Part shown: positions 1 to 64,000 of the stretch, in pieces
How the letters are laid out: each line of letters opens with the position of its first letter
Position numbering within the stretch: position 1 is the stretch's first letter
Source: an uncultured Alphaproteobacteria bacterium
Lineage (GTDB): Bacteria > Pseudomonadota > Alphaproteobacteria > Rs-D84 > CACZYB01
Direction of reading: 5' to 3'
NCBI GenBank assembly: GCA_944390685.1
Contig: CALXQL010000005.1
Location: forward strand, 1 to 64,000
DNA length: 64,000 bases
Notes under the pieces: generated by a model
What the model was told of the DNA's origin: nothing
The model's database searches: none
The model's input: the letters and a program-made list of their open reading frames with translations, nothing else
Program-made: the position numbers and the translations under genes

Positions 1-921
1 ACCACATCTCAATTATCAAATGCCATGGTTAAATATTGTGTCCCAGCATCAGCGGGAACTTGCACGGATAGGGCAACTTATAGAAGTATCACAAATACCT
101 GCGTATGCGGTTTGGGTAAATATTATAATGAAAGAAAATGTAATAAATGTGGAATTGGAACCTATGCGGATAAAGATGATTTAACATCGTGTAAAATATG
201 CCCAGCTGGAACCTGTGCCACAAGCGAGGAAAGTCAAAGTTGTAAAAGTTGTGGTTTTGGTGCAGCGACATGTGATGCAAAAACGTGCCAAATTAAAAGT
301 TGCCAATCTGGATTTACATTACAAAATGGAAAATGTAAATTTTATAAAGAATATAGAAGTCCGGGAAATTATACAATACATTTGCCAGCCGGAACATATA
401 AAGTTACGGTGGCAGGTGCCGGTGGTGGTAGAGGTGGTAATTGGGGATGCTGTTCATTGGGACATCATATGACAGGTTTATTTGTGTGTGGAATTATAGT
501 AGGAAAATGTGAACATGCAGGAGGAAAAGGTGGGGCAGGTGGAAGAGGTGAAGGTATTACAAAAACATTAACATTAAATGAAGGTAATTATAATATAACG
601 GTTGGAAGAGCAGGTAGTGCTGGTTCAGATCATAGTGGTGCAAAAAATTGGAATGGGCAGGTAGTTGGATGTGCATTATATAATTATTTTTGTACTACTA
701 TAGAAGGAAAAAGGCCTAGAGGATCAGGTGGTGGTGTATCAAAATTTTATAATATAACTGCACGTGGTGGTAGTGGTGGTGCTGGTGGTGAGTGTAACTA
801 TTTAAATAGTGGTGGTTGGGCTCAATGTTCCCATGCTGGAAGAAACGGCTCTACTGGTACTAGTTATTCGGGTGGGGCTCCTGGTGGTTCCCATGGCTGG
901 GTGATTATAGAATCTGTATAA
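1..921 (+). CDS. Cys-rich/Gly-rich surface protein, 5' end missing
   Basis: The frame is open from the first base of the window, so the gene starts upstream. The visible 306 codons have two parts. The first third is a cysteine-rich repeat region with CxxC pairs spaced like TNFR/EGF-like or ephrin-receptor-like modules (GKYYNERKCNKCGIGTY, then TSCKICPAGT). The rest is a glycine-rich domain that opens with a strand-like YKVTVAGAGGG and ends GSHGWVIIESV, reminiscent of polyglycine-sandwich domains of phage tail fibres and of the ALK/LTK glycine-rich domain. This suggests an extracellular adhesin or surface protein. Any signal peptide lies outside the window. A hairpin terminator follows. The function is inferred from composition only. 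Confidence 0.7.
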   Translation, partial: TTSQLSNAMVKYCVPASAGTCTDRATYRSITNTCVCGLGKYYNERKCNKCGIGTYADKDDLTSCKICPAGTCATSEESQSCKSCGFGAATCDAKTCQIKSCQSGFTLQNGKCKFYKEYRSPGNYTIHLPAGTYKVTVAGAGGGRGGNWGCCSLGHHMTGLFVCGIIVGKCEHAGGKGGAGGRGEGITKTLTLNEGNYNITVGRAGSAGSDHSGAKNWNGQVVGCALYNYFCTTIEGKRPRGSGGGVSKFYNITARGGSGGAGGECNYLNSGGWAQCSHAGRNGSTGTSYSGGAPGGSHGWVIIESV

Positions 922-922
922 A

Positions 923-950
923 AAAAAAGGGGGGGTATAACCTCCCTTTT
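923..950. terminator. Shared hairpin terminator between the surface protein gene and gltX
   Basis: An A-run and G-run (AAAAGGGGGGG), a short TATAA loop and CCTCCCTTTT form a stem flanked by A- and T-rich sequence. It can serve the plus-strand gene ending at 921 and the minus-strand gltX, whose stop codon overlaps the stem. Confidence 0.65.
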
Positions 951-2304
951 ATTTTATATTTTTAAGTCTTTCAATGACTTTATCTCTTTTCATTAACGGA
1001 AGTAATTGTGATAACTCTGGTCCAAATTCAATACCTGTTATGGCAAGTCTTATAGGGTGATATAAATCCCTACCTTTTTTACCTGTGGCATTAAATATGG
1101 CTTCCGCCCATATTTTCATTACATTTTGATTAAAATCAACAGGAAGACAATCAATGATACTATTTATAAACTTTTTTTCTTCATTTGAAAGGGCAGGAGG
1201 TTCAATTTCACCATAAACTACATTTACCCAATATGAAATATCATCAAGTTTTTCAATATTTCCCTTTACCATATTCCAAAAATATTCATCAATTCTACCA
1301 TCAATTAAAAGAAGTCTATCCTTTACATCATCAAAATCAAGTATTCTTAATAATTTGCCATTTTCTTTATAAAATGTATCCATATCAAAACGACTAAAAG
1401 CACTTCCATAATTTGAAAGACTGAATGTTTTAGCCAATTCCTCCATAGATTTATACATTTTACCACCATTTGCAGAACCAAGTCCCACCAAGACATTAGC
1501 AATTGTCATAGCTTCAATTCCATCATTTTTAAGGCTTCTAATGGAAATATCACTTTGTCTTTTTGAAAATTTATGACCCTCTGCATTTAAAATCATTGGA
1601 TAATGAGCAAATTGAGGAATAAAAGAAGCCCCCAAAGCCTCAAACATTTGAATTTGCATTGCGGTATTGGTAAGATGATCTTGTCCTCTTATTATATGAG
1701 TAATTCCACTATCCATATCATCTATTACCGAAGGGAAATTATAAAGATAAGTTCCATCTTCACGAATTATTACAGGGTCTGAAAGATGTTTCATATTAAA
1801 TCTGCATTCACCTTTAACTAAATCGTTAAAGACAACATCTCCATCATTTAACTTAAATCTCCAATAAGGTTTTCTTCCCTCTGCTTCTAATCGTTTTTTA
1901 TCTTCTTCAGTAAGGTTTAAAGAAGCCCTATCATAAACAGGAGGAAGTTTTCTAGCAATTTGTCTTTTTCTTTTAGCTTCTAATTCTTCTTGAGTTTCAT
2001 AACAAACATAAACCCTACCATCTTTTTTTAATTTTTCCAAACATTCGTTATAGCGATTAAAACGTGAAGATTGATGAAATGTTTCGTCCCATTTTATTCC
2101 AAACCAAGAAACATCTTCTTTTACTGCATCAATATATTCTTGTTTAGTCCTTGATAAATCTGTATCGTCAATACGAAGAAGGAAAACACAATCCTCACCT
2201 TTTTGTTTTTGAGAAAGAAGGAATAACCAATTAAAAATGGCGGTTTTAATATTACCAATATGAACATATCCCGAAGGAGAAGGTGCAAATCTAACTTTAA
2301 TCAT
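949..2304 (-). CDS. gltX: Glutamyl-tRNA synthetase
   Basis: Class I aminoacyl-tRNA synthetase that charges tRNA-Glu (and tRNA-Gln in bacteria using the amidotransferase route). At 451 aa it has family length. The N-terminus has the characteristic RFAPSPSGYVHIGN, where residues 15-18 are HIGN instead of the usual HIGH, and the second signature is KFSKR at 245-249. The central DDTD and the VIREDGTYLYNFPSVIDD block are also typical. The start is ATG with AAAGGAT upstream. Alphaproteobacteria often carry two GltX paralogues, and this could be the one acting on tRNA-Gln. It is divergent from the tmRNA gene. Confidence 0.93.
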   Translation of the reverse strand: MIKVRFAPSPSGYVHIGNIKTAIFNWLFLLSQKQKGEDCVFLLRIDDTDLSRTKQEYIDAVKEDVSWFGIKWDETFHQSSRFNRYNECLEKLKKDGRVYVCYETQEELEAKRKRQIARKLPPVYDRASLNLTEEDKKRLEAEGRKPYWRFKLNDGDVVFNDLVKGECRFNMKHLSDPVIIREDGTYLYNFPSVIDDMDSGITHIIRGQDHLTNTAMQIQMFEALGASFIPQFAHYPMILNAEGHKFSKRQSDISIRSLKNDGIEAMTIANVLVGLGSANGGKMYKSMEELAKTFSLSNYGSAFSRFDMDTFYKENGKLLRILDFDDVKDRLLLIDGRIDEYFWNMVKGNIEKLDDISYWVNVVYGEIEPPALSNEEKKFINSIIDCLPVDFNQNVMKIWAEAIFNATGKKGRDLYHPIRLAITGIEFGPELSQLLPLMKRDKVIERLKNIK

Positions 2305-2331
2305 TTTTTAATCCTTTGTTTATACGATAAA

Positions 2332-2360
2332 AGAATACTTCGTAAAAAGTAAAAAATCAA
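2332..2360 (-). promoter_or_regulatory. Sigma70-like promoter for gltX
   Basis: On the minus strand, a TTGATT -35 (2355-2360) is followed after exactly 17 nt by a TATTCT -10 (2332-2337), about 28 nt upstream of the gltX ATG. Its -35 lies one base from the -35 of the divergent tmRNA promoter. Confidence 0.6.
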
Positions 2361-2361
2361 C

Positions 2362-2390
2362 TTGAAAAAAAGACAAAATGAAGTTATATT
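2362..2390 (+). promoter_or_regulatory. Sigma70-like promoter for tmRNA
   Basis: TTGAAA (2362-2367), a 17-nt spacer and TATATT (2385-2390). The predicted transcription start, near 2397, lies just upstream of the tmRNA acceptor piece. Confidence 0.6.
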
Positions 2391-2404
2391 AAATATGCCA
2401 GCAA

Positions 2405-2704
2405 TGGCTATGATACTAAACCTTTATCAGAATAGACATTTCGGACTCGGGGGCGGTACCCGATGCCTCCACCATAATAAATCTTTATGGGGGCAAAATA
2501 GCATCGACGGGTGTAATAAAGGGTAAAGTTGTATTAAGTGATGATTCCGTCTTTCAAACGGGTCAAAAAAAATGAACGCAAATGATAATCGTTCTTTCGC
2601 AATGGCTGCTTAATTTAAGTAGTATGCGATATCAAATTCTTTAATGATATAGAACCATTAAAGTGGGGTTCGGGCTTTCCTATCAACAGAAAAGCCCACT
2701 TAAT
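2405..2704 (+). ncRNA. ssrA: Two-piece (permuted) transfer-messenger RNA
   Basis: tmRNA rescues stalled ribosomes with SmpB. The gene is circularly permuted as in alphaproteobacteria: the acceptor half comes first and ends TGCCTCC-A-CCA at 2464-2474, then a 14-nt AT-rich spacer is removed, then the coding half starts GGGGGCA at 2489-2495. These two heptamers pair with one G-U. CCTTTAT (2421-2427) pairs with ATAAAGG (2516-2522) as the helix holding the halves together. The tag is encoded at 2578-2610 and reads ANDNRSFAMAA, followed by TAA at 2611; ANDN is the alphaproteobacterial tag start and AA the usual degron end. A stem-loop or pseudoknot at 2661-2703 closes the coding half. The exact outer ends are estimates. 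Confidence 0.93.
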
Positions 2705-2721
2705 TTAAAAAGGAACTTAAA

Positions 2722-3363
2722 ATGTATAAAAAAAAGAATTATTTAAAAAAAATAGCAATATATGATTTTGATGGCACATTATACGGCGGGGAAACTATAA
2801 GTAATTTTTATTTTTATTGTGCAAAACATAATTGGCTTTTATTTTTGTGGCTACCATATTTCATCATATTGTTTTTATTAAAAAAAATACATTTAATAAG
2901 TCTTAAAACATTTAAACAAGAATGTTTTCGCTTTTTTGGAAAACATCTATCTGTTGATAAAGTTTATAAATTTTGGGGAGTAAATAAAAAGAAAATTTAT
3001 CCATGGGTAAGACAAGAATTAGAAAGGGATAGAAAAAGAGGCTATCATATAATTTGTATATCTGCCACACCAGAATTTTTAATTCATGGAATTGTAATAA
3101 AATACTTAAAAATTGATACATTGATTGGAACTCTATTAAATCCAAAGGATAATAGAAAAATAATAGGTAAAAATTGTAAAGGTGAAGAAAAGGTGGAACG
3201 ATTACATCTATGGTTAAAGAAAAATAACATAAAAAATTATAAAATTGTAAAAATGGTTTCAGATTCCCTTGCGGATATGCCTTTATTTAATATAGCAGAA
3301 AATAAATTTGCGGTTTCTCCAAAAGGAAAAATATATAAAGGTCTTCCAAAAAGAAATATATAA
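2722..3363 (+). CDS. HAD-superfamily (subfamily IB) phosphatase
   Basis: 213 aa with the haloacid dehalogenase motifs in order: motif I DFDGTL with nucleophile D15 and acid D17, motif II ISATPEF with S114, a lysine region around GKNCKGEEK, and motif III SDSLADMPL with D181 and D185. The helical cap between motifs I and II contains a hydrophobic stretch (WLLFLWLPYFIILFLLKK) that may associate with the membrane. Similar HAD-IB proteins act on phosphoserine, phosphatidylglycerophosphate or other lipid phosphates; the substrate here is unknown. It starts 18 nt after the tmRNA and has AAAGGAAC upstream of the ATG, so it may be co-transcribed with tmRNA. Confidence 0.85.
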   Translation: MYKKKNYLKKIAIYDFDGTLYGGETISNFYFYCAKHNWLLFLWLPYFIILFLLKKIHLISLKTFKQECFRFFGKHLSVDKVYKFWGVNKKKIYPWVRQELERDRKRGYHIICISATPEFLIHGIVIKYLKIDTLIGTLLNPKDNRKIIGKNCKGEEKVERLHLWLKKNNIKNYKIVKMVSDSLADMPLFNIAENKFAVSPKGKIYKGLPKRNI

Positions 3364-3384
3364 CACCGCTGGATAAAAAAACTA

Positions 3385-3413
3385 TTGACTTTTAAATAAA
3401 AAAACGTTATTCT
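3385..3413 (+). promoter_or_regulatory. Sigma70-like promoter for rpmH
   Basis: TTGACT (3385-3390), 17-nt spacer, TATTCT (3408-3413). It lies 45 nt upstream of the rpmH start. Confidence 0.6.
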
Positions 3414-3458
3414 ATGAAAACATTTTAATTTTTAAGAAGAAAATAAAAGGATTTCAAA

Positions 3459-3605
3459 ATGAAAAGAACATTTCAACCATCAAAAATCGTAAGATCAAGA
3501 AGACATGGTTTCCGTGCAAGAATGGCTACATATAACGGAAGAAAAGTATTAAATGCAAGAAGAGCAAAGGGAAGAAAACGTCTTTGTGTTCAAGTTGAAT
3601 TTTAA
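3459..3605 (+). CDS. rpmH: 50S ribosomal protein L34
   Basis: A 48-codon gene whose product begins [20 protein letters not shown] and continues with the conserved [11 protein letters not shown] and arginine/lysine-rich stretch of L34. It is a few residues longer than the usual 44-46 because of the C-terminal LCVQVEF. AAAGGATTTCAAA gives a ribosome site before the ATG. As in most bacteria it precedes rnpA, but a terminator-like hairpin separates the two here. Confidence 0.95.
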
Positions 3606-3625
3606 TATTTACTAAAAATTCAAAT

Positions 3626-3648
3626 GGGGGCTTTATGCCCTCTTTTTT
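3626..3648 (+). terminator. Hairpin terminator between rpmH and rnpA
   Basis: GGGGGC (3626-3631), loop TTTAT, GCCCTC (3637-3642; one G-U pair), followed by six T residues. It should end or attenuate rpmH transcription before rnpA. Confidence 0.65.
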
Positions 3649-3649
3649 A

Positions 3650-3677
3650 TTGCAAAAAATATAGATATTTATATAAT
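3650..3677 (+). promoter_or_regulatory. Possible promoter for a leaderless rnpA
   Basis: TTGCAA (3650-3655), 16-nt spacer, perfect TATAAT (3672-3677). The ATG at 3684 sits where transcription should begin. The region is AT-rich, so a chance match is possible. Confidence 0.45.
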
Positions 3678-3683
3678 AACAAT

Positions 3684-4190
3684 ATGGTAAATTGTATAAG
3701 ATATAAACATAATAAAGTAAAATTAAGAACGTTAAAAAGTCGTAGCCAAGATTTTTTTCGTATAAATCCTCGCGCTATTGCTAAAATTGGCCGTAAACGT
3801 TTGGTAAAAAAAGGTTTAATTGAAAAAAATGCTCAATTACCAGAGGATAATCCAAACCATTTTATAAATGATTTATTTATGACCCATTGGGCACCTACAA
3901 GATTTTTAGATGGTGATATTCATATAGGTTTTACCATAACCACAAAAACAATTTCAAAAAGAGCTAATGTAAGAAATCTTATAAAACGTCGTTTAAAAAA
4001 TGCAATAAATGAACATATAAGGAATTTCAAAGTCTCTGGCTTTGATTTTGTATTTACAGCCCGAAGCGGTATTCTTGATGCAAGTTATAGTGATATAATT
4101 GCCCAAGTAAAAAGGGTTTTGAAATATGTTGAATGCCGTAAAAAGGATGAAGAAAAAAAGAAATTTATATCAAGAAAATATATTGATTAA
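3684..4190 (+). CDS. rnpA: Ribonuclease P protein component
   Basis: RnpA binds RNase P RNA to mature tRNA 5' ends. The C-terminal half carries the signature: IHIGFTITTKTISKRANVRN followed by LIKRRLKNAI, the RNR-type basic helix, then GFDFVFTARSGI. At 168 aa it is longer than the usual 110-130 because of a stretch around residues 35-75 (KNAQLPEDNPNHFINDLF). An upstream in-frame ATG at 3624 is rejected because the 3624-3650 interval is a terminator hairpin. The ATG at 3684 has no Shine-Dalgarno but lies about 7 nt after a TATAAT box. The stop is 2 nt from the convergent neighbour. Confidence 0.88.
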   Translation: MVNCIRYKHNKVKLRTLKSRSQDFFRINPRAIAKIGRKRLVKKGLIEKNAQLPEDNPNHFINDLFMTHWAPTRFLDGDIHIGFTITTKTISKRANVRNLIKRRLKNAINEHIRNFKVSGFDFVFTARSGILDASYSDIIAQVKRVLKYVECRKKDEEKKKFISRKYID

Positions 4191-4192
4191 AT

Positions 4193-5407
4193 CTACCATG
4201 AAAGTTCTATAATAGATCCCTCTTGAACAACTCTACCATCTGGAAGGGAACATCTTCCAAAGACTTCTGGACCTACATCTTTTGCACTAACAGTTGATGT
4301 GATAATTTGTCCCACACCTGATGTGATAAGTCCACTACCAGCTTGCCATCCTTCGGAAATACCTTCAAATACTTTTTTGCCTGTTCCTGCTTGTTCTGTT
4401 TTTAAAATTTCATTACCATCTTCGGTATAATTACCTGTGCTTACTTGTTCTGTTGCATTCATACCAGCTAATACACCACTAGTAACACCCACACCAACAC
4501 CTAAAACAGTGCTACCAATACCAGTATATAAAGCAATTTCATTTCCGGTTTGTTCAGGATTATCGGAATAACAAGCACCTAAACCAAAAGCATCATGAGA
4601 ACAAGTTATTCTAGTAGTTTTCACAGCAGTAATAGACCAAGTTTTATTTATATTATCATTGCATCCAACTAAATCATTTTTAAGAACTTTTGCATTTGAT
4701 ACATATTTTCGTGAAAAATTGATGGAAATATCACAAGATTGTTTATCTCTATTATATTTACCACTATAAATGTTGCGACAGGCTTCTTCTTGTTCATTTA
4801 TTAAGTAAACATCGGTAAAATATTTTGAAAATAAATCATATTTTGCCACATCTTTAATCATGACTTTACATGATTGAAAGGCATTATCAAAATTAATAGA
4901 TTTATAACATTGAACATTTGTAGGTTGTTCAGCGCTACCCATACATTGTTGTTGCATACAAAATTTAAATTCTTGCCAATCGGGATCCGCTGGCACAGCA
5001 TTTATTTTTTGCTCTTCTGAAACAAACACTTCTGGAGCAACGACAGTATTTTGAGTTGTAGTAGTAGTTGTATTTGTAGTATTTGTAGTAGTAGTTGTTG
5101 TTTGAGTAGTGCTGGTAGATTGATTTTGTGTTGCAGGCATTGTTTGAGTTGTTTGAACTGGTTGCACGGCTAATTGAGATGATGTATCCACTTGCACAGC
5201 ATTACCTATGGAAGATTCCATATTTTCCATACCTATAATTGATTTTGCGACACTAGGGGCTTGAGCTCTTTTCACTCTTCTTGTTGTTGTTTTTGATACC
5301 TTTCTAGAGGAGGAGGATGCAGGCTTTCTAGTTGCAGAAAACACCGAGCATATATTAAAAAAATATATACTTAAAAAGGATATACAAACAACTTTTTTAT
5401 TAAACAA
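4193..5407 (-). CDS. Secreted Cys-rich protein, tandem family member 4
   Basis: 404 aa, no recognised domain. A TTG start is chosen because AAAGGA sits 7 nt upstream and the product then opens with a signal peptide (VVCISFLSIYFFNICSVFSA). A basic Ser/Thr/Lys/Arg stretch and a Thr/Gln/Asn-rich linker (about residues 85-125) follow. The Cys-rich core begins FKFCMQQQCMGS and includes CRNIYSGKYNRDKQSCDISI. Next comes a Gly/Val hydrophobic segment (GSTVLGVGVGVTSGVLAGM), and the C-terminus is GRCSLPDGRVVQEGSIIELSW-like. The same order occurs in the three genes upstream, so this is a paralogue in one operon. Probably periplasmic or surface-exposed; function unknown. Confidence 0.75.
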   Translation of the reverse strand: MFNKKVVCISFLSIYFFNICSVFSATRKPASSSSRKVSKTTTRRVKRAQAPSVAKSIIGMENMESSIGNAVQVDTSSQLAVQPVQTTQTMPATQNQSTSTTQTTTTTTNTTNTTTTTTQNTVVAPEVFVSEEQKINAVPADPDWQEFKFCMQQQCMGSAEQPTNVQCYKSINFDNAFQSCKVMIKDVAKYDLFSKYFTDVYLINEQEEACRNIYSGKYNRDKQSCDISINFSRKYVSNAKVLKNDLVGCNDNINKTWSITAVKTTRITCSHDAFGLGACYSDNPEQTGNEIALYTGIGSTVLGVGVGVTSGVLAGMNATEQVSTGNYTEDGNEILKTEQAGTGKKVFEGISEGWQAGSGLITSGVGQIITSTVSAKDVGPEVFGRCSLPDGRVVQEGSIIELSW

Positions 5408-5479
5408 GAATAAATCCTTTCAATTATAAAAATAATTATACTATAAAAATAATAAAAAATAAATAGAAAATATAAAAAA

Positions 5480-7054
5480 TTATAATTGCCATTGAAGTAA
5501 AATTATTTCATTTTCTGTTCCAACCCATTCGCCATTTATGAAACAATTACCTCTATTAAGATTAGTTTGATTTACCTTTCCAACGCCTTGTTCTCTATTT
5601 TGAAAAGTTGCAAAATCTTTAACCCCGCTTTTTTCTTTCTCAACAATGATGTCATCAATCACACCTTGTATAGCTATATCTGTTATATTACTTACGACAT
5701 TAAGGGAAGAACTTGCAATAGATAAAGCCTGACCAGCTTTTTCAAATTTGGCATTTGTATCTTTTGTTAAATCTATTGGATTTGCTTTACTTCCAGATAT
5801 CCCAGAAGAATTATTAGCGCTTCCACCATTGATAAGTTTTCCGGCTATACTTAAAGCAGGCATCAATAAATAAGAAGCACTTTTTGAAACTAACATATTT
5901 GTTAAGTCTTCTTTTGACATTTTCCCTTGTATTGCGCGGGATATATCAATGCCAATATAAGCAATATCTGTTATAGTATTGATAGAAGCTTCTGCAATAT
6001 CCGCAATAGGAGATGTTCCCAGCACAGTTGCAGTTATATTTCCAGCTGTTCTTAAAGAATTTGCAGTCAATGTTAAAGCTTGATATTTTTTCTTTTTTAA
6101 ATACTCAAATGAATATCCAAGATTTGTATCAAATTCCTCTTGATTACAATAAAAGAATTCGCCAACAGGAATATTTTTTGATGCGGAAATATTATCTTTA
6201 TTCATACCATATGATACATTTATATAACAAGATTTTCTATCGCTTGATAATTGACCATTCATATGTTTACAAGCTTCTTCCCTTTTCAAAGCCATTTCAT
6301 TTAAGAAATATTCTCTTGTGGAAAGAGGAGCCGGTGATTTTGCAATTATTGAAGAACATTTTGAATCAATTACCATATTAGCAGAATCTTCATCAAAACA
6401 AAGACCAAATTCTGGCATATTAAAGTTTTCTGCCCCGAAATCATTATATGCAGTGCAATAATCTCTCGCACAATTTTTTAATTCTTTTATATTTGAAGAT
6501 AAAGTTGAATCTTTTTCCACTTCTTGTTTAGAAACTAAAAGGCAATCTCTTTGTACAAGAGTTTTATATTTTTCTGTAATAGCTCTTCTATTTTCCATAC
6601 ATTGATCTAAAATATAAAGACATTGTTTTTTTGAATATTCAAAAAGATCAAACCCCTTTTTTATCTTATTTCCATTAAAATCCAAAAAATCAACAGAAGA
6701 ACCGGAATTTGTATATTTATCTTCATAACAAACACATTTACCAATTTGATTATTTGCACAAAATTTATTCATACATAGGTTGTAATAAAATTCACAATTA
6801 TCTTCATTTATTATAGGTGTAGATGTATTTGTAGTTTGATTTGTAGTGTTTTGATTATTTGTGGATGAAGATATGGATGAGGAGTTATTCGCAATTCTTA
6901 TATTATTACGAGTATTATTTCTTACAGATAAAGATTTTGAAGAAGCCTTTCGTTCAGTTTTTTTAATAGCAGCCATTGTCATTTCAGGATATAAAGAAAT
7001 GAAATAAATCAATGTAATAAAAGAATATTTTTTAAATGTCATATATTTCATCAT
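5480..7054 (-). CDS. Secreted Cys-rich protein, tandem family member 3
   Basis: 524 aa, the longest of four paralogues. It has an N-terminal hydrophobic signal (FITLIYFISLYPEMTMAA), a basic and Asn/Ser/Thr-rich linker, then a Cys core starting NCEFYYNLCMNKFCANN and GKCVCYED, with later CFDEDSANM and CKHMNGQLSSDRKSCYIN blocks. A long Ala/Ser/Ile-rich region (roughly residues 325-470) follows, and the C-terminus GNCFINGEWVGTENE ends in LLQWQL. The start overlaps the end of the upstream paralogue by 23 nt, implying translational coupling. An alternative ATG lies four codons in. No enzyme motif is visible. Confidence 0.75.
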   Translation of the reverse strand: MMKYMTFKKYSFITLIYFISLYPEMTMAAIKKTERKASSKSLSVRNNTRNNIRIANNSSSISSSTNNQNTTNQTTNTSTPIINEDNCEFYYNLCMNKFCANNQIGKCVCYEDKYTNSGSSVDFLDFNGNKIKKGFDLFEYSKKQCLYILDQCMENRRAITEKYKTLVQRDCLLVSKQEVEKDSTLSSNIKELKNCARDYCTAYNDFGAENFNMPEFGLCFDEDSANMVIDSKCSSIIAKSPAPLSTREYFLNEMALKREEACKHMNGQLSSDRKSCYINVSYGMNKDNISASKNIPVGEFFYCNQEEFDTNLGYSFEYLKKKKYQALTLTANSLRTAGNITATVLGTSPIADIAEASINTITDIAYIGIDISRAIQGKMSKEDLTNMLVSKSASYLLMPALSIAGKLINGGSANNSSGISGSKANPIDLTKDTNAKFEKAGQALSIASSSLNVVSNITDIAIQGVIDDIIVEKEKSGVKDFATFQNREQGVGKVNQTNLNRGNCFINGEWVGTENEIILLQWQL

Positions 7055-8306
7055 CCCAATTTTCCGCCCATCTTAATTTATATGCAATAGTATCGTCCTC
7101 TGGAAAAAGTTCATGAGGAATTCCATCTTTTATAACAAAACATTTTCCAGTATAAGAATAATCTTTTGTCGCAAGATTATATACATCACCGACACTATTT
7201 ACCATAGTATTCAAACCTTCCAATACACCCATGGCAATAGCCTGCTTACCTTCTGCCCCCATAATTACTTTACCAGTTCCTTTTATGTATTGTATAGGAA
7301 CTTTATTGCCATTACTATCAATTCTAAAATCTGTTTCTGATTCAACTTTTTCCCCAACTTCTTTTTTACTACCTACAGCAGCAGACGCAACGGATAATCC
7401 TGTTTGTAACAAAGATATTCCATTTAAAGTTAAATTTTTAATTGAAACTAATTTTTCATCAATCTTTTCACCCATAGAAGTATTAAAAAAAGCCGAACTA
7501 CAAATAAGTTTATCCCCAATTTTGAATTCTTTTTTAGCTTTTATATCTTTACCGGCAACTCCTATACCAATTAAAAGATAGCAATTGCCATCATCTTTAA
7601 AAGTGCCAAACATTTTATTACAATAATTCTTTTTATACGAAAGGAAAGATTTGTTTATTAAGTTTTTAAGTTCATCTATATTATTGCAATCGCTATAAGA
7701 ATTTTTACAAGCTTCAAACCTGACATTGAAATTATCTTCATCAAAACAACCAACGAAATCATCTTTTTTATTTCCTAAACATTTTGGTTGAAGACAGGCT
7801 AGGGTGTTAGCCACATAATTATTTATATTTTTTGTTTGTGTTTGTTCAGCATTTAAAGCTAAGGAATAATCCAAACAATCGTTTGATGCATTTCGCTTAA
7901 AAGTTTCAATAATATTTTTACTCAAAGACGGACATGCATCTATTATATATTTACAATTGTCATTTGCATTATTAAATTTTGTAATATCCTTACAAGCGCA
8001 TCTACCATTTGATGAATTATAACAAGTTTGATTCATACATTTATTATATAAATCTTCACAATTATATTTTGTAATTGTAGCTACATCAATTTTTTGTTCT
8101 TCATCAATTTTATTTTGAGAAGATTGATTTATCACCTGTGATGATGAAGCGGTTCTAACATTTTTATTTGATACCCTAATAGAGGTTTTTGCATTTGCTT
8201 TTCTTGTTCTGGTTTGGGCAAAGGAAGTTAAAGGAATATTTAAACTTAATAAAAGTATAAAAAAGTTCCAATAATTTTTATTATGTAAATTTAATAAGTT
8301 AAACAT
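7032..8306 (-). CDS. Secreted Cys-rich protein, tandem family member 2
   Basis: 424 aa. A signal peptide (FFILLLSLNIPLTSFAQ) is followed by a basic RTRKANAKTSIRV segment, a Ser/Asn/Gln linker and the family core: NCEDLYNKCMNQTCYNSSNG and RCACKD, then LACLQPKCLG, CFDEDNFNV and YCNKMFGTFKDDGNCYLL. The hydrophobic Ala/Gly/Ser stretch (LLQTGLSVASAAVGSKK) precedes a C-terminal GKCFVIKDGIPHELFPED. The paired Cys pattern suggests disulfide-bonded periplasmic or surface material. Function unknown. Confidence 0.75.
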   Translation of the reverse strand: MFNLLNLHNKNYWNFFILLLSLNIPLTSFAQTRTRKANAKTSIRVSNKNVRTASSSQVINQSSQNKIDEEQKIDVATITKYNCEDLYNKCMNQTCYNSSNGRCACKDITKFNNANDNCKYIIDACPSLSKNIIETFKRNASNDCLDYSLALNAEQTQTKNINNYVANTLACLQPKCLGNKKDDFVGCFDEDNFNVRFEACKNSYSDCNNIDELKNLINKSFLSYKKNYCNKMFGTFKDDGNCYLLIGIGVAGKDIKAKKEFKIGDKLICSSAFFNTSMGEKIDEKLVSIKNLTLNGISLLQTGLSVASAAVGSKKEVGEKVESETDFRIDSNGNKVPIQYIKGTGKVIMGAEGKQAIAMGVLEGLNTMVNSVGDVYNLATKDYSYTGKCFVIKDGIPHELFPEDDTIAYKLRWAENWDDEIYDI

Positions 8307-8328
8307 ATAACCTTAATCCCTTTATTTA

Positions 8329-9453
8329 TTATTGCATAAAGTTTATTTTAAAATATTGTCCCATAGGAGCCACATATTTATTATTTATATAACATGCACC
8401 TTTTTTTGTTCCATTATCAATTTTAATGTATCCATCCAAAGAGTCCGCAGTTCCGCTGGTCATCAATTTTATACCGCTACCTATAAGTGATGTATTTCCC
8501 CCAAGAACAGCACCAACAATAGTTGTTACAACACCTCCAACAGCTTTTGTGATACCAGATATCATTTGAACAATACCTTTTGCTTTATTTTCATTTTCTT
8601 CATAAAAAGTTGCAAAATATTCTTGTGTGCATTCCACCACTTCACCTACATTAAACATTTTTGATGTTAACTCTTTTTCCATTGCGCCATTAGGGTCAAT
8701 ATATTCAACTCCGTCTTCCCAAGAAGTTTTTGGTACACCGAAAACAACTTTTACTTTACAAATTTTATCATCGTAATCAATAGTTCCATTCATACTTTGG
8801 CAATATGAAATATTAAGTTTTTCCATTTCTTCATAAAAAGCTTTTTTCACAGCCAATTTTCTATTTGTTTTTTCCAAAACATTTTCACATTTGCTAGCTC
8901 TTCTTTCAATATTTGAAATTGTTAAACAATCTTTAAAATTTGTTCCGCATAATGGTTGCATACATTGTATATATGATTGTAAAGCCTCTTGTGAAGCCTT
9001 TTCACCATTATATGCCATAGCGTCCATATAATTTTTTGTTAAAAGATCTGTTTGGATTTGAGCTTTATACCTATTTTCAATTGTATTTTGATCTTTTAAT
9101 TCACATGATTTTAATACACTAAGGCAAGTTCCTTTTGCATAGGTGTAAAGATCATTTCCAAGTCTTATATTATTACCATCTTTTTGAATTGTCTCAAAAG
9201 TATCAAGAGTTTGTGAACAATTAAATCTTATACCTTGATTATTTAAACATACACCATCCATACAATTAAAGAATTTTTCTTCACAAGATAATTCTATTTT
9301 TTGATTATTTTCATTTACTTGATTTTGAATTGGTTTTACAGATATTCTATTGGAATTTTTTGCTCTTATAGTTTTTGAAACATTTCTTGCACAAACTACA
9401 TTTGAAAAATTTGTCAATAAAATTAAAAGTAAAATCCAGTTTTTTTTGTCCAT
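8329..9453 (-). CDS. Secreted Cys-rich protein, tandem family member 1
   Basis: 374 aa from the ATG at 9453, chosen because GGAGAG lies just upstream; an in-frame ATG at 9465 is weaker. The signal peptide is WILLLILLTNFSNVVCA. The Cys core begins SCEEKFFNCMDGVCLNNQG and includes CMQPLCGTNFKDC and YCQSMNGTIDYDDKICKVKV. A Gly/Val/Ile-rich hydrophobic stretch (GITKAVGGVVTTIVGAVLGG) could insert in a membrane. The C-terminus GACYINNKYVAPMGQYF matches the endings of its paralogues. It is the first of the four genes after the prepilin peptidase (57-nt gap). Function unknown. Confidence 0.75.
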   Translation of the reverse strand: MDKKNWILLLILLTNFSNVVCARNVSKTIRAKNSNRISVKPIQNQVNENNQKIELSCEEKFFNCMDGVCLNNQGIRFNCSQTLDTFETIQKDGNNIRLGNDLYTYAKGTCLSVLKSCELKDQNTIENRYKAQIQTDLLTKNYMDAMAYNGEKASQEALQSYIQCMQPLCGTNFKDCLTISNIERRASKCENVLEKTNRKLAVKKAFYEEMEKLNISYCQSMNGTIDYDDKICKVKVVFGVPKTSWEDGVEYIDPNGAMEKELTSKMFNVGEVVECTQEYFATFYEENENKAKGIVQMISGITKAVGGVVTTIVGAVLGGNTSLIGSGIKLMTSGTADSLDGYIKIDNGTKKGACYINNKYVAPMGQYFKINFMQ

Positions 9454-9510
9454 AAAACTCTCCATTTCCAAGATAATTATACTATTAAAAACTATCAAAG
9501 TAAAGAAGAT

Positions 9511-10266
9511 TTAAGAGTAAAAGAATGAACTAAAAAACCATATAAAAAATGCAATTACAATAAATGGGGCAAGTGGTGCAAAATTGATTTTTTTACTCTT
9601 GCAATATATAAACATTAAAGGGAATGAAATCACTAAAATTTTACCTAAATTTTCAAATCCAGTAAATGAAGCAATAGATACTAATAATTTCACATCTCCA
9701 CCGCCAAAACTATAAGGGCTTTTAAAGTAAAACATTAACGATATAGTGAAACATAATATATAAGCGGATATACTACTGATAATACTATTAAAAGGTGTAA
9801 TAATTAAAGTGTTTCTTATATTGTATTTTTCGCAGTAAATTGATATTAAAATGCCTATTAAAAGCATAGGTAAAGTTAAAATATCGGGAATAATCCTATA
9901 TCTATTATCTATATTTGCGGAAAATAATAGTAAAAACATAAAGATATGTAATAATATTAAAGGATAACTTTCATTTATATGATTCTTTATCAAATAAGTT
10001 AAAGTAATACTTAAACAAGTGTAAATTATTCCCCAAATACATTTATTATAAAAATATTGTTTTTTCAAATAGTTATATTTGTTATTTTTAAGTAATTTAT
10101 TATAGGGCATTTTATGTTTTTTATTATTAAAGTAATACTTTAATATATCACCTATATAACTATGCAAAGAGCAAGGGTAAAACTTCATTAAAAATCTGCT
10201 TAAAACAGGTATTAAAAAACCTATTGCAAAATATATAAAAACATTTAAAATTTGATTCGATAACAT
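9511..10266 (-). CDS. Type IV prepilin peptidase (A24 family)
   Basis: Inner-membrane aspartyl protease that cleaves type IV pilin-like signal peptides. From the ATG at 10266 (AAGGA upstream) it is 251 aa, with about six hydrophobic segments and both aspartate motifs: D120 in DNRYRIIPDILTLP and D191 in FGGGDVKLL, the GxGD signature. The longer frame would run into divergent gcrA and adds no family sequence. The part before the catalytic core lacks the usual CxxC zinc pairs of the methylase domain. It heads the minus-strand run of four Cys-rich secreted genes. A pilin-like substrate candidate lies at 21895-22392. Confidence 0.85.
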   Translation of the reverse strand: MLSNQILNVFIYFAIGFLIPVLSRFLMKFYPCSLHSYIGDILKYYFNNKKHKMPYNKLLKNNKYNYLKKQYFYNKCIWGIIYTCLSITLTYLIKNHINESYPLILLHIFMFLLLFSANIDNRYRIIPDILTLPMLLIGILISIYCEKYNIRNTLIITPFNSIISSISAYILCFTISLMFYFKSPYSFGGGDVKLLVSIASFTGFENLGKILVISFPLMFIYCKSKKINFAPLAPFIVIAFFIWFFSSFFYS

Positions 10267-10336
10267 TTTTATTTCCTTTTTTATTTTTACATTTAAGATA
10301 TAAACTGGAATAAAAAAAAATAAAAGGATTTTTATT

Positions 10337-10873
10337 ATGACAAGTTGGACAGATAAAAAAATTGAAAAATTAAAAAAACTTTGGGAGAAGGGTTTGTCTA
10401 CTGCTGAAATTGGCAAAAAACTTGATTTTTCAAAGAATGCAATTGTTGGTAAAGTTCATAGATTGGGTCTTTCAAATAGGGGGTCTCCAATAAAAACAAA
10501 TAAGGATAAAAATCCAAAACCATCTACAAAAACAGAAAATGTTTTACCTAAAAATGCATCGGTAAAAAAAGAAACAGTTATTGAAAATACAGAGAAAAAA
10601 GAAATTTTATCAATTCCAAACGAATCGATTCGAATTTCAAAAATATCTCTAAAAAATAAAAAATCCACATCTGGGGTATCATTATTAGAGTTAACTTCTG
10701 ATCTTTGCTGTTGGCCAATTGATGATATAAATTCAGATAATTTTCATTTTTGTGGTAAAAAAGTATTTAAAAATAAACCTTATTGTTTGGAACATTGTGC
10801 AATTGCTTATACAACATCTGCAAATGCAATGGATGATAAAGAACCAATTGAAGATGTTTTTAAAAATGAATAA
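10337..10873 (+). CDS. gcrA: GcrA cell-cycle regulator
   Basis: GcrA is an alphaproteobacterial sigma70-associated transcription factor acting at promoters with methylated GANTC sites. The 178-aa product opens with the diagnostic TSWTDKKIEKLKKLWEKG and the helix-turn-helix STAEIGKKLDFSKNAIVGKV, then HRLGLSNRGSP. A Lys/Ser/Thr linker follows. The C-terminal cysteine cluster CCWPID, FHFCGKK and PYCLEHCAIAY is the conserved sigma-interacting region. The start has AAAAGGATTTTTATT upstream. Confidence 0.93.
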   Translation: MTSWTDKKIEKLKKLWEKGLSTAEIGKKLDFSKNAIVGKVHRLGLSNRGSPIKTNKDKNPKPSTKTENVLPKNASVKKETVIENTEKKEILSIPNESIRISKISLKNKKSTSGVSLLELTSDLCCWPIDDINSDNFHFCGKKVFKNKPYCLEHCAIAYTTSANAMDDKEPIEDVFKNE

Positions 10874-10896
10874 ATAACTTTATAAAAGGAGAGAGT

Positions 10897-13623
10897 ATGG
10901 AGAGAGCCAATACCTTTTGGCAAATAAACGGGAAATATGAAGATGTGAAAGAATTTCACTATTCTTCTAATAATATGTCCTTTGTCGCCTATTTTAAAAA
11001 CGAACAATTAATTTTTGTAATTGATGATACATGCGATGTTATATCACCAAATGAATTATTGATTATAGAACCATTAAAAGATGAAACAAATCTTAAAAAT
11101 CCAGAAACAAAATGGGATTCCATCTTAAAAAATAAATATTCTATAAATCCAATGGAAATAAGACCAAAGGAAAATACTAAGTATAAAAAATTAGATATAA
11201 GTTATACCTCACTTGATTTATATGCATCATTCATTTCATCATTGAATGAGGAAACATTGGATTTAATTGAACAAAATAGAGAAGTTTTATCTCTTGAAAA
11301 TGCTTATGAAAGAGAGGCGGAAAATCTTCTTATTTATAATAAATCAGGATCTACTTTAGAAAAAGCCCAATTGACATTGGAAAAATTGAAAAAACGAATT
11401 TTGAATATTTCAAAAAAAATGAAAAAGCAAGAAGAGGAAGAAGCAAAAAATCCTGATAATGTTAATTCTGAATTAAAAAATGAATTAATGGAAAAATTAT
11501 ATCTTGCCACAGAAAAATTAAAAAGAACAGAACGCCGTATAAAAAGAGCAAATAAACGTTTTGATTCGGCTCAATCTCAATTAACTGCAAACAGACAACA
11601 AATCGCTGAAATAAAAAGAAGGTTAGAGGAACGAAAGCAAAAAAATGAACAAATCGTATCATCTCAACCTATTGAAAAACCTTCGTATTCTGCGATACAA
11701 ACTGATATGAATCCAACGATAAATGACAAAAACAAAATTGAATTCATCCCTCCTCAAATTGAAAAGTTGACATTTGAAAATAATAATGCTACGAATCGAA
11801 GAGAAGAGGTAAAGGAACAAACTTTTTTAACAAAGGAGAGTACTACTATGGCAAAAGAAACAGATAACAAAACAATCCAACCAACACAAGAATTTAAACC
11901 ACCTTTTGTTGATGATACTGCATCAAAAAAACAAGATGGCGATATAAGATTCGCAAAAAAATCAATTGTTTTAGATGATAAGTATAAAAGAATATGGATG
12001 TATTCTCTTTCTATATTGGTTTCTCTTATTGTAGTATTTGGACTTTTCTATTTTGTAAGTGGGGATAGTTCAACTGATGAATATACAGTTAATTATATTG
12101 AACAAAATTATGAACCTATTGTTGAAGAGCCTATGCCAATAGTAGAAGAACCTATGCCTTCTCCTGAAACTTATCCTATGCCAGAAGAAACTGCTCCTGT
12201 TATGAATGATACAAATGCTCAACAAGAAATGTATCAACCAGAGGAAGTTGTTTCTCAACCTATGCCAGTGAAAGAGGAACATGTTGCTCCTGTTAAAAAA
12301 ATAGAACCTGCAAAAAAGCAATCTAAACCAGTTGCAAAAAAACAAACTTCTACAACAAAGGTTGCTCCTAAAAAAGTTGAACCAAAAGAAGAAGAGGTTG
12401 TAGTTGAAGAAGAACCTATCATTGAAGAAGAACCTATCATTGAAGAAGAACCTGTTATGGAAGAAGAACCTGTTATGGAAGAAGTTTATACAGAAGAAAT
12501 CGTTGAAACAGAACCATTAGAAGAAATAGTAATTGATGATAATTACTATATGGATGAAGATATGGATTCAAACGATACCTATGTAGAAGATTATACAATT
12601 GAAGATATAGATATTGCCGATACAGATTTACTTTCCCAAGCAAGAAATGCTTACATGGAAAATGTTATAAATAATGATATTTACTTAGGGGTAATAAAGG
12701 ATTTAAAAATCAATTACTTTGATGATGAAAATCAAAATAATGTAAGTATATTACTTGAAAAATTGAATGAATTAAATCAATACTGGAATACATTTAGAAA
12801 TTATACTTATGATGCATATTATGAAGATGATTATACATTGCGTCCAGATATCAATTATGAAGAATATGCAAATGATGAATATTTACTAAGACTTTATACA
12901 AATGCATATTATGAAATGTATGAATATTTGGTAAATGAATTTACTATGACATACGAATATGCTAATAATACAGCAACAGATTTGTATGATTTAATGGAAG
13001 AAGAAATGCAAGTTTTGGGTCGCCCAAATAAAAAATTGGCTATCTTAGTTGCTTTATATCAAGCAATTCAAGAACAAGGAGGTGCAGAAGCAGTTTTAAA
13101 TGCAATTGCAATGCGTGATGATGAACTTTATTCATGTGGCCCTGAAATAGATGCTACTTTAATGCCAACTCAAACAATAACAGAAGTATCAGTAGAAGAA
13201 AATATTGAATATGATGATGGATCTTCATTATATAGAAGTGAAACAACAACAATAACTGAACAAACCTATCCTCAAGAAGATGATTTATTGGTTGAAAATG
13301 ATGCTTCCTATGAAGATATAGAGTTATATGCAGATGAAACAACAGAAAATATTGTTCCAGAAGAGTTAGTTGCAACTCCACAACCAACAGAAGAAGTAAT
13401 AAATACAACTCCATATAATGATGAAAAAGTTGTATATGAAGAAGAATATATTGAATATGACGAAAATGGTATGCCAATAGATAGCGAATATGTAGAATAC
13501 GATGAAACTACTGATGAATATGCTGATGACAATGGTAATTATTATAACACAGATGATTATTATGAAGAAGATGGTATGGAATATTCTAATAACGAAGAAG
13601 TTTATTATGAAGAAACAATATAA
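10897..13623 (+). CDS. Large acidic single-pass membrane protein of unknown function
   Basis: 908 aa, no recognised family. Residues 1-365 look cytoplasmic: a small N-terminal domain (FWQINGKYEDVKEFHY), then a predicted coiled coil around 155-255 rich in Glu, Lys and Arg (EKLKRTERRIKRANKRFDS). One transmembrane segment spans about 367-388 (MYSLSILVSLIVVFGLFYFV). The remaining 520 residues are strongly acidic, with Pro/Glu repeats (EEEPII/EEEPVM), Lys/Pro stretches and a Tyr/Asp/Glu-rich tail; by charge rule they face the periplasm. AAAGGAGAG precedes the start. A second strong Shine-Dalgarno with in-frame ATG at 11848 (residue 318) could give a shorter product. It follows gcrA by 23 nt. Confidence 0.75.
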   Translation: MERANTFWQINGKYEDVKEFHYSSNNMSFVAYFKNEQLIFVIDDTCDVISPNELLIIEPLKDETNLKNPETKWDSILKNKYSINPMEIRPKENTKYKKLDISYTSLDLYASFISSLNEETLDLIEQNREVLSLENAYEREAENLLIYNKSGSTLEKAQLTLEKLKKRILNISKKMKKQEEEEAKNPDNVNSELKNELMEKLYLATEKLKRTERRIKRANKRFDSAQSQLTANRQQIAEIKRRLEERKQKNEQIVSSQPIEKPSYSAIQTDMNPTINDKNKIEFIPPQIEKLTFENNNATNRREEVKEQTFLTKESTTMAKETDNKTIQPTQEFKPPFVDDTASKKQDGDIRFAKKSIVLDDKYKRIWMYSLSILVSLIVVFGLFYFVSGDSSTDEYTVNYIEQNYEPIVEEPMPIVEEPMPSPETYPMPEETAPVMNDTNAQQEMYQPEEVVSQPMPVKEEHVAPVKKIEPAKKQSKPVAKKQTSTTKVAPKKVEPKEEEVVVEEEPIIEEEPIIEEEPVMEEEPVMEEVYTEEIVETEPLEEIVIDDNYYMDEDMDSNDTYVEDYTIEDIDIADTDLLSQARNAYMENVINNDIYLGVIKDLKINYFDDENQNNVSILLEKLNELNQYWNTFRNYTYDAYYEDDYTLRPDINYEEYANDEYLLRLYTNAYYEMYEYLVNEFTMTYEYANNTATDLYDLMEEEMQVLGRPNKKLAILVALYQAIQEQGGAEAVLNAIAMRDDELYSCGPEIDATLMPTQTITEVSVEENIEYDDGSSLYRSETTTITEQTYPQEDDLLVENDASYEDIELYADETTENIVPEELVATPQPTEEVINTTPYNDEKVVYEEEYIEYDENGMPIDSEYVEYDETTDEYADDNGNYYNTDDYYEEDGMEYSNNEEVYYEETI
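11834..11850 (+). promoter_or_regulatory. Possible internal ribosome binding site and in-frame ATG
   Basis: AGGAGAG (11834-11840) lies 7-9 nt before an in-frame ATG at 11848 inside the 908-codon gene. Starting here would yield a 591-residue protein containing the membrane segment and acidic region but not the coiled coil. Confidence 0.35.
12406..12477 (+). repeat. Four tandem 18-nt units
   Basis: Two copies of an 18-mer encoding EEEPII followed by two copies encoding EEEPVM (units begin at 12406, 12424, 12442 and 12460). The first pair and second pair are nearly identical internally, indicating recent unit duplication. Confidence 0.85.
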
Positions 13624-13644
13624 ATCTTATGTTTAATAAAAATG

Positions 13645-13672
13645 AAACCTCTTTTATAAGAGGTTTTTTTAT
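13645..13672. terminator. Bidirectional hairpin terminator
   Basis: AAACCTCTT (13645-13653), loop TTAT, AAGAGGTTT (13658-13666), then a T-run. It serves the convergent 908-codon gene and the ftsB-like gene. Confidence 0.8.
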
Positions 13673-13962
13673 TGTATTAATATTTTATAAGAGTTTGGAA
13701 TTTTATTTAATTTTTTTATACTTTCTTTTTCAAGTATATCAATATTGATAACAGAATTATTTTTTAAAATGCTTATTTCTTGTAAAAGTTTTTCTTTAAC
13801 AATGATTTTATTTTGCAATGTTTTATTTAAAGTTTCCATTTTGCTTTTATAATTTAAATAATTGAAAATACTATATTTATTAAATAATAAACTATATGAA
13901 AACTTAAATATAAGTAATAATATAACAATAAAGGTTAAATATTTAATAAAACTTTTATTCAT
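13669..13962 (-). CDS. ftsB: FtsB/DivIC-type septum protein
   Basis: 97 aa with the FtsB layout: short cytoplasmic N-terminus, one membrane helix (about residues 8-27, YLTFIVILLLIFKFSYSLLF), then a periplasmic coiled coil (KMETLNKTLQNKIIVKEKLL). The family forms the FtsQBL divisome complex. Sequence conservation in this family is low, so the name rests on size, topology and coiled coil. It is a single gene between convergent and divergent neighbours. Confidence 0.6.
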   Translation of the reverse strand: MNKSFIKYLTFIVILLLIFKFSYSLLFNKYSIFNYLNYKSKMETLNKTLQNKIIVKEKLLQEISILKNNSVINIDILEKESIKKLNKIPNSYKILIQ

Positions 13963-14035
13963 TTTTTCTTTTTATTTTAAGATAAACATTATAAACTATA
14001 ATATCATAAAATATTAAAGCGGACAAGAGGTTATT

Positions 14036-15040
14036 TTGTTAAAATCAATAAAATTAAAAAATATAGAAATAAAACATCCAGTGATACTTGCCCCTATGGC
14101 GGGAGTAAGTGATTTACCATTTCGTGAACTTGTTTCATCATTTGGTATACAAAAAGATTGTGCAGTATCATTAACTATAACAGAAATGGTTCCATCTACA
14201 TCACAAGTGATGTTGCTTGAAAAGAAAAAATCAACAAATAAAATAAAGCGACTTTATGAACAAAATAATTCAAGTAATTTAACATCAATACAAATTTTTG
14301 GAAATGATCCGGTTTTTATGGCTCAAAGTGCAAAAATTAATGAGGATTTAGGTGCGGATATTATAGATATAAACATGGGATGTCCAGTAAATAAAATTGT
14401 TAAAAATGGGGCTGGTTCTGATTTAATGAAAAATCCACAATTAGCGGAACAAATAATAAAATCAGTTGTAAATGCAGTAAAAATACCGGTTAGTGTAAAA
14501 ATTCGCGCTGGTTGGGATGCAAATAATAAAAACGCACCTACTTTTGCAAAAATGATAGAAGATGCCGGAGCCTCTATGATAACAATTCATGGACGAACCC
14601 GCAGCCAACTTTATTCTGGTAATATAGATTATGATATAATAAGACAAACAAAAAACGCTGTAAAAATACCGGTTATAGGAAACGGAGACATCACTACATG
14701 TCAATTGGCAAAGGATATGATTGAAAAAACTGGTGTTGATGGCATTATGATAGGAAGAGGCAGCTATGGATCTCCTTGGTTTTTATCAAATGTTATAGAA
14801 TATTTAAAAACTGGACAAGAAACATTTTTCCCAACAATTAAAGAAAAAAAGGAAATAATGGTAAAACATATAAAAGCTATGATTGAATATTATGGAGAAA
14901 GAGGAGGGCTTTTAAATGCAAGAAAGCATATTGCTTGGTATTCAAAAGGAATAAGAAATTCTAATGAATTTAGAAATTTAATAAATAATAGTGATAATAT
15001 AGAAGAAGTTTTTGATTTAATAGATAAATTATTCATATAA
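14036..15040 (+). CDS. dusB: tRNA-dihydrouridine synthase (DusB-like)
   Basis: FMN-dependent reductase making dihydrouridine in tRNA D-loops. The 334-aa TIM barrel shows the family blocks: PVILAPMAGVSDLPFRELV, SIQIFGNDPVFMAQSA, DIIDINMGCPVNKIVKNGAG with the catalytic cysteine, IHGRTRSQLYSG, and GNGDI then GIMIGRGSYGSPW. The start is TTG at 14036, supported by AAGAGG about 6 nt upstream. In many alphaproteobacteria this gene (nifR3) precedes ntrBC; here the next gene is rodZ. Confidence 0.92.
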   Translation: MLKSIKLKNIEIKHPVILAPMAGVSDLPFRELVSSFGIQKDCAVSLTITEMVPSTSQVMLLEKKKSTNKIKRLYEQNNSSNLTSIQIFGNDPVFMAQSAKINEDLGADIIDINMGCPVNKIVKNGAGSDLMKNPQLAEQIIKSVVNAVKIPVSVKIRAGWDANNKNAPTFAKMIEDAGASMITIHGRTRSQLYSGNIDYDIIRQTKNAVKIPVIGNGDITTCQLAKDMIEKTGVDGIMIGRGSYGSPWFLSNVIEYLKTGQETFFPTIKEKKEIMVKHIKAMIEYYGERGGLLNARKHIAWYSKGIRNSNEFRNLINNSDNIEEVFDLIDKLFI

Positions 15041-15118
15041 AATGACAATTTCTTCATAAAAATATTGATTCTAAAAAAAAATAATCGTAATCTAAAATAA
15101 AAACAATCAAAGGGGGTT

Positions 15119-16312
15119 ATGATGGGATATAATGAAAAAGAACTTTTAAATAAAATAGAACAAGAAAAAAATAAAGAACAAACAAATGAAATTATTTTAC
15201 CCCCAAAAAAGGAAACAATCGGGGAAATTTTAAAAAATAAAAGGGAAAGTTCTGGTAAAACAATTGAATATATTTCAAATTATCTAAGAATTAAACCTCA
15301 ATATTTAAAAGCATTAGAGGATAATAACTTTCATTTACTCCCAGGAAAGGCTTATGCCATAGGTTTTATAAAAAGTTATGCAAACTTTCTTGAATTGGAT
15401 GCTGATCAAATAATTTCACAATATAAAAAGGAAAATAATACACAAATTGAAAATATAACCACCCCATCTGATGAAAATTCTATGATAGAAGACCCTATTA
15501 TAAATAGTAATCACATTATGATTATGGGAATAATTGTATTTATTGGTATAGTATCAGCATATTTTATTACTAATAAAAAAGACGAAACTCCAATTACAAA
15601 TAATATAGCAATTGAACAATCACAACAACCAACAATGGATGCAACTATAACAAAAGATCCAATAACAGAAAATGTTGATATAAATTTAACTAATAAAAAT
15701 ATAGAACAACCTTTACAGGTTCAAACACAAAATGTTGAAAATGAATCTATTGCAAATCAAGAGGTAAAATTTGTTGAATTTATAAATGAAGACACTCAAA
15801 TTCAACCAAATAATACTATATATGATAATTTAACGCAACCTCTTCAATCTTATCCAAACGATGATGAAATGCAAACTCAACCTGTTCAAAATGAAAATAT
15901 GGATTTAGTTCCTCAAATAAATGAAGAAGAGGTTTTAAATTTCACACAAAGTTTATCAAATAATGAATATGGATTGCAAAATAAAGCAAATTCAAGAATA
16001 AAGTTGCATGCAATTGATACATCTTGGATAAAATTAAAAAAAGATGGACTTTATAAATATGATGCCATAGATGGTGATATAGGCGATGGCGATACAATAT
16101 TTGAAACAATACTACAACCAGGTGATAGTTATTATGTTCCAAATGAAGAAGATTTATATCTTACAATAGGTAATGCCGCTGGTATAGAATTTATAATAGA
16201 CGATACAAAAACAATAAATCCATTAACTACAAAGGCAATATCACGCCATAATGTTGAAATGGATGTGGAAAAATTGGAAAATGGGACAGCATATATAAGG
16301 AATAGAGATTAA
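15119..16312 (+). CDS. rodZ: RodZ-like cell-shape protein
   Basis: 397 aa with an N-terminal HTH_25-type domain (TIGEILKNKRESSGKTIEYI, then LRIKPQYLKALEDNNF and LLPGKAYAIGFIKSYANFL), a membrane helix at about 132-150 (IMIMGIIVFIGIVSAYFI), a long Gln/Asn-rich linker, and a C-terminal beta domain like DUF4115 (DTSWIKLKKDGLYKYDAI). RodZ links MreB filaments to the wall machinery. The start is ATG with AGGGGG upstream; a second ATG follows at once. It is next to hisS with a 1-nt gap. In many relatives ispG lies between rodZ and hisS; it is absent here. Confidence 0.85.
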   Translation: MMGYNEKELLNKIEQEKNKEQTNEIILPPKKETIGEILKNKRESSGKTIEYISNYLRIKPQYLKALEDNNFHLLPGKAYAIGFIKSYANFLELDADQIISQYKKENNTQIENITTPSDENSMIEDPIINSNHIMIMGIIVFIGIVSAYFITNKKDETPITNNIAIEQSQQPTMDATITKDPITENVDINLTNKNIEQPLQVQTQNVENESIANQEVKFVEFINEDTQIQPNNTIYDNLTQPLQSYPNDDEMQTQPVQNENMDLVPQINEEEVLNFTQSLSNNEYGLQNKANSRIKLHAIDTSWIKLKKDGLYKYDAIDGDIGDGDTIFETILQPGDSYYVPNEEDLYLTIGNAAGIEFIIDDTKTINPLTTKAISRHNVEMDVEKLENGTAYIRNRD

Positions 16313-16313
16313 A

Positions 16314-17660
16314 ATGTCTAAAAATAAAATAAATACATCTGTTTTATCTGGCTTTGTCGAATTATTACCGCAAGGCCAATTCCTTTTTGATAATATAAAA
16401 AATTTAATTGAGGAACAATATAAAAATGCTGGTTTTGTGGCAATAGATACCCCAATAATCGAAAAAAGTGAGGTATTATTTGCAAAAGCAGGTGGTGAAA
16501 CTGAAACACAAGTATATAGATTTCAAAAGGGTGATAATGATTTATCACTTCGTTTTGATTTAACAGTTCCATTTGCTCGTTATGTTGCCGAACATTATAA
16601 CGATTTAACATTTCCATTTAAAAGATATCAAATTGGTAAAGTTTTTCGTGGTGAAAGAGCTCAAAAGGGTAGATATAGAGAATTTTTCCAAGCCGATATT
16701 GATATAGTGGCGGAAAATCAATTATCAATAATGTATGATGTAGAAATCATAAATACTATGATAAATACCATATCAAAAATAACAACCTTATTTAATCTTG
16801 GACCATTTAAGGTTAAGGTTTCAAATCGTAAAATTTGGGATGGATTTTTTAATGAATTTCAAATCAATGATAGTAAAAAAGTTGAAACCATGGCAATCAT
16901 TGATAAAAGATATAAATTTAAAACCGAAGAAGACTTTGAAACTGAACTTAAATCTATAATAAATGATGAAAAAATATATAAATTGGCTTTATCTTTATTA
17001 AAGATAGAATTTATTAAAAATGTTGGTATATCAATACCTGCACAACATCATAACGACTTTGAATTTGTAAAAAATAATCAACTTATGAAAGAAGGTATTG
17101 AAGAATTAGAAGAAGTTATGAATCATCTTCCAGATAATACAGAGGTGGATTTATCTATTGTAAGAGGTTTAAATTACTATACAGGAAGTGTGTTTGAAAC
17201 ATTTTTAACTAATTATAAAAATTTTGGTTCCATTGCAAGTGGTGGTCGTTATGAACATCTATGTGATTATTATACAGATAAGTCAATATGCGGTGTTGGT
17301 GGCTCAATTGGTATTTCACGATTATTTATTCCGTTAATTGAGGAAGGTAAAATAACTACTTCTGATTTAAATAAAACATTATTAGATATTTTAATCATAC
17401 CACAAAATAAAAATTGTTATAATTATGCAATTGCATTAAAAAATCAATTAAATACAGAGTTAAATAAAAGTATTTCTATTATTTTTGAAGATAAAAAATT
17501 CAAAAAACTTATGGAATACGCAAATAAATTAAATGCAAATAATGTTATAATCATAGGTGATGATGAACTTGCCAATAATACTTATACAATAAAAAATATG
17601 ATAACCGGTGAACAAATTACAACCGATATGAATAATTTACTAAAGATTTTAAATAAATAG
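16314..17660 (+). CDS. hisS: Histidyl-tRNA synthetase
   Basis: Class II synthetase for tRNA-His, 448 aa. Visible signatures are GFVELLPQGQFLFDNI at the N-terminus, motif 2 around RYQIGKVFRGERAQKGRYRE and FFQADIDI, and the histidine-specific RGLNYYTGSVFE, then ASGGRYEHL and GGSIGISRL as motif 3. The C-terminal anticodon-binding domain follows (ILIIPQNKNCYNYAIAL). It sits tightly between rodZ and prfA, and all three are probably one transcript. Confidence 0.96.
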   Translation: MSKNKINTSVLSGFVELLPQGQFLFDNIKNLIEEQYKNAGFVAIDTPIIEKSEVLFAKAGGETETQVYRFQKGDNDLSLRFDLTVPFARYVAEHYNDLTFPFKRYQIGKVFRGERAQKGRYREFFQADIDIVAENQLSIMYDVEIINTMINTISKITTLFNLGPFKVKVSNRKIWDGFFNEFQINDSKKVETMAIIDKRYKFKTEEDFETELKSIINDEKIYKLALSLLKIEFIKNVGISIPAQHHNDFEFVKNNQLMKEGIEELEEVMNHLPDNTEVDLSIVRGLNYYTGSVFETFLTNYKNFGSIASGGRYEHLCDYYTDKSICGVGGSIGISRLFIPLIEEGKITTSDLNKTLLDILIIPQNKNCYNYAIALKNQLNTELNKSISIIFEDKKFKKLMEYANKLNANNVIIIGDDELANNTYTIKNMITGEQITTDMNNLLKILNK

Positions 17661-17669
17661 GATAATATT

Positions 17670-18728
17670 ATGAATTTCGAAGAAAAATTATTACAATTAA
17701 AGGATAAATATAAAGATTTAGAAAAGGCTCTTATGGGAACTTTTTCAGATCCAAAAGAAATGGCAAAAATATCAAAGGAATATTCTGATTTAAAGGAAGT
17801 AATCACCCTTGCTGATATTTATTTAAAGACAAAAGATAATATGATGCAAGCCGAAGAAATGATGAAAGATGTATCATTAAAGGAACTTGCCGAAACTGAA
17901 TATTATGAATGTAAAAATAAATTGCATGAAATTGAAAATCAAATAAAAATAGCACTTCTTCCAAAGGATGAAGCCGATGAAAAAAATGTTATATTAGAAA
18001 TTCGTGCTGGAACAGGTGGGGATGAAGCAGCTATCTTTGCAGGTGATTTATTTAATATGTATAAGGCATATAGTGAATTAAAGGGTTGGAAATTAGAGGT
18101 TATAAGTTATCACGAAAATGAAGCAGGCGGTTTTAAGGAAATAATCTCAAATATAACTGGAAGAGGTGCATTCGGTCGTCTTAAATATGAATCAGGAGCT
18201 CATCGTGTGCAAAGAGTTCCAGAAACAGAATCTCAAGGAAGGGTGCATACATCCGCAGCTACCGTCGCAGTTATGCCAGAAGCTGAAGATGTTGATATTG
18301 AAATTTTGGATAAAGATTTACGAATTGATACTTATAGGGCAAGTGGTGCCGGTGGGCAACATGTTAATAAAACTGATTCCGCTATAAGAATTACTCATAT
18401 ACCAACTAATACCGTTGTGCAATGCCAAGATGAACGTTCTCAATTTAAAAATAAAGAAAGAGCTATGAAGATGCTCCGTGCTAAATTATATGAAGCTCAA
18501 CGTCAAAAATTGGATGAGGAAAGAGCAGGGCTTCGTAAATCCCAAGTTGGTACAGGGGATAGAAGTGATAAAATCCGCACCTATAATTATCCACAAAACA
18601 GAGTTACTGATCATCGTATCAATTTAACATTATATAAATTGGATTATGTGATGACAGGAGAAGCACTTGATGAAATAATTGATAAATTGATAACAGAAGA
18701 TCAAATTCAACAATTATCAGCATTATAA
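17670..18728 (+). CDS. prfA: Peptide chain release factor 1
   Basis: RF1 reads UAA and UAG and triggers peptide release. The 352-aa product has the GGQ motif in [20 protein letters not shown] and the RF1 core [20 protein letters not shown]. Start ATG follows ATAGGATAATATT, 10 nt after hisS. The methyltransferase gene prmC that commonly follows prfA is not here; a phospholipase D-like lipoprotein gene begins 7 nt after the stop. Confidence 0.96.
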
Positions 18729-18735
18729 GGTGTAT

Positions 18736-20322
18736 ATGAAAAAGTTAAGGGTAAAAATGAACTATATTTTAATACTTGTTTTGCTATTTATTTTAATAGC
18801 ATGTGCCAGTGTGCCAAATTCAATAAATGATGTTAATTCAAAGGGTGTATATAAAAAGGAAATCGCCCCATCTTTATTGGAAAATTTTGATCCATTAAAT
18901 ACACCAATAGGTAAAGTTTATGAAAAAGAATTAAAGGCAAATCCAGATTTAAGTGGTGCTACATTGATTGAAAATGGACTTCATGCATTTTTACTTCGTT
19001 CAGCATTTGCAAAAATGGCAACAAAGACAATAGAGGTTCAAACATATATCTATGATAATGACCCATCTTCACGTATTCTTCTTCAAGAATTACAAGAAGC
19101 CGCTGAAAGGGGGGTAAAAGTTAAGATTTTGGTTGATGATAATGGAATGGATTCTGATTTATCTGATATAATGTTATTGGATTTACATAAAAATATAGAG
19201 GTAAAAGTTTTCAACACATTTAAATATAGAAGTCGTCTTATCCGTTATCCACAATTCTTATTTGATTTCAATAGACTTAATTCAAGAATGCATAATAAAA
19301 TGTTTGTGGTTGATGGTGTTTCTGTAATTTTAGGAGGACGAAACATTGCTGAAAATTATTTTGATTTTGATAAAAACACAAATTTCAGTGATACAGATGT
19401 CATATTCGTAGGTAAAATTGCCAAAGAAGCTCAACAAAGTTTTTATGATTATTGGAACTATCACCTTGCAATCCCAGCTTCTCTTTTCCCAGGAAGAAAA
19501 ACTCCAGAAAAATTGCAAGAATTAAGAGCTGAATTTTTAAAATTGAAAGAGGAAGTTCCAGAAAAAGCAGATATTTATGAAAAAGTTATGAATTATATAG
19601 TTGATACATATAAAAATAAAAAATTTGTTGTTGAATGGGGCAAAGGATCTATTATTGCCGATCCACCAGAAAAAATTGATATGCCTAAAAAGGAAAAACT
19701 TAAAACAATAAGCCCAATTTTAAAAGCACTAGAGTATTTATGGTTAAATACAAAAGATAGTATATATATTTCTTCTGCATATTTTGTTCCAGGAAAACTT
19801 GGCACAAAACAACTTATAAAGGAAGCCAATAAAGGTGTTAATATTAACATTTTAACCAATTCTTTATCATCTACCGATGCAGCGGCAGTTTATTCTGCAT
19901 GGGAAAATTATAGAAATGATTTAGTGAAATCTGGAATAAATGTTTATGAATTTATGAATAATGGAATAAAAAGAGAAGGTAAAAAAATCTCATCATTTGC
20001 TTCACTTCATAGTAAAACAATGGTATTTGATGAAAAGGTATCTTGGATTGGAAGTTTCAATCTTGATCCACGTTCCGCTTTATTGAATAGTGAAATAGTC
20101 GCAGTCTTTGAAAATAAAAATTTTGCGAAAAAATTAGTTGCTATGATGGAAAAGGATATGGCACAATCTTGGAAATTAGACTATGTTGATGGGAAAATTC
20201 TTTGGATTGGCAAATATGATGATGCAAAAGATGAAATAATAGAGTATAAATCACCAAATACAACATTATTTAAACGCTTCACAACAAAACTGCTAAAAAT
20301 AATACCTGAAACATTGATATAA
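18736..20322 (+). CDS. Phospholipase D/cardiolipin synthase-like lipoprotein
   Basis: 528 aa from the ATG at 18736, with two HKD motifs: HNKMFVVDGVSVILGGRN and HSKTMVFDEKVSWIGSFN. This marks the phospholipase D superfamily. The N-terminus is a lipoprotein signal (ILILVLLFILIAC, lipidated Cys at 23), so the enzyme is tethered in the envelope. The best-known relatives are ClsC-like cardiolipin synthases and YmdC-type proteins; the substrate cannot be read from sequence. An alternative ATG at 18757 has AAGGG upstream and would keep the signal peptide. It lies in the prmC position of the rodZ-hisS-prfA operon. Confidence 0.85.
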   Translation: MKKLRVKMNYILILVLLFILIACASVPNSINDVNSKGVYKKEIAPSLLENFDPLNTPIGKVYEKELKANPDLSGATLIENGLHAFLLRSAFAKMATKTIEVQTYIYDNDPSSRILLQELQEAAERGVKVKILVDDNGMDSDLSDIMLLDLHKNIEVKVFNTFKYRSRLIRYPQFLFDFNRLNSRMHNKMFVVDGVSVILGGRNIAENYFDFDKNTNFSDTDVIFVGKIAKEAQQSFYDYWNYHLAIPASLFPGRKTPEKLQELRAEFLKLKEEVPEKADIYEKVMNYIVDTYKNKKFVVEWGKGSIIADPPEKIDMPKKEKLKTISPILKALEYLWLNTKDSIYISSAYFVPGKLGTKQLIKEANKGVNINILTNSLSSTDAAAVYSAWENYRNDLVKSGINVYEFMNNGIKREGKKISSFASLHSKTMVFDEKVSWIGSFNLDPRSALLNSEIVAVFENKNFAKKLVAMMEKDMAQSWKLDYVDGKILWIGKYDDAKDEIIEYKSPNTTLFKRFTTKLLKIIPETLI

Positions 20323-20374
20323 TTAAGGTATTATAATACCACATTAAAAAAGTTAAGAAAAACTCTTAATTTTC

Positions 20375-20402
20375 TTGACATATAAAAAAAATAAAGTAAT
20401 AT
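20375..20402 (+). promoter_or_regulatory. Sigma70-like promoter for the rplM operon
   Basis: Perfect TTGACA (20375-20380), 16-nt spacer, TAATAT (20397-20402), 33 nt before the rplM start. Confidence 0.65.
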
Positions 20403-20435
20403 ATATCTGTTTAACAAACAAAAAAAGGTAAAAAA

Positions 20436-20909
20436 ATGGTTCAAAAAACATATTCTGCAAAACCATCAGAAGTAAATGCAAAATGGTATGTGATTGATGC
20501 AACTGATGTTGTTCTTGGTCGCTTATCTGCAATAATTGCAACATATCTTCGTGGAAAAAATAAAACAATATATACACCAAACATTGATTGTGGTGATCAT
20601 ATAATAGTAATAAATGCTGAAAAAGTTGCCACAACTGGTAATAAATTGGCAAATAAAAAATTCTTCTGGCATACTGGCTTTCCAGGTGGAATAAAGGAAA
20701 GACTTTGGGGAGCAATTCTTTCCGGAAATCATCCAGAACGCTTGATTATAAAATCAGTTGAAAGAATGATTTCAAGAAATGCTCTTGGCCGTAAACAAAT
20801 GAAAAAACTTCATGTTTATAAGGGTGCTGAACATCCACACACCGCACAAAAACCAGAAGTGATTGATGTAAAAAAATTAAACGCTAAAAATACAAAGAGA
20901 GGTGCTTAA
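20436..20909 (+). CDS. rplM: 50S ribosomal protein L13
   Basis: 157 aa with the L13 blocks [39 protein letters not shown], and [14 protein letters not shown]. Start ATG follows AAAAAAGGTAAAAA. Paired with rpsI 2 nt downstream, the universal order. Confidence 0.97.
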
Positions 20910-20911
20910 AA

Positions 20912-21541
20912 ATGGTAGAAAAAAAAGAAAATTTAGAAGCAACAAAAGAAACAAAAGAAGTTGCAAAAAAGGCACCTGCTAAAAAAACTGCAACAAAAAA
21001 AGCAGAAGCAAAAAAAGAAGTAAAAGTTGAAACAATCAAAAAAGCTTCTTCTAAAAAAACAACTGCTACTCTTGCTGATATTGCTCCAAAGGCAAATATA
21101 GTAAAAGAAGAAAAAAAGGAAGTTGTAAAAAAAGAACGTCCAATCCGTGATGCAAAAGGTAGAGTATATTCAACCGGAAAAAGAAAAAGTTCTATTGCAC
21201 GTGTTTGGATTATGCCAGGAAAAGGTAAAATCGTTGTAAATGGAAAGGATTATGAAGATTACTTTCGCCGTCCAATTTTACAAATGGTAATATGCCAACC
21301 TTTTAATATTACAAAAAGAGATGGTGCATACGATGTAATGGCAACTCTTGCAGGTGGTGGATTATCTGGTCAAGCAGGTGCTTTAAAACATGGTATAAGT
21401 AAGGCATTATCACTCGCTGAACCTGATTTAAGAATCACTTTAAAACAAGCAGGATTCTTAACTCGTGATTCCAGAGTTGTTGAAAGAAAACACTACGGTC
21501 ATAAAAAAGCTCGTCGTTCTTTCCAATTCTCTAAGAGATAA
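20912..21541 (+). CDS. rpsI: 30S ribosomal protein S9 with long Lys/Ala-rich N-terminus
   Basis: 209 aa. The conserved S9 domain begins near residue 85 ([20 protein letters not shown]) and ends with the typical [11 protein letters not shown] tail that reaches the ribosomal P site. Ahead of it lie about 80 residues rich in Lys, Ala, Glu and Thr ([17 protein letters not shown]), not present in most bacterial S9 of 130 aa; similar extensions exist in some alphaproteobacteria. The start is ATG with AGAGGTGCTTAAAA upstream. Confidence 0.95.
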
Positions 21542-21571
21542 TTTGTTTTTAATAATTGAAAGGATTAAAAA

Positions 21572-21841
21572 ATGGCTAATCATAAATCTGCTAAAAAAAG
21601 AATATTAAGAAACGAAAAGAAAAGAATTGAAAACAAAAGTCGTATGTCAAAAATTCGCACTTTTGTGAAAAAAGTTTCTGAAATGATTTCCGGTAAAAAA
21701 GATAAAACCGAAATTCAAACTGCATTATCAAAAGCAAATAGCGAACTTGCAAAAGGCGTTAAAAAAGGTATAGTTTCCAAAAGAAAAATGGCAAGAACTA
21801 TGTCAAGATTTGCAAAAAAAATGAATGCAGAACAAAAATAA
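21572..21841 (+). CDS. rpsT: 30S ribosomal protein S20
   Basis: 89 aa, begins MANHKSAKKRILRNEKKRIE and continues with the basic helical bundle typical of S20 (KGVKKGIVSKRKMARTMSRF). AAAGGATTAAAAA precedes the ATG. It is probably transcribed with rplM-rpsI, 30 nt downstream, and ends at a clear terminator. Confidence 0.95.
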   Translation: MANHKSAKKRILRNEKKRIENKSRMSKIRTFVKKVSEMISGKKDKTEIQTALSKANSELAKGVKKGIVSKRKMARTMSRFAKKMNAEQK

Positions 21842-21860
21842 TATTCATTTTGATTAAAAA

Positions 21861-21891
21861 AAATCCCTCTTATTTGAGGGATTTTTTATTA
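21861..21891. terminator. Hairpin terminator after rpsT
   Basis: AAATCCCTC, loop TTATTT, GAGGGATTT and T-run (21861-21888). A-run on the other side allows it to work also for the convergent pilin-like gene. Confidence 0.82.
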
Positions 21892-21894
21892 CTT

Positions 21895-22392
21895 CTAATT
21901 TGCCATATTGGAACGTTTTAAGAAGAATGTTACTCTATTTGTTTCACCAGGTTTATTACATTCGGTAATACAATCATGAGGAACAGTACCATTTGTTCCT
22001 GTAGGATTTGGTGTATTATAGTATCCTTCACAATCACTTTGGAATTCACCCATACAGAAATAAATACAATCTTCTTTTGATAATTTTGATAAGGATACAT
22101 CAATACAACCACCAACATAAAAACTAACTGTTCCAATAGGTGTTTTTGTATTTACATTATTTTGTTGTAATTTTTGTTTTACTTCATTTGTATCGCCAGA
22201 TTTTCTTCCAAAATAAATAGCATTGATTTTATCGCGAATATTTTTAATTGTATCAATGGTTTCAATTCTTCTTATTTTATGTGAATAATCAGCATACATT
22301 TTAAAACTTGTTCCGGATATTGCCCCAATCAATGCAATATAAAGAAGCACTTCTAACATTGAACGACCTAAATCAGATTTTTTAAATTTCAT
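21895..22392 (-). CDS. Type IV pilin-like protein
   Basis: 165 aa with a class III signal: a short basic leader KFKKSDLG, then RSMLEVLLYIALIGAISGTS. Cleavage after the Gly would put Glu at position 5 of the mature protein, as in type IV pilins and pseudopilins. The hydrophobic helix continues into a globular domain with Cys residues in its C-terminal half (GGCIDVSLSKLSKEDCIYFC, later DCITECNKPGE). Expected to be processed by a prepilin peptidase such as the one at 9511-10266. No assembly ATPase or platform gene is adjacent, so it may be a minor or orphan pilin. Confidence 0.75.
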   Translation of the reverse strand: MKFKKSDLGRSMLEVLLYIALIGAISGTSFKMYADYSHKIRRIETIDTIKNIRDKINAIYFGRKSGDTNEVKQKLQQNNVNTKTPIGTVSFYVGGCIDVSLSKLSKEDCIYFCMGEFQSDCEGYYNTPNPTGTNGTVPHDCITECNKPGETNRVTFFLKRSNMAN

Positions 22393-22447
22393 AATAATCT
22401 CCTTTCACGAAAACATTATATACTAAAATAAAGATTAAGTAAATAAA

Positions 22448-22467
22448 AACCTCCCATTTGGGAGGTT
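22448..22467 (-). terminator. Hairpin terminator after glyA
   Basis: AACCTCCC-ATTT-GGGAGGTT; on the minus strand it is followed by TTTTTATTT, just past the glyA stop. The same 16-nt core recurs after the tRNA gene at 61911. Confidence 0.82.
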
Positions 22468-22470
22468 GAT

Positions 22471-23730
22471 TTAATATATAGGATATTTTTTACAAAGTTC
22501 CTTAACTTTTTGTTTTACCGATTTTATTACAGGAGATTCAAAATCTTTATTTTTAACAAAATCTTCTACAACCTCTGTAATGAAATCAGCCACCATAATT
22601 ACATCATTTTCTTTAAACCCTCTTGTTGTGATTGCAGGCACCCCAAGTCTTATACCAGAAGTGACACTAGGAGGATTTGGATCATTTGGAATACCATTTT
22701 TATTACATGTGATTCCAGCATTTTCCAAAGCAACATCACAATCCTTACCTGTAATACCCTTACTTCTTAAATCTACAAGTATAAGATGAGTATCGGTTCC
22801 CCCACTTACCAAATTGAAACCATTTTTTACTAATCTCTCACCTAAAACTTTTGCATTTTTAAGTATTTGAGAGGCGTATTCTTTCCAAGAAGGAGTAAGT
22901 ATTTCACCAAAAGCCACAGCTTTACCAGCTATTATATGTTCCAAAGGACCACCTTGAATTCCAGGGAAAACAGCCTTATCAATTTTCTTTGCAATTTCTT
23001 CATCATTAGTAAGAATCATACCACCGCGAGGACCTCTTAAAGTTTTATGTGTAGTGGTTGTTACAACATCAGCAATTCCAATTGGGGAAGGTATGACACC
23101 TCCTGCGACCAATCCTGCGAAATGAGCCATATCAACCATAAGATATGCACCAACTTTATTTGCAATGTCTTTAAATCTTTGAAAATCAATTAATCTAGGG
23201 TAGGCGGAGCCTCCTGCAATAATAAGTTTAGGTTGATTTTCAATTGCCAATTTTTCCACCATATCATAATCAATAAAGCCATCACTATTTACTCCATAAG
23301 CAATAGGTTTGAACCATTTCCCACTAATCGTAGGTTTTGCCCCATGAGTTAAATGTCCACCGGCATCAAGGCTCATACCCATAATAGTATCACCAGCATT
23401 TAATAAAGCGAATAATACAGCCGTATTTGCTTGTGCACCACTATGAGGTTGAACATTTACAAACTTTGCATTGAAGATTTGTTTTGCCCTTTCAATTGCA
23501 AGAGTTTCAATTTCATCAATAAATTTACATCCTTGATAATAACGTCTACCGCTATAACCTTCGGCATATTTATTGGTAAGAATAGAACCCATAGCTTCCA
23601 ATACAGCTTTTGAAACGATATTTTCAGATGCAATTAATTCAATTTGATATTGTTGTCTATCAAGTTCATTTTGAATTATATCATAAACTTTTTTATCGCT
23701 TTGAGCCAAAGAATCTTTAAAAAAATTCAT
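22471..23730 (-). CDS. glyA: Serine hydroxymethyltransferase
   Basis: PLP enzyme converting serine and tetrahydrofolate to glycine and methylene-THF. 419 aa, family length. Visible blocks: [20 protein letters not shown] at the N-terminus, [39 protein letters not shown], and the PLP lysine in [18 protein letters not shown]. The start ATG has GGAAGG upstream. It is divergent from a small orphan gene and downstream (by orientation) of nothing; it ends in its own terminator. Confidence 0.97.
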
Positions 23731-23768
23731 TCTCCACCTTCCTTTCGTATAAATTAAACATCAAAAAA

Positions 23769-23797
23769 ATGATATAATTAAATATATCAATTTTCAA
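23769..23797 (-). promoter_or_regulatory. Sigma70-like promoter for glyA
   Basis: Minus-strand TTGAAA (23792-23797), 17-nt spacer, TATCAT (23769-23774), about 39 nt upstream of the glyA ATG. Confidence 0.5.
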
Positions 23798-23805
23798 GTA
23801 TATTA

Positions 23806-23833
23806 TTGACAATATAAAAAAAATATAGATAAT
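23806..23833 (+). promoter_or_regulatory. Sigma70-like promoter for the 67-aa gene
   Basis: Perfect TTGACA (23806-23811), 16-nt spacer, GATAAT (23828-23833), divergent from the glyA promoter. Confidence 0.55.
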
Positions 23834-23860
23834 TTAAGGATTACAAATAAAGGATATAAA

Positions 23861-24064
23861 ATGAGAAAAATAGAACAAAAAGATTTAGAACAAGGATTAA
23901 AAGATTATATGGCAATATCTTATCCAAATCAACAAATACAATATGAAAAAACATCTTCAACTTTAATAACCGCTATTGGTGATGGATTTAAAGTAGAAGC
24001 CCGTCCAACTATGAAAGGGACAGGTATAGAATTTACTAGGCTTACAAAACAAAATTCAAAATAA
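23861..24064 (+). CDS. Small protein of unknown function
   Basis: 67 aa, not recognised. It has a good promoter and AAAGGATATAAA before the ATG. The product is soluble and mixed in charge (MRKIEQKDLEQGLKDYMAI, later KVEARPTMKGTGIEFTRL). The stop is 3 nt from the convergent rpiB stop. Confidence 0.6.
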   Translation: MRKIEQKDLEQGLKDYMAISYPNQQIQYEKTSSTLITAIGDGFKVEARPTMKGTGIEFTRLTKQNSK

Positions 24065-24067
24065 AAT

Positions 24068-24499
24068 TTAAGAAATTTTTGCAATTCGTCTTAAATGTCT
24101 TTCCTCATTTGAAAATTGAGCAGTTAAAAAAGCATTTAAGAAATCGAGATTTTCTTTATTTGAAAATGCCTTTGCACCCAATATTGCAACATTTGCATTA
24201 TTATGTTCTTTTGCAAGTTTTGCCTCTTCTGGACTATAAAGAAGTGCCCCACGAATATTTTTATATCTATTGATAGCCATACTCATTCCAAGTCCAGTTC
24301 CACAAATAAGTATTCCAATTTGATTTGGGTTTTCATTTAGATTTTCCGCTAATTTATTAGCAATATCGGGATAATCACAAGAATCATTTGAAAAGGTGCC
24401 AATATCATTGACATTATATCCTTTATCCATTAAATAATTTTTTAAAAATTCTTTTAATGAAAAACCGGCATGATCTGAACCAATAATTAAATTTTGCAT
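24068..24499 (-). CDS. rpiB: Ribose-5-phosphate isomerase B
   Basis: 143 aa. Interconverts ribose-5-phosphate and ribulose-5-phosphate. The N-terminus NLIIGSDHAGFSLKEFLKNY and the ILICGTGLGMSMAINRYKNI block with its catalytic Cys are diagnostic; LLYSPEEAKLAKEHNNANV and LGAKAF follow. Last gene of a minus-strand run after M23 peptidase and bactofilin (20-nt gap). AGGAGGGAT-like sequence precedes the ATG. Close linkage of rpiB and glyA is common in alphaproteobacteria. Confidence 0.95.
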   Translation of the reverse strand: MQNLIIGSDHAGFSLKEFLKNYLMDKGYNVNDIGTFSNDSCDYPDIANKLAENLNENPNQIGILICGTGLGMSMAINRYKNIRGALLYSPEEAKLAKEHNNANVAILGAKAFSNKENLDFLNAFLTAQFSNEERHLRRIAKIS

Positions 24500-24519
24500 G
24501 AAATCCCTCCTTTATGATT

Positions 24520-24858
24520 TTAATCTCGTTTTTGTTTAAGATCCCCATTTATGAAAGCGCCATTTTCAATTGAAATATCCTTATGAAAAATATTACCATT
24601 TATTCTTGCAGAAGATCCCAAATAAACGGATATAGCATTTATATTACCTTCCACATTACCATATACAACTATTTTCTCAACATCAATAGAATTAGTTTTG
24701 ATTTTTCCATTTATGCCCACAATTAAAGTTTTGCAATTTATATCACCTTCAATTGTGCCATCAACATATAGTTCTGTATCGGATTTAACAAAACCTTTAA
24801 TATAAGTTGAACTACTGATTAAACTTGAAGGAGCAATTTTCTTTTTTATTCCAAACAT
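24520..24858 (-). CDS. Bactofilin (polymer-forming cytoskeletal protein)
   Basis: 112 aa, the core size of bactofilins. The repeating beta-helix pattern is visible (IKGFVKSDTELYVDGTIEGD, then INCKTLIVGINGKI, VYGNVEGNINAISVYLGSSA). Bactofilins form polymers at the inner membrane and position wall enzymes. It lies 11 nt after an M23 peptidase gene, the classic bactofilin partner for cell shape or polar wall synthesis. Confidence 0.92.
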   Translation of the reverse strand: MFGIKKKIAPSSLISSSTYIKGFVKSDTELYVDGTIEGDINCKTLIVGINGKIKTNSIDVEKIVVYGNVEGNINAISVYLGSSARINGNIFHKDISIENGAFINGDLKQKRD

Positions 24859-24869
24859 AATACAATCCT

Positions 24870-26186
24870 TTATTTTTTATTAGTTTTAACAAAAGCATAA
24901 GGGTTCAAAGGTCTATTATTATATCTCAATTCATAATGTAAATGGACACCGGTGCTTCTTCCAGTAGAACCAGCCAAACCAACCTTTGTTCCCTCTTCAA
25001 TGATATCACCTTTTTCAACATTTACCTTACTTAAATGAGCATATAATGTAGTGAAGCCCAATCCATGATCCACTTCCACAGCTAAACCATAAGGACCACG
25101 CATACCGGCTTTAATTACTTTACCTGCGGAAGTAGCATATAAAGGAGTTCCCATTTTTCCACCGAAATCAATACCAGTATGCATTGCCGGAGTATTATTA
25201 AAAGGATCTTCCCTTACACCAAACGGAGAAGTAATTCTTATCCTAGTTTTAATAGGAGCCCCCAAAGGAAGCATATTTTTTGCCTTATCCAAACCTTCCC
25301 AAAGGTTGACTTTTATATTGGCATTTTTGAATTTTTCTTTTAACTCTTCTTCATTTAAAGATATTTCAGTTGTAAGAGGAGTATATTTCTCACCAAATTC
25401 ACTACCACTTTCTTTTTTAACTTTTTGAATGAGTTTTTTTCTATCCTTTAAATTTACTTGGGAAAGAACAGAATCAACTTTTGAAATTGTGGATTCTAAA
25501 TTTTTGATATTATTATCGGCAAGAGAAATTACTTTATCCAAAAGGTTATTTTGTAAATCTCGCATAGTGCTTAACGAAGTTTCAAGTAAATTATTTCTAT
25601 TTTTAAGGTTAATATTTTCATTTAAGACAACGTTTTTTTCTAATTCAGTTTTTGCATTTTTATAATATATATTAGATATATTCATATTATCCCAAGAAAT
25701 TTCATCAATTAAATTATTAAGAGATGAATTTACATAACGAAGTTCAGTTGAAAGAAGCAATTGATTTTTAATTAAGTTATCCTTTTCCTCTTTGGTAATT
25801 GTATTATTGGAATGAAGTAATGTAATAATATTTTTTTGTGAATTTTCAATTTTTTTGTTAATTTCTGCGATGGTATCGCGATAAACCTTCATATCAATAA
25901 TTGATTTATTAAACTTATCTTTTGCAAGTTGCACTTGATTATTTTTTTCATCTAATAAATCATAATTTAGTAAATAAATTTTTGTTGTAAAAAAAATCCA
26001 ATATAAAATGAATAATGTAAATACAAATAATATTGATTGTAATAAAGGGGAAATATGATAAAAATTTAATTTACCATTTTTATTTGTAATGAAAACCCTT
26101 TTTTTAAAAATTTTATGAAAAATCAAAGACAAATATTCAAAAAATGTTTTTTTTGAAGGATCTTTTTTTAAAATAATTTTTTTCAC
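24870..26186 (-). CDS. M23 family metallopeptidase, membrane-anchored
   Basis: 438 aa. A basic N-terminus is followed by one membrane helix (about 48-73, LLQSILFVFTLFILYWIFF), a long coiled coil, and a C-terminal LytM/M23 domain with zinc ligands in MHTGIDFGGKMGTPLYATSA and GVHLHYELRYN. The product should cut peptidoglycan cross-bridges or, if recruited as a scaffold, regulate them. The neighbour bactofilin suggests it is a localised shape-determining hydrolase. Confidence 0.92.
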   Translation of the reverse strand: MKKIILKKDPSKKTFFEYLSLIFHKIFKKRVFITNKNGKLNFYHISPLLQSILFVFTLFILYWIFFTTKIYLLNYDLLDEKNNQVQLAKDKFNKSIIDMKVYRDTIAEINKKIENSQKNIITLLHSNNTITKEEKDNLIKNQLLLSTELRYVNSSLNNLIDEISWDNMNISNIYYKNAKTELEKNVVLNENINLKNRNNLLETSLSTMRDLQNNLLDKVISLADNNIKNLESTISKVDSVLSQVNLKDRKKLIQKVKKESGSEFGEKYTPLTTEISLNEEELKEKFKNANIKVNLWEGLDKAKNMLPLGAPIKTRIRITSPFGVREDPFNNTPAMHTGIDFGGKMGTPLYATSAGKVIKAGMRGPYGLAVEVDHGLGFTTLYAHLSKVNVEKGDIIEEGTKVGLAGSTGRSTGVHLHYELRYNNRPLNPYAFVKTNKK

Positions 26187-26249
26187 TTCTAACTCCTTAA
26201 TAAAAAAATTATATTTTATAAGATATATAAAAACAAGTAATTTATTTTA

Positions 26250-27179
26250 CTATTGCACAGATTTTTTATCGGGATAAAAAGTAAACACAATATTTTTCCA
26301 ATCTTGATAATATTCAACAGGAAGATTATAAGGACTACATACAATCAATGCACGTCTTGCGCTTTCTGCAACAGCCTTAAACCAAGGAGAAGACTTATAT
26401 TCATCGGTATTAAGTATGTCAATATCACTTATATTCCCATCTGGTGCAAGAGTAGTTTTAATGACTATTTTCATATTTTGAATATCCTTTGCCCCTGGAT
26501 CAATATTCCAACAAGAACGAAGTTTTATTCTTATTGCATCTACATATGAAACGGAAAGTTGCTTTCGTAAATAATCTGCGGTTGCATTTGGTTGGTAAGA
26601 AGAGTTTTGCTTATCATCATCAACAGAAAGTGATTGAATACCTTTTTTCACCTCTACTACTTTTTCCTCTTTAATTTTATCAACGGATGCCAATAATTCC
26701 TTTACAGAGGAATTGACTTCCTCTTTTTTCTCTTGAACTTTTTCATCTTTTTTAGGAGGTTCTTTTTCTTCCTTTGAAGTGATTAAAGTATCTTTTTCAG
26801 TTTTGATTTCTTCTTCAATAACTTCTTCTTTAACTTCTGTTTTTTCTGTTTTAGGGGTAGGGGATATATTGCTATCTTTTGAATTATCCTTTTTTTCTTC
26901 TACAATTTTGGTATCATTATTTGCTTTAACCTCATCTTTTTTAGGAGGAGGAGGGAGTATAGTTTCCTTTGCCACTATGACATTATCCAAATCAACTATG
27001 ATAGGTTCATCATATTCAAAAGATGAAATAATTTTTTTTGAAAAATTTATATGAGGACTTACCATAATTAAAATTAAAAAGAATATATGAGCAATAAAAG
27101 AAATCAATAACCCATCTTTTAAAAGAGGAGGTATGAAATTAAAAGCATCAATATTTGTGAAAACAAAATGCTTTTTCAT
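26250..27179 (-). CDS. tolA: TolA
   Basis: 309 aa. One N-terminal membrane helix (LLISFIAHIFFLILIMVSP), then a Pro/Lys/Glu-rich stalk (LPPPPKKDEVKAN), and a C-terminal TolA/TonB-like domain (YVDAIRIKLRSCWNIDPGAK, ending YYQDWKNIVFTFYPDKK). TolA connects TolQR in the inner membrane to TolB-Pal at the outer membrane. It is third in tolQ-tolR-tolA (3-nt gap from tolR). No tolB or pal follows in this window; an M23 peptidase comes next. Confidence 0.88.
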   Translation of the reverse strand: MKKHFVFTNIDAFNFIPPLLKDGLLISFIAHIFFLILIMVSPHINFSKKIISSFEYDEPIIVDLDNVIVAKETILPPPPKKDEVKANNDTKIVEEKKDNSKDSNISPTPKTEKTEVKEEVIEEEIKTEKDTLITSKEEKEPPKKDEKVQEKKEEVNSSVKELLASVDKIKEEKVVEVKKGIQSLSVDDDKQNSSYQPNATADYLRKQLSVSYVDAIRIKLRSCWNIDPGAKDIQNMKIVIKTTLAPDGNISDIDILNTDEYKSSPWFKAVAESARRALIVCSPYNLPVEYYQDWKNIVFTFYPDKKSVQ

Positions 27180-27182
27180 AAG

Positions 27183-27611
27183 CTACTTATCCTTTTTATT
27201 TTGTATCATAGGGTCGGTTTTAAGACCAACTTTTTTAAATCCAGCTGATTTTAATTCACCCATCACTTCAATGACTTTACCATATTGAGCCTTTGTATCG
27301 CCACTTATGACAATTGACATAGAAGGATTTTGTTTTAACATAGATTTTAATTTAGTTTTTAATTTAGATTTTGAAATTTTTTCCTTACCAATGAAGATAT
27401 TACCGCTTTTATCAATTGAAATATCAACGGCTTTTTCTGCATCTTGAATGGCGGTTTTGGCTCCTTTTGGTAAATCAATGCTCATACCAGTTGTAAGCAT
27501 AGGAGCAGTTACCATGAATACGGACATCAGGATAGACATCACATCAATCATAGAAGTCAAATTTATTTCTGGTTTATTATGTCCATATTTTTTATACTTT
27601 TTAACAAACAT
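27183..27611 (-). CDS. tolR: TolR/ExbD family protein
   Basis: 142 aa. Short cytoplasmic N-terminus, one membrane helix with the functional Asp region (INLTSMIDVMSILMSVFMVT), then a periplasmic domain (MSIDLPKGAKTAIQDAE, later KAQYGKVIEVMGELKSAG). Forms the proton-driven motor with TolQ. Position between tolQ and tolA argues for TolR over ExbD. Confidence 0.92.
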   Translation of the reverse strand: MFVKKYKKYGHNKPEINLTSMIDVMSILMSVFMVTAPMLTTGMSIDLPKGAKTAIQDAEKAVDISIDKSGNIFIGKEKISKSKLKTKLKSMLKQNPSMSIVISGDTKAQYGKVIEVMGELKSAGFKKVGLKTDPMIQNKKDK

Positions 27612-27620
27612 TTAAACCTC

Positions 27621-28319
27621 TTAATTATTTATATTTTCATCAATTTGACGTGAAATAATTGCGGTAAATTCACCTGCAAAACCTTCAATTTTCATAGAAT
27701 ATTTAGCTAAATCTGTTGTGATTTTATTATATCCAATAACTGCTGGTATAGCTACAATTAACCCTAATGCAGTAGTGGATAAAGCCGTAGCGATTCCAGG
27801 TGCAATAACTCCCAAAGTAGTGCTTTGAGAAGAACCTATTGCAGAGAAACTGGACATGATACCCCAAATTGTTCCAAACAAACCAACCAAAGGAGCAATA
27901 CTACCAATCATGGAAAGAAAATCAATTCTATCTTCCAATTTACCCATTTCCTTTTCAATGGTGATAGTCATGACTCTATCAATTCTTTGATGAAGATTTG
28001 CGGTTTTAGGAGCATTATTTTTAGCCCTTAACAAAGAAGAAGATTTTTTCCATTCTTTCATTGCGGAAATGAAAACCAATGACATAGGGTCATTTGCCTT
28101 TGATTTTAATGAATTAAATAATTCATCAAGAGATCCACCGCTCCAAAACTTTCTTTCAAAAATTTCAGCGGATAGTTTAATTTTTTTTAACATAAAAGTT
28201 TTTTCAATAATGATTGCCCATGAATAAATTGAAGCAAATACCATTAAAATGGAAACAAGTCTTGTCATCAAATCTGATTCGGTAAACAAGCTAAATAAAG
28301 AAAAAGTAGATGGTTCCAT
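27621..28319 (-). CDS. tolQ: TolQ/MotA/ExbB family proton channel
   Basis: 232 aa with three membrane helices. The family block FLSMIGSIAPLVGLFGTIWG and the final helix TTALGLIVAIPAVIGYNKIT are clear. First gene of tolQRA. AAGGAG sits upstream of the ATG. No ybgC gene precedes it, unlike many Tol operons; dnaE ends 110 nt away on the same strand. Confidence 0.93.
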   Translation of the reverse strand: MEPSTFSLFSLFTESDLMTRLVSILMVFASIYSWAIIIEKTFMLKKIKLSAEIFERKFWSGGSLDELFNSLKSKANDPMSLVFISAMKEWKKSSSLLRAKNNAPKTANLHQRIDRVMTITIEKEMGKLEDRIDFLSMIGSIAPLVGLFGTIWGIMSSFSAIGSSQSTTLGVIAPGIATALSTTALGLIVAIPAVIGYNKITTDLAKYSMKIEGFAGEFTAIISRQIDENINN

Positions 28320-28428
28320 AATAAACTCCTTTTAATTATAATAATATAAAAATATTACCTTTTTTTATGATAAAAACAAGCAAAAAATTCATATATTGAA
28401 ACTATATAAAATCATAAAATAGTTCATC

Positions 28429-31400
28429 TTAAAAATAAAAAGAAATATTATTTATACTTTTAAAAAATTCAAGATTTTCAGTTGTAATATTATATTTATC
28501 ACGAAGAGGCACCACCACTTTTTTCCCATCAATAAAAACATTAAAGGATACATGTGTATATCCTGGTCCAATAGTATTTAATACCTTTTTAAGGGCGGAT
28601 ACAGCATCAACATCCTTTACATCAATATTCAAAGTTCCATTAAGTTGAGTATTAAGAGAAATTATTTCCGCACCATTACCAAAAAATGATAATCTTCCAT
28701 CACTATATTTAGTATCACAAGAAATAATAACAGGTTTGCCACTCTCTAAATTTTCCTTTGTTTTAAGGTTATTCATACCCTTTTCAAAAAATAATATTTC
28801 CATTAGTCCATATTTATCACTCAAAGACACAATGAAAAATTTCTTACCAGATTTAGAAATTCTTGATTTTATACTATCTACAATCCCAGCCACGGCGATT
28901 TTTTTATCTTCTTTAATTTCATTTGCCTCAATTGAATTCAAAGCATGCATAGATTTTAATACATTTTCATATGTATCAAGAGGATGAGCAGATACATAAA
29001 AACCAATTACTTCATGTTCAAACTTCATTCTTTCCAAAGGATTCCAATCAATTTCTTCGGCAAGTTTTATATCATCTCTTTTCACATTTATTTCATTGAA
29101 TGCAAATAAACTAGATTGGTTAACTTCTTTATCTTTGTTAATAGATATAATTTGAGATAATATATATGATACATTTTTAAACAATTTAGCTCTATTAGGA
29201 TCCAATTCATCAAAAGCGCCAGCCTTTATAAGATTTTCTAAAACTCTTCTATTTAAAATTTTAGGGTCAATTCGTTCAATAAAATCGGTGATATTTTTAA
29301 ATGGACCATTTTTTTCTCTTTCTGCGACAATATCTTTTACGGCACCGACACCCACACCTTTTATACCAGCCATAGCATAACGAATATCACCATTTTCAAC
29401 GGAAAAATATTCAAAAGATTTATTTATATCTGGACGTAAAATTTTTATACCCATTTTTTTAATATTATCAGCAAAGAAAGACAATTTATCCACATCAGCC
29501 ATATCATAAGTCATGGATACAGCCATAAATTCAGCGGGATAATTTGCTTTTAAATAAGCGGTTTGATATGAAATCCAAGCATAACAAACAGCATGAGATT
29601 TATTGAAACCATAATTTGCAAATTTTTCCATTAAATCAAAGATTTTCATGGACGTTTCTTCATCAATGTTATTAGTTTTAAGACAACCTTCTTTAAAAAT
29701 TTGCCTTTGCCTAATCATCTCAGCTTTAATTTTCTTACCCATTGCACGACGAAGTAAATCAGCCCCACCTAAACTATATCCGGCAAGAGATTTTCCCATT
29801 TCCATCACTTGCTCTTGATAAACCATGATACCATAAGTTTCTTTTAAAATAGGTTCCATAAGAGGATGTAAATATTCCACTTCTGCACCGAATTTTCTTG
29901 CAATATATGTAGGTATATTATCCATAGGACCTGGACGATACAAAGCAACCAAAGCGACCAAATCTTCAATTTTATCAGGCTTCATGTTTAAAATAACATC
30001 TTGCATACCTTTTGATTCAAGTTGGAACACACCGGCTGTATTTGCGACTTTTAATAATTCATAAGTTTTAGGATCATCAATAGGGATATTGGCAATATCT
30101 ACTTTAACATTGAAATCCTTTAATACCATATCACAAGTCTTTTTGATAATAGTTAATGTTTTAAGCCCCAAAAAGTCGTATTTAATAAGCCCAGTTTCCT
30201 CAACAAATTTCATATTATATTGAGTCGCAGGAATATCTGATTTTTCATCTTTATAAAGGGCCACCAATTCATCAATTGGTCTATCTCCAATCACTACACC
30301 CGCAGCATGAGTTCCAACATTTCTAAAAAGCCCTTCTAATTGTAAAGCGATATTTATAAGCGCTTTTAATACATCATCATTATCAATAGCCTGTGCAAAA
30401 TCAGGTTGATATTTTATTACATTTGATATAGTAACGGCTACATCTTTACCTGTTTCATTATCAATAATTTTAAAAGGAATGAGTTTACATAAATCATCAC
30501 ATTTTGTATAAGGAATGCGAAGCACTCTACCAACATCTTTTATAACGGCTTTTGCCTGTAATTTACCGAAAGTAATTATTTGCCCAACGCTATCATATCC
30601 ATATTTTTCTTGAATATAATTGATGACTTCCCCACGTCTATCCTGACAAAAATCAATATCAAAATCCGGCATATTGACACGTTCAGGATTTAAGAATCTT
30701 TCAAAAAGTAAGTTAAATCGCAAAGGATTTAAATCTGTAATTTTCATACTCCAAGCCACAATAGAACCCGCACCACTACCACGACCTGGACCAACAGGTA
30801 TATCATTTTTTTTCGCCCAGCCTATAAAGTCCGCCACTATTAAAAAATATCCGGAAAAGCCCATTTGAATTATGATACCTAATTCATATTCCAATCTATC
30901 ATAATAAGGTTTTTGTTCTTCTTGTGTTAAAATATTTGCTTTTTCAAGTCGTTCTTTTAAGCCATCTAAAGCCTTTTGCCTTAATAAAGTAGGTTCATCA
31001 GCACCTTTTTCCACATGAGGAAGCAAAGGTTTAGATTTTTTTACCTTAAAAGCACATCGTTTAGCAATTAAAATTGTATTTTCAATAGCCTCTGGTAAAT
31101 CGGAAAAAAGTTCTACCATTTCATCGGGAGATTTAAAATAATGTTCTTCTGTTTCATGACGTCTATTTGTTTCATCTACATATTTACCATCTGTTATACA
31201 AAGCAAAACATCATGAGCTTGATACATATCCTTATTTGTGAAATAACATTCATTTGTTGCAACAATAGGGATATTATGTTTATATGCAAGGTTTAAGAAA
31301 TCATCTTCTGTTCTTATTTCTGAAGATAAATTATGTCGTTGAATTTCAATATAAAACCTATCTTTAAAAATATCCAAAAGCTCCAAACATTTTTTTTCAG

Positions 31401-31866
31401 CCAAATCTTTATTTTCAATTAGTAAAGCTTGTCCTATAACACCTTTAACCCCACCGGAAAGAGCAATTAACCCTTCACTATGTTCTTTTAAATCTTCAAG
31501 TTTTATATTAGGAGCCTGTTCAGGTAATTTTTTAATATAAGCATGTGAAATAAGTTTTATAAGATTTTTATAACCTATTTCATTTTGCACAAGTAATATG
31601 AGTTGAGGATATTTTTCATCAAGTATTATTTCATTTGGTATAGAAAAATCTACTGCTATTTGAGTTCCCAAAATAGGTTGAATTCCACCTTCGGCAATAT
31701 ATTTTGAAAATTCTGCACCACCAAAAATATTATTTGTATCAGTGATAGCCACAGCCGGCATTTTAAATTCTTGACACAAAGAAACTAATTGAGGTATACG
31801 TAAAGCTCCTTCTGCAAGGGAATAAGCAGTATGATTCCTAAGATGCACAAAAGGAGCATAAGACAT
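28429..31866 (-). CDS. dnaE: DNA polymerase III alpha subunit
   Basis: 1145 aa, normal length for DnaE. N-terminal PHP domain (FVHLRNHTAYSLAEGALRIP), polymerase palm with GRGSGAGSIVAWSMKITDLNP and the acidic PDFDIDFCQDRRGEVI, and YKFLGLKTL-type blocks; the tail has an OB-fold (IAVAGIVDSIKSRISKSGK). It is the replicative polymerase. It starts 11 nt after secA ends, so the two are probably co-transcribed. Confidence 0.97.
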   Translation of the reverse strand: MSYAPFVHLRNHTAYSLAEGALRIPQLVSLCQEFKMPAVAITDTNNIFGGAEFSKYIAEGGIQPILGTQIAVDFSIPNEIILDEKYPQLILLVQNEIGYKNLIKLISHAYIKKLPEQAPNIKLEDLKEHSEGLIALSGGVKGVIGQALLIENKDLAEKKCLELLDIFKDRFYIEIQRHNLSSEIRTEDDFLNLAYKHNIPIVATNECYFTNKDMYQAHDVLLCITDGKYVDETNRRHETEEHYFKSPDEMVELFSDLPEAIENTILIAKRCAFKVKKSKPLLPHVEKGADEPTLLRQKALDGLKERLEKANILTQEEQKPYYDRLEYELGIIIQMGFSGYFLIVADFIGWAKKNDIPVGPGRGSGAGSIVAWSMKITDLNPLRFNLLFERFLNPERVNMPDFDIDFCQDRRGEVINYIQEKYGYDSVGQIITFGKLQAKAVIKDVGRVLRIPYTKCDDLCKLIPFKIIDNETGKDVAVTISNVIKYQPDFAQAIDNDDVLKALINIALQLEGLFRNVGTHAAGVVIGDRPIDELVALYKDEKSDIPATQYNMKFVEETGLIKYDFLGLKTLTIIKKTCDMVLKDFNVKVDIANIPIDDPKTYELLKVANTAGVFQLESKGMQDVILNMKPDKIEDLVALVALYRPGPMDNIPTYIARKFGAEVEYLHPLMEPILKETYGIMVYQEQVMEMGKSLAGYSLGGADLLRRAMGKKIKAEMIRQRQIFKEGCLKTNNIDEETSMKIFDLMEKFANYGFNKSHAVCYAWISYQTAYLKANYPAEFMAVSMTYDMADVDKLSFFADNIKKMGIKILRPDINKSFEYFSVENGDIRYAMAGIKGVGVGAVKDIVAEREKNGPFKNITDFIERIDPKILNRRVLENLIKAGAFDELDPNRAKLFKNVSYILSQIISINKDKEVNQSSLFAFNEINVKRDDIKLAEEIDWNPLERMKFEHEVIGFYVSAHPLDTYENVLKSMHALNSIEANEIKEDKKIAVAGIVDSIKSRISKSGKKFFIVSLSDKYGLMEILFFEKGMNNLKTKENLESGKPVIISCDTKYSDGRLSFFGNGAEIISLNTQLNGTLNIDVKDVDAVSALKKVLNTIGPGYTHVSFNVFIDGKKVVVPLRDKYNITTENLEFFKSINNISFYF

Positions 31867-31877
31867 AAACGCAACCT

Positions 31878-34541
31878 CTAATCAAGTTTTCCATGACAAT
31901 ATTTATATTTTTTACCACTTCCACAAGGACAAGGAGCATTTCTACTAATATCTAAATTAGCATACTTATCAATTTTATTACCATTGAAAGCATCCAATGT
32001 ATCTTGTGAAGTTTTCAAATCTTCATTATCAGGTTCTTCATTTAAACGAGCCACACCTTCACGAGTAAATTCAGTTTTTGATAATGTTTGAATAGTTTTA
32101 TACTTCATTGTCATCATATTTTTTTCAAATGTGATAAAGGCTTCCTTTTTATATTCATTAAGAGGATCTTTTTGCCCATAAGCGCGAAGTCCAATTCCAT
32201 GTTTAATTGAATCAAGAGTTAAAAGATTGTCTTTCCAAATTTGATCTAAAGTTTGAAGCATGACTGATTTTTCAACAAACCTCATGAACTCAACGGAATA
32301 TTTCTCTTCTTGACTTTTCATTTGATTATTGGATAATTCCTTAATTTTTTCAAATATAGTTTGTGGAGAAATTGAAGGATTTTCCTTTACCCAATCACTT
32401 ACATTTGCTTTAATACCTAATGTTTCAAGACATTCAATTTCAAGTCCATTTATATTCCAATCTTCCGGAGATGATGTATGAAGAGGAATTGCTTTATCCA
32501 CAATATCTTCAATAACATCTAAACGAATATCTTCAACATAATTATGCACGTCATCACAAGCCATAAGTTCATAACGTTGAGAATAAACAATTTTTCTTTG
32601 TTCATTCATTACATCATCATATTTCAAAAGATTTTTTCTAATAGAAAAATTATGAGCTTCAACTTTTGTCTGTGCTTTTTCTAATGCTTTTGATACCCAA
32701 GCATGTGTAATAGCTTCACCACGTTTAAGTCCCAATCTTGATAACATAGATTTCATTCTTTCCCCACCAAAGATGCGCATCAAATTATCATCCATAGAAA
32801 GGAAGAACTTAGAAGCACCAGGATCACCTTGACGACCGGTTCTACCACGAAGTTGGTTATCAATACGGCGAGATTCATGTCTTTCTGTTCCAATTACATA
32901 AAGACCACCCGCATTCAAAGCGATTTCTTTTTTCTTTTCAATATCATCTTTAATTTCATCAATTTTTTTCTTGATTAGTTCAACATCTTCCATACCGGCA
33001 GTTTCTTGTTTAATACGCATTTCCAAATTACCGCCAAGTTGGATATCAGTTCCACGACCAGCCATATTTGTTGCAATTGTGATTGCTCCTGGCACACCGG
33101 CTTGAGCGATGATATAAGCTTCTAATTCATGATATTTAGCATTTAATACTTGTGCATGAATACCACTTGCTAATAAACGTCTATTGAGTAATTCAGATTT
33201 TTCAATTGAAATAGTTCCAACTAATACAGGTTGATTTTTTGCATGAAGTTCTTTAATAAGTTTTATAACTGCTTCATATTTTTCTTCTTCGGTAAGATAT
33301 ATTTCATCTTCATAATCAATACGAGCAATAGGAAGATTTGTAGGAACTTCAATACATTTAAGTTTATAAATTTCTTCAAATTCTTGAGCTTCTGTAAGTG
33401 CGGTTCCAGTCATACCAGCAAGTTTTGGATAAAGACGGAAATAATTTTGATAAGTGATACTTGCAAGAGTTTGAGATTCATTTTGCACTTTCACATGTTC
33501 TTTAGCTTCTAATGCTTGATGAAGTCCATCTGAAAATCTTCTACCTTCCATTATACGTCCGGTAAATTCATCAATAATATAAACTTGTCCATCTTTTACA
33601 AGATAATCCACATCTTTTTTATAAAGTTTATGTGCGGTCAAAGCCTTATCCAAATGATGAACAATTGTAGCATTTGAAATATCATAAAGATTTTTTATTC
33701 TTGTAATTTTATGTTCATGAAGGGCATTTTCCACAAATTCCATACCAGCTTCGGTTAATGTTGCATTTCTATCTTTTTCATCTACTTTATAATGTTCTTC
33801 TTTTAATAAAGGAATGATTGTATCAACTTTATTATAAAGATCAGAAGAGTCATCGCTTGGTCCAGAAATGATAAGAGGAGTTCTTGCTTCATCAATTAAA
33901 ATAGAATCCACTTCATCAACAATTGCAAAATTAAAAGGACGTTGAACCAAAGTTTCCAATCTAAATTTCATATTATCGCGAAGATAATCAAAACCAAACT
34001 CATGATTTGTTCCATAGGTAATATCAGCTTTATAAGCTTCTTTTCTTTCTAAATCGTCCATTTCACTTAAAATACAACCACAAGAAAGACCAAGGAAGTT
34101 ATAAAGTTTTCCCATCCAATCGGCATCTCTTTTTGCAAGATAATCATTAACAGTTATAACATGAACACCTTTACCTGTTAATGCATTAAGATAAACAGGC
34201 AATGTCGCAACCAAAGTTTTACCTTCACCTGTTTTCATTTCAGTGATTTTACCATCATGAAGTATCATACCACCAATCAATTGCACATCATAATGTCTTT
34301 GACCTAAAACTCTAACGGATGCTTCTCTTGCTACTGCAAAAGCTTCAACCAAAATATCATCAAGGGTTTCACCTTTTTGAAGTCTATCTTTAAATTCAAA
34401 AGTCTTAGCTTTCAATTCATCATCTGAAAGTTTTTTCATACTTTCTTCTAATGCGTTAATTTTCAAAACTTTTTCTTTATATTTTTTTAGTGCGCGATTA
34501 TTAGCGGTGCCAAAAACTTTTTTAATAACATAATTAAACAT
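31878..34541 (-). CDS. secA: Preprotein translocase ATPase SecA
   Basis: 887 aa. Motor of the SecYEG export channel. Walker A is in MKTGEGKTLVATLPVYLNAL, DEAD-type box in FAIVDEVDSILIDEARTPLI, and NMAGRGTDIQLGGN and RGRTGRQGDPG follow. The C-terminal zinc finger CPCGSGKKYKYCHG is complete, so SecB/ribosome interaction is retained. It heads the secA-dnaE pair. Confidence 0.98.
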   Translation of the reverse strand: MFNYVIKKVFGTANNRALKKYKEKVLKINALEESMKKLSDDELKAKTFEFKDRLQKGETLDDILVEAFAVAREASVRVLGQRHYDVQLIGGMILHDGKITEMKTGEGKTLVATLPVYLNALTGKGVHVITVNDYLAKRDADWMGKLYNFLGLSCGCILSEMDDLERKEAYKADITYGTNHEFGFDYLRDNMKFRLETLVQRPFNFAIVDEVDSILIDEARTPLIISGPSDDSSDLYNKVDTIIPLLKEEHYKVDEKDRNATLTEAGMEFVENALHEHKITRIKNLYDISNATIVHHLDKALTAHKLYKKDVDYLVKDGQVYIIDEFTGRIMEGRRFSDGLHQALEAKEHVKVQNESQTLASITYQNYFRLYPKLAGMTGTALTEAQEFEEIYKLKCIEVPTNLPIARIDYEDEIYLTEEEKYEAVIKLIKELHAKNQPVLVGTISIEKSELLNRRLLASGIHAQVLNAKYHELEAYIIAQAGVPGAITIATNMAGRGTDIQLGGNLEMRIKQETAGMEDVELIKKKIDEIKDDIEKKKEIALNAGGLYVIGTERHESRRIDNQLRGRTGRQGDPGASKFFLSMDDNLMRIFGGERMKSMLSRLGLKRGEAITHAWVSKALEKAQTKVEAHNFSIRKNLLKYDDVMNEQRKIVYSQRYELMACDDVHNYVEDIRLDVIEDIVDKAIPLHTSSPEDWNINGLEIECLETLGIKANVSDWVKENPSISPQTIFEKIKELSNNQMKSQEEKYSVEFMRFVEKSVMLQTLDQIWKDNLLTLDSIKHGIGLRAYGQKDPLNEYKKEAFITFEKNMMTMKYKTIQTLSKTEFTREGVARLNEEPDNEDLKTSQDTLDAFNGNKIDKYANLDISRNAPCPCGSGKKYKYCHGKLD

Positions 34542-34675
34542 GATATACCTTTCCTTTTTTATTTATTTTCCAATAGTTTATTATTTTTTATTTCAAAAGG
34601 TCAAGACAAATATAAAAACACTTTCAAAATAAAATAATTAAATTATAATATAAACTATAATATAGGAGCAAAGTT

Positions 34676-35173
34676 TTGGAAAATAAAGATTTAATTCATA
34701 AAAAACAAATAAAATATATGAAATTGGCTATAAATGAGGCAAAAAAAGCATATAATAAAGAAGAAGTTCCTATCGGCTGTATTATAATTGACAAAAATGA
34801 TAATATTTTAGCTAAAACACATAATTTAGTTGAACATAAACATAATGCCACATACCATGCTGAAATATTGGCAATAAATAAGGCTATGAAAAAAACAGGT
34901 GATAAATACTTAATGGATTGTAGTATATTTATAACATTGGAACCTTGTCCTATGTGTGCAATGGCGATTTCTCTTGCAAAAATATCAAATATATATATAG
35001 CAGCGGAAGATAAAAAGGGTGGTGCAATCTTAAATGGTATTAAATTATATGAGACAGCAAAAAATTTATATAAACCAAAAATACATGCTTCAATTTTAAA
35101 AATGGAAAGCGAAATACTTTTAAAAAATTTTTTCAAAAATATACGAAATAAAAAAGTAATTGAAAAAGAATAA
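34676..35173 (+). CDS. tadA: tRNA-specific adenosine deaminase
   Basis: 165 aa. Converts A34 to inosine in tRNA-Arg(ACG). Zinc and catalytic motifs are HAEILAI and EPCPMCAMA. The TTG start at 34676 is chosen because AGGAG lies about 8 nt upstream; the first internal ATG would remove conserved helix residues. Stands alone between divergent secA and a lipoprotein gene. Confidence 0.92.
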   Translation: MENKDLIHKKQIKYMKLAINEAKKAYNKEEVPIGCIIIDKNDNILAKTHNLVEHKHNATYHAEILAINKAMKKTGDKYLMDCSIFITLEPCPMCAMAISLAKISNIYIAAEDKKGGAILNGIKLYETAKNLYKPKIHASILKMESEILLKNFFKNIRNKKVIEKE

Positions 35174-35216
35174 AAACTATTTTATAATTTCATACATAAA
35201 TAAAAGGGGGAAGATT

Positions 35217-35876
35217 ATGAAATTAAAATCTTTATTTGCATTAACACTTATTACATTATCTGCATGTGTATCAAACCAAAATGTTTCATCAACAAATATG
35301 GGAAGTGATTTACCATATACATTTTCACAATTTTCTGATATTCCAATACCAGAAGGTGCCACAATGAATCTTGATAAAACATCAATTTTCGGTCGTGAAA
35401 ATGATTGGTTAGGAAAAATGACATTTTCTGCTCCATATAATGTTGGCGGAGTATTTGATTTTTATATGAGTGAAATGCCAAAATTTGGTTGGAATGAAAT
35501 TACATCTGTAAGAGGAACCAATTCAGTATTGACATATTCAAGAGATTCAAGAGTTGCTTTAATCCAACTTGAACCATCTGTATTTGAAGGAACAAACATT
35601 ACATTCACTATGTCCCCAGAACCAAAAAAGACAAAGAATGTAAAATTTAAACAAGATATGAAAAAAACAGAAACTTCTTCTATGTCAAATTTTAAATTGA
35701 CTCAAAAAGAACCAAAAAATGAAGATGGACTTGATACAATATCCGTAACTCAATCATCAATTTTTGTATCCCCAGATGCACAAAAGGCATCTGCAGGTTC
35801 TTTGGGTTTGGGTGATGCATCAAATGTAAATTATCCATCATCATCAAATGGAGTAGGCAAACCACCAAGATTTTAA
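35217..35876 (+). CDS. Lipoprotein of unknown function
   Basis: 219 aa from the ATG at 35217 (AAAGGGGG upstream). A lipobox LSAC puts the lipidated cysteine at 17. The central part (DIPIPEGATMNLDKTSIFG, later VFDFYMSEMPKFGWNEITS) resembles small periplasmic lipoproteins predicted in many alphaproteobacteria with no assigned role. The C-terminus is Ser/Asn-rich. A terminator follows. Confidence 0.75.
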   Translation: MKLKSLFALTLITLSACVSNQNVSSTNMGSDLPYTFSQFSDIPIPEGATMNLDKTSIFGRENDWLGKMTFSAPYNVGGVFDFYMSEMPKFGWNEITSVRGTNSVLTYSRDSRVALIQLEPSVFEGTNITFTMSPEPKKTKNVKFKQDMKKTETSSMSNFKLTQKEPKNEDGLDTISVTQSSIFVSPDAQKASAGSLGLGDASNVNYPSSSNGVGKPPRF

Positions 35877-35892
35877 ATTACAAAAATTAATT

Positions 35893-35919
35893 AATCCTCA
35901 TTAAAAGGGGATTTTTTAT
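35893..35919 (+). terminator. Hairpin terminator after the 35217 lipoprotein gene
   Basis: AATCCTC, loop ATTAAAA, GGGGATT and a T-run (one G-U pair). Confidence 0.7.
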
Positions 35920-35973
35920 TGCAATTTACATAAATTCCTATTATTATATAAAATATTAAGAAAGGAGGACATA

Positions 35974-36636
35974 ATGTCTATGAAAAAAATATCACTATTA
36001 ACTATATGTGCATCATTGATGATAACATCTTGCACATCTGTAAATCCATATACTGGAGAAACTCAAGCAAGTAAAACAGCTGTTGGTGCTGGAATAGGGG
36101 CATTCAGTGGTGCTGCAATAGGAGCATTAACTAGCGGTTCAAAAAATAAAGGAAAACACATGTTAACCGGTGCATTGGCTGGTGCAGCTGTTGGCGGCGG
36201 TATTGGTGTTTATATGGATAAACAAAATGAAGAACTTCGCAAAAGTTTACAAGGAACAGGTGTTAGTGTATCAAAAGTTGGTAATAACATAACATTAAAT
36301 ATGCCAGGCAATATCACCTTTAAAACATCTTCATACGATTTATCACCAAATTTCTTTGATGTATTAAATTCTGTTGCAAAGGTATTAAAGGAATATGATG
36401 AAACAAATATTGAAGTTATAGGTCATACCGATAGTACAGGTTCTCGTGCAACTAATATGACTTTATCATATAATAGAGCAAACGCTGTTGCTAAATATCT
36501 TCAAAATCAAGGTGTGAAAGCATCAAGATTTTCAATAGAAGGTTATGGTCCTGATTATCCAATATCAAGCAATTCTACTTCTGTTGGAAGAGAAAAAAAT
36601 CGTCGTGTTGAATTGAAATTAACACCAAAACAATAA
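35974..36636 (+). CDS. OmpA-domain lipoprotein with glycine zipper (YiaD-like)
   Basis: 220 aa. A lipobox ITSC sets the lipidated Cys at 20. A glycine-zipper segment follows (AVGAGIGAFSGAAIGALTSG and LAGAAVGGGIGVYMDK), then a peptidoglycan-binding OmpA domain with IEVIGHTDSTGSRATNMTLS and the NRRVEL signature. It could be the Pal-like anchor for TolA in this window, but the glycine zipper is more like YiaD or OprF-type lipoproteins. AGGAGG precedes the ATG. Confidence 0.88.
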   Translation: MSMKKISLLTICASLMITSCTSVNPYTGETQASKTAVGAGIGAFSGAAIGALTSGSKNKGKHMLTGALAGAAVGGGIGVYMDKQNEELRKSLQGTGVSVSKVGNNITLNMPGNITFKTSSYDLSPNFFDVLNSVAKVLKEYDETNIEVIGHTDSTGSRATNMTLSYNRANAVAKYLQNQGVKASRFSIEGYGPDYPISSNSTSVGREKNRRVELKLTPKQ

Positions 36637-36637
36637 T

Positions 36638-36667
36638 AAAAGAGGAATTAAATTTCCTCTTTTTTAT
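36638..36667 (+). terminator. Hairpin terminator after the OmpA lipoprotein gene
   Basis: AAAAGAGGAA, loop TTAAAT, TTCCTCTTTT and T-run. Confidence 0.8.
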
Positions 36668-36705
36668 TTGTATTTTTATTAAGTTATAAAAAAGCAAATA
36701 GAATC

Positions 36706-36734
36706 TTGCAAAATAAAAAGCAAGGTATTATAAT
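36706..36734 (+). promoter_or_regulatory. Sigma70-like promoter for eno
   Basis: TTGCAA (36706-36711), 17-nt spacer, perfect TATAAT (36729-36734), 38 nt before the eno start. Confidence 0.62.
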
Positions 36735-36739
36735 CCTAA

Positions 36740-38044
<1,305 letters not shown>

Positions 38045-38052
38045 ATGAATGA

Positions 38053-38085
38053 AATCAAGCCCAGAATTTTTTCTTGGGCTTGATT
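38053..38085 (+). other. Long perfect hairpin between eno and ssb without a T-run
   Basis: AATCAAGCCCA (38053-38063) and TGGGCTTGATT (38075-38085) are perfectly complementary, with three more pairs inside. No T-run follows, and the ssb ribosome site starts about 8 nt later. It may be an mRNA processing or stability element, or a weak terminator. Confidence 0.6.
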
Positions 38086-38105
38086 GGTAAAAAGGAGAAA
38101 ATATT

Positions 38106-38552
38106 ATGGCTGGATCAATAAATAAAGTAATTTTAGTTGGAAATCTTGGAAGGGATCCTGAAATAAAACATTCACAAGATGGTAATAAAATAGTTACTTT
38201 CAATATTGCAACAAGCGAAACTTGGAAAGATAAAAATGGTGAAAAAAAAGATAGAACTGAATGGCATAGAGTTGTAATTTTCTCACCTGGACTTGCCGAA
38301 GTCGCTGAAAAATACCTAAAAAAAGGTTCAAAAGTATATGTTGAAGGTCAACTTCGTACTCGAAAATGGCAAGATAATTCCGGACAAGATAAATATTCAA
38401 CCGAAATTGTTTTATCAGGTTTCAATGCTTATATGATAATGCTTGATAAATCAAATGGTGGTGATTTTGAACCAAGTGAAGATTCAATGCCAGATTCTGG
38501 TTGGGATAATTCAGAAACATCGGTTGATATTGATGATGAAATACCATTTTAA
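38106..38552 (+). CDS. ssb: Single-stranded DNA-binding protein
   Basis: 148 aa. OB fold: [52 protein letters not shown]. The acidic C-terminus ends DDEIPF, the conserved tip that recruits replication and repair partners. AAAAGGAG precedes the ATG. Confidence 0.97.
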
Positions 38553-38555
38553 AAT

Positions 38556-38587
38556 AAAAGCAGAGTTTTTAACCTCTGCTTTTTTCT
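38556..38587. terminator. Bidirectional hairpin terminator
   Basis: AAAAGCAGAG (38556-38565), CTCTGCTTTT (38574-38583) and T-run; ends ssb and the convergent 68-aa gene. Confidence 0.8.
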
Positions 38588-38775
38588 TTTATATTTCCAA
38601 ATAAATTAAGTCTATTTTGTAATTCCGTTTCTAGTATTTTTTGTAACTTTGGATTTCTTTTATCTTTATTTAAATGAGTTTCATAAAATAAAGCTAAAAT
38701 AGATAATTCACTAATACTTTCCTTAACATTATGTAAACTATCAAATTTTTTACCTGCGAATTCATGTTTTTTCAT
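38569..38775 (-). CDS. Small protein of unknown function
   Basis: 68 aa, not recognised. Begins MKKHEFAGKKFDSLHNVKES; predicted helical, basic C-terminus. The case for a real gene is the strong minus-strand promoter (TTGACA, 17 nt, TAATAT) and AGGAG before the ATG. Confidence 0.6.
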   Translation of the reverse strand: MKKHEFAGKKFDSLHNVKESISELSILALFYETHLNKDKRNPKLQKILETELQNRLNLFGNIKEKSRG

Positions 38776-38808
38776 AAAAATCTCCTATACAAGCCATAAT
38801 GTCGAAAT

Positions 38809-38837
38809 ATATTAAACAAGAATATACACTTTGTCAA
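38809..38837 (-). promoter_or_regulatory. Consensus promoter for the 68-aa gene
   Basis: Minus-strand TTGACA (38832-38837), 17-nt spacer, TAATAT (38809-38814). Confidence 0.62.
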
Positions 38838-38840
38838 TAA

Positions 38841-39221
38841 TTATTTAATTTTATCTTTAATATTTAAAATTAATTCACTGCGTAAAGCGGTTCTTAATTT
38901 ACTATCTTCAGTTAAAATATCAATCATATTATTTCCAGATATAACCAAATCAAATGATGAAGTTGCATCATAAATACTCTTAATAATATCCTTTGCAATA
39001 TTAAATATTTGTTCTTGATTTTGTTTTTCAAGTTTATCATCTGCTTCACGAATTAAAAATAAATGAGATCCATTATCATAAAAAAATTTCATTTTAGATT
39101 GAACTTTTTTATAATCCTCATTTTTACCTGTAATATTTATAATTGCATCATATTGCATATTTTCTGGAATACTATTTCCAATCCTTACCATAAAATTATT
39201 AACTAATTTAATATTATTCAT
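38841..39221 (-). CDS. Protein of unknown function
   Basis: 126 aa, not recognised. Begins MNNIKLVNNFMVRIGNSIPE; mixed alpha/beta composition, no signal or membrane segment. Preceded by TTGACA, 17 nt, TATATT and AGAGGTG ribosome site, so it is likely expressed. Confidence 0.6.
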   Translation of the reverse strand: MNNIKLVNNFMVRIGNSIPENMQYDAIINITGKNEDYKKVQSKMKFFYDNGSHLFLIREADDKLEKQNQEQIFNIAKDIIKSIYDATSSFDLVISGNNMIDILTEDSKLRTALRSELILNIKDKIK

Positions 39222-39250
39222 TTTACACCTCTTTATTTATATTTTTTTAT

Positions 39251-39279
39251 AATATAAGACAAAATAAATCAATTGTCAA
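39251..39279 (-). promoter_or_regulatory. Consensus promoter for the 126-aa gene
   Basis: Minus-strand TTGACA (39274-39279), 17-nt spacer, TATATT (39251-39256). Confidence 0.62.
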
Positions 39280-39344
39280 TATTTTTTTATATTGAAATTA
39301 CATTATAATTATTATAATTTATATAAAAATAAAAGGAAGTAAAA

Positions 39345-39869
39345 ATGGATAATTCACAATATATAAATTTAGAAAATGGAAAATATCGTAAAAATGTAGG
39401 TATTATTGTTATAAATAAGAATAAAAAAGTCTTATTTTGCGAACGTAAATTTTTAAAATCTGCAAATGAAAGTGAATATAAATGGCAATTTCCTCAAGGC
39501 GGCATTGATATAAACGAACTTCCAAATCAAACAGCATTAAGAGAACTTTATGAAGAAACCGGTATAAAAAATTGCAAAATTATTTATGAAGATGATAAAT
39601 GGAGAAAATATGATTATCCAAAAGAGCTAATCAATTCAAACTTAAATAAACGTAAATATAAAGATACAAAAGGACAAATTCAAAAATGGTTTATTATTGA
39701 ATTTATTGGACAAGATAACGAAATATCTATCCCATCAGAAGAATTTGTTTCATATAAATGGATTGATTTTGATGAAAACCTTGTAAAGGATATAGTTCCA
39801 TTTAAGCAAGAACTTTATAAAAATTTAATAAATGATATGAAAAAAATATTAAATAATCTTGAAAAATAA
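39345..39869 (+). CDS. rppH: RNA pyrophosphohydrolase
   Basis: 174 aa Nudix hydrolase. Removes pyrophosphate from mRNA 5' ends to start decay. The Nudix box is exact (GGIDINELPNQTALRELYEE then TGI), preceded by the RppH-typical YRKNVGIIVINKNKKVLFCE and WQFPQGG. A C-terminal RppH feature, VPFKQELY, is present. Confidence 0.92.
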   Translation: MDNSQYINLENGKYRKNVGIIVINKNKKVLFCERKFLKSANESEYKWQFPQGGIDINELPNQTALRELYEETGIKNCKIIYEDDKWRKYDYPKELINSNLNKRKYKDTKGQIQKWFIIEFIGQDNEISIPSEEFVSYKWIDFDENLVKDIVPFKQELYKNLINDMKKILNNLEK

Positions 39870-39886
39870 AGAATAAACTCTTATAT
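39858..39886 (+). promoter_or_regulatory. Promoter for groESL
   Basis: TTGAAA (39858-39863; within CTTGAAA), 17-nt spacer, TATATA (39881-39886). The -35 lies inside the end of rppH. No CIRCE inverted repeat is visible, and the -10 is not of the RpoH CCCAT type. Confidence 0.5.
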
Positions 39887-39918
39887 AAAACAATGTTATA
39901 AACAAAACGGAGGTAAAA

Positions 39919-40209
39919 ATGGAATTAAAACCATTATTTAATAATGTTCTTATTGAAAGAGTTGAAGAAGAAACCATAACAAAAGGGGGTATAATAATCC
40001 CTGATACAGCAAAGGAAAAACCATCACGTGGTAAAGTTTTGGCTGTTGGTGATGGCTTAACACTTGAAAATGGAACAAAACAACCTGTATCTGTAAAGGT
40101 AAACGATATAGTTCTTTTCACAAAATGGGCCGGAAATGAAGTAAAAATTGATGGCAAAGATATGATTATTATGAAAGAAACTGATATTCTAGGAATAATT
40201 AAAGAATAG
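39919..40209 (+). CDS. groES: Co-chaperonin GroES
   Basis: 96 aa. LKPLFNNVLIERVEEETITK, GGIIIPDTAKEKPSRGKVLA, and the mobile loop are standard. Ribosome site ACGGAGG. groEL follows after 9 nt. Confidence 0.97.
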   Translation: MELKPLFNNVLIERVEEETITKGGIIIPDTAKEKPSRGKVLAVGDGLTLENGTKQPVSVKVNDIVLFTKWAGNEVKIDGKDMIIMKETDILGIIKE

Positions 40210-40218
40210 GAGATTAAA

Positions 40219-41868
40219 ATGACTACAAAAATTATAGAATTCGGTGCAGAAGCAAGAAATAAAATGAAATTGGGTGTTGATACACTTGCCAATGCTGTAA
40301 AAGTAACTCTTGGACCAAAGGGAAGAAATGTTATGATTGATAAATCCTATGGTGCACCAAAAATTACAAAAGATGGAGTTTCCGTTGCAAAGGAAGTAAC
40401 AGATTTAAAGGATCCATTTGAAAATATGGGTGCAAAGGCTGTAAAAGAAGTTGCTTCAAAGGCGGCAACTGATGCAGGTGATGGAACAACAACTGCAACT
40501 GTATTAACTCAAGCAATTTTTTCTGAAGGTGTAAAAATGGTTGCAGCAGGAATGAATCCAATGGATTTAAAAAGAGGTATTGATAAAGCTGTTGAAGCTG
40601 TAGTCGCAGATATCTCAGGCCGTTCCAAAAAAGTTTCAAAAGATGAAGAAATTGCACAAGTTGCAACAATTTCTGCAAATGGCGATAAAGAAATTGGTGA
40701 AAAAATCGCTTTTGCAATGGAAAAAGTTGGAAAAGAAGGTGTTATCACTGTTGAAGAAGCAAAAGGTATGGAAACCGAAGTTGAAGTTGTGGATGGTATG
40801 CAATTTGATAGAGGATACCTCTCACCATATTTTGTGACAAATGCTGAAAAAATGAATTGTGAATATGATAATCCACTTATCTTAATAACAGAAGGTAAAA
40901 TATCAAACTTACAACCAATTTTACCAATTCTTGAAAATGTGGCACAAAGTGCACGTCCTTTACTTATCATTGCAGAAGATGTTGAAGGTGAAGCACTTGC
41001 AACTTTGGTTGTAAATCGTATAAGAGCAGGGTTAAAAATTGTTGCTGTAAAAGCTCCTGGCTTTGGAGATAGAAGAAAGGAAATGTTAAAGGATATAGCA
41101 ATTTTAACATCTTCAACAGTTGTTTCCGAAGATTTGGGAATGAAACTTGAAAATATCACACCAGATATGCTTGGAACAGCAAAGAAAATTGTTGTTGATA
41201 AAGAAAACACAATAATTGTTGATGGTGCTGGTGATAAAACAGAAATAGAAGGAAGATGTGCTGAAATTAAAAATGCAATTGAAAACACCACATCTGAATA
41301 TGATAAAGAAAAACTTCAAGAAAGACTTGCTCGCTTAGCAGGTGGAGTTGCTGTAATAAAAATAGGCGGTTCATCTGAAATAGAAGTGAAAGAGAAAAAA
41401 GATCGTGTTGATGATGCATTGGCTGCAACACGTGCTGCGGTGGAAGAGGGTATAGTAGCCGGTGGTGGTATTGCATTACTTAGATCAATTCATGCGTTAG
41501 ATGATATTAAAACAACTAACGAAGATCAAAAAGCAGGTGTTAATATAATTAAAAAAGCACTTGAAGCTCCAATTCGTCAAATTTTATCAAATGCTGGTGT
41601 TGATGGAGCAGTGATTGTTGGAAAAATTCTTGAAAACAAAGATACAAATTATGGATATGATGCTTCAAAAGATGAATATACAGATATGTTAAAATCTGGA
41701 ATCATAGATCCAACAAAAGTTGTTCGTTGTGCACTTCAAGATGCAAGTTCAGTATCTGGACTATTGCTAACAACTGAAACAATGATTGCCGAAGCTCCGG
41801 AAAAAGAGGCACCACAAATGGCCGGAATGGGCGGTGGTATGCCAATGGGCTCAATGGGCGGTTTTTAA
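40219..41868 (+). CDS. groEL: Chaperonin GroEL
   Basis: 549 aa. [19 protein letters not shown], the ATP-site [12 protein letters not shown], and the Gly/Met-rich C-terminal tail [14 protein letters not shown] are all present, so the chamber protein is complete. Co-transcribed with groES. Confidence 0.98.
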
Positions 41869-41874
41869 TAAAAT

Positions 41875-41904
41875 AAAGGACTTCATTAAGAAGTCCTTTT
41901 TTTA
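41875..41904 (+). terminator. Hairpin terminator after groEL
   Basis: AAAGGACTTC (41875-41884), loop ATTAA, GAAGTCCTTT (41890-41899) and T-run. Confidence 0.85.
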
Positions 41905-41933
41905 TTGACAAATGTATTTTAATTTTGTATATA
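41905..41933 (+). promoter_or_regulatory. Consensus promoter for the 165-aa gene
   Basis: TTGACA (41905-41910), 17-nt spacer, TATATA (41928-41933), directly after the groEL terminator. Confidence 0.6.
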
Positions 41934-41964
41934 TAAAATAAATAACTTCATAAAAGGAATAATT

Positions 41965-42462
41965 ATGAAAAAAGTAAAACCTGATATGAATAAAGAAAAT
42001 ATTGAAAATAAAAAAGAGAAAAAAGTTAAAAGAGGTATAAGTTTTGCCACTCCTTCTCTTTTTGTAATGGATAAAGAAGATGAGTTTTCTTTTTTAGCCC
42101 AAAGTGGCAATCTTTCAAACAATATAAATCAAAATGAGATTGATGCATTAAATAATTTTTCAAATGCAATATCCAATCATTCTATTATGTTGTTAAATAC
42201 AAACACAAAGGGAAATGAATATTTTCTATTTTCTGGTTATGATTACAATGATACAATGAAATATATACAGGAAGTTGGATTTTTATATAATGATAATCCA
42301 ATTGCTATACAAGAAGAATTAATTTCAAAGAATACATCATTATTAGATATGCATATGATAAATATTTCCAAAATATTAAATGAAAAAGAATTAGATTATC
42401 AAAATGTAGTCTTTAACAATGAATTATTCACTATTTTTGCTGAGTTTAGTAAAAATAGATAA
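41965..42462 (+). CDS. Protein of unknown function
   Basis: 165 aa, not recognised. A basic Lys-rich N-terminus (KKEKKVKRGISFATPSL) is followed by an acidic/Asn-rich body with no signal or membrane segment. It has a consensus promoter and AAAGGAATAATT before the ATG. Stop is 3 nt from the convergent mtaB stop. Confidence 0.6.
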   Translation: MKKVKPDMNKENIENKKEKKVKRGISFATPSLFVMDKEDEFSFLAQSGNLSNNINQNEIDALNNFSNAISNHSIMLLNTNTKGNEYFLFSGYDYNDTMKYIQEVGFLYNDNPIAIQEELISKNTSLLDMHMINISKILNEKELDYQNVVFNNELFTIFAEFSKNR

Positions 42463-42465
42463 TGG

Positions 42466-43752
42466 TTAAATTCTTTTTGCAATTACATTAAGATTTTTAT
42501 CAACTTTTACAATTTTCACTTTAACAATTGAATTAGGTTCTATTGCTTCACCATCAATTTTTACAAATATATAATTTTCAGTATATCCTGAATTTTTATC
42601 TTCAACTAAGACATTGAAAACTTTTCCTTTTTGTTTTTTAATAAATTTATATTTTATCTTTTCACCAAGAATGCGAAGTTTTAAAGCCCGTTCTTTTTTA
42701 ATATTTTCAGGTATTTGATTAGGCATACTTCCAGCCTTAGTTCCATTTCTTATTGAATAAGGGAACACATGTAAATGAGAAATTTTACACTTTTTTACTA
42801 AATTATAGGTATTATAAAATTCTTTTTCACTTTCACCTGGAAAGCCAACAATGAAATCCGCACCAATTGCAATATTTTTGTTAACTTTGCGAATTTTTTT
42901 ACAAAGAGTTATTATATCATTTCTATTATGTCTACGTCTCATATCATGCAATACTTTATCATCACCCGATTGAATGGAAAGATGTAAATGAGGCATTAAA
43001 CGTTTATCTAATTTCATCAAACCTAAAATTTGATCATAACTTTTTGCAGGATCCAAAGAAGATAAACGAAGACGTTCCAGCTTTGGAAATTTATCCAATA
43101 TTTTTTTTACAATTGAAAAAAGAGATTTATTTTTACTTTCCACACCATATTCTGCAATATCTACCCCAGTTATAACAATTTCCTTATAACCTTTTTTTAA
43201 GAAACCTTTAACTTGATTTAATATGCTATTTTCGGAAAAACTTTGATTTTTACCACGGGTAAAAGGCACAATACAATAACTGCATCTATTATTACAACCT
43301 TGTTGAATTTGCACAAAAGCCTTAGTTTTCCCATCAAAAGAAAATAAATCATCATTTGAATGTATTTCAATTTGTTCTGGAGGATTTTTCAAAACATCTC
43401 CAACAAAGATGAAAGGAAGATTGTCATTTTTATAATTAGCCATTTTATCATAAAATTCTTGAATCAACTTTTCTCTATTACCTAAAACTGCAAATACATT
43501 GGATTGAGTTTTATAAAAATCAACGGAATTTTGAGCGGAACATCCAGTAATAATTATTTTTGCAGAAGGGGATTCTTTAACTACTTTACGAAAAGTTTGC
43601 CTTGCTTGTCTTTCAGCTTCACTAGTGATTGAACAAGTATGTAAAACTATGACATTATCAATGCCGGCTTTTTCAATTCGTTTTTTAATAATTTCGGATT
43701 CAAAAATATTAAGCCTACAACCGAAAGTGATGATTTTAATATTATTTTTCAT
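42466..43752 (-). CDS. mtaB: tRNA t6A37 methylthiotransferase
   Basis: 428 aa radical-SAM enzyme adding a methylthio group to t6A37. UPF0004 domain at the N-terminus (IITFGCRLNIFESEII and VIVLHTCSITSEAERQARQT), radical SAM cysteines in GCNNRCSYCIVPFTRGKNQS, then the SLDPAKSY and SGDDKVLHDMRRRHNR blocks, and a TRAM-like C-terminus. The short GCRLN version and HTC distinguish MtaB from MiaB. Confidence 0.93.
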   Translation of the reverse strand: MKNNIKIITFGCRLNIFESEIIKKRIEKAGIDNVIVLHTCSITSEAERQARQTFRKVVKESPSAKIIITGCSAQNSVDFYKTQSNVFAVLGNREKLIQEFYDKMANYKNDNLPFIFVGDVLKNPPEQIEIHSNDDLFSFDGKTKAFVQIQQGCNNRCSYCIVPFTRGKNQSFSENSILNQVKGFLKKGYKEIVITGVDIAEYGVESKNKSLFSIVKKILDKFPKLERLRLSSLDPAKSYDQILGLMKLDKRLMPHLHLSIQSGDDKVLHDMRRRHNRNDIITLCKKIRKVNKNIAIGADFIVGFPGESEKEFYNTYNLVKKCKISHLHVFPYSIRNGTKAGSMPNQIPENIKKERALKLRILGEKIKYKFIKKQKGKVFNVLVEDKNSGYTENYIFVKIDGEAIEPNSIVKVKIVKVDKNLNVIAKRI

Positions 43753-43778
43753 TTTCTACCTTTTACATAAAAAAACAC

Positions 43779-43807
43779 TTGATAAGATTATATATATAGT
43801 GTATAAA
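43779..43807 (+). promoter_or_regulatory. Sigma70-like promoter for rpoZ
   Basis: TTGATA (43779-43784), 17-nt spacer, TATAAA (43802-43807). Confidence 0.6.
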
Positions 43808-43838
43808 TTATCAATAGTTTTATTAAAAGGAGTAAAAA

Positions 43839-44201
43839 ATGGCAAGAATAACCGTCCAAGATTGTATGAAAAAAGTAAATGATAGATTTGAATTAGTGGT
43901 CCTTTCCGCACAAAGGGCAAAGGATTTACAAAATGGCACCCCATCATTTGTTGCAAAAGATGATGATAAAAATACGGTTATTGCATTAAGGGAAATAGGT
44001 GAAGATAAATTAAATATTGAACTTCTTCGCGAAAACTTAATTTTAAATTTCCGTCAAACTGCGGAAACAAAGGAAAATAACGATACTAATAGTGATTTGG
44101 AATTTATTGAAAAAGAAATAATGAACGATATTGTTATGGACGCTGAAAGTAGTGAAGGTCTAAATAATGTATCCGAAGATGAACTTAAATCAATAGAGTA
44201 G
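43839..44201 (+). CDS. rpoZ: RNA polymerase omega subunit
   Basis: 120 aa. ARITVQDCMKKVNDRFELVV and the NGTPSFVAKDDDKNTVIALR block match alphaproteobacterial omega; an acidic C-terminal tail follows. AAAAGGAG precedes the ATG. relA/spoT, a common neighbour, is absent. Confidence 0.93.
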   Translation: MARITVQDCMKKVNDRFELVVLSAQRAKDLQNGTPSFVAKDDDKNTVIALREIGEDKLNIELLRENLILNFRQTAETKENNDTNSDLEFIEKEIMNDIVMDAESSEGLNNVSEDELKSIE

Positions 44202-44224
44202 GGTGCACCAAAATAAAATTTAAA

Positions 44225-44258
44225 AAGGGAGGGTTTTTAAAATCCTCCCTTACTTTTT
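44225..44258 (+). terminator. Hairpin terminator after rpoZ
   Basis: AAGGGAGG (44225-44232) pairs with CCTCCCTT (44244-44251); the following tract is TACTTTTT, so the T-run is interrupted. Confidence 0.7.
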
Positions 44259-44267
44259 ATAAATATC

Positions 44268-44294
44268 TTGACTAATTATATTTTTTGTTATAAC
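44268..44294 (+). promoter_or_regulatory. Possible promoter for the 172-aa gene
   Basis: TTGACT (44268-44273), 15-nt spacer, TATAAC (44289-44294). Confidence 0.4.
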
Positions 44295-44329
44295 TTGAAA
44301 CAAGTTTTAATCAAAAAAAGAGGTTTAAT

Positions 44330-44848
44330 ATGAATATTAAATTAAACGGCTTTAAAATTAAAATAATAAATATCAATAGAATGTCTAAAAAAGAAGACTC
44401 TATGGTATTCATGAATAATTTAAATAAACAAACATCTAACAATCCCGAACATTTGACATATTCAAAGGAACGTAAATTGCAACTTGCGTACGATAGTGCC
44501 TATAGTTCCATTTTCTATTCATATCAATATGATCAAAATAAAATTTCTTATATAATTGAAAGAGATATAAGCTTCAATAATTTAGGTGAAAAAGTTTTAA
44601 CCGAAGAAGAAATTGCCAAAGCAATAATCAAAGGAGTTAATGCTGCAACCACCAAATTAAACGAAACATATTTAATTTCACAAAATAAAAAGAAACCTAA
44701 ATTAAGACTTATTGCATATAATATTGATTTAGAAATTGCATTAAGTAGAGAATTGGAAAAAAATATGCCATCAAATTCCAATACCATAAATCAAACAACA
44801 TTAAATTTAAGAAATCTTCTTATTGAGAAATTACAAAAAAGAAAATAA
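44330..44848 (+). CDS. Protein of unknown function
   Basis: 172 aa, not recognised. Basic, mostly helical, Asn/Lys-rich (KERKLQLAYDSAYSSIFYSY). No signal or membrane segment. AGAGG precedes the ATG. Likely co-transcribed with the next gene, 21 nt away. Confidence 0.6.
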   Translation: MNIKLNGFKIKIININRMSKKEDSMVFMNNLNKQTSNNPEHLTYSKERKLQLAYDSAYSSIFYSYQYDQNKISYIIERDISFNNLGEKVLTEEEIAKAIIKGVNAATTKLNETYLISQNKKKPKLRLIAYNIDLEIALSRELEKNMPSNSNTINQTTLNLRNLLIEKLQKRK

Positions 44849-44869
44849 ATATAAAAAAACGGACTAAAA

Positions 44870-45244
44870 ATGAATATAAAAGAACATAAAATAACGATAA
44901 AACCATTTTCCAAAGGTGATGAACATATATTATATACTTTTAATAAAGAAACTAACACATTAAAGTTAGATTTAATGAAACTCTTTTTTAATATTAATGA
45001 TATAGATACTCTTACAACTCTTTCAAAGGATAATTTTTCGGTTTTTGTAACAGCTTCTTTTCTTTATGCAATTACAAATTCTTCAAATGATGAATTACAA
45101 ATATCACATTTCATTAAAGATTTATTAGAGGATACTTCATCAATTGATTTATCTAAATTAAATTTTGAAGTCATTTCATATCATAGAACATTTACAAATA
45201 ATTTTAATAAATATATTAGAGATAATTTACAAAAAACAAAATAA
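44870..45244 (+). CDS. Protein of unknown function
   Basis: 124 aa, not recognised. MNIKEHKITIKPFSKGDEHI at the start, mixed alpha/beta, soluble. The weak ribosome site and the close spacing suggest coupling to the 172-aa gene. Confidence 0.55.
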   Translation: MNIKEHKITIKPFSKGDEHILYTFNKETNTLKLDLMKLFFNINDIDTLTTLSKDNFSVFVTASFLYAITNSSNDELQISHFIKDLLEDTSSIDLSKLNFEVISYHRTFTNNFNKYIRDNLQKTK

Positions 45245-45254
45245 TCTAATAAAG

Positions 45255-45285
45255 AAAGGGGTTAAATATATACCCCTTTATTTTA
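45255..45285 (+). terminator. Hairpin terminator after the 124-aa gene
   Basis: AAAGGGGT (45255-45262) pairs with ACCCCTTT (45272-45279), then TATTTT. Confidence 0.72.
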
Positions 45286-45326
45286 ATAGTAGTTTGTCGC
45301 ATAATATATCTTATGTGTAAAACATA

Positions 45327-46082
45327 TTAAGGTTTTATAGAAAGAACTTCATATAAAGACTTTCCATCTTCCAATAATGATTTTGCTATATTTGTATATT
45401 CACCATCATCTTTATGCAAAATGATTTCCGGATAAATAATTGATGGAGTTTTATAACCTTTTTTTGCCTTTATAATAATCCTATTGGAAATTTCGCCTTT
45501 TTTTGAATACAAAGGAAATATTTCAATTTTCCCCATTGATAAAGATTTCAACGTAAAAATAATATCATCAATTCTATCAGCTTTATGAATTATTGCAAAA
45601 CTACCACCATTTTTAAGCCTTTTTATGGAAGATTTTATCCACATTCCCAAATCCAACCCTAATTCACTATGAGATTTTGCCTTTATTATATCAGGAGAAG
45701 AATTTCCCTTATAAAAAGGTGGATTTGTGATTACAATATCAAACTCCCTATTCTTTAAATTTTTCGTTGATTTAAAAATATTTTCCTTTAATAATGAACA
45801 CCTATTTTGAAAATCATTTAATAAAATACTTTCATTTGCAAGATTTAACATTTCGCTTTGAATATCAATCCCTAATATATTGATATTATTGAATCTTTTC
45901 AAAAGACAAAGTGAAATCCCACCCCCACCTACACCCACATCTAAAACAAAAGATTTTTTCTTTAAATCATGATTATCAATGACACTTGCCAATAAAACGG
46001 CATCACTTGAAACTTTAACACCTTTTTCAAATTGTACAATTTTAACTTTGCCATTAAGAAGAGTATCAATTTCCGTTTTCAT
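45327..46082 (-). CDS. tRNA1(Val) adenine-37 methyltransferase-like (TrmN6)
   Basis: 251 aa from the ATG at 46082, which has AAGGA 9 nt upstream; the longer frame lacks one. SAM-binding fold with FVLDVGVGGGGISLCLLKRF and the N6-methylase motif DIVITNPPFYKG. Family members methylate A37 of tRNA1-Val or, more broadly, purine N6 of RNA. N-terminal VSSDAVLLASV matches TrmN6/YfiC. Confidence 0.85.
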   Translation of the reverse strand: MKTEIDTLLNGKVKIVQFEKGVKVSSDAVLLASVIDNHDLKKKSFVLDVGVGGGGISLCLLKRFNNINILGIDIQSEMLNLANESILLNDFQNRCSLLKENIFKSTKNLKNREFDIVITNPPFYKGNSSPDIIKAKSHSELGLDLGMWIKSSIKRLKNGGSFAIIHKADRIDDIIFTLKSLSMGKIEIFPLYSKKGEISNRIIIKAKKGYKTPSIIYPEIILHKDDGEYTNIAKSLLEDGKSLYEVLSIKP

Positions 46083-46152
46083 AATCTTAAATCCTTGCAT
46101 TTATTAGAGTTATATTATATCATATAAAACATATTTTATAAAGGAGAAAAAA

Positions 46153-47061
46153 TTGAATCAAGACATTAACGAAATACAAAATCTAAATGAAGATGTTTCC
46201 ACAATTGAAGTTGAATATGAAGTTCAAGAAAATAATGATACGGAAAATATCATGATGGAAGATAACCTTTCCAACACTTCATCTACTGATAAAAATTTAA
46301 CTGAAACAAATGAAAAAAATACTACTGGTGTTGCGACTTATGTATCAATTCCTGATATAAATGACACTGCACCGAAATGTGATTATAACTTACTTACTAA
46401 TTATGATAAAGTGAATATATGGACATCATTTTTTTTCATAGTTTTTTTAATATTATTTATGAAAAGGGAAAAATTTGATAACATAATATTAAAAATAACA
46501 AAGTTCATAACAAACCATCAAATACTATTAAATTTAATATTTTTAATAACAACAATGGGGATTTTTTTATACCCAAGATTTTTCAATACCGGAATTTCTG
46601 GTGATATAAATATATTTACTATGATAGAATTTTCAATTTTCATACTTTTAAATGCAAGTTGCTTTATGTATTTAAAGATAAGAAAATTAAAAAGCAAAAA
46701 TTTTATATTAAAGGATAAGGAAGTTGATTTTGCTGGTATGTCATTTTTAAAGCGAAGTCTATGGATATTTTCCATAACTGGATTATTGTTTTTCTTTTTA
46801 ACTGAATCCAAAATTGCATTTATAATACTATATTTGTTATCAAGCCTTGCTTTAAGTTTTTCCTATATCAAACTTGATGTAAAGGGTTTGAATGCAATTA
46901 AAAACTTAAATATAATATTCCTATCATTTCAATTATTTTTAATAGGAAGCCTTCTTGGAATTTATGTATTGCTTTTAACGGGAAGCATTTTAACTGGTTA
47001 TTATTTATCAAATAAAGATAACACAAAAAAATTATATAAAATAATGAAAAGTATAATATAA
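46153..47061 (+). CDS. Integral membrane protein of unknown function
   Basis: 302 aa. The TTG start has AAGGAG upstream. The first 90 residues are acidic and Asn/Glu-rich and probably cytoplasmic. Six or more hydrophobic segments follow (IWTSFFFIVFLILFM, ILLNLIFLITTMGIFLYPRF, IIFLSFQLFLIGSLLGIYVL). No transporter or enzyme motif recognised. It lies 14 nt before the lgt-pgeF fusion gene, so the two may work together. Confidence 0.65.
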   Translation: MNQDINEIQNLNEDVSTIEVEYEVQENNDTENIMMEDNLSNTSSTDKNLTETNEKNTTGVATYVSIPDINDTAPKCDYNLLTNYDKVNIWTSFFFIVFLILFMKREKFDNIILKITKFITNHQILLNLIFLITTMGIFLYPRFFNTGISGDINIFTMIEFSIFILLNASCFMYLKIRKLKSKNFILKDKEVDFAGMSFLKRSLWIFSITGLLFFFLTESKIAFIILYLLSSLALSFSYIKLDVKGLNAIKNLNIIFLSFQLFLIGSLLGIYVLLLTGSILTGYYLSNKDNTKKLYKIMKSII

Positions 47062-47075
47062 AGGAGTTTTAAAAG

Positions 47076-48671
47076 ATGCCATTTCCAAATATATCACCTA
47101 TTGCATTTGAAATATTCGGGTTAGAAGTTCGTTGGTATGCATTGGCATATATATTTGGTTTTATGATATCGGTATCCCTTATAAAGCATTTTTTACGAAC
47201 ATCTACAAATAACACTATATCATATAAGAATTTAGATGACTTATTAACCTATATGATTTTTGGAGTTATTTTGGGTGGTCGTTTAGGTTATGTAATTTTT
47301 TATAATTTAAGATATTATTTATCAAATCCATTGGAAATAATCCAACTTTGGCATGGGGGCATGTCCTTTCATGGGGGATTATTGGGAAGCATAATAGCCA
47401 CATATTTATGGAGTAAAAAGTATAAACAAAACTTTTTATACATTACGGATTTATTAAGTATTTGTGCACCAATTGGACTATTTTTTGGACGTATATCAAA
47501 CTTCATTAACGGAGAATTATACGGCCGTATAACCACCTCTTCCCTTGGAATAATATTTCCTAACACAAATGGATTGCCACGCTACCCAAGTCAACTTTTT
47601 GAAGCATTAAGCGAAGGTTTAATTTTATTTATAATATTATTTGGGTTAAGACATATAAAGACAATAAGGAATAAATACGGAATTTTATCTTTTACATTTC
47701 TTGGTGGATATGCTATTGCCCGTATTTCAATGGAAAATTTCCGCGAACCTGATGAGCAAATAGGATTCCTATTCAATTCATCATTAACAATGGGGCAACT
47801 TTTAACTATTCCAATGTTAATTATTTCTATCATAGCCATAATAAAAATATCAAAACAAAATAAAAAAGAAGATTTATTCATCACTTCCCCTCTTTTGAAT
47901 AATAATACTAAAATAATAAATAGGTTTTTTACTCGTAATGGAGGTGTTTCAAATGGCGTTTTTCAATCATCAAATTGTAAATACGAAACAAGTGATGATA
48001 AAGATAAAGTAAGAAAAAATCGTGAAATTTTGTTATCAAGTATTTCACTTGATGCTAATAAAAGTCTATTTACATTAAATCAAAACCATACAAACGAAGT
48101 TATAATAATTGATGATCCAAACGATACCCCTAATAAATATTTGGATATAAAAGCGGATGGACTCATTACAACTATACCTAATATAGCAATAGGAATCCTA
48201 ACGGCTGATTGTATTCCAGTATTGTTAATGGATGAAGAAAAAAAGGTTATAGGGGCAATTCATTGTGGTTGGCAAGGTATCCATAAAAACATAATCAAAA
48301 CTACAATTGATAAACTAAAATCATTGAATTGTGATATTAAAAATATAAAGGTTGCACTTGGTCCATGCCTTAAAAAACAATCATACGAAGTTGATATTGA
48401 TTTTATGGAGAATATTGTAAGAGAAAAAGAAACTTATAAAAATGTATTTAAAAAACTATCTAAAAAGAATAAATACCTTTTTGATTGCACAAAATATTGT
48501 GTTATGAAATTAAAGGAAGAAGGAATTAACTATATTGATATTTTAAATTTTGATACCTATAAACAAGATGATTTATTTTTTAGTTATAGACGAAGTGTAA
48601 TTACAAAAGATTTTGCAACCTCTCCAACTGATGAAGGAAGATTGTTATCAATAATAAGTATTAAGGATTAA
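47076..48671 (+). CDS. lgt-pgeF: Fusion of prolipoprotein diacylglyceryl transferase (Lgt) and PgeF/YfiH
   Basis: One 531-codon frame holds two normally separate proteins. Residues 1-265 are Lgt, an inner-membrane enzyme that lipidates prolipoproteins: WYALAYIFGFMISVSLIKHF, LWHGGMSFHGGLLGS around 91-105, FFGRISNFINGELYGRI, RYPSQLFEALSEG and MENFREPDEQIGF. Residues 280-531 are a PgeF-type (DUF152/YfiH) enzyme that corrects wrongly built muropeptides or acts as a purine nucleoside hydrolase-like protein: RFFTRNGGVSNGVFQSSN, H338 in NQNHTN, C379 in TADCIPVLL, H396 in IHCGWQG. All three PgeF metal residues are present. AAGGAG precedes the ATG. The stop is 3 nt from the convergent lptC stop. Confidence 0.9.
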   Translation: MPFPNISPIAFEIFGLEVRWYALAYIFGFMISVSLIKHFLRTSTNNTISYKNLDDLLTYMIFGVILGGRLGYVIFYNLRYYLSNPLEIIQLWHGGMSFHGGLLGSIIATYLWSKKYKQNFLYITDLLSICAPIGLFFGRISNFINGELYGRITTSSLGIIFPNTNGLPRYPSQLFEALSEGLILFIILFGLRHIKTIRNKYGILSFTFLGGYAIARISMENFREPDEQIGFLFNSSLTMGQLLTIPMLIISIIAIIKISKQNKKEDLFITSPLLNNNTKIINRFFTRNGGVSNGVFQSSNCKYETSDDKDKVRKNREILLSSISLDANKSLFTLNQNHTNEVIIIDDPNDTPNKYLDIKADGLITTIPNIAIGILTADCIPVLLMDEEKKVIGAIHCGWQGIHKNIIKTTIDKLKSLNCDIKNIKVALGPCLKKQSYEVDIDFMENIVREKETYKNVFKKLSKKNKYLFDCTKYCVMKLKEEGINYIDILNFDTYKQDDLFFSYRRSVITKDFATSPTDEGRLLSIISIKD

Positions 48672-48674
48672 AAT

Positions 48675-49334
48675 TTAAAGTTTATCCATATCTATTACGG
48701 CATTAATTTTACCAAGGAAATTATATTTTTCATATTGTTTAAAATCAAAACCTTCGCCAACAATGGTTCCAAAATTTGTATTTGCCATAATTGGTTTATC
48801 GCCTTTTACTGAATTATTATTAAGATTTACAACGGCACTATCGGTAAAAACTTCATTATTTTGATTATCAATTAAATAAATATTACCATCTAAAATTAAA
48901 TTATTATCTTTTTTAATATAGGTTCCATTATCCGATTTTAAATCAATCCAATTGGAATTTTTTAAAAATAATTTACCTGTAATTTTTGATAATAAAATTA
49001 AATTATCCACCCTATTTTCTTGAAACTTATCAACATTTAAAGAAAAAGTCATTCCATCACTTCCTTGTCCATAAAAAGCCCCCTTATCCATAGTAAATGA
49101 AATTTTATCTGAACTTTCAAGTGTTGGAATATCAATTTTAATATTTTTAATTTCATTTAATTCCGGAGCCAAAATAATAATACTTAAAAACAAAGCAACG
49201 ATTGAAGGAAGTGCAATTTTAAGCAAGAAAACTACACGACTATGAGTAGTTTTTTGCTTATAAATTTTCTTTATCGTTTTATGATAAGCCTTAACTTTTC
49301 TATGAAAAAGATTAAGATATTTCAATTTAGGCAA
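48675..49334 (-). CDS. lptC: LPS export protein LptC
   Basis: 219 aa. A basic N-terminus, one membrane anchor (VVFLLKIALPSIVALFLSIIIL), then a periplasmic beta-jellyroll (IDIPTLESSDKISFTMDKGA, later DNGTYIKKDNNLILDGNIYL). LptC receives LPS from the LptBFG transporter and passes it to LptA. Its start overlaps kdsD by 8 nt. LptA/LptB, usual neighbours, are not downstream. Confidence 0.85.
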   Translation of the reverse strand: MPKLKYLNLFHRKVKAYHKTIKKIYKQKTTHSRVVFLLKIALPSIVALFLSIIILAPELNEIKNIKIDIPTLESSDKISFTMDKGAFYGQGSDGMTFSLNVDKFQENRVDNLILLSKITGKLFLKNSNWIDLKSDNGTYIKKDNNLILDGNIYLIDNQNNEVFTDSAVVNLNNNSVKGDKPIMANTNFGTIVGEGFDFKQYEKYNFLGKINAVIDMDKL

Positions 49335-50301
49335 CCCCAGCTTTTAATAAATCATGGAAACTGATGATACCAATAGGTCTATTATCATTATCAATAACGA
49401 AAAGAGCTTGTATTTTTGCCTCATTCATTAATAATAAAGCCTCTGAAGCCAAAGTATCATTAGAAATAGTTTTTGGAGATTTGGTCATAACTTCAAAAAC
49501 TTTTTTATTCATTAAATCAACACCTTCATGTAATCTTCTTCTAATATCACCATCGGTAAATATACCACAAAGCCTACCATCATCATCAATGACACCCACA
49601 CATCCAAAACGAACTTTTCTACCCATAACATCTAATACATTATCAATACTATCCACCATTTTTACAAGAGGTATTTCATTATCTTTATGCATAAGTTCAC
49701 TTACTTTTAATAAAGAAGCGCCCAATTTACCACGAGGATGCCAGTTTTTATACATATCACAAGTTAAACCTTTTTCTTGTTCTAATACATAAATTAAAGC
49801 ATTTGAAATAGAAGATAATAAAATAATTGAACTTGTAGGAGCTTTACCAATGACACAAGTTTCCAATACATCTGGTATAGTAATATTTATATCTGCACAT
49901 TTTCCTAATGTACTTTCTGGATTATTGCAAATGGCAATAAGTTTTATACCAAAACGGCGAGTGTAATCAATTACATCATTTAATTCTTTTGTTTCGCCAC
50001 TATTTGAAACAGCAATGACACAATCATTATCATCAATAATTCCCATATCACCATGGGAAGCCTCTGCACAATGAAGGAATACAGATTTTGTTCCAGTAGA
50101 AGATAATGTTGCAGCCAATCTTCTTGCCACATAACCAGATTTACCAAGACCAGTTACTACAACTTTACCTGTTAATTCACGTGTAATATAATTCACAGCA
50201 TCAATAAATCCCATTGGAAAATTTTCATACATTTGATGTAATGCTAAAATTTCCTTATTTAAAACTTCCAAAGCGGAATTAAGAATTTCTTCATTTGTCA
50301 T
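49327..50301 (-). CDS. kdsD: Arabinose-5-phosphate isomerase
   Basis: 324 aa. SIS domain (VVTGLGKSGYVARRLAATLS, then FLHCAEASHGDMGII and AVSNSGETKELND) followed by two CBS domains (VRFGCVGVIDDDGRLCGIFT and IQALFVIDNDNRPIGIISFH). First step of Kdo synthesis for LPS. Directly upstream of and overlapping lptC. Confidence 0.95.
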   Translation of the reverse strand: MTNEEILNSALEVLNKEILALHQMYENFPMGFIDAVNYITRELTGKVVVTGLGKSGYVARRLAATLSSTGTKSVFLHCAEASHGDMGIIDDNDCVIAVSNSGETKELNDVIDYTRRFGIKLIAICNNPESTLGKCADINITIPDVLETCVIGKAPTSSIILLSSISNALIYVLEQEKGLTCDMYKNWHPRGKLGASLLKVSELMHKDNEIPLVKMVDSIDNVLDVMGRKVRFGCVGVIDDDGRLCGIFTDGDIRRRLHEGVDLMNKKVFEVMTKSPKTISNDTLASEALLLMNEAKIQALFVIDNDNRPIGIISFHDLLKAGVA

Positions 50302-50309
50302 AATAAAAC

Positions 50310-51188
50310 CTATTTATTTTCAATTACAATTATTTCTATTGTATTATTTTTTGTATGTTGAGGTGTTTCATCTTCTAAAACCATAATCATAGTTTGAGAT
50401 GTAGGCACACCCTTATCTAATAATATTTTTCTTGTATTAAGAAGTCTAGAAAAAGCAACGTTTCTATTATCATTATTAACATAATATGATGTAAGTTTCA
50501 ATGTTATATCAGCATTTTTCAAAGCCCTATCAATAACACCAGATAAAATATTACTATCAATTACATCTTCTTGATTTTCATTAAAAGTAATTACAAGATC
50601 AGCTTTTACCTCATCAATTTTATTTTTCACATCAACTTTTACTTTTTCTTGAGCTTTTTCTTCCATTTCCTTGACTGAATTAGCTAATTTTTCAGCAGTT
50701 TTCAAAAGCTCTTTAGCTTCACTGATGTTTTTATCTGTTCTTGTATTATCAAAATTTTCATTTTTAATTTCATTAACCTTTTTTTCTTGTTCAATATTTT
50801 TAGATACAGGTTGAACTATATTAACCATAGGATCTTTTTTAGATAAAGGTTTTGCCTCTACAACTTTTTCACTTTTTTCTTTTTTAGGTGCGGGAGGTAA
50901 TACATCAATTACATATTTAGGTTGAGATTTTTGATATTTTGGACCACTGGTATTAAATCCCCAATTTTCTTTTGTTGGATTTTTAAGTTTTACAGGTTCC
51001 ATCAATTCCATTTTAGAAGTCTTTTTAATATTTACTTTATTTTGAGTTAAAGATATAGGTTTAAAATCTTCTTCATCATCTTGAAAAATAAAAAATTCCT
51101 CATCTAAATCAAATTTATAATTTTGAGCGGATACAGAATTTACACAAAAAATATTTAACAAAGCAAATAATAAAAAATATTTTTTCAT
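50310..51188 (-). CDS. Periplasmic protein with a probable OmpA-like C-terminal domain
   Basis: 292 aa. Signal peptide (YFLLFALLNIFCVNSVSAQ). Middle is Pro/Lys/Glu-rich and coiled (KELLKTAEKLANSVKEMEEK). The C-terminal 100 residues (ADLVITFNENQEDVIDSNIL, later NVAFSRLLNTRKILLDKGVP, ending NNTIEIIV) follow the OmpA/MotB pattern weakly. It sits between the degenerate SuhB-like gene and kdsD. The OmpA assignment is tentative. Confidence 0.6.
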   Translation of the reverse strand: MKKYFLLFALLNIFCVNSVSAQNYKFDLDEEFFIFQDDEEDFKPISLTQNKVNIKKTSKMELMEPVKLKNPTKENWGFNTSGPKYQKSQPKYVIDVLPPAPKKEKSEKVVEAKPLSKKDPMVNIVQPVSKNIEQEKKVNEIKNENFDNTRTDKNISEAKELLKTAEKLANSVKEMEEKAQEKVKVDVKNKIDEVKADLVITFNENQEDVIDSNILSGVIDRALKNADITLKLTSYYVNNDNRNVAFSRLLNTRKILLDKGVPTSQTMIMVLEDETPQHTKNNTIEIIVIENK

Positions 51189-51197
51189 AACAACCCC

Positions 51198-51986
51198 CTA
51201 TTCTTTTTCTTTTATTATAATACTTGTTAATTCGGATTGTAAATAACTATTTCCACAAATTAACAAATCGGCATCAAAAAAGTTATCTGTAATTTTACCA
51301 AACATATCATAGGCACGAACAATTCCACCAGCTTCTTTTACAATTAAGGCACCTGCTGATACTTCAAAAACACTTTTACCCTTTAAAATCATTGCATCAA
51401 TAGCCCCAGATGCCAAATACCCAAAATTTAAGGAATCAGAATTGATTATTTGTAAAGGTATAGATGTTTTAAGTTTTAAATCATGAATATCTTTTCCGGA
51501 ATAAGTGATTAAAGCATTTTTATAATCTTTTTTTGCGGATACCCTAATTCTTCTGGTCATTCTTGTTTCTGAAACGAAAGCGCCACTACCTAATTCAGCA
51601 TAAAACATTTTATCTAAAATAGGATTAAATATAACAGAAGATATGATATTTTTTTGTTCTTGAAGAGCAATTGATACAGCAAAGAAAGGAAAAGCATGAG
51701 TATAATTATCAAATCCATCAATGATATTGATGATGAATCTATGAGAAATATCACTGCCTTTGATTTCTTTTGTTGGTGTTAATATACCATATTTAGGTCT
51801 AGCCTCTAACAAAGCATCAATCAAAATCTTTTCAATTTTTGTTTTTGAAGCATTTGCGAAATTTTCACTACCATTTATAGAGGATTGAAGTTGCTCAATT
51901 TCACCAAAATCTCTTAACATAAACCTGGCAATTTTACGACAAGATATAGTCATTATATGTAAGTTTGCAGACAAATTTGTATCCAT
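51198..51986 (-). CDS. Inositol monophosphatase-family protein with altered catalytic residues
   Basis: 262 aa. The fold is clear from LRDFGEIEQLQSSINGSENF, HAFPFFAVSIALQEQK and VSAGALIVKEAGGIVRAYD. But active-site residues differ from SuhB: the metal-binding EE pair aligns with T70-P71, DPLDGT is N87-I-I-D90-G-F92, and the WD before AAG is FE. At least three metal ligands of the family appear lost, so this may be a non-catalytic relative or a changed specificity. It starts a minus-strand operon with the OmpA-like gene, kdsD and lptC. Confidence 0.8.
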   Translation of the reverse strand: MDTNLSANLHIMTISCRKIARFMLRDFGEIEQLQSSINGSENFANASKTKIEKILIDALLEARPKYGILTPTKEIKGSDISHRFIINIIDGFDNYTHAFPFFAVSIALQEQKNIISSVIFNPILDKMFYAELGSGAFVSETRMTRRIRVSAKKDYKNALITYSGKDIHDLKLKTSIPLQIINSDSLNFGYLASGAIDAMILKGKSVFEVSAGALIVKEAGGIVRAYDMFGKITDNFFDADLLICGNSYLQSELTSIIIKEKE

Positions 51987-52093
51987 TTTACAACTCCTAT
52001 TTACGATATTGATAATATATACCTATAATATGTAAAAAAAATAAAAATGCAAGTATTTTCTTTAATTTATAAGAATTAGAGATAAGACACCTA

Positions 52094-52122
52094 TTGATTT
52101 TAATAAAAAAAGGATATATCAT
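52094..52122 (+). promoter_or_regulatory. Sigma70-like promoter for gpmI
   Basis: TTGATT (52094-52099), 17-nt spacer, TATCAT (52117-52122). Confidence 0.5.
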
Positions 52123-52152
52123 ATTAACATTTAATAATACAAGGAGAATAAT

Positions 52153-53679
52153 ATGACAACAAAAAAACCAGTAGTTTTATGTATACTTGATGGTTGGGGC
52201 TATAACCCAAATAAAGACGGAAATTCAATTGAACTTGCTAATACTCCAAATTGGCACAGAATGTTAAACGAATACCCACATGCTTTAATTGAAGCAAGTG
52301 GTGAATTTGTAGGACTTCCAGAAGGTCAAATGGGAAATTCAGAAGTGGGCCATACAAATATTGGAGCTGGTCGTGTTGTTATGCAACTTTTGGGTATGAT
52401 TGAACAATCAATAAAAAAAGATACATTAAAGGATAATGAATACCTAAAAGAATTTATATCTAATGTAAAAAATGCAAATGGTTCATGTCATATAATGGGC
52501 TTACTTTCCGATGGTGGAGTCCATGCTCACATAAATCATATAATTGCCCTTGCAAAGGCTGTTGAAACATCTGGGATTAAGGTATACCTTCATGCAATAA
52601 CCGATGGAAGAGATACCCCACCATCATCAGCAAAAAAATATATGGAAGAATTTATTGAAAAAACAAAGAATTTAAAAAATCTTGAAATTGCAACAATAAG
52701 TGGTCGTTATTATGCCATGGATAGAAATAAAACTTGGGACAGAACAAAACTTGCTTATGAAGCAATGGTTGAAGGAAAATCCATTGAAAAATATACAAAC
52801 CCACTTGATGCAATTGAAAATTCATATAAAAATGAAATCACAGACGAATTTATAGTTCCAAGTTGTAAAGAAGGTTATGATGGAATGAATAATGGTGATG
52901 GAATTTTAATTGCTAATTTCAGAGCCGATCGTGTTCGTCAAATTGCTGATGCTTTTGCAAATTCAGAATTTAATAATTTCCAAAGAGATAAAGTTGTTAA
53001 ATTTTCCTCTCTTTTAGGAATGGCGGAATATTCGGAAGAATTAAACACTTTCTATAAAACATTATTCCCAGCTGTAAGTCTTACTAATATTTTTGGTGAA
53101 GTAATTGCCAATGCCGGACTTTGCCAACTTCGTATAGCTGAAACAGAAAAATATGCACATGTTACATTTTTCTTCAATGGAGGTGAGGAAAAAACATTCC
53201 CATGTGAAGAAAGAATTTTAATTCCATCTCCATCTGTTGCCACATATGATTTAAAACCAGAAATGTCAGCTTACGAAATTACTGATAATTTAGAAAGAGT
53301 AATCAATGAAGATAAATTTGATGTGATAATAGTAAATTATGCAAATGGAGATATGGTCGGACACACAGGTATTCAAACAGCTTCACAAAAAGCAGCGGAA
53401 ACAATTGATGCTTGTATTGCAAGACTTGAAAAAGCAGTTTTAGCAAAACACGGAGCCCTTTTAATAACTGCTGATCATGGAAATGTGGAAAAAATGATTG
53501 ATGAGAATGGAAAACCATTCACTGCCCACACATCAAACCCAGTTGAAACAATTTTAATTGGATGTGATGATGTAAAAGAATTGAAAACTGGTGGAAAATT
53601 GGCGGACATTGCCCCTACTCTATTAAAAATATTGAATATAGAGCAACCAAAGGAAATGACTGGAACACCATTGTTTTAA
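52153..53679 (+). CDS. gpmI: 2,3-bisphosphoglycerate-independent phosphoglycerate mutase
   Basis: 508 aa. Manganese-dependent alkaline-phosphatase-fold enzyme. VVLCILDGWGYNPNKDGNSI at the N-terminus, the nucleophile S63 in QMGNSEVGHTNIGAG, HAITDGRDTPPSSA, FRADRVRQI, and ITADHGNVEKM are diagnostic. AAGGAGAATAAT precedes the ATG. Confidence 0.97.
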   Translation: MTTKKPVVLCILDGWGYNPNKDGNSIELANTPNWHRMLNEYPHALIEASGEFVGLPEGQMGNSEVGHTNIGAGRVVMQLLGMIEQSIKKDTLKDNEYLKEFISNVKNANGSCHIMGLLSDGGVHAHINHIIALAKAVETSGIKVYLHAITDGRDTPPSSAKKYMEEFIEKTKNLKNLEIATISGRYYAMDRNKTWDRTKLAYEAMVEGKSIEKYTNPLDAIENSYKNEITDEFIVPSCKEGYDGMNNGDGILIANFRADRVRQIADAFANSEFNNFQRDKVVKFSSLLGMAEYSEELNTFYKTLFPAVSLTNIFGEVIANAGLCQLRIAETEKYAHVTFFFNGGEEKTFPCEERILIPSPSVATYDLKPEMSAYEITDNLERVINEDKFDVIIVNYANGDMVGHTGIQTASQKAAETIDACIARLEKAVLAKHGALLITADHGNVEKMIDENGKPFTAHTSNPVETILIGCDDVKELKTGGKLADIAPTLLKILNIEQPKEMTGTPLF

Positions 53680-53680
53680 A

Positions 53681-53708
53681 AAAAAAGCCTCTTAAATGAG
53701 GCTTTTTT
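53681..53708. terminator. Bidirectional hairpin terminator
   Basis: AAAAAAGCCTC, loop TTAAAT, GAGGCTTTTTT; between gpmI and the convergent HD-GYP gene. Confidence 0.85.
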
Positions 53709-53709
53709 A

Positions 53710-54420
53710 TTACATAGCTTTTTGAACTCTTGATAATACAATTGATTCAAATTGATTTTTGTTAAATAATGAAACTATACTTTTCCAATGTTGATTTGCA
53801 ATATTAACAACATTTTCATCAAATAAAATACCTTTATTTTGATTTATATATGAAAGAACATCTTTTTCATTCCAAGCATCTTTATAACTTCTTTTGGTCA
53901 TCAAAGCGGAAATTACATCAGCCACCCTTGCCACTTTACCAAGCAAAGAAATTTGTTCACCATTTTTATTATTTGGATATCCCTTACCATCAATATTTTC
54001 ATGATGATTGGCAATGATATTGATAATTGTTGCATATAAAGCTTGTTTGAAAGTATCCATATTTTTACGGGATTTAAAAAGCTCTTTTACAATATGAACA
54101 CCTATACTTACATGATTTTTAACTACTTCAAATTCATCAGGAGTTAATTTTCTATCAAGATCTAATATTTCTTGAGAAATATATGTTTTACCAATATCAT
54201 GAAATCTATAAGCCAAGGCGACACTATCAACCCCTAACTTATTTAAAACACGTTTTGAAAAGTTATCAATAGGAAGTTTTTTATCATAATTTTCCAAAAG
54301 AATTTTTGCAATTTTTGAAACTTCTATATTATGTTTATGAAGATTAGAATTATCTTTATTTATAATAGAAAATAAAAAATTTAATTCATTATAAACATTA
54401 AAAGCGTAAAATTTTTTCAT
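53710..54420 (-). CDS. HD-GYP domain protein
   Basis: 236 aa, one domain. Metal-binding motifs YRFHDIGKTYI, VKNHVSIGVHIVKELF, and NHHENIDGKGYPNNKNGEQI with the GYP triad, then ARVADVISALMTKRSYKDAW. HD-GYP proteins typically hydrolyse cyclic di-GMP. No receiver or sensory domain is attached. AAGGAGAG precedes the ATG. Confidence 0.88.
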   Translation of the reverse strand: MKKFYAFNVYNELNFLFSIINKDNSNLHKHNIEVSKIAKILLENYDKKLPIDNFSKRVLNKLGVDSVALAYRFHDIGKTYISQEILDLDRKLTPDEFEVVKNHVSIGVHIVKELFKSRKNMDTFKQALYATIINIIANHHENIDGKGYPNNKNGEQISLLGKVARVADVISALMTKRSYKDAWNEKDVLSYINQNKGILFDENVVNIANQHWKSIVSLFNKNQFESIVLSRVQKAM

Positions 54421-54493
54421 CTCTCTCCTTATTCTTTTATAATTTAATTATATCATAAAAATAAGAATCAAACAAGAAGAAAATCTTAAAAAT

Positions 54494-56506
54494 TTACATA
54501 AAATTATAAGGATCTATATCAATTTTTAATTTAATAGATGAAGGTATATTGACAAAATTAAACCATTTCAAAATAATGTCTTGAATTTTAATATTTCTAT
54601 TAACTATAAGTAAAAATCGTTTTCTATAATTTTTTTTAATAAATGATAAAGGAGCATCAATTGGTCCAAAACAAGAAATGCCATCAATTCCCAAAGGAGC
54701 CCTTTTTACTAAGTGAAAACAAAAAGCATCTAACACTTGTTTATTTTTTGATGATAAAATTACACTTGCCAATTTTGAAAACGGAGGCATATTTGCAATT
54801 TGCCTATTTTTAAGTTCTTCTTTTACAAAACTATCTCTATCATTATTGACAATTGCACTCATGACGGGATTATCGGGATTAAAAGTTTGAATTATAACTT
54901 CACCTTTTTTTTCACCTCGTCCGGCTCTACCTGATACTTGAGTTAAAAGCTGAAAAGTATTTTCATTTGCTCTTAAATCTGCACCGCTGAAACTCATATC
55001 TCCATCAACAACCCCCACAAGAGTCAAATCTGGGAAATGATGACCTTTTACGACTATTTGAGTTCCAATGATAATATCAACTTCTTTATTTTCAATTTGC
55101 TTAATAATTTGATTTAGTTTTGTTTGAGAAGTAATATTGTCGGAAGAAATTGTAGTAATTCTTGCATTAGGGAACCTTAATTTCACTTCTTCTTCAATTC
55201 TTTCAATTCCAGGACCACATAAAAACCAAGAATTTTCTTTTTCACATTCCGGACACTTTGGCGGAAGTTTTGAAGAATATCCGCAATGATGACAATAACA
55301 TCTTGTATTATCTTTATTATGAGCAGTCAAATATACACTACAATTTGGACATTGTATCCTATATCCACAAGAAGAGCATAATACAAGCGGAGCATAACCA
55401 CGCCTATTAATATATAACATAACCTGGTTTCCTAATAAAAGATTTTGATTTATCTTATTTACCAAAGGATTTGATAACCAAGTTTGCCCCCAATCTTGTT
55501 TTTCTGGCTTGTCTTGTCGTAAATCAATAAGTTCCACTTTAGGCATAACCGCCTCACCAAAACGGGAAGTTAATTTCACGATAGAATATTTCCCATTATT
55601 GACATTATTTAAAGTTTCAATTGAAGGTGTGGCGGATGCTAATATAATAGGTATTTTATCAATAGATGCTTTTAATACAGCCATATCACGACCTTGATAA
55701 ATGACACCATCTTCTTGTTTATAAGAATTATCATGTTCCTCATCAAGCACAATTAATGCTAAATTTTTATAAGGAAGAAAAAGAGAAGATCTAGTCCCCA
55801 CTATAACCTTTGCTTCACCGGAAAAAATGGCTTTCCAATTATCGCGACGTTGAGCCTTTGTAATGCCACTATGCCATAACACAGGCTTAATACCAAACCT
55901 ACTTTCAAACTTGCTTAAAAATTGTCCGGTTAAAGAAATTTCCGGAAGCATTATAAGTATTTGATTTTGAATATTATTTAAGGCTTTTGCAACAACATTG
56001 AAATACACTTCGGTTTTACCGCTTCCTGTAATTCCATCAAGAAGTGATACGGAAAAACCATTATTTAATTTTTGTGATAAAGTATCCACAGCCAATTTTT
56101 GTTCATCACTTAAATTTACGGGAATATAAGATGGTATATAATTTCTTTTTTCATTTTTTATTTTTTTTGAAAAAATTTCATCAAAACCAATTACCATTTT
56201 TAATATATTGCCCATATAATTAAGATTATATTCAGCAACTTTTTTAATAAAATTTAATTGATTAAGAGATAATTTAGCATCATTTATCTTTGATGAAATG
56301 AACTTTACTTTTGATATATCATAATCCAAAGGTTTATCATTTTGTGAAATAATCACCCCTACCACTTGCTTATTACGAAAAGGCACATATACTAAATCTC
56401 CAATTGAAAAATTGTCATTATCTGGAATGATATAATCATATCCATCACTTGCAAGTGAAAGTAATACTTTAACTATTGAACCAGCAATAAGTTTTGTATT
56501 TTCCAT
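54494..56506 (-). CDS. priA: Primosomal helicase PriA
   Basis: 670 aa. Restarts stalled replication forks. Helicase Walker A in LLDGITGSGKTEVYFNVVAK, DEEHD box in LIVLDEEHDNSYKQEDG, zinc-binding cysteines in LCSSCGYRIQCPNCSVYLTA and RCYCHHCGYSSKLPPKCPEC. The start ATG shares its A with the queA stop (TAATG), so translation is coupled. Confidence 0.95.
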   Translation of the reverse strand: MENTKLIAGSIVKVLLSLASDGYDYIIPDNDNFSIGDLVYVPFRNKQVVGVIISQNDKPLDYDISKVKFISSKINDAKLSLNQLNFIKKVAEYNLNYMGNILKMVIGFDEIFSKKIKNEKRNYIPSYIPVNLSDEQKLAVDTLSQKLNNGFSVSLLDGITGSGKTEVYFNVVAKALNNIQNQILIMLPEISLTGQFLSKFESRFGIKPVLWHSGITKAQRRDNWKAIFSGEAKVIVGTRSSLFLPYKNLALIVLDEEHDNSYKQEDGVIYQGRDMAVLKASIDKIPIILASATPSIETLNNVNNGKYSIVKLTSRFGEAVMPKVELIDLRQDKPEKQDWGQTWLSNPLVNKINQNLLLGNQVMLYINRRGYAPLVLCSSCGYRIQCPNCSVYLTAHNKDNTRCYCHHCGYSSKLPPKCPECEKENSWFLCGPGIERIEEEVKLRFPNARITTISSDNITSQTKLNQIIKQIENKEVDIIIGTQIVVKGHHFPDLTLVGVVDGDMSFSGADLRANENTFQLLTQVSGRAGRGEKKGEVIIQTFNPDNPVMSAIVNNDRDSFVKEELKNRQIANMPPFSKLASVILSSKNKQVLDAFCFHLVKRAPLGIDGISCFGPIDAPLSFIKKNYRKRFLLIVNRNIKIQDIILKWFNFVNIPSSIKLKIDIDPYNFM

Positions 56507-57531
56507 TAGTTAGACTTTCTTTTTAAAAGCGATGCATCACCATAGGAATAAAAACGATAATCATTATCCTTTGCAAATTGATAAGCTTTTTTCATTTCAT
56601 CAATTCCGGCAAAAGCCGATACCAACATGAATAAAGTTGATTTAGGAAGATGGAAATTAGTCATCAAATAATCAACAGATTTAAAATCATAAGGAGGAGT
56701 GATAAAAATATCTGTTTCCCCTTCAAATGGATGAATCATGCCATCATCATCAACAGCGGATTCCAAAAGTCGTAAAGATGTTGTTCCCACTGCAACAATT
56801 TTTCTATTTTGCTTTTTTGCATTATTTATTTTATCTGCAACTTCTTTTGTTATTATACCAAATTCGGCATGCATTTTATGATCTTTTGTATCTTCCACTT
56901 TCACAGGTTGAAAAGTCCCCGCTCCCACATGTAAAGTCAAAAATAAAAGTTCAATTCCTTTATTTTTTAATTTATTAAGTAAATCATCGGTGAAATGTAA
57001 TCCGGCCGTAGGTGCAGCCACAGCCCCCTCCTCTTTTGCATATATTGTTTGATAAGCCTCTTCATCTTCCTTTGTAGCTTCTCTTTTTAAATAAGGAGGA
57101 AGAGGAAGTTCACCAATTTCATTTAACATAATAAATAAATCGCCACCGCCAAGATTGAATTGAACCTCTACGCCACTTTCACCTTGTTTTGATAAAACTT
57201 TACAATTAAAATCATTTGTAAAAACAATAACATCGCCTATATTAAGTTTTTTTGAATTTCTAATAAAGGCAAGCCAAGTATCAAAATTTATGTTTTTATG
57301 AAGCATAACTTCAAACTTACGATTATTACAAATGCCATAAAGTCGTGCTGGAATGACTTTAGTATCATTAAACACCATCACGGCATTATCTGGTAGCACA
57401 TCAACTAAATCTTTTACTTTTTTATTAACCAATTCTGGAACTAAAAGTAATTTTGCCTCATCACGTTTTTTCAAAGGTTCCTTAGCAATGAAATGTTCCG
57501 GCAAATCAAAATCAAAAAAATCAACACGCAT
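56506..57531 (-). CDS. queA: S-adenosylmethionine:tRNA ribosyltransferase-isomerase
   Basis: 341 aa. Penultimate step of queuosine synthesis. FDFDLPEHFIAKEPLKKRDE, AVMVFNDTKVIPARLYG, AAPTAGLHFTDDLLNKLKNK, and the LHVGAGTFQPVKVEDTKDHK block are characteristic. The priA start overlaps its stop. Confidence 0.96.
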   Translation of the reverse strand: MRVDFFDFDLPEHFIAKEPLKKRDEAKLLLVPELVNKKVKDLVDVLPDNAVMVFNDTKVIPARLYGICNNRKFEVMLHKNINFDTWLAFIRNSKKLNIGDVIVFTNDFNCKVLSKQGESGVEVQFNLGGGDLFIMLNEIGELPLPPYLKREATKEDEEAYQTIYAKEEGAVAAPTAGLHFTDDLLNKLKNKGIELLFLTLHVGAGTFQPVKVEDTKDHKMHAEFGIITKEVADKINNAKKQNRKIVAVGTTSLRLLESAVDDDGMIHPFEGETDIFITPPYDFKSVDYLMTNFHLPKSTLFMLVSAFAGIDEMKKAYQFAKDNDYRFYSYGDASLLKRKSN

Positions 57532-57613
57532 AATAAAACTCCTAACAAAAATATATTTAATATAAAAAACAAATAAAATAAAGAAAAAAGATATTATTTA
57601 TTAAGAAAATAAT

Positions 57614-58864
57614 CTATTCTTGTAAAATCTTATCAATTGCACGGGAAAGAGAATAAGCTAATTTTTCCCTATACCATTTTTGATTAAGTTTCTTTTCTTC
57701 ATCTTTGTTAGAAAGGAATCCCATTTCCGCCAATACCGAAGGGACAGAAGAACGAAGCACCATAAAAGGAGCCTCTCTAACTGGTCTATCTACACAAAGA
57801 ACATCTTGTTTTACTTGTTTAACTATTTCATCGGCAATTTCAACTGAGGCAATTTTAACTTGGGTTTGCATTAAATCCCCCAAAATATTTTTTGTGATTC
57901 TGTCATAAGAATCAAAAGTTCCAATACCAATTAAATCGGAAGCGTTTTCCTTTTCCGCCAATTTTTTAGATTCTTCATCGGTTGCCTTTTCTGATAAAGT
58001 ATAGATTGAAAAACCTTTTGTTGTTTTTTTGGGACTGCTATCAGCATGAATAGATATGAATAAATCGGCATTATTTTTTTCGGCTATATAAGAACGTTCA
58101 GCCAAAGGAAGGAATATATCCGTATCCCTAGTCATTACAATTTTGTAATTAGGATTTTTTTTCAAAATGTCGCGAAGTTGTTTAGCCATACTTAGAACGA
58201 TATTTTTTTCTTTTGTTCCACCAATACCAATCGCACCAGGATCTTTTCCACCATGTCCAGCATCAATCACAATTACCTTTTTATCCTTTTTTATAGATTT
58301 TTTTGATGTAGTAGTTGTTGTAGTCGTTTTCACTTCTACTTTTTTTGATGAAGAAGAAACGTTTTTAGATGATGAAGTGATTTCAATTTCAACTTCCTCT
58401 TCATTTACAATGGTTTTATTATTTGATTTTGTGTTGGAAAGTTTATCAAATTCAGTTTGTGAAGCGCTTTCAATATCAACCACAAGCCTATAATTTTTAT
58501 TATCACCTATTGGGTTTAAAATGAAATCTTTTTTTACTTTTGCAAAAGCAGTTAAATCTAAAACAATTCTTGCTGTATCATCATCATATTCACCAAGTCT
58601 TACTTCATCAATGAAACCAGTTTTAGAAGATTCCTTTTTTACATTTGAAATATCAATATCATCAATATCAATAACAATTCTTTGAGGATTATTGAGATAA
58701 AAAATATTATACGATGGTTTTGATGAGGTTTCTAAAACAAAACGAGAAACATTGCCAGATTGAATTCCGGTTCTAAAAAGTATCGCCCTTCCCGATGCAA
58801 ATACCGGAAAAGAATAAAAAGCAAAACATAAAACAACTAATACATTTTTAAACCATTTAAACAC
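57614..58864 (-). CDS. N-acetylmuramoyl-L-alanine amidase (AmiC-type)
   Basis: 416 aa. Signal peptide (VLVVLCFAFYSFPVFAS), AMIN domain at about 25-130 (FVLETSSKPSYNIFYLNNPQ), a Ser/Thr/Lys linker, and a zinc Amidase_3 domain with IDAGHGGKDPGAIGIGGTKE, the DLFISIHADSSP block, and the LAEMGFLSNKDEE ending. Cleaves cell-wall stem peptides during septum splitting. It is the only gene between its promoter region and queA. Confidence 0.93.
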   Translation of the reverse strand: MFKWFKNVLVVLCFAFYSFPVFASGRAILFRTGIQSGNVSRFVLETSSKPSYNIFYLNNPQRIVIDIDDIDISNVKKESSKTGFIDEVRLGEYDDDTARIVLDLTAFAKVKKDFILNPIGDNKNYRLVVDIESASQTEFDKLSNTKSNNKTIVNEEEVEIEITSSSKNVSSSSKKVEVKTTTTTTTSKKSIKKDKKVIVIDAGHGGKDPGAIGIGGTKEKNIVLSMAKQLRDILKKNPNYKIVMTRDTDIFLPLAERSYIAEKNNADLFISIHADSSPKKTTKGFSIYTLSEKATDEESKKLAEKENASDLIGIGTFDSYDRITKNILGDLMQTQVKIASVEIADEIVKQVKQDVLCVDRPVREAPFMVLRSSVPSVLAEMGFLSNKDEEKKLNQKWYREKLAYSLSRAIDKILQE

Positions 58865-58950
58865 TGAATAAAACCGCCTCCTTATGCGAAACTTTTCATA
58901 ATTATAAGATAAAAAAAGAAAAAATCAAACCAAAATTAAAATAAAAAAAC

Positions 58951-58979
58951 TTGTAAAATTATAAAAAATCATATATATT
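58951..58979 (+). promoter_or_regulatory. Possible promoter for the RNase E/G gene
   Basis: TTGTAA (58951-58956), 17-nt spacer, TATATT (58974-58979). Using it would give a leader of about 180 nt. The 302-nt gap 58865-59166 holds this, the amidase promoter region, and an AT-rich leader with a small TGTC-GACA hairpin near 59057; I see no convincing small gene in it. Confidence 0.45.
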
Positions 58980-59166
58980 AAAAAAGTTAAATAAAAAAAT
59001 AATAAAATAAAAATGATACAATTACTAATAAAGTTTCTAAAAAATATAAATGTTTTGTCAAATGGCGACACTACATCTCTATATTTTTATTTATTTAACA
59101 ATGCTGTATTAAGCACTACGCAAAAAGATTTTTATAAAAATAGATTATATTGGAGAATTGAAAAAA

Positions 59167-60963
59167 ATGACAAAAAAAATGTTAATAGATGCAACCCATT
59201 CCGAACAGACCAGAGTTGCTATAATAGAAAATAACACACTTGAAGATTTTGAATTAGAAACAATAAATAAAAAGGAAATAAAGGGAAATATATATTTAGC
59301 AAAAGTTGTAAGAGTTGAACCATCACTTCAATCTGCATTTGTTGAATATGGTGGCACTCGTCACGGATTTTTACCATTTTCTGAAATACACCCAGATTAT
59401 TTCCAAATACCAATAGAGGATAAAAAGGCTCTTCTCATCACTTCCCAAGATGATAGCGATGAAGATGATGATAAAGAAGCAAGTGAATCTTCTGTTGAAA
59501 CTTTCGCCGATGATGAAGATGAAGTTGCAGAACGCCAAGCTGAAGAAAAAAGAAAACAACTTCTTCGCCAATATAAAATACAAGAAGTTATCAAGTCCGG
59601 ACAAATCTTACTTATTCAAGTTGAAAAAGAAGAAAGAGGAAATAAAGGTGCGGCAATCACAACCTATATTTCACTTGCTGGAAGATATTGTGTTTTGATG
59701 CCAAATAGTAATAAACGCATTAAATATGGTGTATCCCGTAAAATTCCTTATGGTGAAGAAAGAAAGAATTTAAAAGAAATTTTAAAGGATTTACCAATTC
59801 CAGAGGGTATGACCGTAATTGCTCGCACTGCTGGATGTAATAAAAATTATAAAGAATTGTTGGGTGATTATAATTACCTAATATCACTTTGGAATGAAAT
59901 AAGAAAAACAACATTGGCATCAATTGCACCTGCTTTAATACATGAGGAAAGCGACCTACTCCGTCGTGCAATAAGGGATATGTATAAAGCGGATATGGAA
60001 GAAATTTTAATTGAAGGATATGAAGGTTATAAAAAGGCGCTTGATTTTGCAAAACAAATCAATTTTGATGATATGAAAAAAATAAAGGAATATAAAAATC
60101 CAGCACCATTATTCATAGAATATAGAGTTGAAGCACAACTTGAAGCGGTTCAAAATCCAATTGTAAAATTACCAAGTGGAGGTTATTTAGTAATAAATCC
60201 AACTGAGGCATTAACAGCAATTGATGTAAATTCCGGTCGTGCAACTAAGGAACGTAATATTGAAGAAACTGCACTAAAAACTAATTTAGAAGCCGCCCAA
60301 GAAGTGGGACGTCAACTTCGTCTTCGTGATATGGGAGGTTTGGTTGTAGTTGATTTTATTGATATGTTGGAAGCAAAACATAACCAAGCTGTTGAACAAA
60401 AAATGAGAGAGGCTCTTAAAAAAGATAGGGCAAAAGTTCAAATGGCAAAACTTTCTCAATTTGGTTTGATGGAAATTTCCCGTCAAAGACTTCGTCCAAG
60501 CTTTTTAGAAGTAAGCCACAAAACTTGCCCACATTGTTTGGGAACTGGATTGGTGCCATCTGTTCAAACCGCATCTATTAATTTAATAAGACATATTGAG
60601 GAAGAACTTCTAAAAAAAGTATCAAAACGTATATATGTATCAATTCCATCTGATATTGCTCTTTATACACTTAATCAAAAAAGAGATGATATATTGGAAC
60701 TTGAAGAAAGATATGGAACAAGCATCATAATAAATGGTGATGATACCATTTTAAATGAAAAAGCTTATGTCATAGAAAAGATGGATTTAGATAAAAATTT
60801 AAATACATATTTTAGGGAAAAAGAGCCTATAAACACAAAATTAAAAAATAATATGAAAAAAATTAAAAATCAGGAGGTTTTAAAAAAGACTCCAGCAAAT
60901 AAAATGACTAAAACAAAAAATAAAAAGAAAAAAGGCTTTTTATCTCGCCTATTTGGTAATTAA
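59167..60963 (+). CDS. Ribonuclease E/G
   Basis: 598 aa from the ATG at 59167 (GGAG 11 nt upstream; a TTG at 59158 is too close to it). S1 domain near residues 35-120 interrupted by an acidic insert (DDSDEDDDKEASESS), then the DNase-I-like catalytic core with AIDVNSGRATKERNIEETAL and VVVDFIDMLEAKHN, and the zinc-link CPHCLGTG. It is shorter than classical RNase E; there is no long scaffold region, only a Lys-rich tail ending KGFLSRLFGN. It may be the sole RNase E/G of the organism. Terminator follows. Confidence 0.92.
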   Translation: MTKKMLIDATHSEQTRVAIIENNTLEDFELETINKKEIKGNIYLAKVVRVEPSLQSAFVEYGGTRHGFLPFSEIHPDYFQIPIEDKKALLITSQDDSDEDDDKEASESSVETFADDEDEVAERQAEEKRKQLLRQYKIQEVIKSGQILLIQVEKEERGNKGAAITTYISLAGRYCVLMPNSNKRIKYGVSRKIPYGEERKNLKEILKDLPIPEGMTVIARTAGCNKNYKELLGDYNYLISLWNEIRKTTLASIAPALIHEESDLLRRAIRDMYKADMEEILIEGYEGYKKALDFAKQINFDDMKKIKEYKNPAPLFIEYRVEAQLEAVQNPIVKLPSGGYLVINPTEALTAIDVNSGRATKERNIEETALKTNLEAAQEVGRQLRLRDMGGLVVVDFIDMLEAKHNQAVEQKMREALKKDRAKVQMAKLSQFGLMEISRQRLRPSFLEVSHKTCPHCLGTGLVPSVQTASINLIRHIEEELLKKVSKRIYVSIPSDIALYTLNQKRDDILELEERYGTSIIINGDDTILNEKAYVIEKMDLDKNLNTYFREKEPINTKLKNNMKKIKNQEVLKKTPANKMTKTKNKKKKGFLSRLFGN

Positions 60964-60965
60964 AA

Positions 60966-60990
60966 AAAACTCCCATTTGGGAGTTTTTTT
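60966..60990. terminator. Bidirectional hairpin terminator
   Basis: AAACTCCC, loop ATTT, GGGAGTTTTTTT, between the RNase gene and the convergent 232-aa gene. The loop and core resemble the terminators at 22448 and 61911. Confidence 0.82.
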
Positions 60991-61687
60991 ATTTTTGAAA
61001 TTCAGATTTAACTATCTTTACAAAATCTAAATCTCTACCATGTGGTAGTTCTTTTTTTATCCTTTTTTCTAAATTTGTTGGATATGTTTCAATTCTTGGA
61101 GCATAAATATTTCCCTTTTTTGCAATAAAGACTTCATTTTTATTGATATATTCCCCAATTTGTTTTGTGCTATTAAGAATTACTTGTTTTAAATTGCTAC
61201 TATAAGGCATAAAATTATTTCCAACTCTTTCAACATCAGTTCCAATGAAAAATTTCATTCCTTTATCCATATATAAGAAATTATCATAAATAATTTTTGT
61301 ATCCATAGCATCAAAATAAGTTATTTGCCCATTAACAACTTCTAAAATCATTTTATTAGTTTTTTTATCAAAAAGTTTGAAAAGTCTTCTATCACCAGTA
61401 TGATAAACTTCATGATTTTGTAATATTTTGTTAAAGACTTCATAAAAACCATCATAAACTCCTAAAAAGTTTATCAAATTATAAAAACCATCTTTTGTAT
61501 CTAAAATAAAATAATCAAGCATAAATTCTGAATCTCTTAAAGAATATATAGCATTGCGGTTTGTATATTGAATAGCTATACGATTATTAAAAAATAAAAA
61601 TTCCTTTGGAGCATTTTCAACATTTTCTCTTGTATCAAAAATAGAATAAGTTGGCTTTTCAAAATCATTAAAATAATTTTTCTTCAT
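60989..61687 (-). CDS. Protein of unknown function
   Basis: 232 aa, not recognised. MKKNYFNDFEKPTYSIFDTR at the start; aromatic-rich alpha/beta protein with no signal peptide or membrane segment and a Lys/Arg-rich C-terminus. Upstream, AAAGGG and a TTGACA promoter support expression. Confidence 0.62.
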   Translation of the reverse strand: MKKNYFNDFEKPTYSIFDTRENVENAPKEFLFFNNRIAIQYTNRNAIYSLRDSEFMLDYFILDTKDGFYNLINFLGVYDGFYEVFNKILQNHEVYHTGDRRLFKLFDKKTNKMILEVVNGQITYFDAMDTKIIYDNFLYMDKGMKFFIGTDVERVGNNFMPYSSNLKQVILNSTKQIGEYINKNEVFIAKKGNIYAPRIETYPTNLEKRIKKELPHGRDLDFVKIVKSEFQK

Positions 61688-61721
61688 AATAAAACCCTTT
61701 CAATTAAATAAATATCCAACG

Positions 61722-61749
61722 AATATAACACAAAAACATTCTTTGTCAA
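61722..61749 (-). promoter_or_regulatory. Consensus promoter for the 232-aa gene
   Basis: Minus-strand TTGACA (61744-61749), 16-nt spacer, TATATT (61722-61727). Confidence 0.6.
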
Positions 61750-61779
61750 TAATAAGATTATTAAAAAGTAATTTTTTCA

Positions 61780-61808
61780 TTGATTTTAATAAAAAAGTAT
61801 TGTAAAAT
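61780..61808 (+). promoter_or_regulatory. Promoter for the tRNA
   Basis: TTGATT (61780-61785), 17-nt spacer, TAAAAT (61803-61808), 14 nt before the tRNA. Confidence 0.55.
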
Positions 61809-61822
61809 ACTAAACATCTTTT

Positions 61823-61899
61823 GGGAATGTAGCTCAGTTGGTTAGAGCTACCCGCTCATAACGGGTCGGTCGTTGGTTCGAGTCCATCCATTCCCACCA
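61823..61899 (+). tRNA. tRNA with CAT anticodon (Met, or Ile2 if lysidine-modified)
   Basis: 77 nt including an encoded CCA. Acceptor GGGAATG/CATTCCC pairs fully, D arm GCTC/GAGC, anticodon stem ACCCG/CGGGT with loop CTCATAA, and T arm GTTGG-TTCGAGT-CCATC with one T-T mismatch at 50-64. The lack of three G-C pairs in the anticodon stem argues against initiator tRNA. The choice between elongator Met and Ile2 cannot be made by eye. Confidence 0.93.
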
Positions 61900-61910
61900 T
61901 AAAAAATCAT

Positions 61911-61933
61911 CCTCCCAAATGGGAGGTTTTTTT
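61911..61933 (+). terminator. Terminator of the tRNA transcript
   Basis: CCTCCC-AAAT-GGGAGG followed by seven T. Identical (on the opposite strand) to the core after glyA. Confidence 0.87.
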
Positions 61934-62020
61934 ATAAATCAAAAGATAAATATATCTATTGCAAAAATTCCTCTAATACATTATTATAAAAAGCAAATAA
62001 ATTTAAATTCAGGAGTTAAA

Positions 62021-62755
62021 ATGACAACACCTATTAAAAAAAATGTAATATGTATGAAATGGGGAACAAAATTCGGTCCACAATATGTAAATCGCCTTTA
62101 TGAAATGGTTGAAAAAAATTTAACTATACCACATAGATTTATTTGCTTTACCGATGATACAACTGGTCTAAATAAAGGAATAGAAACTTTCCCTATTCCC
62201 GAAGTATCGTTTAAAAATGGTCCTGAAAGAGGTTGGAATAAATTGGGTGTTTTTCGTAAAACTTTGGCTGATTTGGAAGGTGAAGCTCTATTTTTGGATT
62301 TAGATGTTTTAATCATAAGAAATATTGATGAGTTTTTCAATCAAGTAGGTGATTTTTTCATAATAAAAGATTGGGATTTTAAAAACTATATTGGAAATTC
62401 TTCCGTTTTCAAATTCACAATAGGACAACACGATGATATAGTTGACTATTTTGAAAAACATAGTGATGAAATAAGACAAGAATTTAGAAATGAACAAGCT
62501 TATCTTTCATATAAAATGAAGGAAAAAGGTATACTTCAATATTGGCCTAAACAATGGTGTGTAAGTTTTAAAAGACATTGCCTAAAACCATTTCCTCTAA
62601 ATTGGTTTATGAGCCCTACTCTCCCAAAGGATACAAAAATTCTTATATTCCATGGGCATCCAAATCCCGAAGAAGCATACAAAGGTTATACTGGAAAATT
62701 TGGTTTCCGCCATGTAAAACCAACAAAATGGATGGAAAAATATTGGAAGGTATAA
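62021..62755 (+). CDS. Glycosyltransferase-like protein (GT-A fold)
   Basis: 244 aa from the ATG at 62021, which has AGGAG immediately upstream; the longer frame starts inside the tRNA terminator. A DxD-type motif occurs in EALFLDLDVLIIRNIDEFFN, with VICMKWGTKFGPQYVNRLYE at the start and WPKQWCVSFKRHC later. It resembles nucleotide-sugar transferases of surface polysaccharide synthesis. It is followed after 1 nt by a GT8 gene. Confidence 0.78.
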   Translation: MTTPIKKNVICMKWGTKFGPQYVNRLYEMVEKNLTIPHRFICFTDDTTGLNKGIETFPIPEVSFKNGPERGWNKLGVFRKTLADLEGEALFLDLDVLIIRNIDEFFNQVGDFFIIKDWDFKNYIGNSSVFKFTIGQHDDIVDYFEKHSDEIRQEFRNEQAYLSYKMKEKGILQYWPKQWCVSFKRHCLKPFPLNWFMSPTLPKDTKILIFHGHPNPEEAYKGYTGKFGFRHVKPTKWMEKYWKV

Positions 62756-62756
62756 A

Positions 62757-63683
62757 ATGCAAAAAGTGAATATAGCATTTTGTTTTGATAAAAATCTATG
62801 GAAACATTTTTGTGTGGAAATAATATCATTATTAAATGTATCAAAAAACAAATGCGATTATGATATATATGCAATAATATCAAATGATATTACAAAAGAT
62901 ATTCAAGAAGAAATAAGAAAAATTTTTGATAAATATAATATCAATTCAACTTTAACATTTATACCAATAACTAATGATTTTAAAAAATCAAAAACAAATA
63001 AGGAAAAAGGATTTTATTTCCGCCTTCATCTTCCACAATTATTACCAAATATTGATAAAATAATATATGCGGATATAGATATAATTTTTAATAAAGATTT
63101 AAAGGATTTTTATAATCAAGATATGAAAGATTATATTCTTTTTGGGGTAAAGGATGGACTTAATATAACACGTCCATGGAAAAAACATATGGCAAGAATC
63201 CCAAAAAATTATAATACCTATTTCACAAAGGGGGATTATATAAATTCCGGTGTTTTATTGATGAATTTAAAAGCCATGAGAAAACTTAACCTCTATAAAG
63301 AATTTTGTGATTTAATGGAACTATCTTTTCCACATAGGGATCAAGATATTTTGAATATAACTTGTAAAAATCATATAAAAATATTACCTCTAAAATATAA
63401 TTTCACCCCCCGTTCCACACACAAATATAAAAAATTGATAAAAGAAAAATATATGACAAATATTGAATTGAAAGAAGCCAAAAGCTCAGCAATCATTTAT
63501 CATTTTATAAATCATAATCCATGGAATAAAATAACAAAGAAAGCCAATCTATGGTGGCAATACGCCCACCTAACCCCATATTATGAAGATTTTAAAAAGA
63601 ATTTTTTAAACAAAACTAGCCCTTTACAAAAGATGAAATTTTTTATAATGGAATATAAAAATAAAAGAGGAATAAATGATTAA
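62757..63683 (+). CDS. Family 8 glycosyltransferase
   Basis: 308 aa. GT8 layout: NIAFCFDKNLWKHFCVEIIS at the N-terminus, DxD metal site in IDKIIYADIDIIFNKDL, the acceptor-site YINSGVLLMNLKAMRKL, and DQDILNITCKN. GT8 enzymes add glucose or galactose to LPS core. Overlaps the next gene by 8 nt. Confidence 0.88.
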   Translation: MQKVNIAFCFDKNLWKHFCVEIISLLNVSKNKCDYDIYAIISNDITKDIQEEIRKIFDKYNINSTLTFIPITNDFKKSKTNKEKGFYFRLHLPQLLPNIDKIIYADIDIIFNKDLKDFYNQDMKDYILFGVKDGLNITRPWKKHMARIPKNYNTYFTKGDYINSGVLLMNLKAMRKLNLYKEFCDLMELSFPHRDQDILNITCKNHIKILPLKYNFTPRSTHKYKKLIKEKYMTNIELKEAKSSAIIYHFINHNPWNKITKKANLWWQYAHLTPYYEDFKKNFLNKTSPLQKMKFFIMEYKNKRGIND

Positions 63684-64000
63684 AGAGAATTATATCCCAA
63701 TATGTTTTTCAAGTGATAATAACTTTGTTCAACATTTAACATGTGCTATGGCATCTATTTTAAAAAATGCAAAAAGTGAATTTATAAAATTTTATATTAT
63801 TACAGATGGTTTTTCAAAAGAGAATCAAACAAAACTTGAAAAAGTATTGAATTTACATCCTTCATCAATAACATATTTAAAACCAAATGAAAGTTTATTG
63901 AAATTTTGCCCTAACACTACTGGTTCTTGGCAATCTATAGCTACTTATTATAGACTTTTTATTCCAGAACTTATACCTGAAGAAAAAGTAATATATCTAG
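63676..64000 (+). CDS. Family 8 glycosyltransferase, 3' end missing
   Basis: ATG at 63676 within the end of the preceding gene; AGAGG sits just upstream. The first 108 residues read IPICFSSDNNFVQHLTCAMA and then YIITDGFSKENQTKLEKV and WQSIATYYRLFIPELIPEEK, the start of a GT8 domain. The DxD site would lie beyond the window edge. Third gene of a glycosyltransferase operon. Confidence 0.85.
   Translation, partial: MIKENYIPICFSSDNNFVQHLTCAMASILKNAKSEFIKFYIITDGFSKENQTKLEKVLNLHPSSITYLKPNESLLKFCPNTTGSWQSIATYYRLFIPELIPEEKVIYL

What the first reader, a model, noticed from the sequence alone, without database searches (positions are those of the whole stretch)
4193..9453. Four tandem paralogous secreted Cys-rich proteins with no known family
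Four successive minus-strand genes share one order of parts: signal peptide, basic Ser/Thr/Asn linker, a core starting (N/S)CE..(Y/F)..CM...C, a block ending in D.K.C...V or similar, a Gly/Ala/Val hydrophobic stretch, and a C-terminus G.C.(I/V)..(G)... ending near an aromatic residue. Lengths vary from 374 to 524 aa. Gene pairs overlap or abut. This is a locally expanded family, probably disulfide-bonded and envelope-associated. I recognise no family. The operon-like arrangement suggests joint function, for example a multi-subunit surface structure.
Basis: partly seen in the sequence, partly recalled or inferred. Interest (0 to 1): 0.8.

Follow-up and report, generated by a model that had tools for sequence, protein, structure and literature searches.

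The report
Order-wide secreted cysteine-module pilus-operon proteins
Four neighbouring genes of a tiny-genome gut alphaproteobacterium encode related, disulfide-rich secreted proteins of no known family; they share an operon-like run with the cell's only type IV pilin-processing enzyme and carry a cysteine module found in nearly every genome searched of their bacterial order and in none sampled outside it.

Summary
Four tandem minus-strand genes (A 374, B 424, C 524, D 404 aa) encode secreted Cys-rich paralogs. A, B and C share 14 aligned cysteines. D is related but lacks the first Cys module. Pfam, NCBIfam, PHROGs and PDB sequence searches give no family, and a confident AlphaFold model of the C core (pLDDT 83) has no PDB fold match.

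(1) The gene directly upstream on the same strand is a prepilin peptidase, the only copy found in this genome; the order peptidase-A-B-C(-D) is kept in the genus and in a second genus of the family, and related clusters follow it in a second family. (2) A type IVb pilus core operon (TcpQ/PilL-N-O-P-Q-R) lies elsewhere in the genome; its ATPase was found in 24 of 25 order members searched. (3) A module, C-x6-CM-x3-C...C, recurs in larger secreted proteins across the order: a profile of A matches 191 of 201 genomes of the order and 0 of about 381 other genomes of the class.

Best reading: disulfide-stabilised extracytoplasmic proteins of a type IVb pilus, possibly pilus-secreted like TcpF. The pilus link is positional; function is untested.

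The parts
9511..10266 (-). Prepilin peptidase (Peptidase_A24, 251 aa), first gene of the run; has the 'NIDNRYRIIPD' and 'GGGDVK' active-site motifs
   Evidence: Pfam PF01478 E=3.3e-13; only A24 match in this genome, and one match in each of 105 of 114 order genomes; start codon read from sequence
8329..9453 (-). Cys protein A (374 aa): signal peptide, basic tail, 14 mature Cys, beta region, glycine-zipper-like hydrophobic stretch, C-terminal G-A-C-Y motif
   Evidence: matches in 8 of 10 other family genomes searched
7032..8306 (-). Cys protein B (424 aa, 17 Cys)
5480..7054 (-). Cys protein C (524 aa, 16 Cys), longest hydrophobic stretch, ends ...GNCFINGEWV...LLQWQL
   Evidence: core model pLDDT 82.8, pTM 0.61
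4193..5407 (-). Cys protein D (404 aa), divergent paralog without the first module
9217..9285 (-). Module 1 of A (Cys57-Cys79, C-x6-CM-x3-C-x9-C)
8887..8964 (-). Module 2 of A (Cys164-Cys189, CM..LCG..F..C), shared with D and with the large proteins of the order
21895..22392 (-). Type IV prepilin-like protein (165 aa, DLG^RSMLEV cleavage motif), one of at least three in the genome; expected substrate of the peptidase

Best explanation
A-D are Sec-exported, disulfide-stabilised proteins made together with the genome's only prepilin peptidase, and most likely work outside the inner membrane with the cell's type IVb pilus. Proposed sequence of steps: (1) the peptidase cuts and matures the pilins encoded elsewhere in the genome (inferred from its family and motifs). 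(2) A-D pass the Sec translocon, lose their signal peptide and form up to 5-8 disulfides each in the periplasm (inferred from signal peptide and conserved Cys). (3) The folded Cys core, with its flexible basic N-terminal tail and its Gly/Ala hydrophobic C-terminal region, assembles with or is carried by the pilus and reaches the surface or medium, where it contacts partner cells or gut material (inferred). Shown here: paralogy, secretion signals, conserved Cys, gene order, presence of the pilus machinery, order restriction. Not shown: localisation, disulfide bonding, binding to any pilus part, activity.
For: Order peptidase-A-B-C-D on one strand in G000-G003 and G005; A-B-C-D in G004, whose contig ends inside A; peptidase-A-B-C in G008 (other genus). 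In a second family, G011 has peptidase-A-B-C-D-large Cys protein-prepilin on one strand and G016 has the peptidase followed by two related Cys proteins. One peptidase match per genome, so this locus serves all its pilins. Core type IVb operon TcpQ/PilN/PilO/PilP/PilQ/PilR in this genome: PF10671 E=2.7e-17, PF06864 6.2e-19, PF00437 2e-66, TIGR02520 8.8e-71, and in the other families of the order sampled; ATPase in 24 of 25 genomes. Pilins in all 9 genomes searched. A-D evolve faster than neighbours (39-59% identity to G001 against 68-90% for peptidase, GcrA, HisS, PrfA), as surface or secreted proteins often do.
Against: The pilus link is positional. The neighbouring gcrA and the 10897-13623 gene also stay next to the peptidase in most families, so synteny is generally conserved here. 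In the large family f5 the peptidase is followed by three secreted proteins with no detectable similarity to A-D, so A-D are not needed for every pilus of the order. The core pilus operon itself contains no Cys-family gene. G007 has the pilus ATPase but neither peptidase nor A-D, possibly an assembly gap. Co-transcription was not measured.
Confidence: 0.5

Rival explanations
1. A-D are soluble proteins secreted through the type IVb pilus itself, as TcpF is in Vibrio cholerae: the flexible tail behind the signal peptide docks on a minor pilin and the pilus pushes the folded protein through the secretin.
For: Same layout as TcpF, whose flexible N terminus is the secretion signal bound by minor pilin TcpB (PMC9565799): signal peptide, flexible tail, folded core. 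Proteins with the Cys module share a basic S/T/A/N/R/K-rich tail: mean net charge +3.8 in the first 40 mature residues, 71% at +3 or more, against -1.0 and 23% for other predicted Sec proteins in the same loci.
Against: No sequence or fold match to TcpF/CofJ or any PDB entry. The tails share composition, not a motif. The signal-peptide test was a crude pattern on a redundant set. The C-terminal hydrophobic stretch suits a membrane or complex better than a soluble product. Tails can equally be cell-wall or LPS spacers.
Confidence: 0.2
2. A-D form a disulfide-stabilised surface coat or matrix independent of the pilus; the peptidase neighbour is a historical accident of conserved gene order.
For: Order-wide expansion into larger multi-module proteins at many loci away from pilus genes; local gene order is conserved in general; basic tails could hold the proteins to the envelope.
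Against: Same-strand peptidase-Cys cluster persists in two families while the sequences have diverged to about 20-30% identity; G011 ends the run with a prepilin.
Confidence: 0.2
3. A-D are periplasmic or outer-membrane accessory factors for pilus assembly (a pilotin, alignment or plug complex) that never leave the cell.
For: Operon-like run with the peptidase; Gly/Ala hydrophobic segments closed between two conserved Cys (275 and 354 in A); near-terminal aromatic residue in B, C and D.
Against: No resemblance to known pilus accessory families; fast divergence and wide length variation; absent from the peptidase locus of f5, which keeps the same core pilus operon.
Confidence: 0.1

Closest known systems
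TcpF / CofJ, proteins secreted by type IVb pili (PMC9565799)
   Same: Signal peptide, flexible N-terminal tail, folded secreted core; encoded with type IVb pilus functions
   Different: No sequence or fold similarity found; here 3-5 tandem Cys-rich paralogs with a hydrophobic Gly/Ala region and an order-specific Cys module; secretion route untested
R64/TCP-type type IVb pilus systems (TcpQ, PilN, PilO, PilQ, PilR, prepilin peptidase)
   Same: The genome has these core genes and A-D sit beside the prepilin peptidase
   Different: Core operon, peptidase and pilins lie at separate loci; A-D have no counterpart matched by Pfam or NCBIfam pilus models
Eukaryotic twin-Cys helical hairpin proteins (CHCH, CX9C), recalled from memory
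   Same: Cys pairs spaced along predicted helices that could staple hairpins
   Different: Spacing is C-x6-C-x4-C, bacterial and secreted; no profile or fold match; resemblance only

Membership tests
Type IVb pilus-secreted protein (TcpF/CofJ-like) | Sec signal peptide followed by a flexible N-terminal tail and a folded core | tested here: met
   Sequence; tail unconfident in the model (pLDDT about 30 for residues 1-50); charge statistics
Type IVb pilus-secreted protein (TcpF/CofJ-like) | Sequence or fold homology to TcpF/CofJ | tested here: not met
   No PDB sequence match up to E=1 and no PDB fold match
Type IVb pilus-secreted protein (TcpF/CofJ-like) | Tail binds the cognate minor pilin; secretion depends on the pilus | not testable with these tools
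   Needs binding or secretion assays
Type IVb pilus system (in this genome) | PilN-type secretin, PilO, assembly ATPase, PilR platform protein, prepilin peptidase, pilins | tested here: met
Any curated family in Pfam, NCBIfam or PHROGs | Profile match above the curated cut-off | tested here: not met
   (only sub-threshold chance matches)
Type IV pilin or minor pilin | Type III signal (G^xxxxE plus hydrophobic helix) | tested here: not met
   A-D have Sec-type signals without the G-x4-E motif
Order-specific Cys-module superfamily (defined here) | C-x6-C-M-x3-C module and/or the second CM...C(G)..F..C module in a secreted protein | tested here: met
   46 CMx3C motifs in 62 Cys-rich proteins of f5 and 0 in shuffles; core profiles without the tail hit 30 of 62 at 1e-3 and 0 shuffled

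The most novel reading that the evidence does not exclude
The order (probably Rs-D84) uses its widespread type IVb pilus as a secretion system for a large, order-specific family of Cys-module proteins that share a basic N-terminal targeting tail, and A-D are the substrates encoded beside the peptidase. These proteins would be the contact or acquisition apparatus of reduced-genome bacteria reported to lack uptake transporters and suspected to depend on partner cells.
Probability: 0.15. Interest if true: 0.85.

Novelty: new variant of a known kind. Interest (0 to 1): 0.6.

Why it matters
PMC12306168 describes Rs-D84 as having genomes mostly below 1 Mb, no standard sugar, amino-acid or peptide transporters, and a possible partner-dependent life; its text reports type IV pili for another lineage, not for Rs-D84. 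Finding a type IVb pilus across the order, plus an unannotated secreted Cys-module family in 191 of 201 genomes, gives a concrete candidate for how these cells contact partners. The fold also appears absent from the PDB.

Tried and rejected
Mobile or phage origin: no match to A in 50,697 phage records or to C in 72,556 plasmid records. A-D as pilins: no type III signal. Homology between A-D and the three secreted proteins downstream of the peptidase in f5: none (hhalign probability at most 2%). Low-complexity tail as the cause of the family hits: rejected, cores without tails still hit and shuffles do not. Known fold: the full-length A model (pLDDT 61.6) and the C core model (82.8) gave no PDB match below E=0.5, and A gave none in viral models below E=0.4. 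(an E. coli stub) was a test without use.

Full report
OBSERVATION. The region 4193-9453 holds four successive minus-strand ORFs that I call A (8329-9453, 374 aa), B (7032-8306, 424), C (5480-7054, 524) and D (4193-5407, 404). The gaps are 22 bp (A-B), a 23 bp overlap (B-C) and 72 bp (C-D). Each protein starts with a Sec-type signal followed by a basic Ser/Thr/Lys/Asn tail, then a Cys core, a Gly/Ala/Val stretch and a 'G.C(F/Y).(N/K)...' end. A multiple alignment of A, B and C with orthologs has 14 Cys columns kept in 21-24 of 21-24 rows; the mature part of A contains exactly those 14 Cys. Profile comparison on cores without the tail gives 99% probabilities among A, B and C and 93-97% for D against each, with scores 58-217 against at most 28 for column shuffles. 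D lacks module 1; its 'CMQQQC' corresponds to module 2 of A-C.

NO KNOWN FAMILY. Pfam, NCBIfam and PHROGs gave nothing above cut-off. A profile of 24 sequences matched no PDB chain up to E=1. Foldseek found no PDB match below E=0.5 for either.

NEIGHBOURHOOD. Directly upstream on the same strand (9511-10266) is a prepilin peptidase with both aspartate motifs, the only A24 match in this 0.93 Mb genome; 105 of 114 genomes of the order have one match each. The five-gene order is present in four other genomes of the genus (G001-G003, G005); in G004 the contig ends inside A after D, C and B. In another genus (G008) it is peptidase-A-B-C. In a second family, G011 carries peptidase-A-B-C-D-856 aa Cys protein-prepilin on one strand and G016 carries the peptidase with two related Cys proteins. 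In the largest family (f5) the peptidase is followed by three unrelated secreted proteins in the loci examined.

PILUS. Contig C3 of the genome holds TcpQ/PilL, PilN, PilO, PilP, PilQ and PilR in order. The ATPase was found in 24 of 25 order genomes tested, and prepilin-like genes in all nine tested, including 21895-22392 in this window. So the order has a type IVb pilus whose peptidase is supplied by the A-D locus in this family.

ORDER-WIDE FAMILY. A profile of A matched 191 of 201 genomes of the order. In a sample of 385 genomes of the class, the only matches were the four order members G000, G014, G017 and G019, and a profile of C agreed. Outside family f1 most hits are 700-1100 aa secreted Cys-rich proteins that share module 1 ('CRQKYMGCMDSFCMLDNDSGGRCIC' against 'CEFYYNLCMNKFCANNQIGKCVC' in C) and repeat module 2 ('CTVEFKNCMITTGGCGDDFAGC'). 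In 62 such proteins, C-x6-CM-x3-C occurs 46 times and never in 20 rounds of shuffling; core profiles without tails hit 30 of 62 and no shuffled copy at 1e-3. Module-bearing proteins have unusually basic tails after the signal peptide (crude predictor, redundant set).

MECHANISM. The evidence supports secretion signals and a conserved Cys framework directly; disulfides, pilus association and function are inferred. Gene order with the sole peptidase, the prepilin at the end of the G011 run and faster divergence than neighbours (39-59% identity to G001 against 68-90% for flanking genes) favour an extracytoplasmic role with the pilus. TcpF of Vibrio cholerae shows that type IVb pili can export proteins by a flexible N-terminal tail (PMC9565799); A-D have that layout but no homology. 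The main caution is that gcrA and the 10897-13623 gene also keep their place, so adjacency alone is weak.

CONTEXT. The close relative G002 corresponds to contig JAAVBO010000023 (MAG Mgla_MAG_30-bin_7). The order is probably GTDB Rs-D84, described as reduced-genome gut bacteria without standard uptake transporters and with a suspected partner-dependent life (PMC12306168).

VERDICT. A real, unannotated, order-restricted secreted Cys-module family, with the A-D subfamily in an operon-like run with the prepilin peptidase.

Noticed in passing
window 47076-48671 (+): One ORF fuses prolipoprotein diacylglyceryl transferase (LGT, residues 8-256) with a multi-copper polyphenol oxidoreductase/laccase-type domain (Cu-oxidase_4, residues 285-508); both halves match Pfam strongly.
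   Followed up: partly
window 1-921 (+): C-terminal part of a secreted-looking Cys-rich protein with TNFR/EGF-like repeats and a glycine-rich end, cut by the contig start; a glycine-rich end (Gly_rich_2) also closes a long signal-plus-basic-tail Cys protein in relative G001 (L030).
   Followed up: partly
window 10897-13623 (+): 908 aa protein without Pfam match, acidic C-terminal half and one apparent transmembrane segment, kept beside gcrA and near the prepilin peptidase in most families of the order sampled.
   Followed up: partly
L149:8439-12185, L146, L147, L153: In family f5 the prepilin peptidase is followed by three secreted proteins of no known family, unrelated to A-D, on the same strand.
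   Followed up: partly
G011: 19 prepilin-like matches in a 1.0 Mb genome, some in ORFs of more than 500 aa; far more than the 1-6 in the other eight genomes searched.
   Followed up: no
L030:1-7450: Three tandem 683-876 aa secreted proteins with K/S/T-rich tails and 14-24 Cys in G001, a second cluster of the same general layout.
   Followed up: partly

What the first reader, a model, noticed from the sequence alone, without database searches (positions are those of the whole stretch)
47076..48671. Lgt and PgeF fused in one polypeptide
An inner-membrane lipoprotein-modifying enzyme is joined in frame to a cytosolic PgeF/YfiH enzyme, with a linker of about 15-20 residues. Both halves keep their key residues (Lgt HGG and FREPD blocks; PgeF H338, C379, H396). 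In many alphaproteobacteria the two genes are neighbours, so fusion by loss of intergenic sequence is plausible. The result tethers PgeF to the membrane near sites of wall precursor synthesis.
Basis: seen in the sequence. Interest (0 to 1): 0.7.

Follow-up and report, generated by a model that had tools for sequence, protein, structure and literature searches.

The report
Family-wide Lgt–PgeF fusion enzyme
In one small family of tiny-genome alphaproteobacteria, a membrane enzyme that attaches lipid to lipoproteins and a soluble enzyme that proof-reads cell-wall building blocks are made as one protein; the fusion is real, old and conserved, but both halves look like ordinary working copies of known enzymes.

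Summary
Window 47076-48671 is one 531-aa ORF: a complete Lgt (PF01790, TIGR00544 above cut-off) followed by a complete PgeF/YfiH (PF02578, TIGR00726 above cut-off). It is not an assembly error. The same full-length fusion, about 530 aa with the joint in the same place, is in all six genomes of the genus and in two other genera of the family (28-62% G+C), in a shared neighbourhood. It was not found outside that family among sampled order (190), class (385) and phylum (299) genomes. Lgt and PgeF catalytic residues are invariant and both halves are under purifying selection. The genome also has MurC and LspA. First-reader corrections: in the class the two genes normally flank a Methyltransf_28 (MidA-like) gene of about 1.1 kb, a family absent from the 21 nearest genomes tested; so the fusion most plausibly followed loss of a whole middle gene. 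The true spacer is about 7-10 residues. Lgt topology and basic residues after TM7 put PgeF in the cytosol, its normal place. Most likely it is a bifunctional protein with two largely independent activities; functional coupling or enrichment near wall synthesis is untested. It is a new domain combination of known enzymes.

The parts
47060..47066 (+). Shine-Dalgarno-like AAAGGAG 9 nt before the fusion's ATG; it overlaps the stop codon of the upstream gene
   Evidence: read directly; similar purine-rich sites precede the start in several genus members
47076..48671 (+). lgt-pgeF fusion gene, 531 aa, single ORF
   Evidence: orthologous full-length fusions in seven other genomes
47076..47858 (+). 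Lgt half, residues 1-261
   Evidence: PF01790 residues 8-256, TIGR00544, phmmer to E. coli Lgt 5azb
47859..47879 (+). basic spacer, residues 262-268, between the last Lgt helix and the N-terminus of PgeF
   Evidence: hydropathy and junction; PgeF homology starts at residue 269
47880..48668 (+). PgeF/YfiH half, residues 269-531, with Q336, H338, D361, C379, H396, W399, Y504, R505, R522
   Evidence: PF02578, TIGR00726; alignment to 1xfj, 1rv9, 1u05; residue counts
46153..47061 (+). conserved membrane protein of unknown family directly upstream, likely co-transcribed (14 nt gap)
   Evidence: no Pfam or NCBIfam match; 38-51% identical orthologues in the same place in G001, G002, G003, G005

Best explanation
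A bifunctional membrane protein. The N-terminal half is a working prolipoprotein diacylglyceryl transferase in the inner membrane. The C-terminal half is a working PgeF/YfiH amidase, hung by a spacer of about 7-10 residues from the cytosolic end of the last Lgt helix, which removes UDP-MurNAc-L-Ser (and probably Gly) made in error by MurC. It arose once, in the ancestor of this alphaproteobacterial family, from a conserved lgt-midA-pgeF gene row after the middle methyltransferase gene was lost. Since then it has been kept as one reading frame. The two reactions probably run independently; the fusion mainly fixes 1:1 co-expression from one gene in a reduced genome and makes PgeF membrane-bound. 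Shown: single ORF, conservation, intact residues, presence of MurC and LspA, usual gene order in the class. Inferred: topology, both activities, absence of coupling, order of the evolutionary steps.
For: Two complete domains above curated cut-offs in one ORF. Full-length fusion in 8 of 11 genomes of the family, from 3 of 4 genera, and in no other of 190 order genomes sampled. In the class sample of 385 the only match near full-length score is the window itself; the next best covers only residues 1-266, and the phylum sample gives the same picture. Invariant residues equivalent to E. coli Lgt Y26, H103, R143, N146, R239 (Y21, H99, R139, N142, R216; Arg143 and Arg239 essential in PMC4728403) and to YfiH Q69, H71, D89, C107, H124, W127, Y227, R228, R235 (roles in PMC8844914). 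dN/dS is low in both halves (for example 0.064/1.112 and 0.107/1.153). Both halves show the same branching within the genus and the family's PgeF is monophyletic at 100/100. MurC and LspA are in the genome. Methyltransf_28 is absent from all 21 nearest genomes tested but lies between lgt and pgeF elsewhere in the class. Basic residues follow TM7 in the family members.
Against: No protein-level evidence. The fold prediction was made without an alignment and failed (pLDDT 37.8), so the interdomain geometry is unknown. One UDP-diphosphate contact, R128 of YfiH, is Gln in seven of the nine family sequences, though 3 of 31 class members also have Gln there. Family members G007 and G009 have neither domain and G010 only a contig-edge PgeF; these genomes are 70-88% complete. 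The family's Lgt clade has moderate support (73/77).
Confidence: 0.8

Rival explanations
1. The fusion has been selected for spatial or regulatory coupling: membrane-anchored PgeF edits precursors near MraY/MurG, or Lgt and PgeF activities influence each other so that lipoprotein and peptidoglycan synthesis are co-ordinated.
For: Joint and spacer length are conserved over three genera and 28-62% G+C; the fused state is kept while PgeF itself was lost in much of the order. Topology puts PgeF at the inner face of the membrane.
Against: PgeF's known substrate is soluble and made by MurC (PMC8844914). The spacer sequence itself changes faster than either domain. Re-splitting a fusion is rarely selected, so persistence alone does not show coupling.
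Confidence: 0.15
2. The ORF is fused but two proteins are made, by internal initiation at the joint or by proteolysis after TM7.
For: The window has one in-frame TTG in the joint (codon 274) and some other members have scattered start-like codons.
Against: Five of the eight members have no in-frame ATG, GTG or TTG in the joint, and the window's TTG has no Shine-Dalgarno-like sequence before it. Nothing points to a conserved protease site.
Confidence: 0.06
3. Assembly or sequencing artefact joining two separate genes.
For: All genomes are draft assemblies in many contigs.
Against: The same joint occurs in eight separate assemblies from three genera that differ strongly in sequence (42-69% identity to the window) and G+C.
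Confidence: 0.01
4. The C-terminal half no longer edits peptidoglycan but acts as a purine nucleoside phosphorylase or deaminase (a described activity of some YfiH/YlmD/FAMIN relatives).
For: Some PDB relatives are named purine nucleoside phosphorylase (7f3v, 7fbg). R128 is replaced by Gln in the genus, and HAGW is HCGW in the whole family.
Against: The Ser-specificity residue Q69 and the carboxylate-binding R235 are invariant, MurC is present, and TIGR00726 is passed above its cut-off.
Confidence: 0.08

Closest known systems
Lgt (prolipoprotein diacylglyceryl transferase; E. coli structure 5azb/5azc)
   Same: Full-length domain, essential residues kept, same expected seven-helix topology
   Different: Carries a C-terminal enzyme domain of about 263 residues in place of a short cytosolic tail
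PgeF/YfiH (UDP-MurNAc-L-Ser amidase; E. coli YfiH 7f3v/1z9t, 1xfj)
   Same: Full-length domain; catalytic triad C107-H124-D89, H71, specificity Q69 and substrate R228/R235 kept
   Different: Membrane-anchored through Lgt instead of soluble; HCGW instead of HAGW in all nine family sequences
Alphaproteobacterial lgt-(Methyltransf_28/MidA-like)-pgeF gene row, e.g. Azospirillum sp. TSH58
   Same: Same gene order lgt then pgeF on one strand
   Different: The middle gene is gone and the outer two are one reading frame
Mycobacterial Lnt-Ppm fusion (Rv2051c Ppm1 / BCG_2070c; PMC3850990)
   Same: A membrane enzyme of lipoprotein maturation fused to a second envelope-related enzyme in some species, with separate adjacent genes in others; one domain could be deleted without abolishing the other's activity
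   Different: Different enzymes (Lnt and a polyprenol-phosphate mannose synthase) and a different phylum

Membership tests
Lgt (TIGR00544 / PF01790) | Score above curated family cut-off over the full domain | tested here: met
   216.3 bits vs 118.9 and 230.4 vs 24.9
Lgt (TIGR00544 / PF01790) | Essential residues equivalent to E. coli H103, R143, R239 (also Y26, N146) | tested here: met
   H99, R139, R216, Y21, N142, invariant in eight fusions; Arg143/Arg239 essential per PMC4728403
Lgt (TIGR00544 / PF01790) | Seven membrane spans with the C-terminus in the cytosol | tested here: inconclusive
   Simple hydropathy finds most spans and basic residues after the last; no reliable structure model
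Lgt (TIGR00544 / PF01790) | Diacylglyceryl transfer activity | not testable with these tools
   Needs a complementation or enzyme assay; the next enzyme LspA is present
PgeF/YfiH (TIGR00726 / PF02578) | Score above curated cut-off over the full domain | tested here: met
   181.1 vs 141.15 and 211.7 vs 22.9 bits
PgeF/YfiH (TIGR00726 / PF02578) | Catalytic H71, D89, C107, H124 and specificity/substrate residues Q69, W127, Y227, R228, R235 | tested here: met
   All present in all nine family sequences
PgeF/YfiH (TIGR00726 / PF02578) | Diphosphate-contacting Arg128 (seen in the E. coli structure; not diagnostic of the family) | tested here: inconclusive
   Gln in the window and six other family sequences, Arg in one, Lys in one; the class sample has Arg 12, Lys 16, Gln 3, so the position varies among ordinary members
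PgeF/YfiH (TIGR00726 / PF02578) | Substrate source: MurC in the same genome | tested here: met
   TIGR01082 456 bits vs 335.1, G000:C6
PgeF/YfiH (TIGR00726 / PF02578) | UDP-MurNAc-L-Ser amidase activity | not testable with these tools
   Needs an enzyme assay

The most novel reading that the evidence does not exclude
Membrane anchoring of PgeF to Lgt is functional: the fusion places wall-precursor proof-reading at the inner membrane face and links lipoprotein acylation and peptidoglycan editing in one selected unit.
Probability: 0.15. Interest if true: 0.6.

Novelty: new variant of a known kind. Interest (0 to 1): 0.36.

Why it matters
It appears to be a new domain combination of two well-known envelope enzymes: no paper with both names was found in the open-access library, though protein-architecture databases were not on hand. 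It is a clean marker of one bacterial family and an example of gene fusion after loss of a middle gene during genome reduction. If the anchoring is functional, it would be a first hint that cytosolic peptidoglycan editing benefits from a place at the membrane, which can be tested with E. coli chimeras.

Tried and rejected
Assembly error: rejected by eight independent assemblies. Direct adjacency as the usual state in the class: rejected, 37 of 37 loci have a gap of 868-1332 nt. Internal start for PgeF: no conserved start codon in the joint. Fusion elsewhere in the class or phylum: none in the samples. The search for related loci in genome contigs gave only a distant Woesearchaeota-MAG Lgt. The 16S gene was not found in the assembly, so the taxon was placed only at class level: the Azospirillum PgeF sits next to a genome of the window's class in the tree. 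Literature searches for the pair found no paper.

Full report
What is there. The ORF at 47076-48671 (+) starts with ATG behind AAAGGAG and codes for 531 aa without interruption. Residues 8-256 match Pfam LGT (E 2.5e-68) and residues 285-508 match Cu-oxidase_4, the PgeF family (E 1.4e-62). Both NCBIfam equivalog models, TIGR00544 lgt and TIGR00726 PgeF, score above their curated cut-offs. By phmmer the first half aligns to E. coli Lgt (5azb) and the second to solved PgeF proteins (1xfj, 1rv9, 1u05, 7f3v).

Not an artefact. The window's genome has 929 kb in 25 contigs and a single PgeF. Every one of the five other genomes of the genus, plus one genome from each of two further genera of the family, carries the same fusion at 528-553 aa. 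Identity to the window runs from 42 to 69% and regional G+C from about 0.28 to 0.62. The three remaining family genomes are incomplete (70-88%): G007 and G009 have neither domain, and in G010 the contig begins just at the joint. No family genome has the two as separate genes.

Neighbourhood. In G001, G002, G003 and G005 the fusion is preceded by the same unnamed membrane protein (window 46153-47061; 38-51% identical) and, beyond it, a divergent TrmN-like methyltransferase; the methyltransferase also lies close by in G006 and G008. Downstream lie convergent genes for LptC and a SIS/CBS protein (KdsD-like).

Distribution. With a profile of eight fusions, the only full-length matches in 190 genomes of the order are the eight family members. 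In 385 class genomes (drawn evenly) the window scores 967 bits; the next best is 366 bits and covers only residues 1-266, that is Lgt alone. The phylum sample of 299 is the same. These are samples, and other phyla were not searched.

Origin. PgeF is present in 266 of 289 class genomes but in only 13 of 59 nearest relatives. In all 37 class loci where both genes were visible, lgt lies upstream of pgeF on the same strand with 868-1332 nt between them. The gap holds a Methyltransf_28 gene (the MidA/NDUFAF7 type; that name is from general knowledge) in eight of ten scanned loci and a DUF2062 gene in two loci of one family. Azospirillum sp. TSH58 is annotated lgt - SAM-dependent methyltransferase - pgeF. 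Methyltransf_28 was found in none of the 21 nearest genomes. The simplest history is loss of the middle gene, apposition of lgt and pgeF, and in-frame fusion in the ancestor of the family, while other families of the order lost pgeF or hold it elsewhere. The PgeF tree makes the family one clade (100/100) and the genus members branch the same way in the PgeF and Lgt trees, as expected for one fused unit inherited vertically. The Azospirillum PgeF falls beside a genome of the window's class, which places the window in the Alphaproteobacteria.

Function. E. coli Lgt R143 and R239 are essential (PMC4728403); their equivalents R139 and R216, with Y21, H99 and N142, are invariant in the fusions. YfiH uses the triad C107-H124-D89 with H71, recognises L-Ser by Q69 and its carboxylate by R235, and binds UDP-MurNAc with W127, R128, Y227 and R228 (PMC8844914). 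All but R128 are kept in all nine family sequences; R128 is Gln in seven, and Gln also occurs in 3 of 31 class members. A family-specific change is HCGW in place of HAGW. dN/dS is well below 1 in both halves, for example 0.064/1.112 and 0.107/1.153 between L006 and L007. MurC and LspA are in the genome, so both pathways have their partner enzymes.

Topology and joint. The last hydrophobic span ends near residue 257-261 and is followed by basic residues. The cytosolic face of E. coli Lgt is strongly positive (PMC4728403), so the C-terminus is expected in the cytosol, where YfiH works (PMC8844914). Homology to PgeF begins at residue 269, so the spacer is about 7-10 residues. Five of eight members have no possible ATG, GTG or TTG start codon in the joint and the window's only TTG lacks a ribosome-binding site, so separate translation of PgeF is unlikely.

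Reading. The best account is a bifunctional protein with two working and largely independent enzymes, fixed by gene loss and fusion in a reduced genome. A precedent is the Lnt-Ppm fusion of slow-growing mycobacteria, whose parts are separate neighbours in M. smegmatis and where deleting the Lnt domain left Ppm activity (PMC3850990). That the anchoring itself is useful is possible but untested; I give it 0.15.

Limits. No structure of the fusion could be modelled. No expression data exist here. Protein-architecture databases were not available, so 'not previously described' rests on two empty full-text searches and the genome samples.

Noticed in passing
window 46153-47061 (+): Conserved membrane protein without a Pfam or NCBIfam match, just upstream of the fusion in the genus (38-51% identity), 14 nt apart in the window; a candidate partner of envelope enzymes.
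   Followed up: partly
L084 2878-4446 (G003): A CptA-like phosphoethanolamine transferase gene sits between lptC and the fusion in this genome; in G000, G001, G002 and G005 the two genes are directly convergent.
   Followed up: partly
window residue 397 (48264-48266) and all family PgeF sequences: HAGW motif of PgeF is HCGW in all nine family sequences, Ala or Ser in all 31 class and 4 other order sequences: a family signature next to the catalytic His.
   Followed up: partly
order relatives G014-G058 (family f5): PgeF is missing from nearly all genomes of the large family f5 although they keep Lgt; loss of peptidoglycan editing on a wide scale.
   Followed up: no
L024 and L041 (class family f78): Between lgt and pgeF a DUF2062 gene stands in place of the usual Methyltransf_28 gene.
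   Followed up: no
L014 3001-3747: A MAG labelled Woesearchaeota carries a bacterial-type Lgt (34% identity); contamination or transfer.
   Followed up: no
window 44330-44848 and 44870-45244 (+): Two ORFs (172 and 124 aa) after rpoZ without any NCBIfam match.
   Followed up: no
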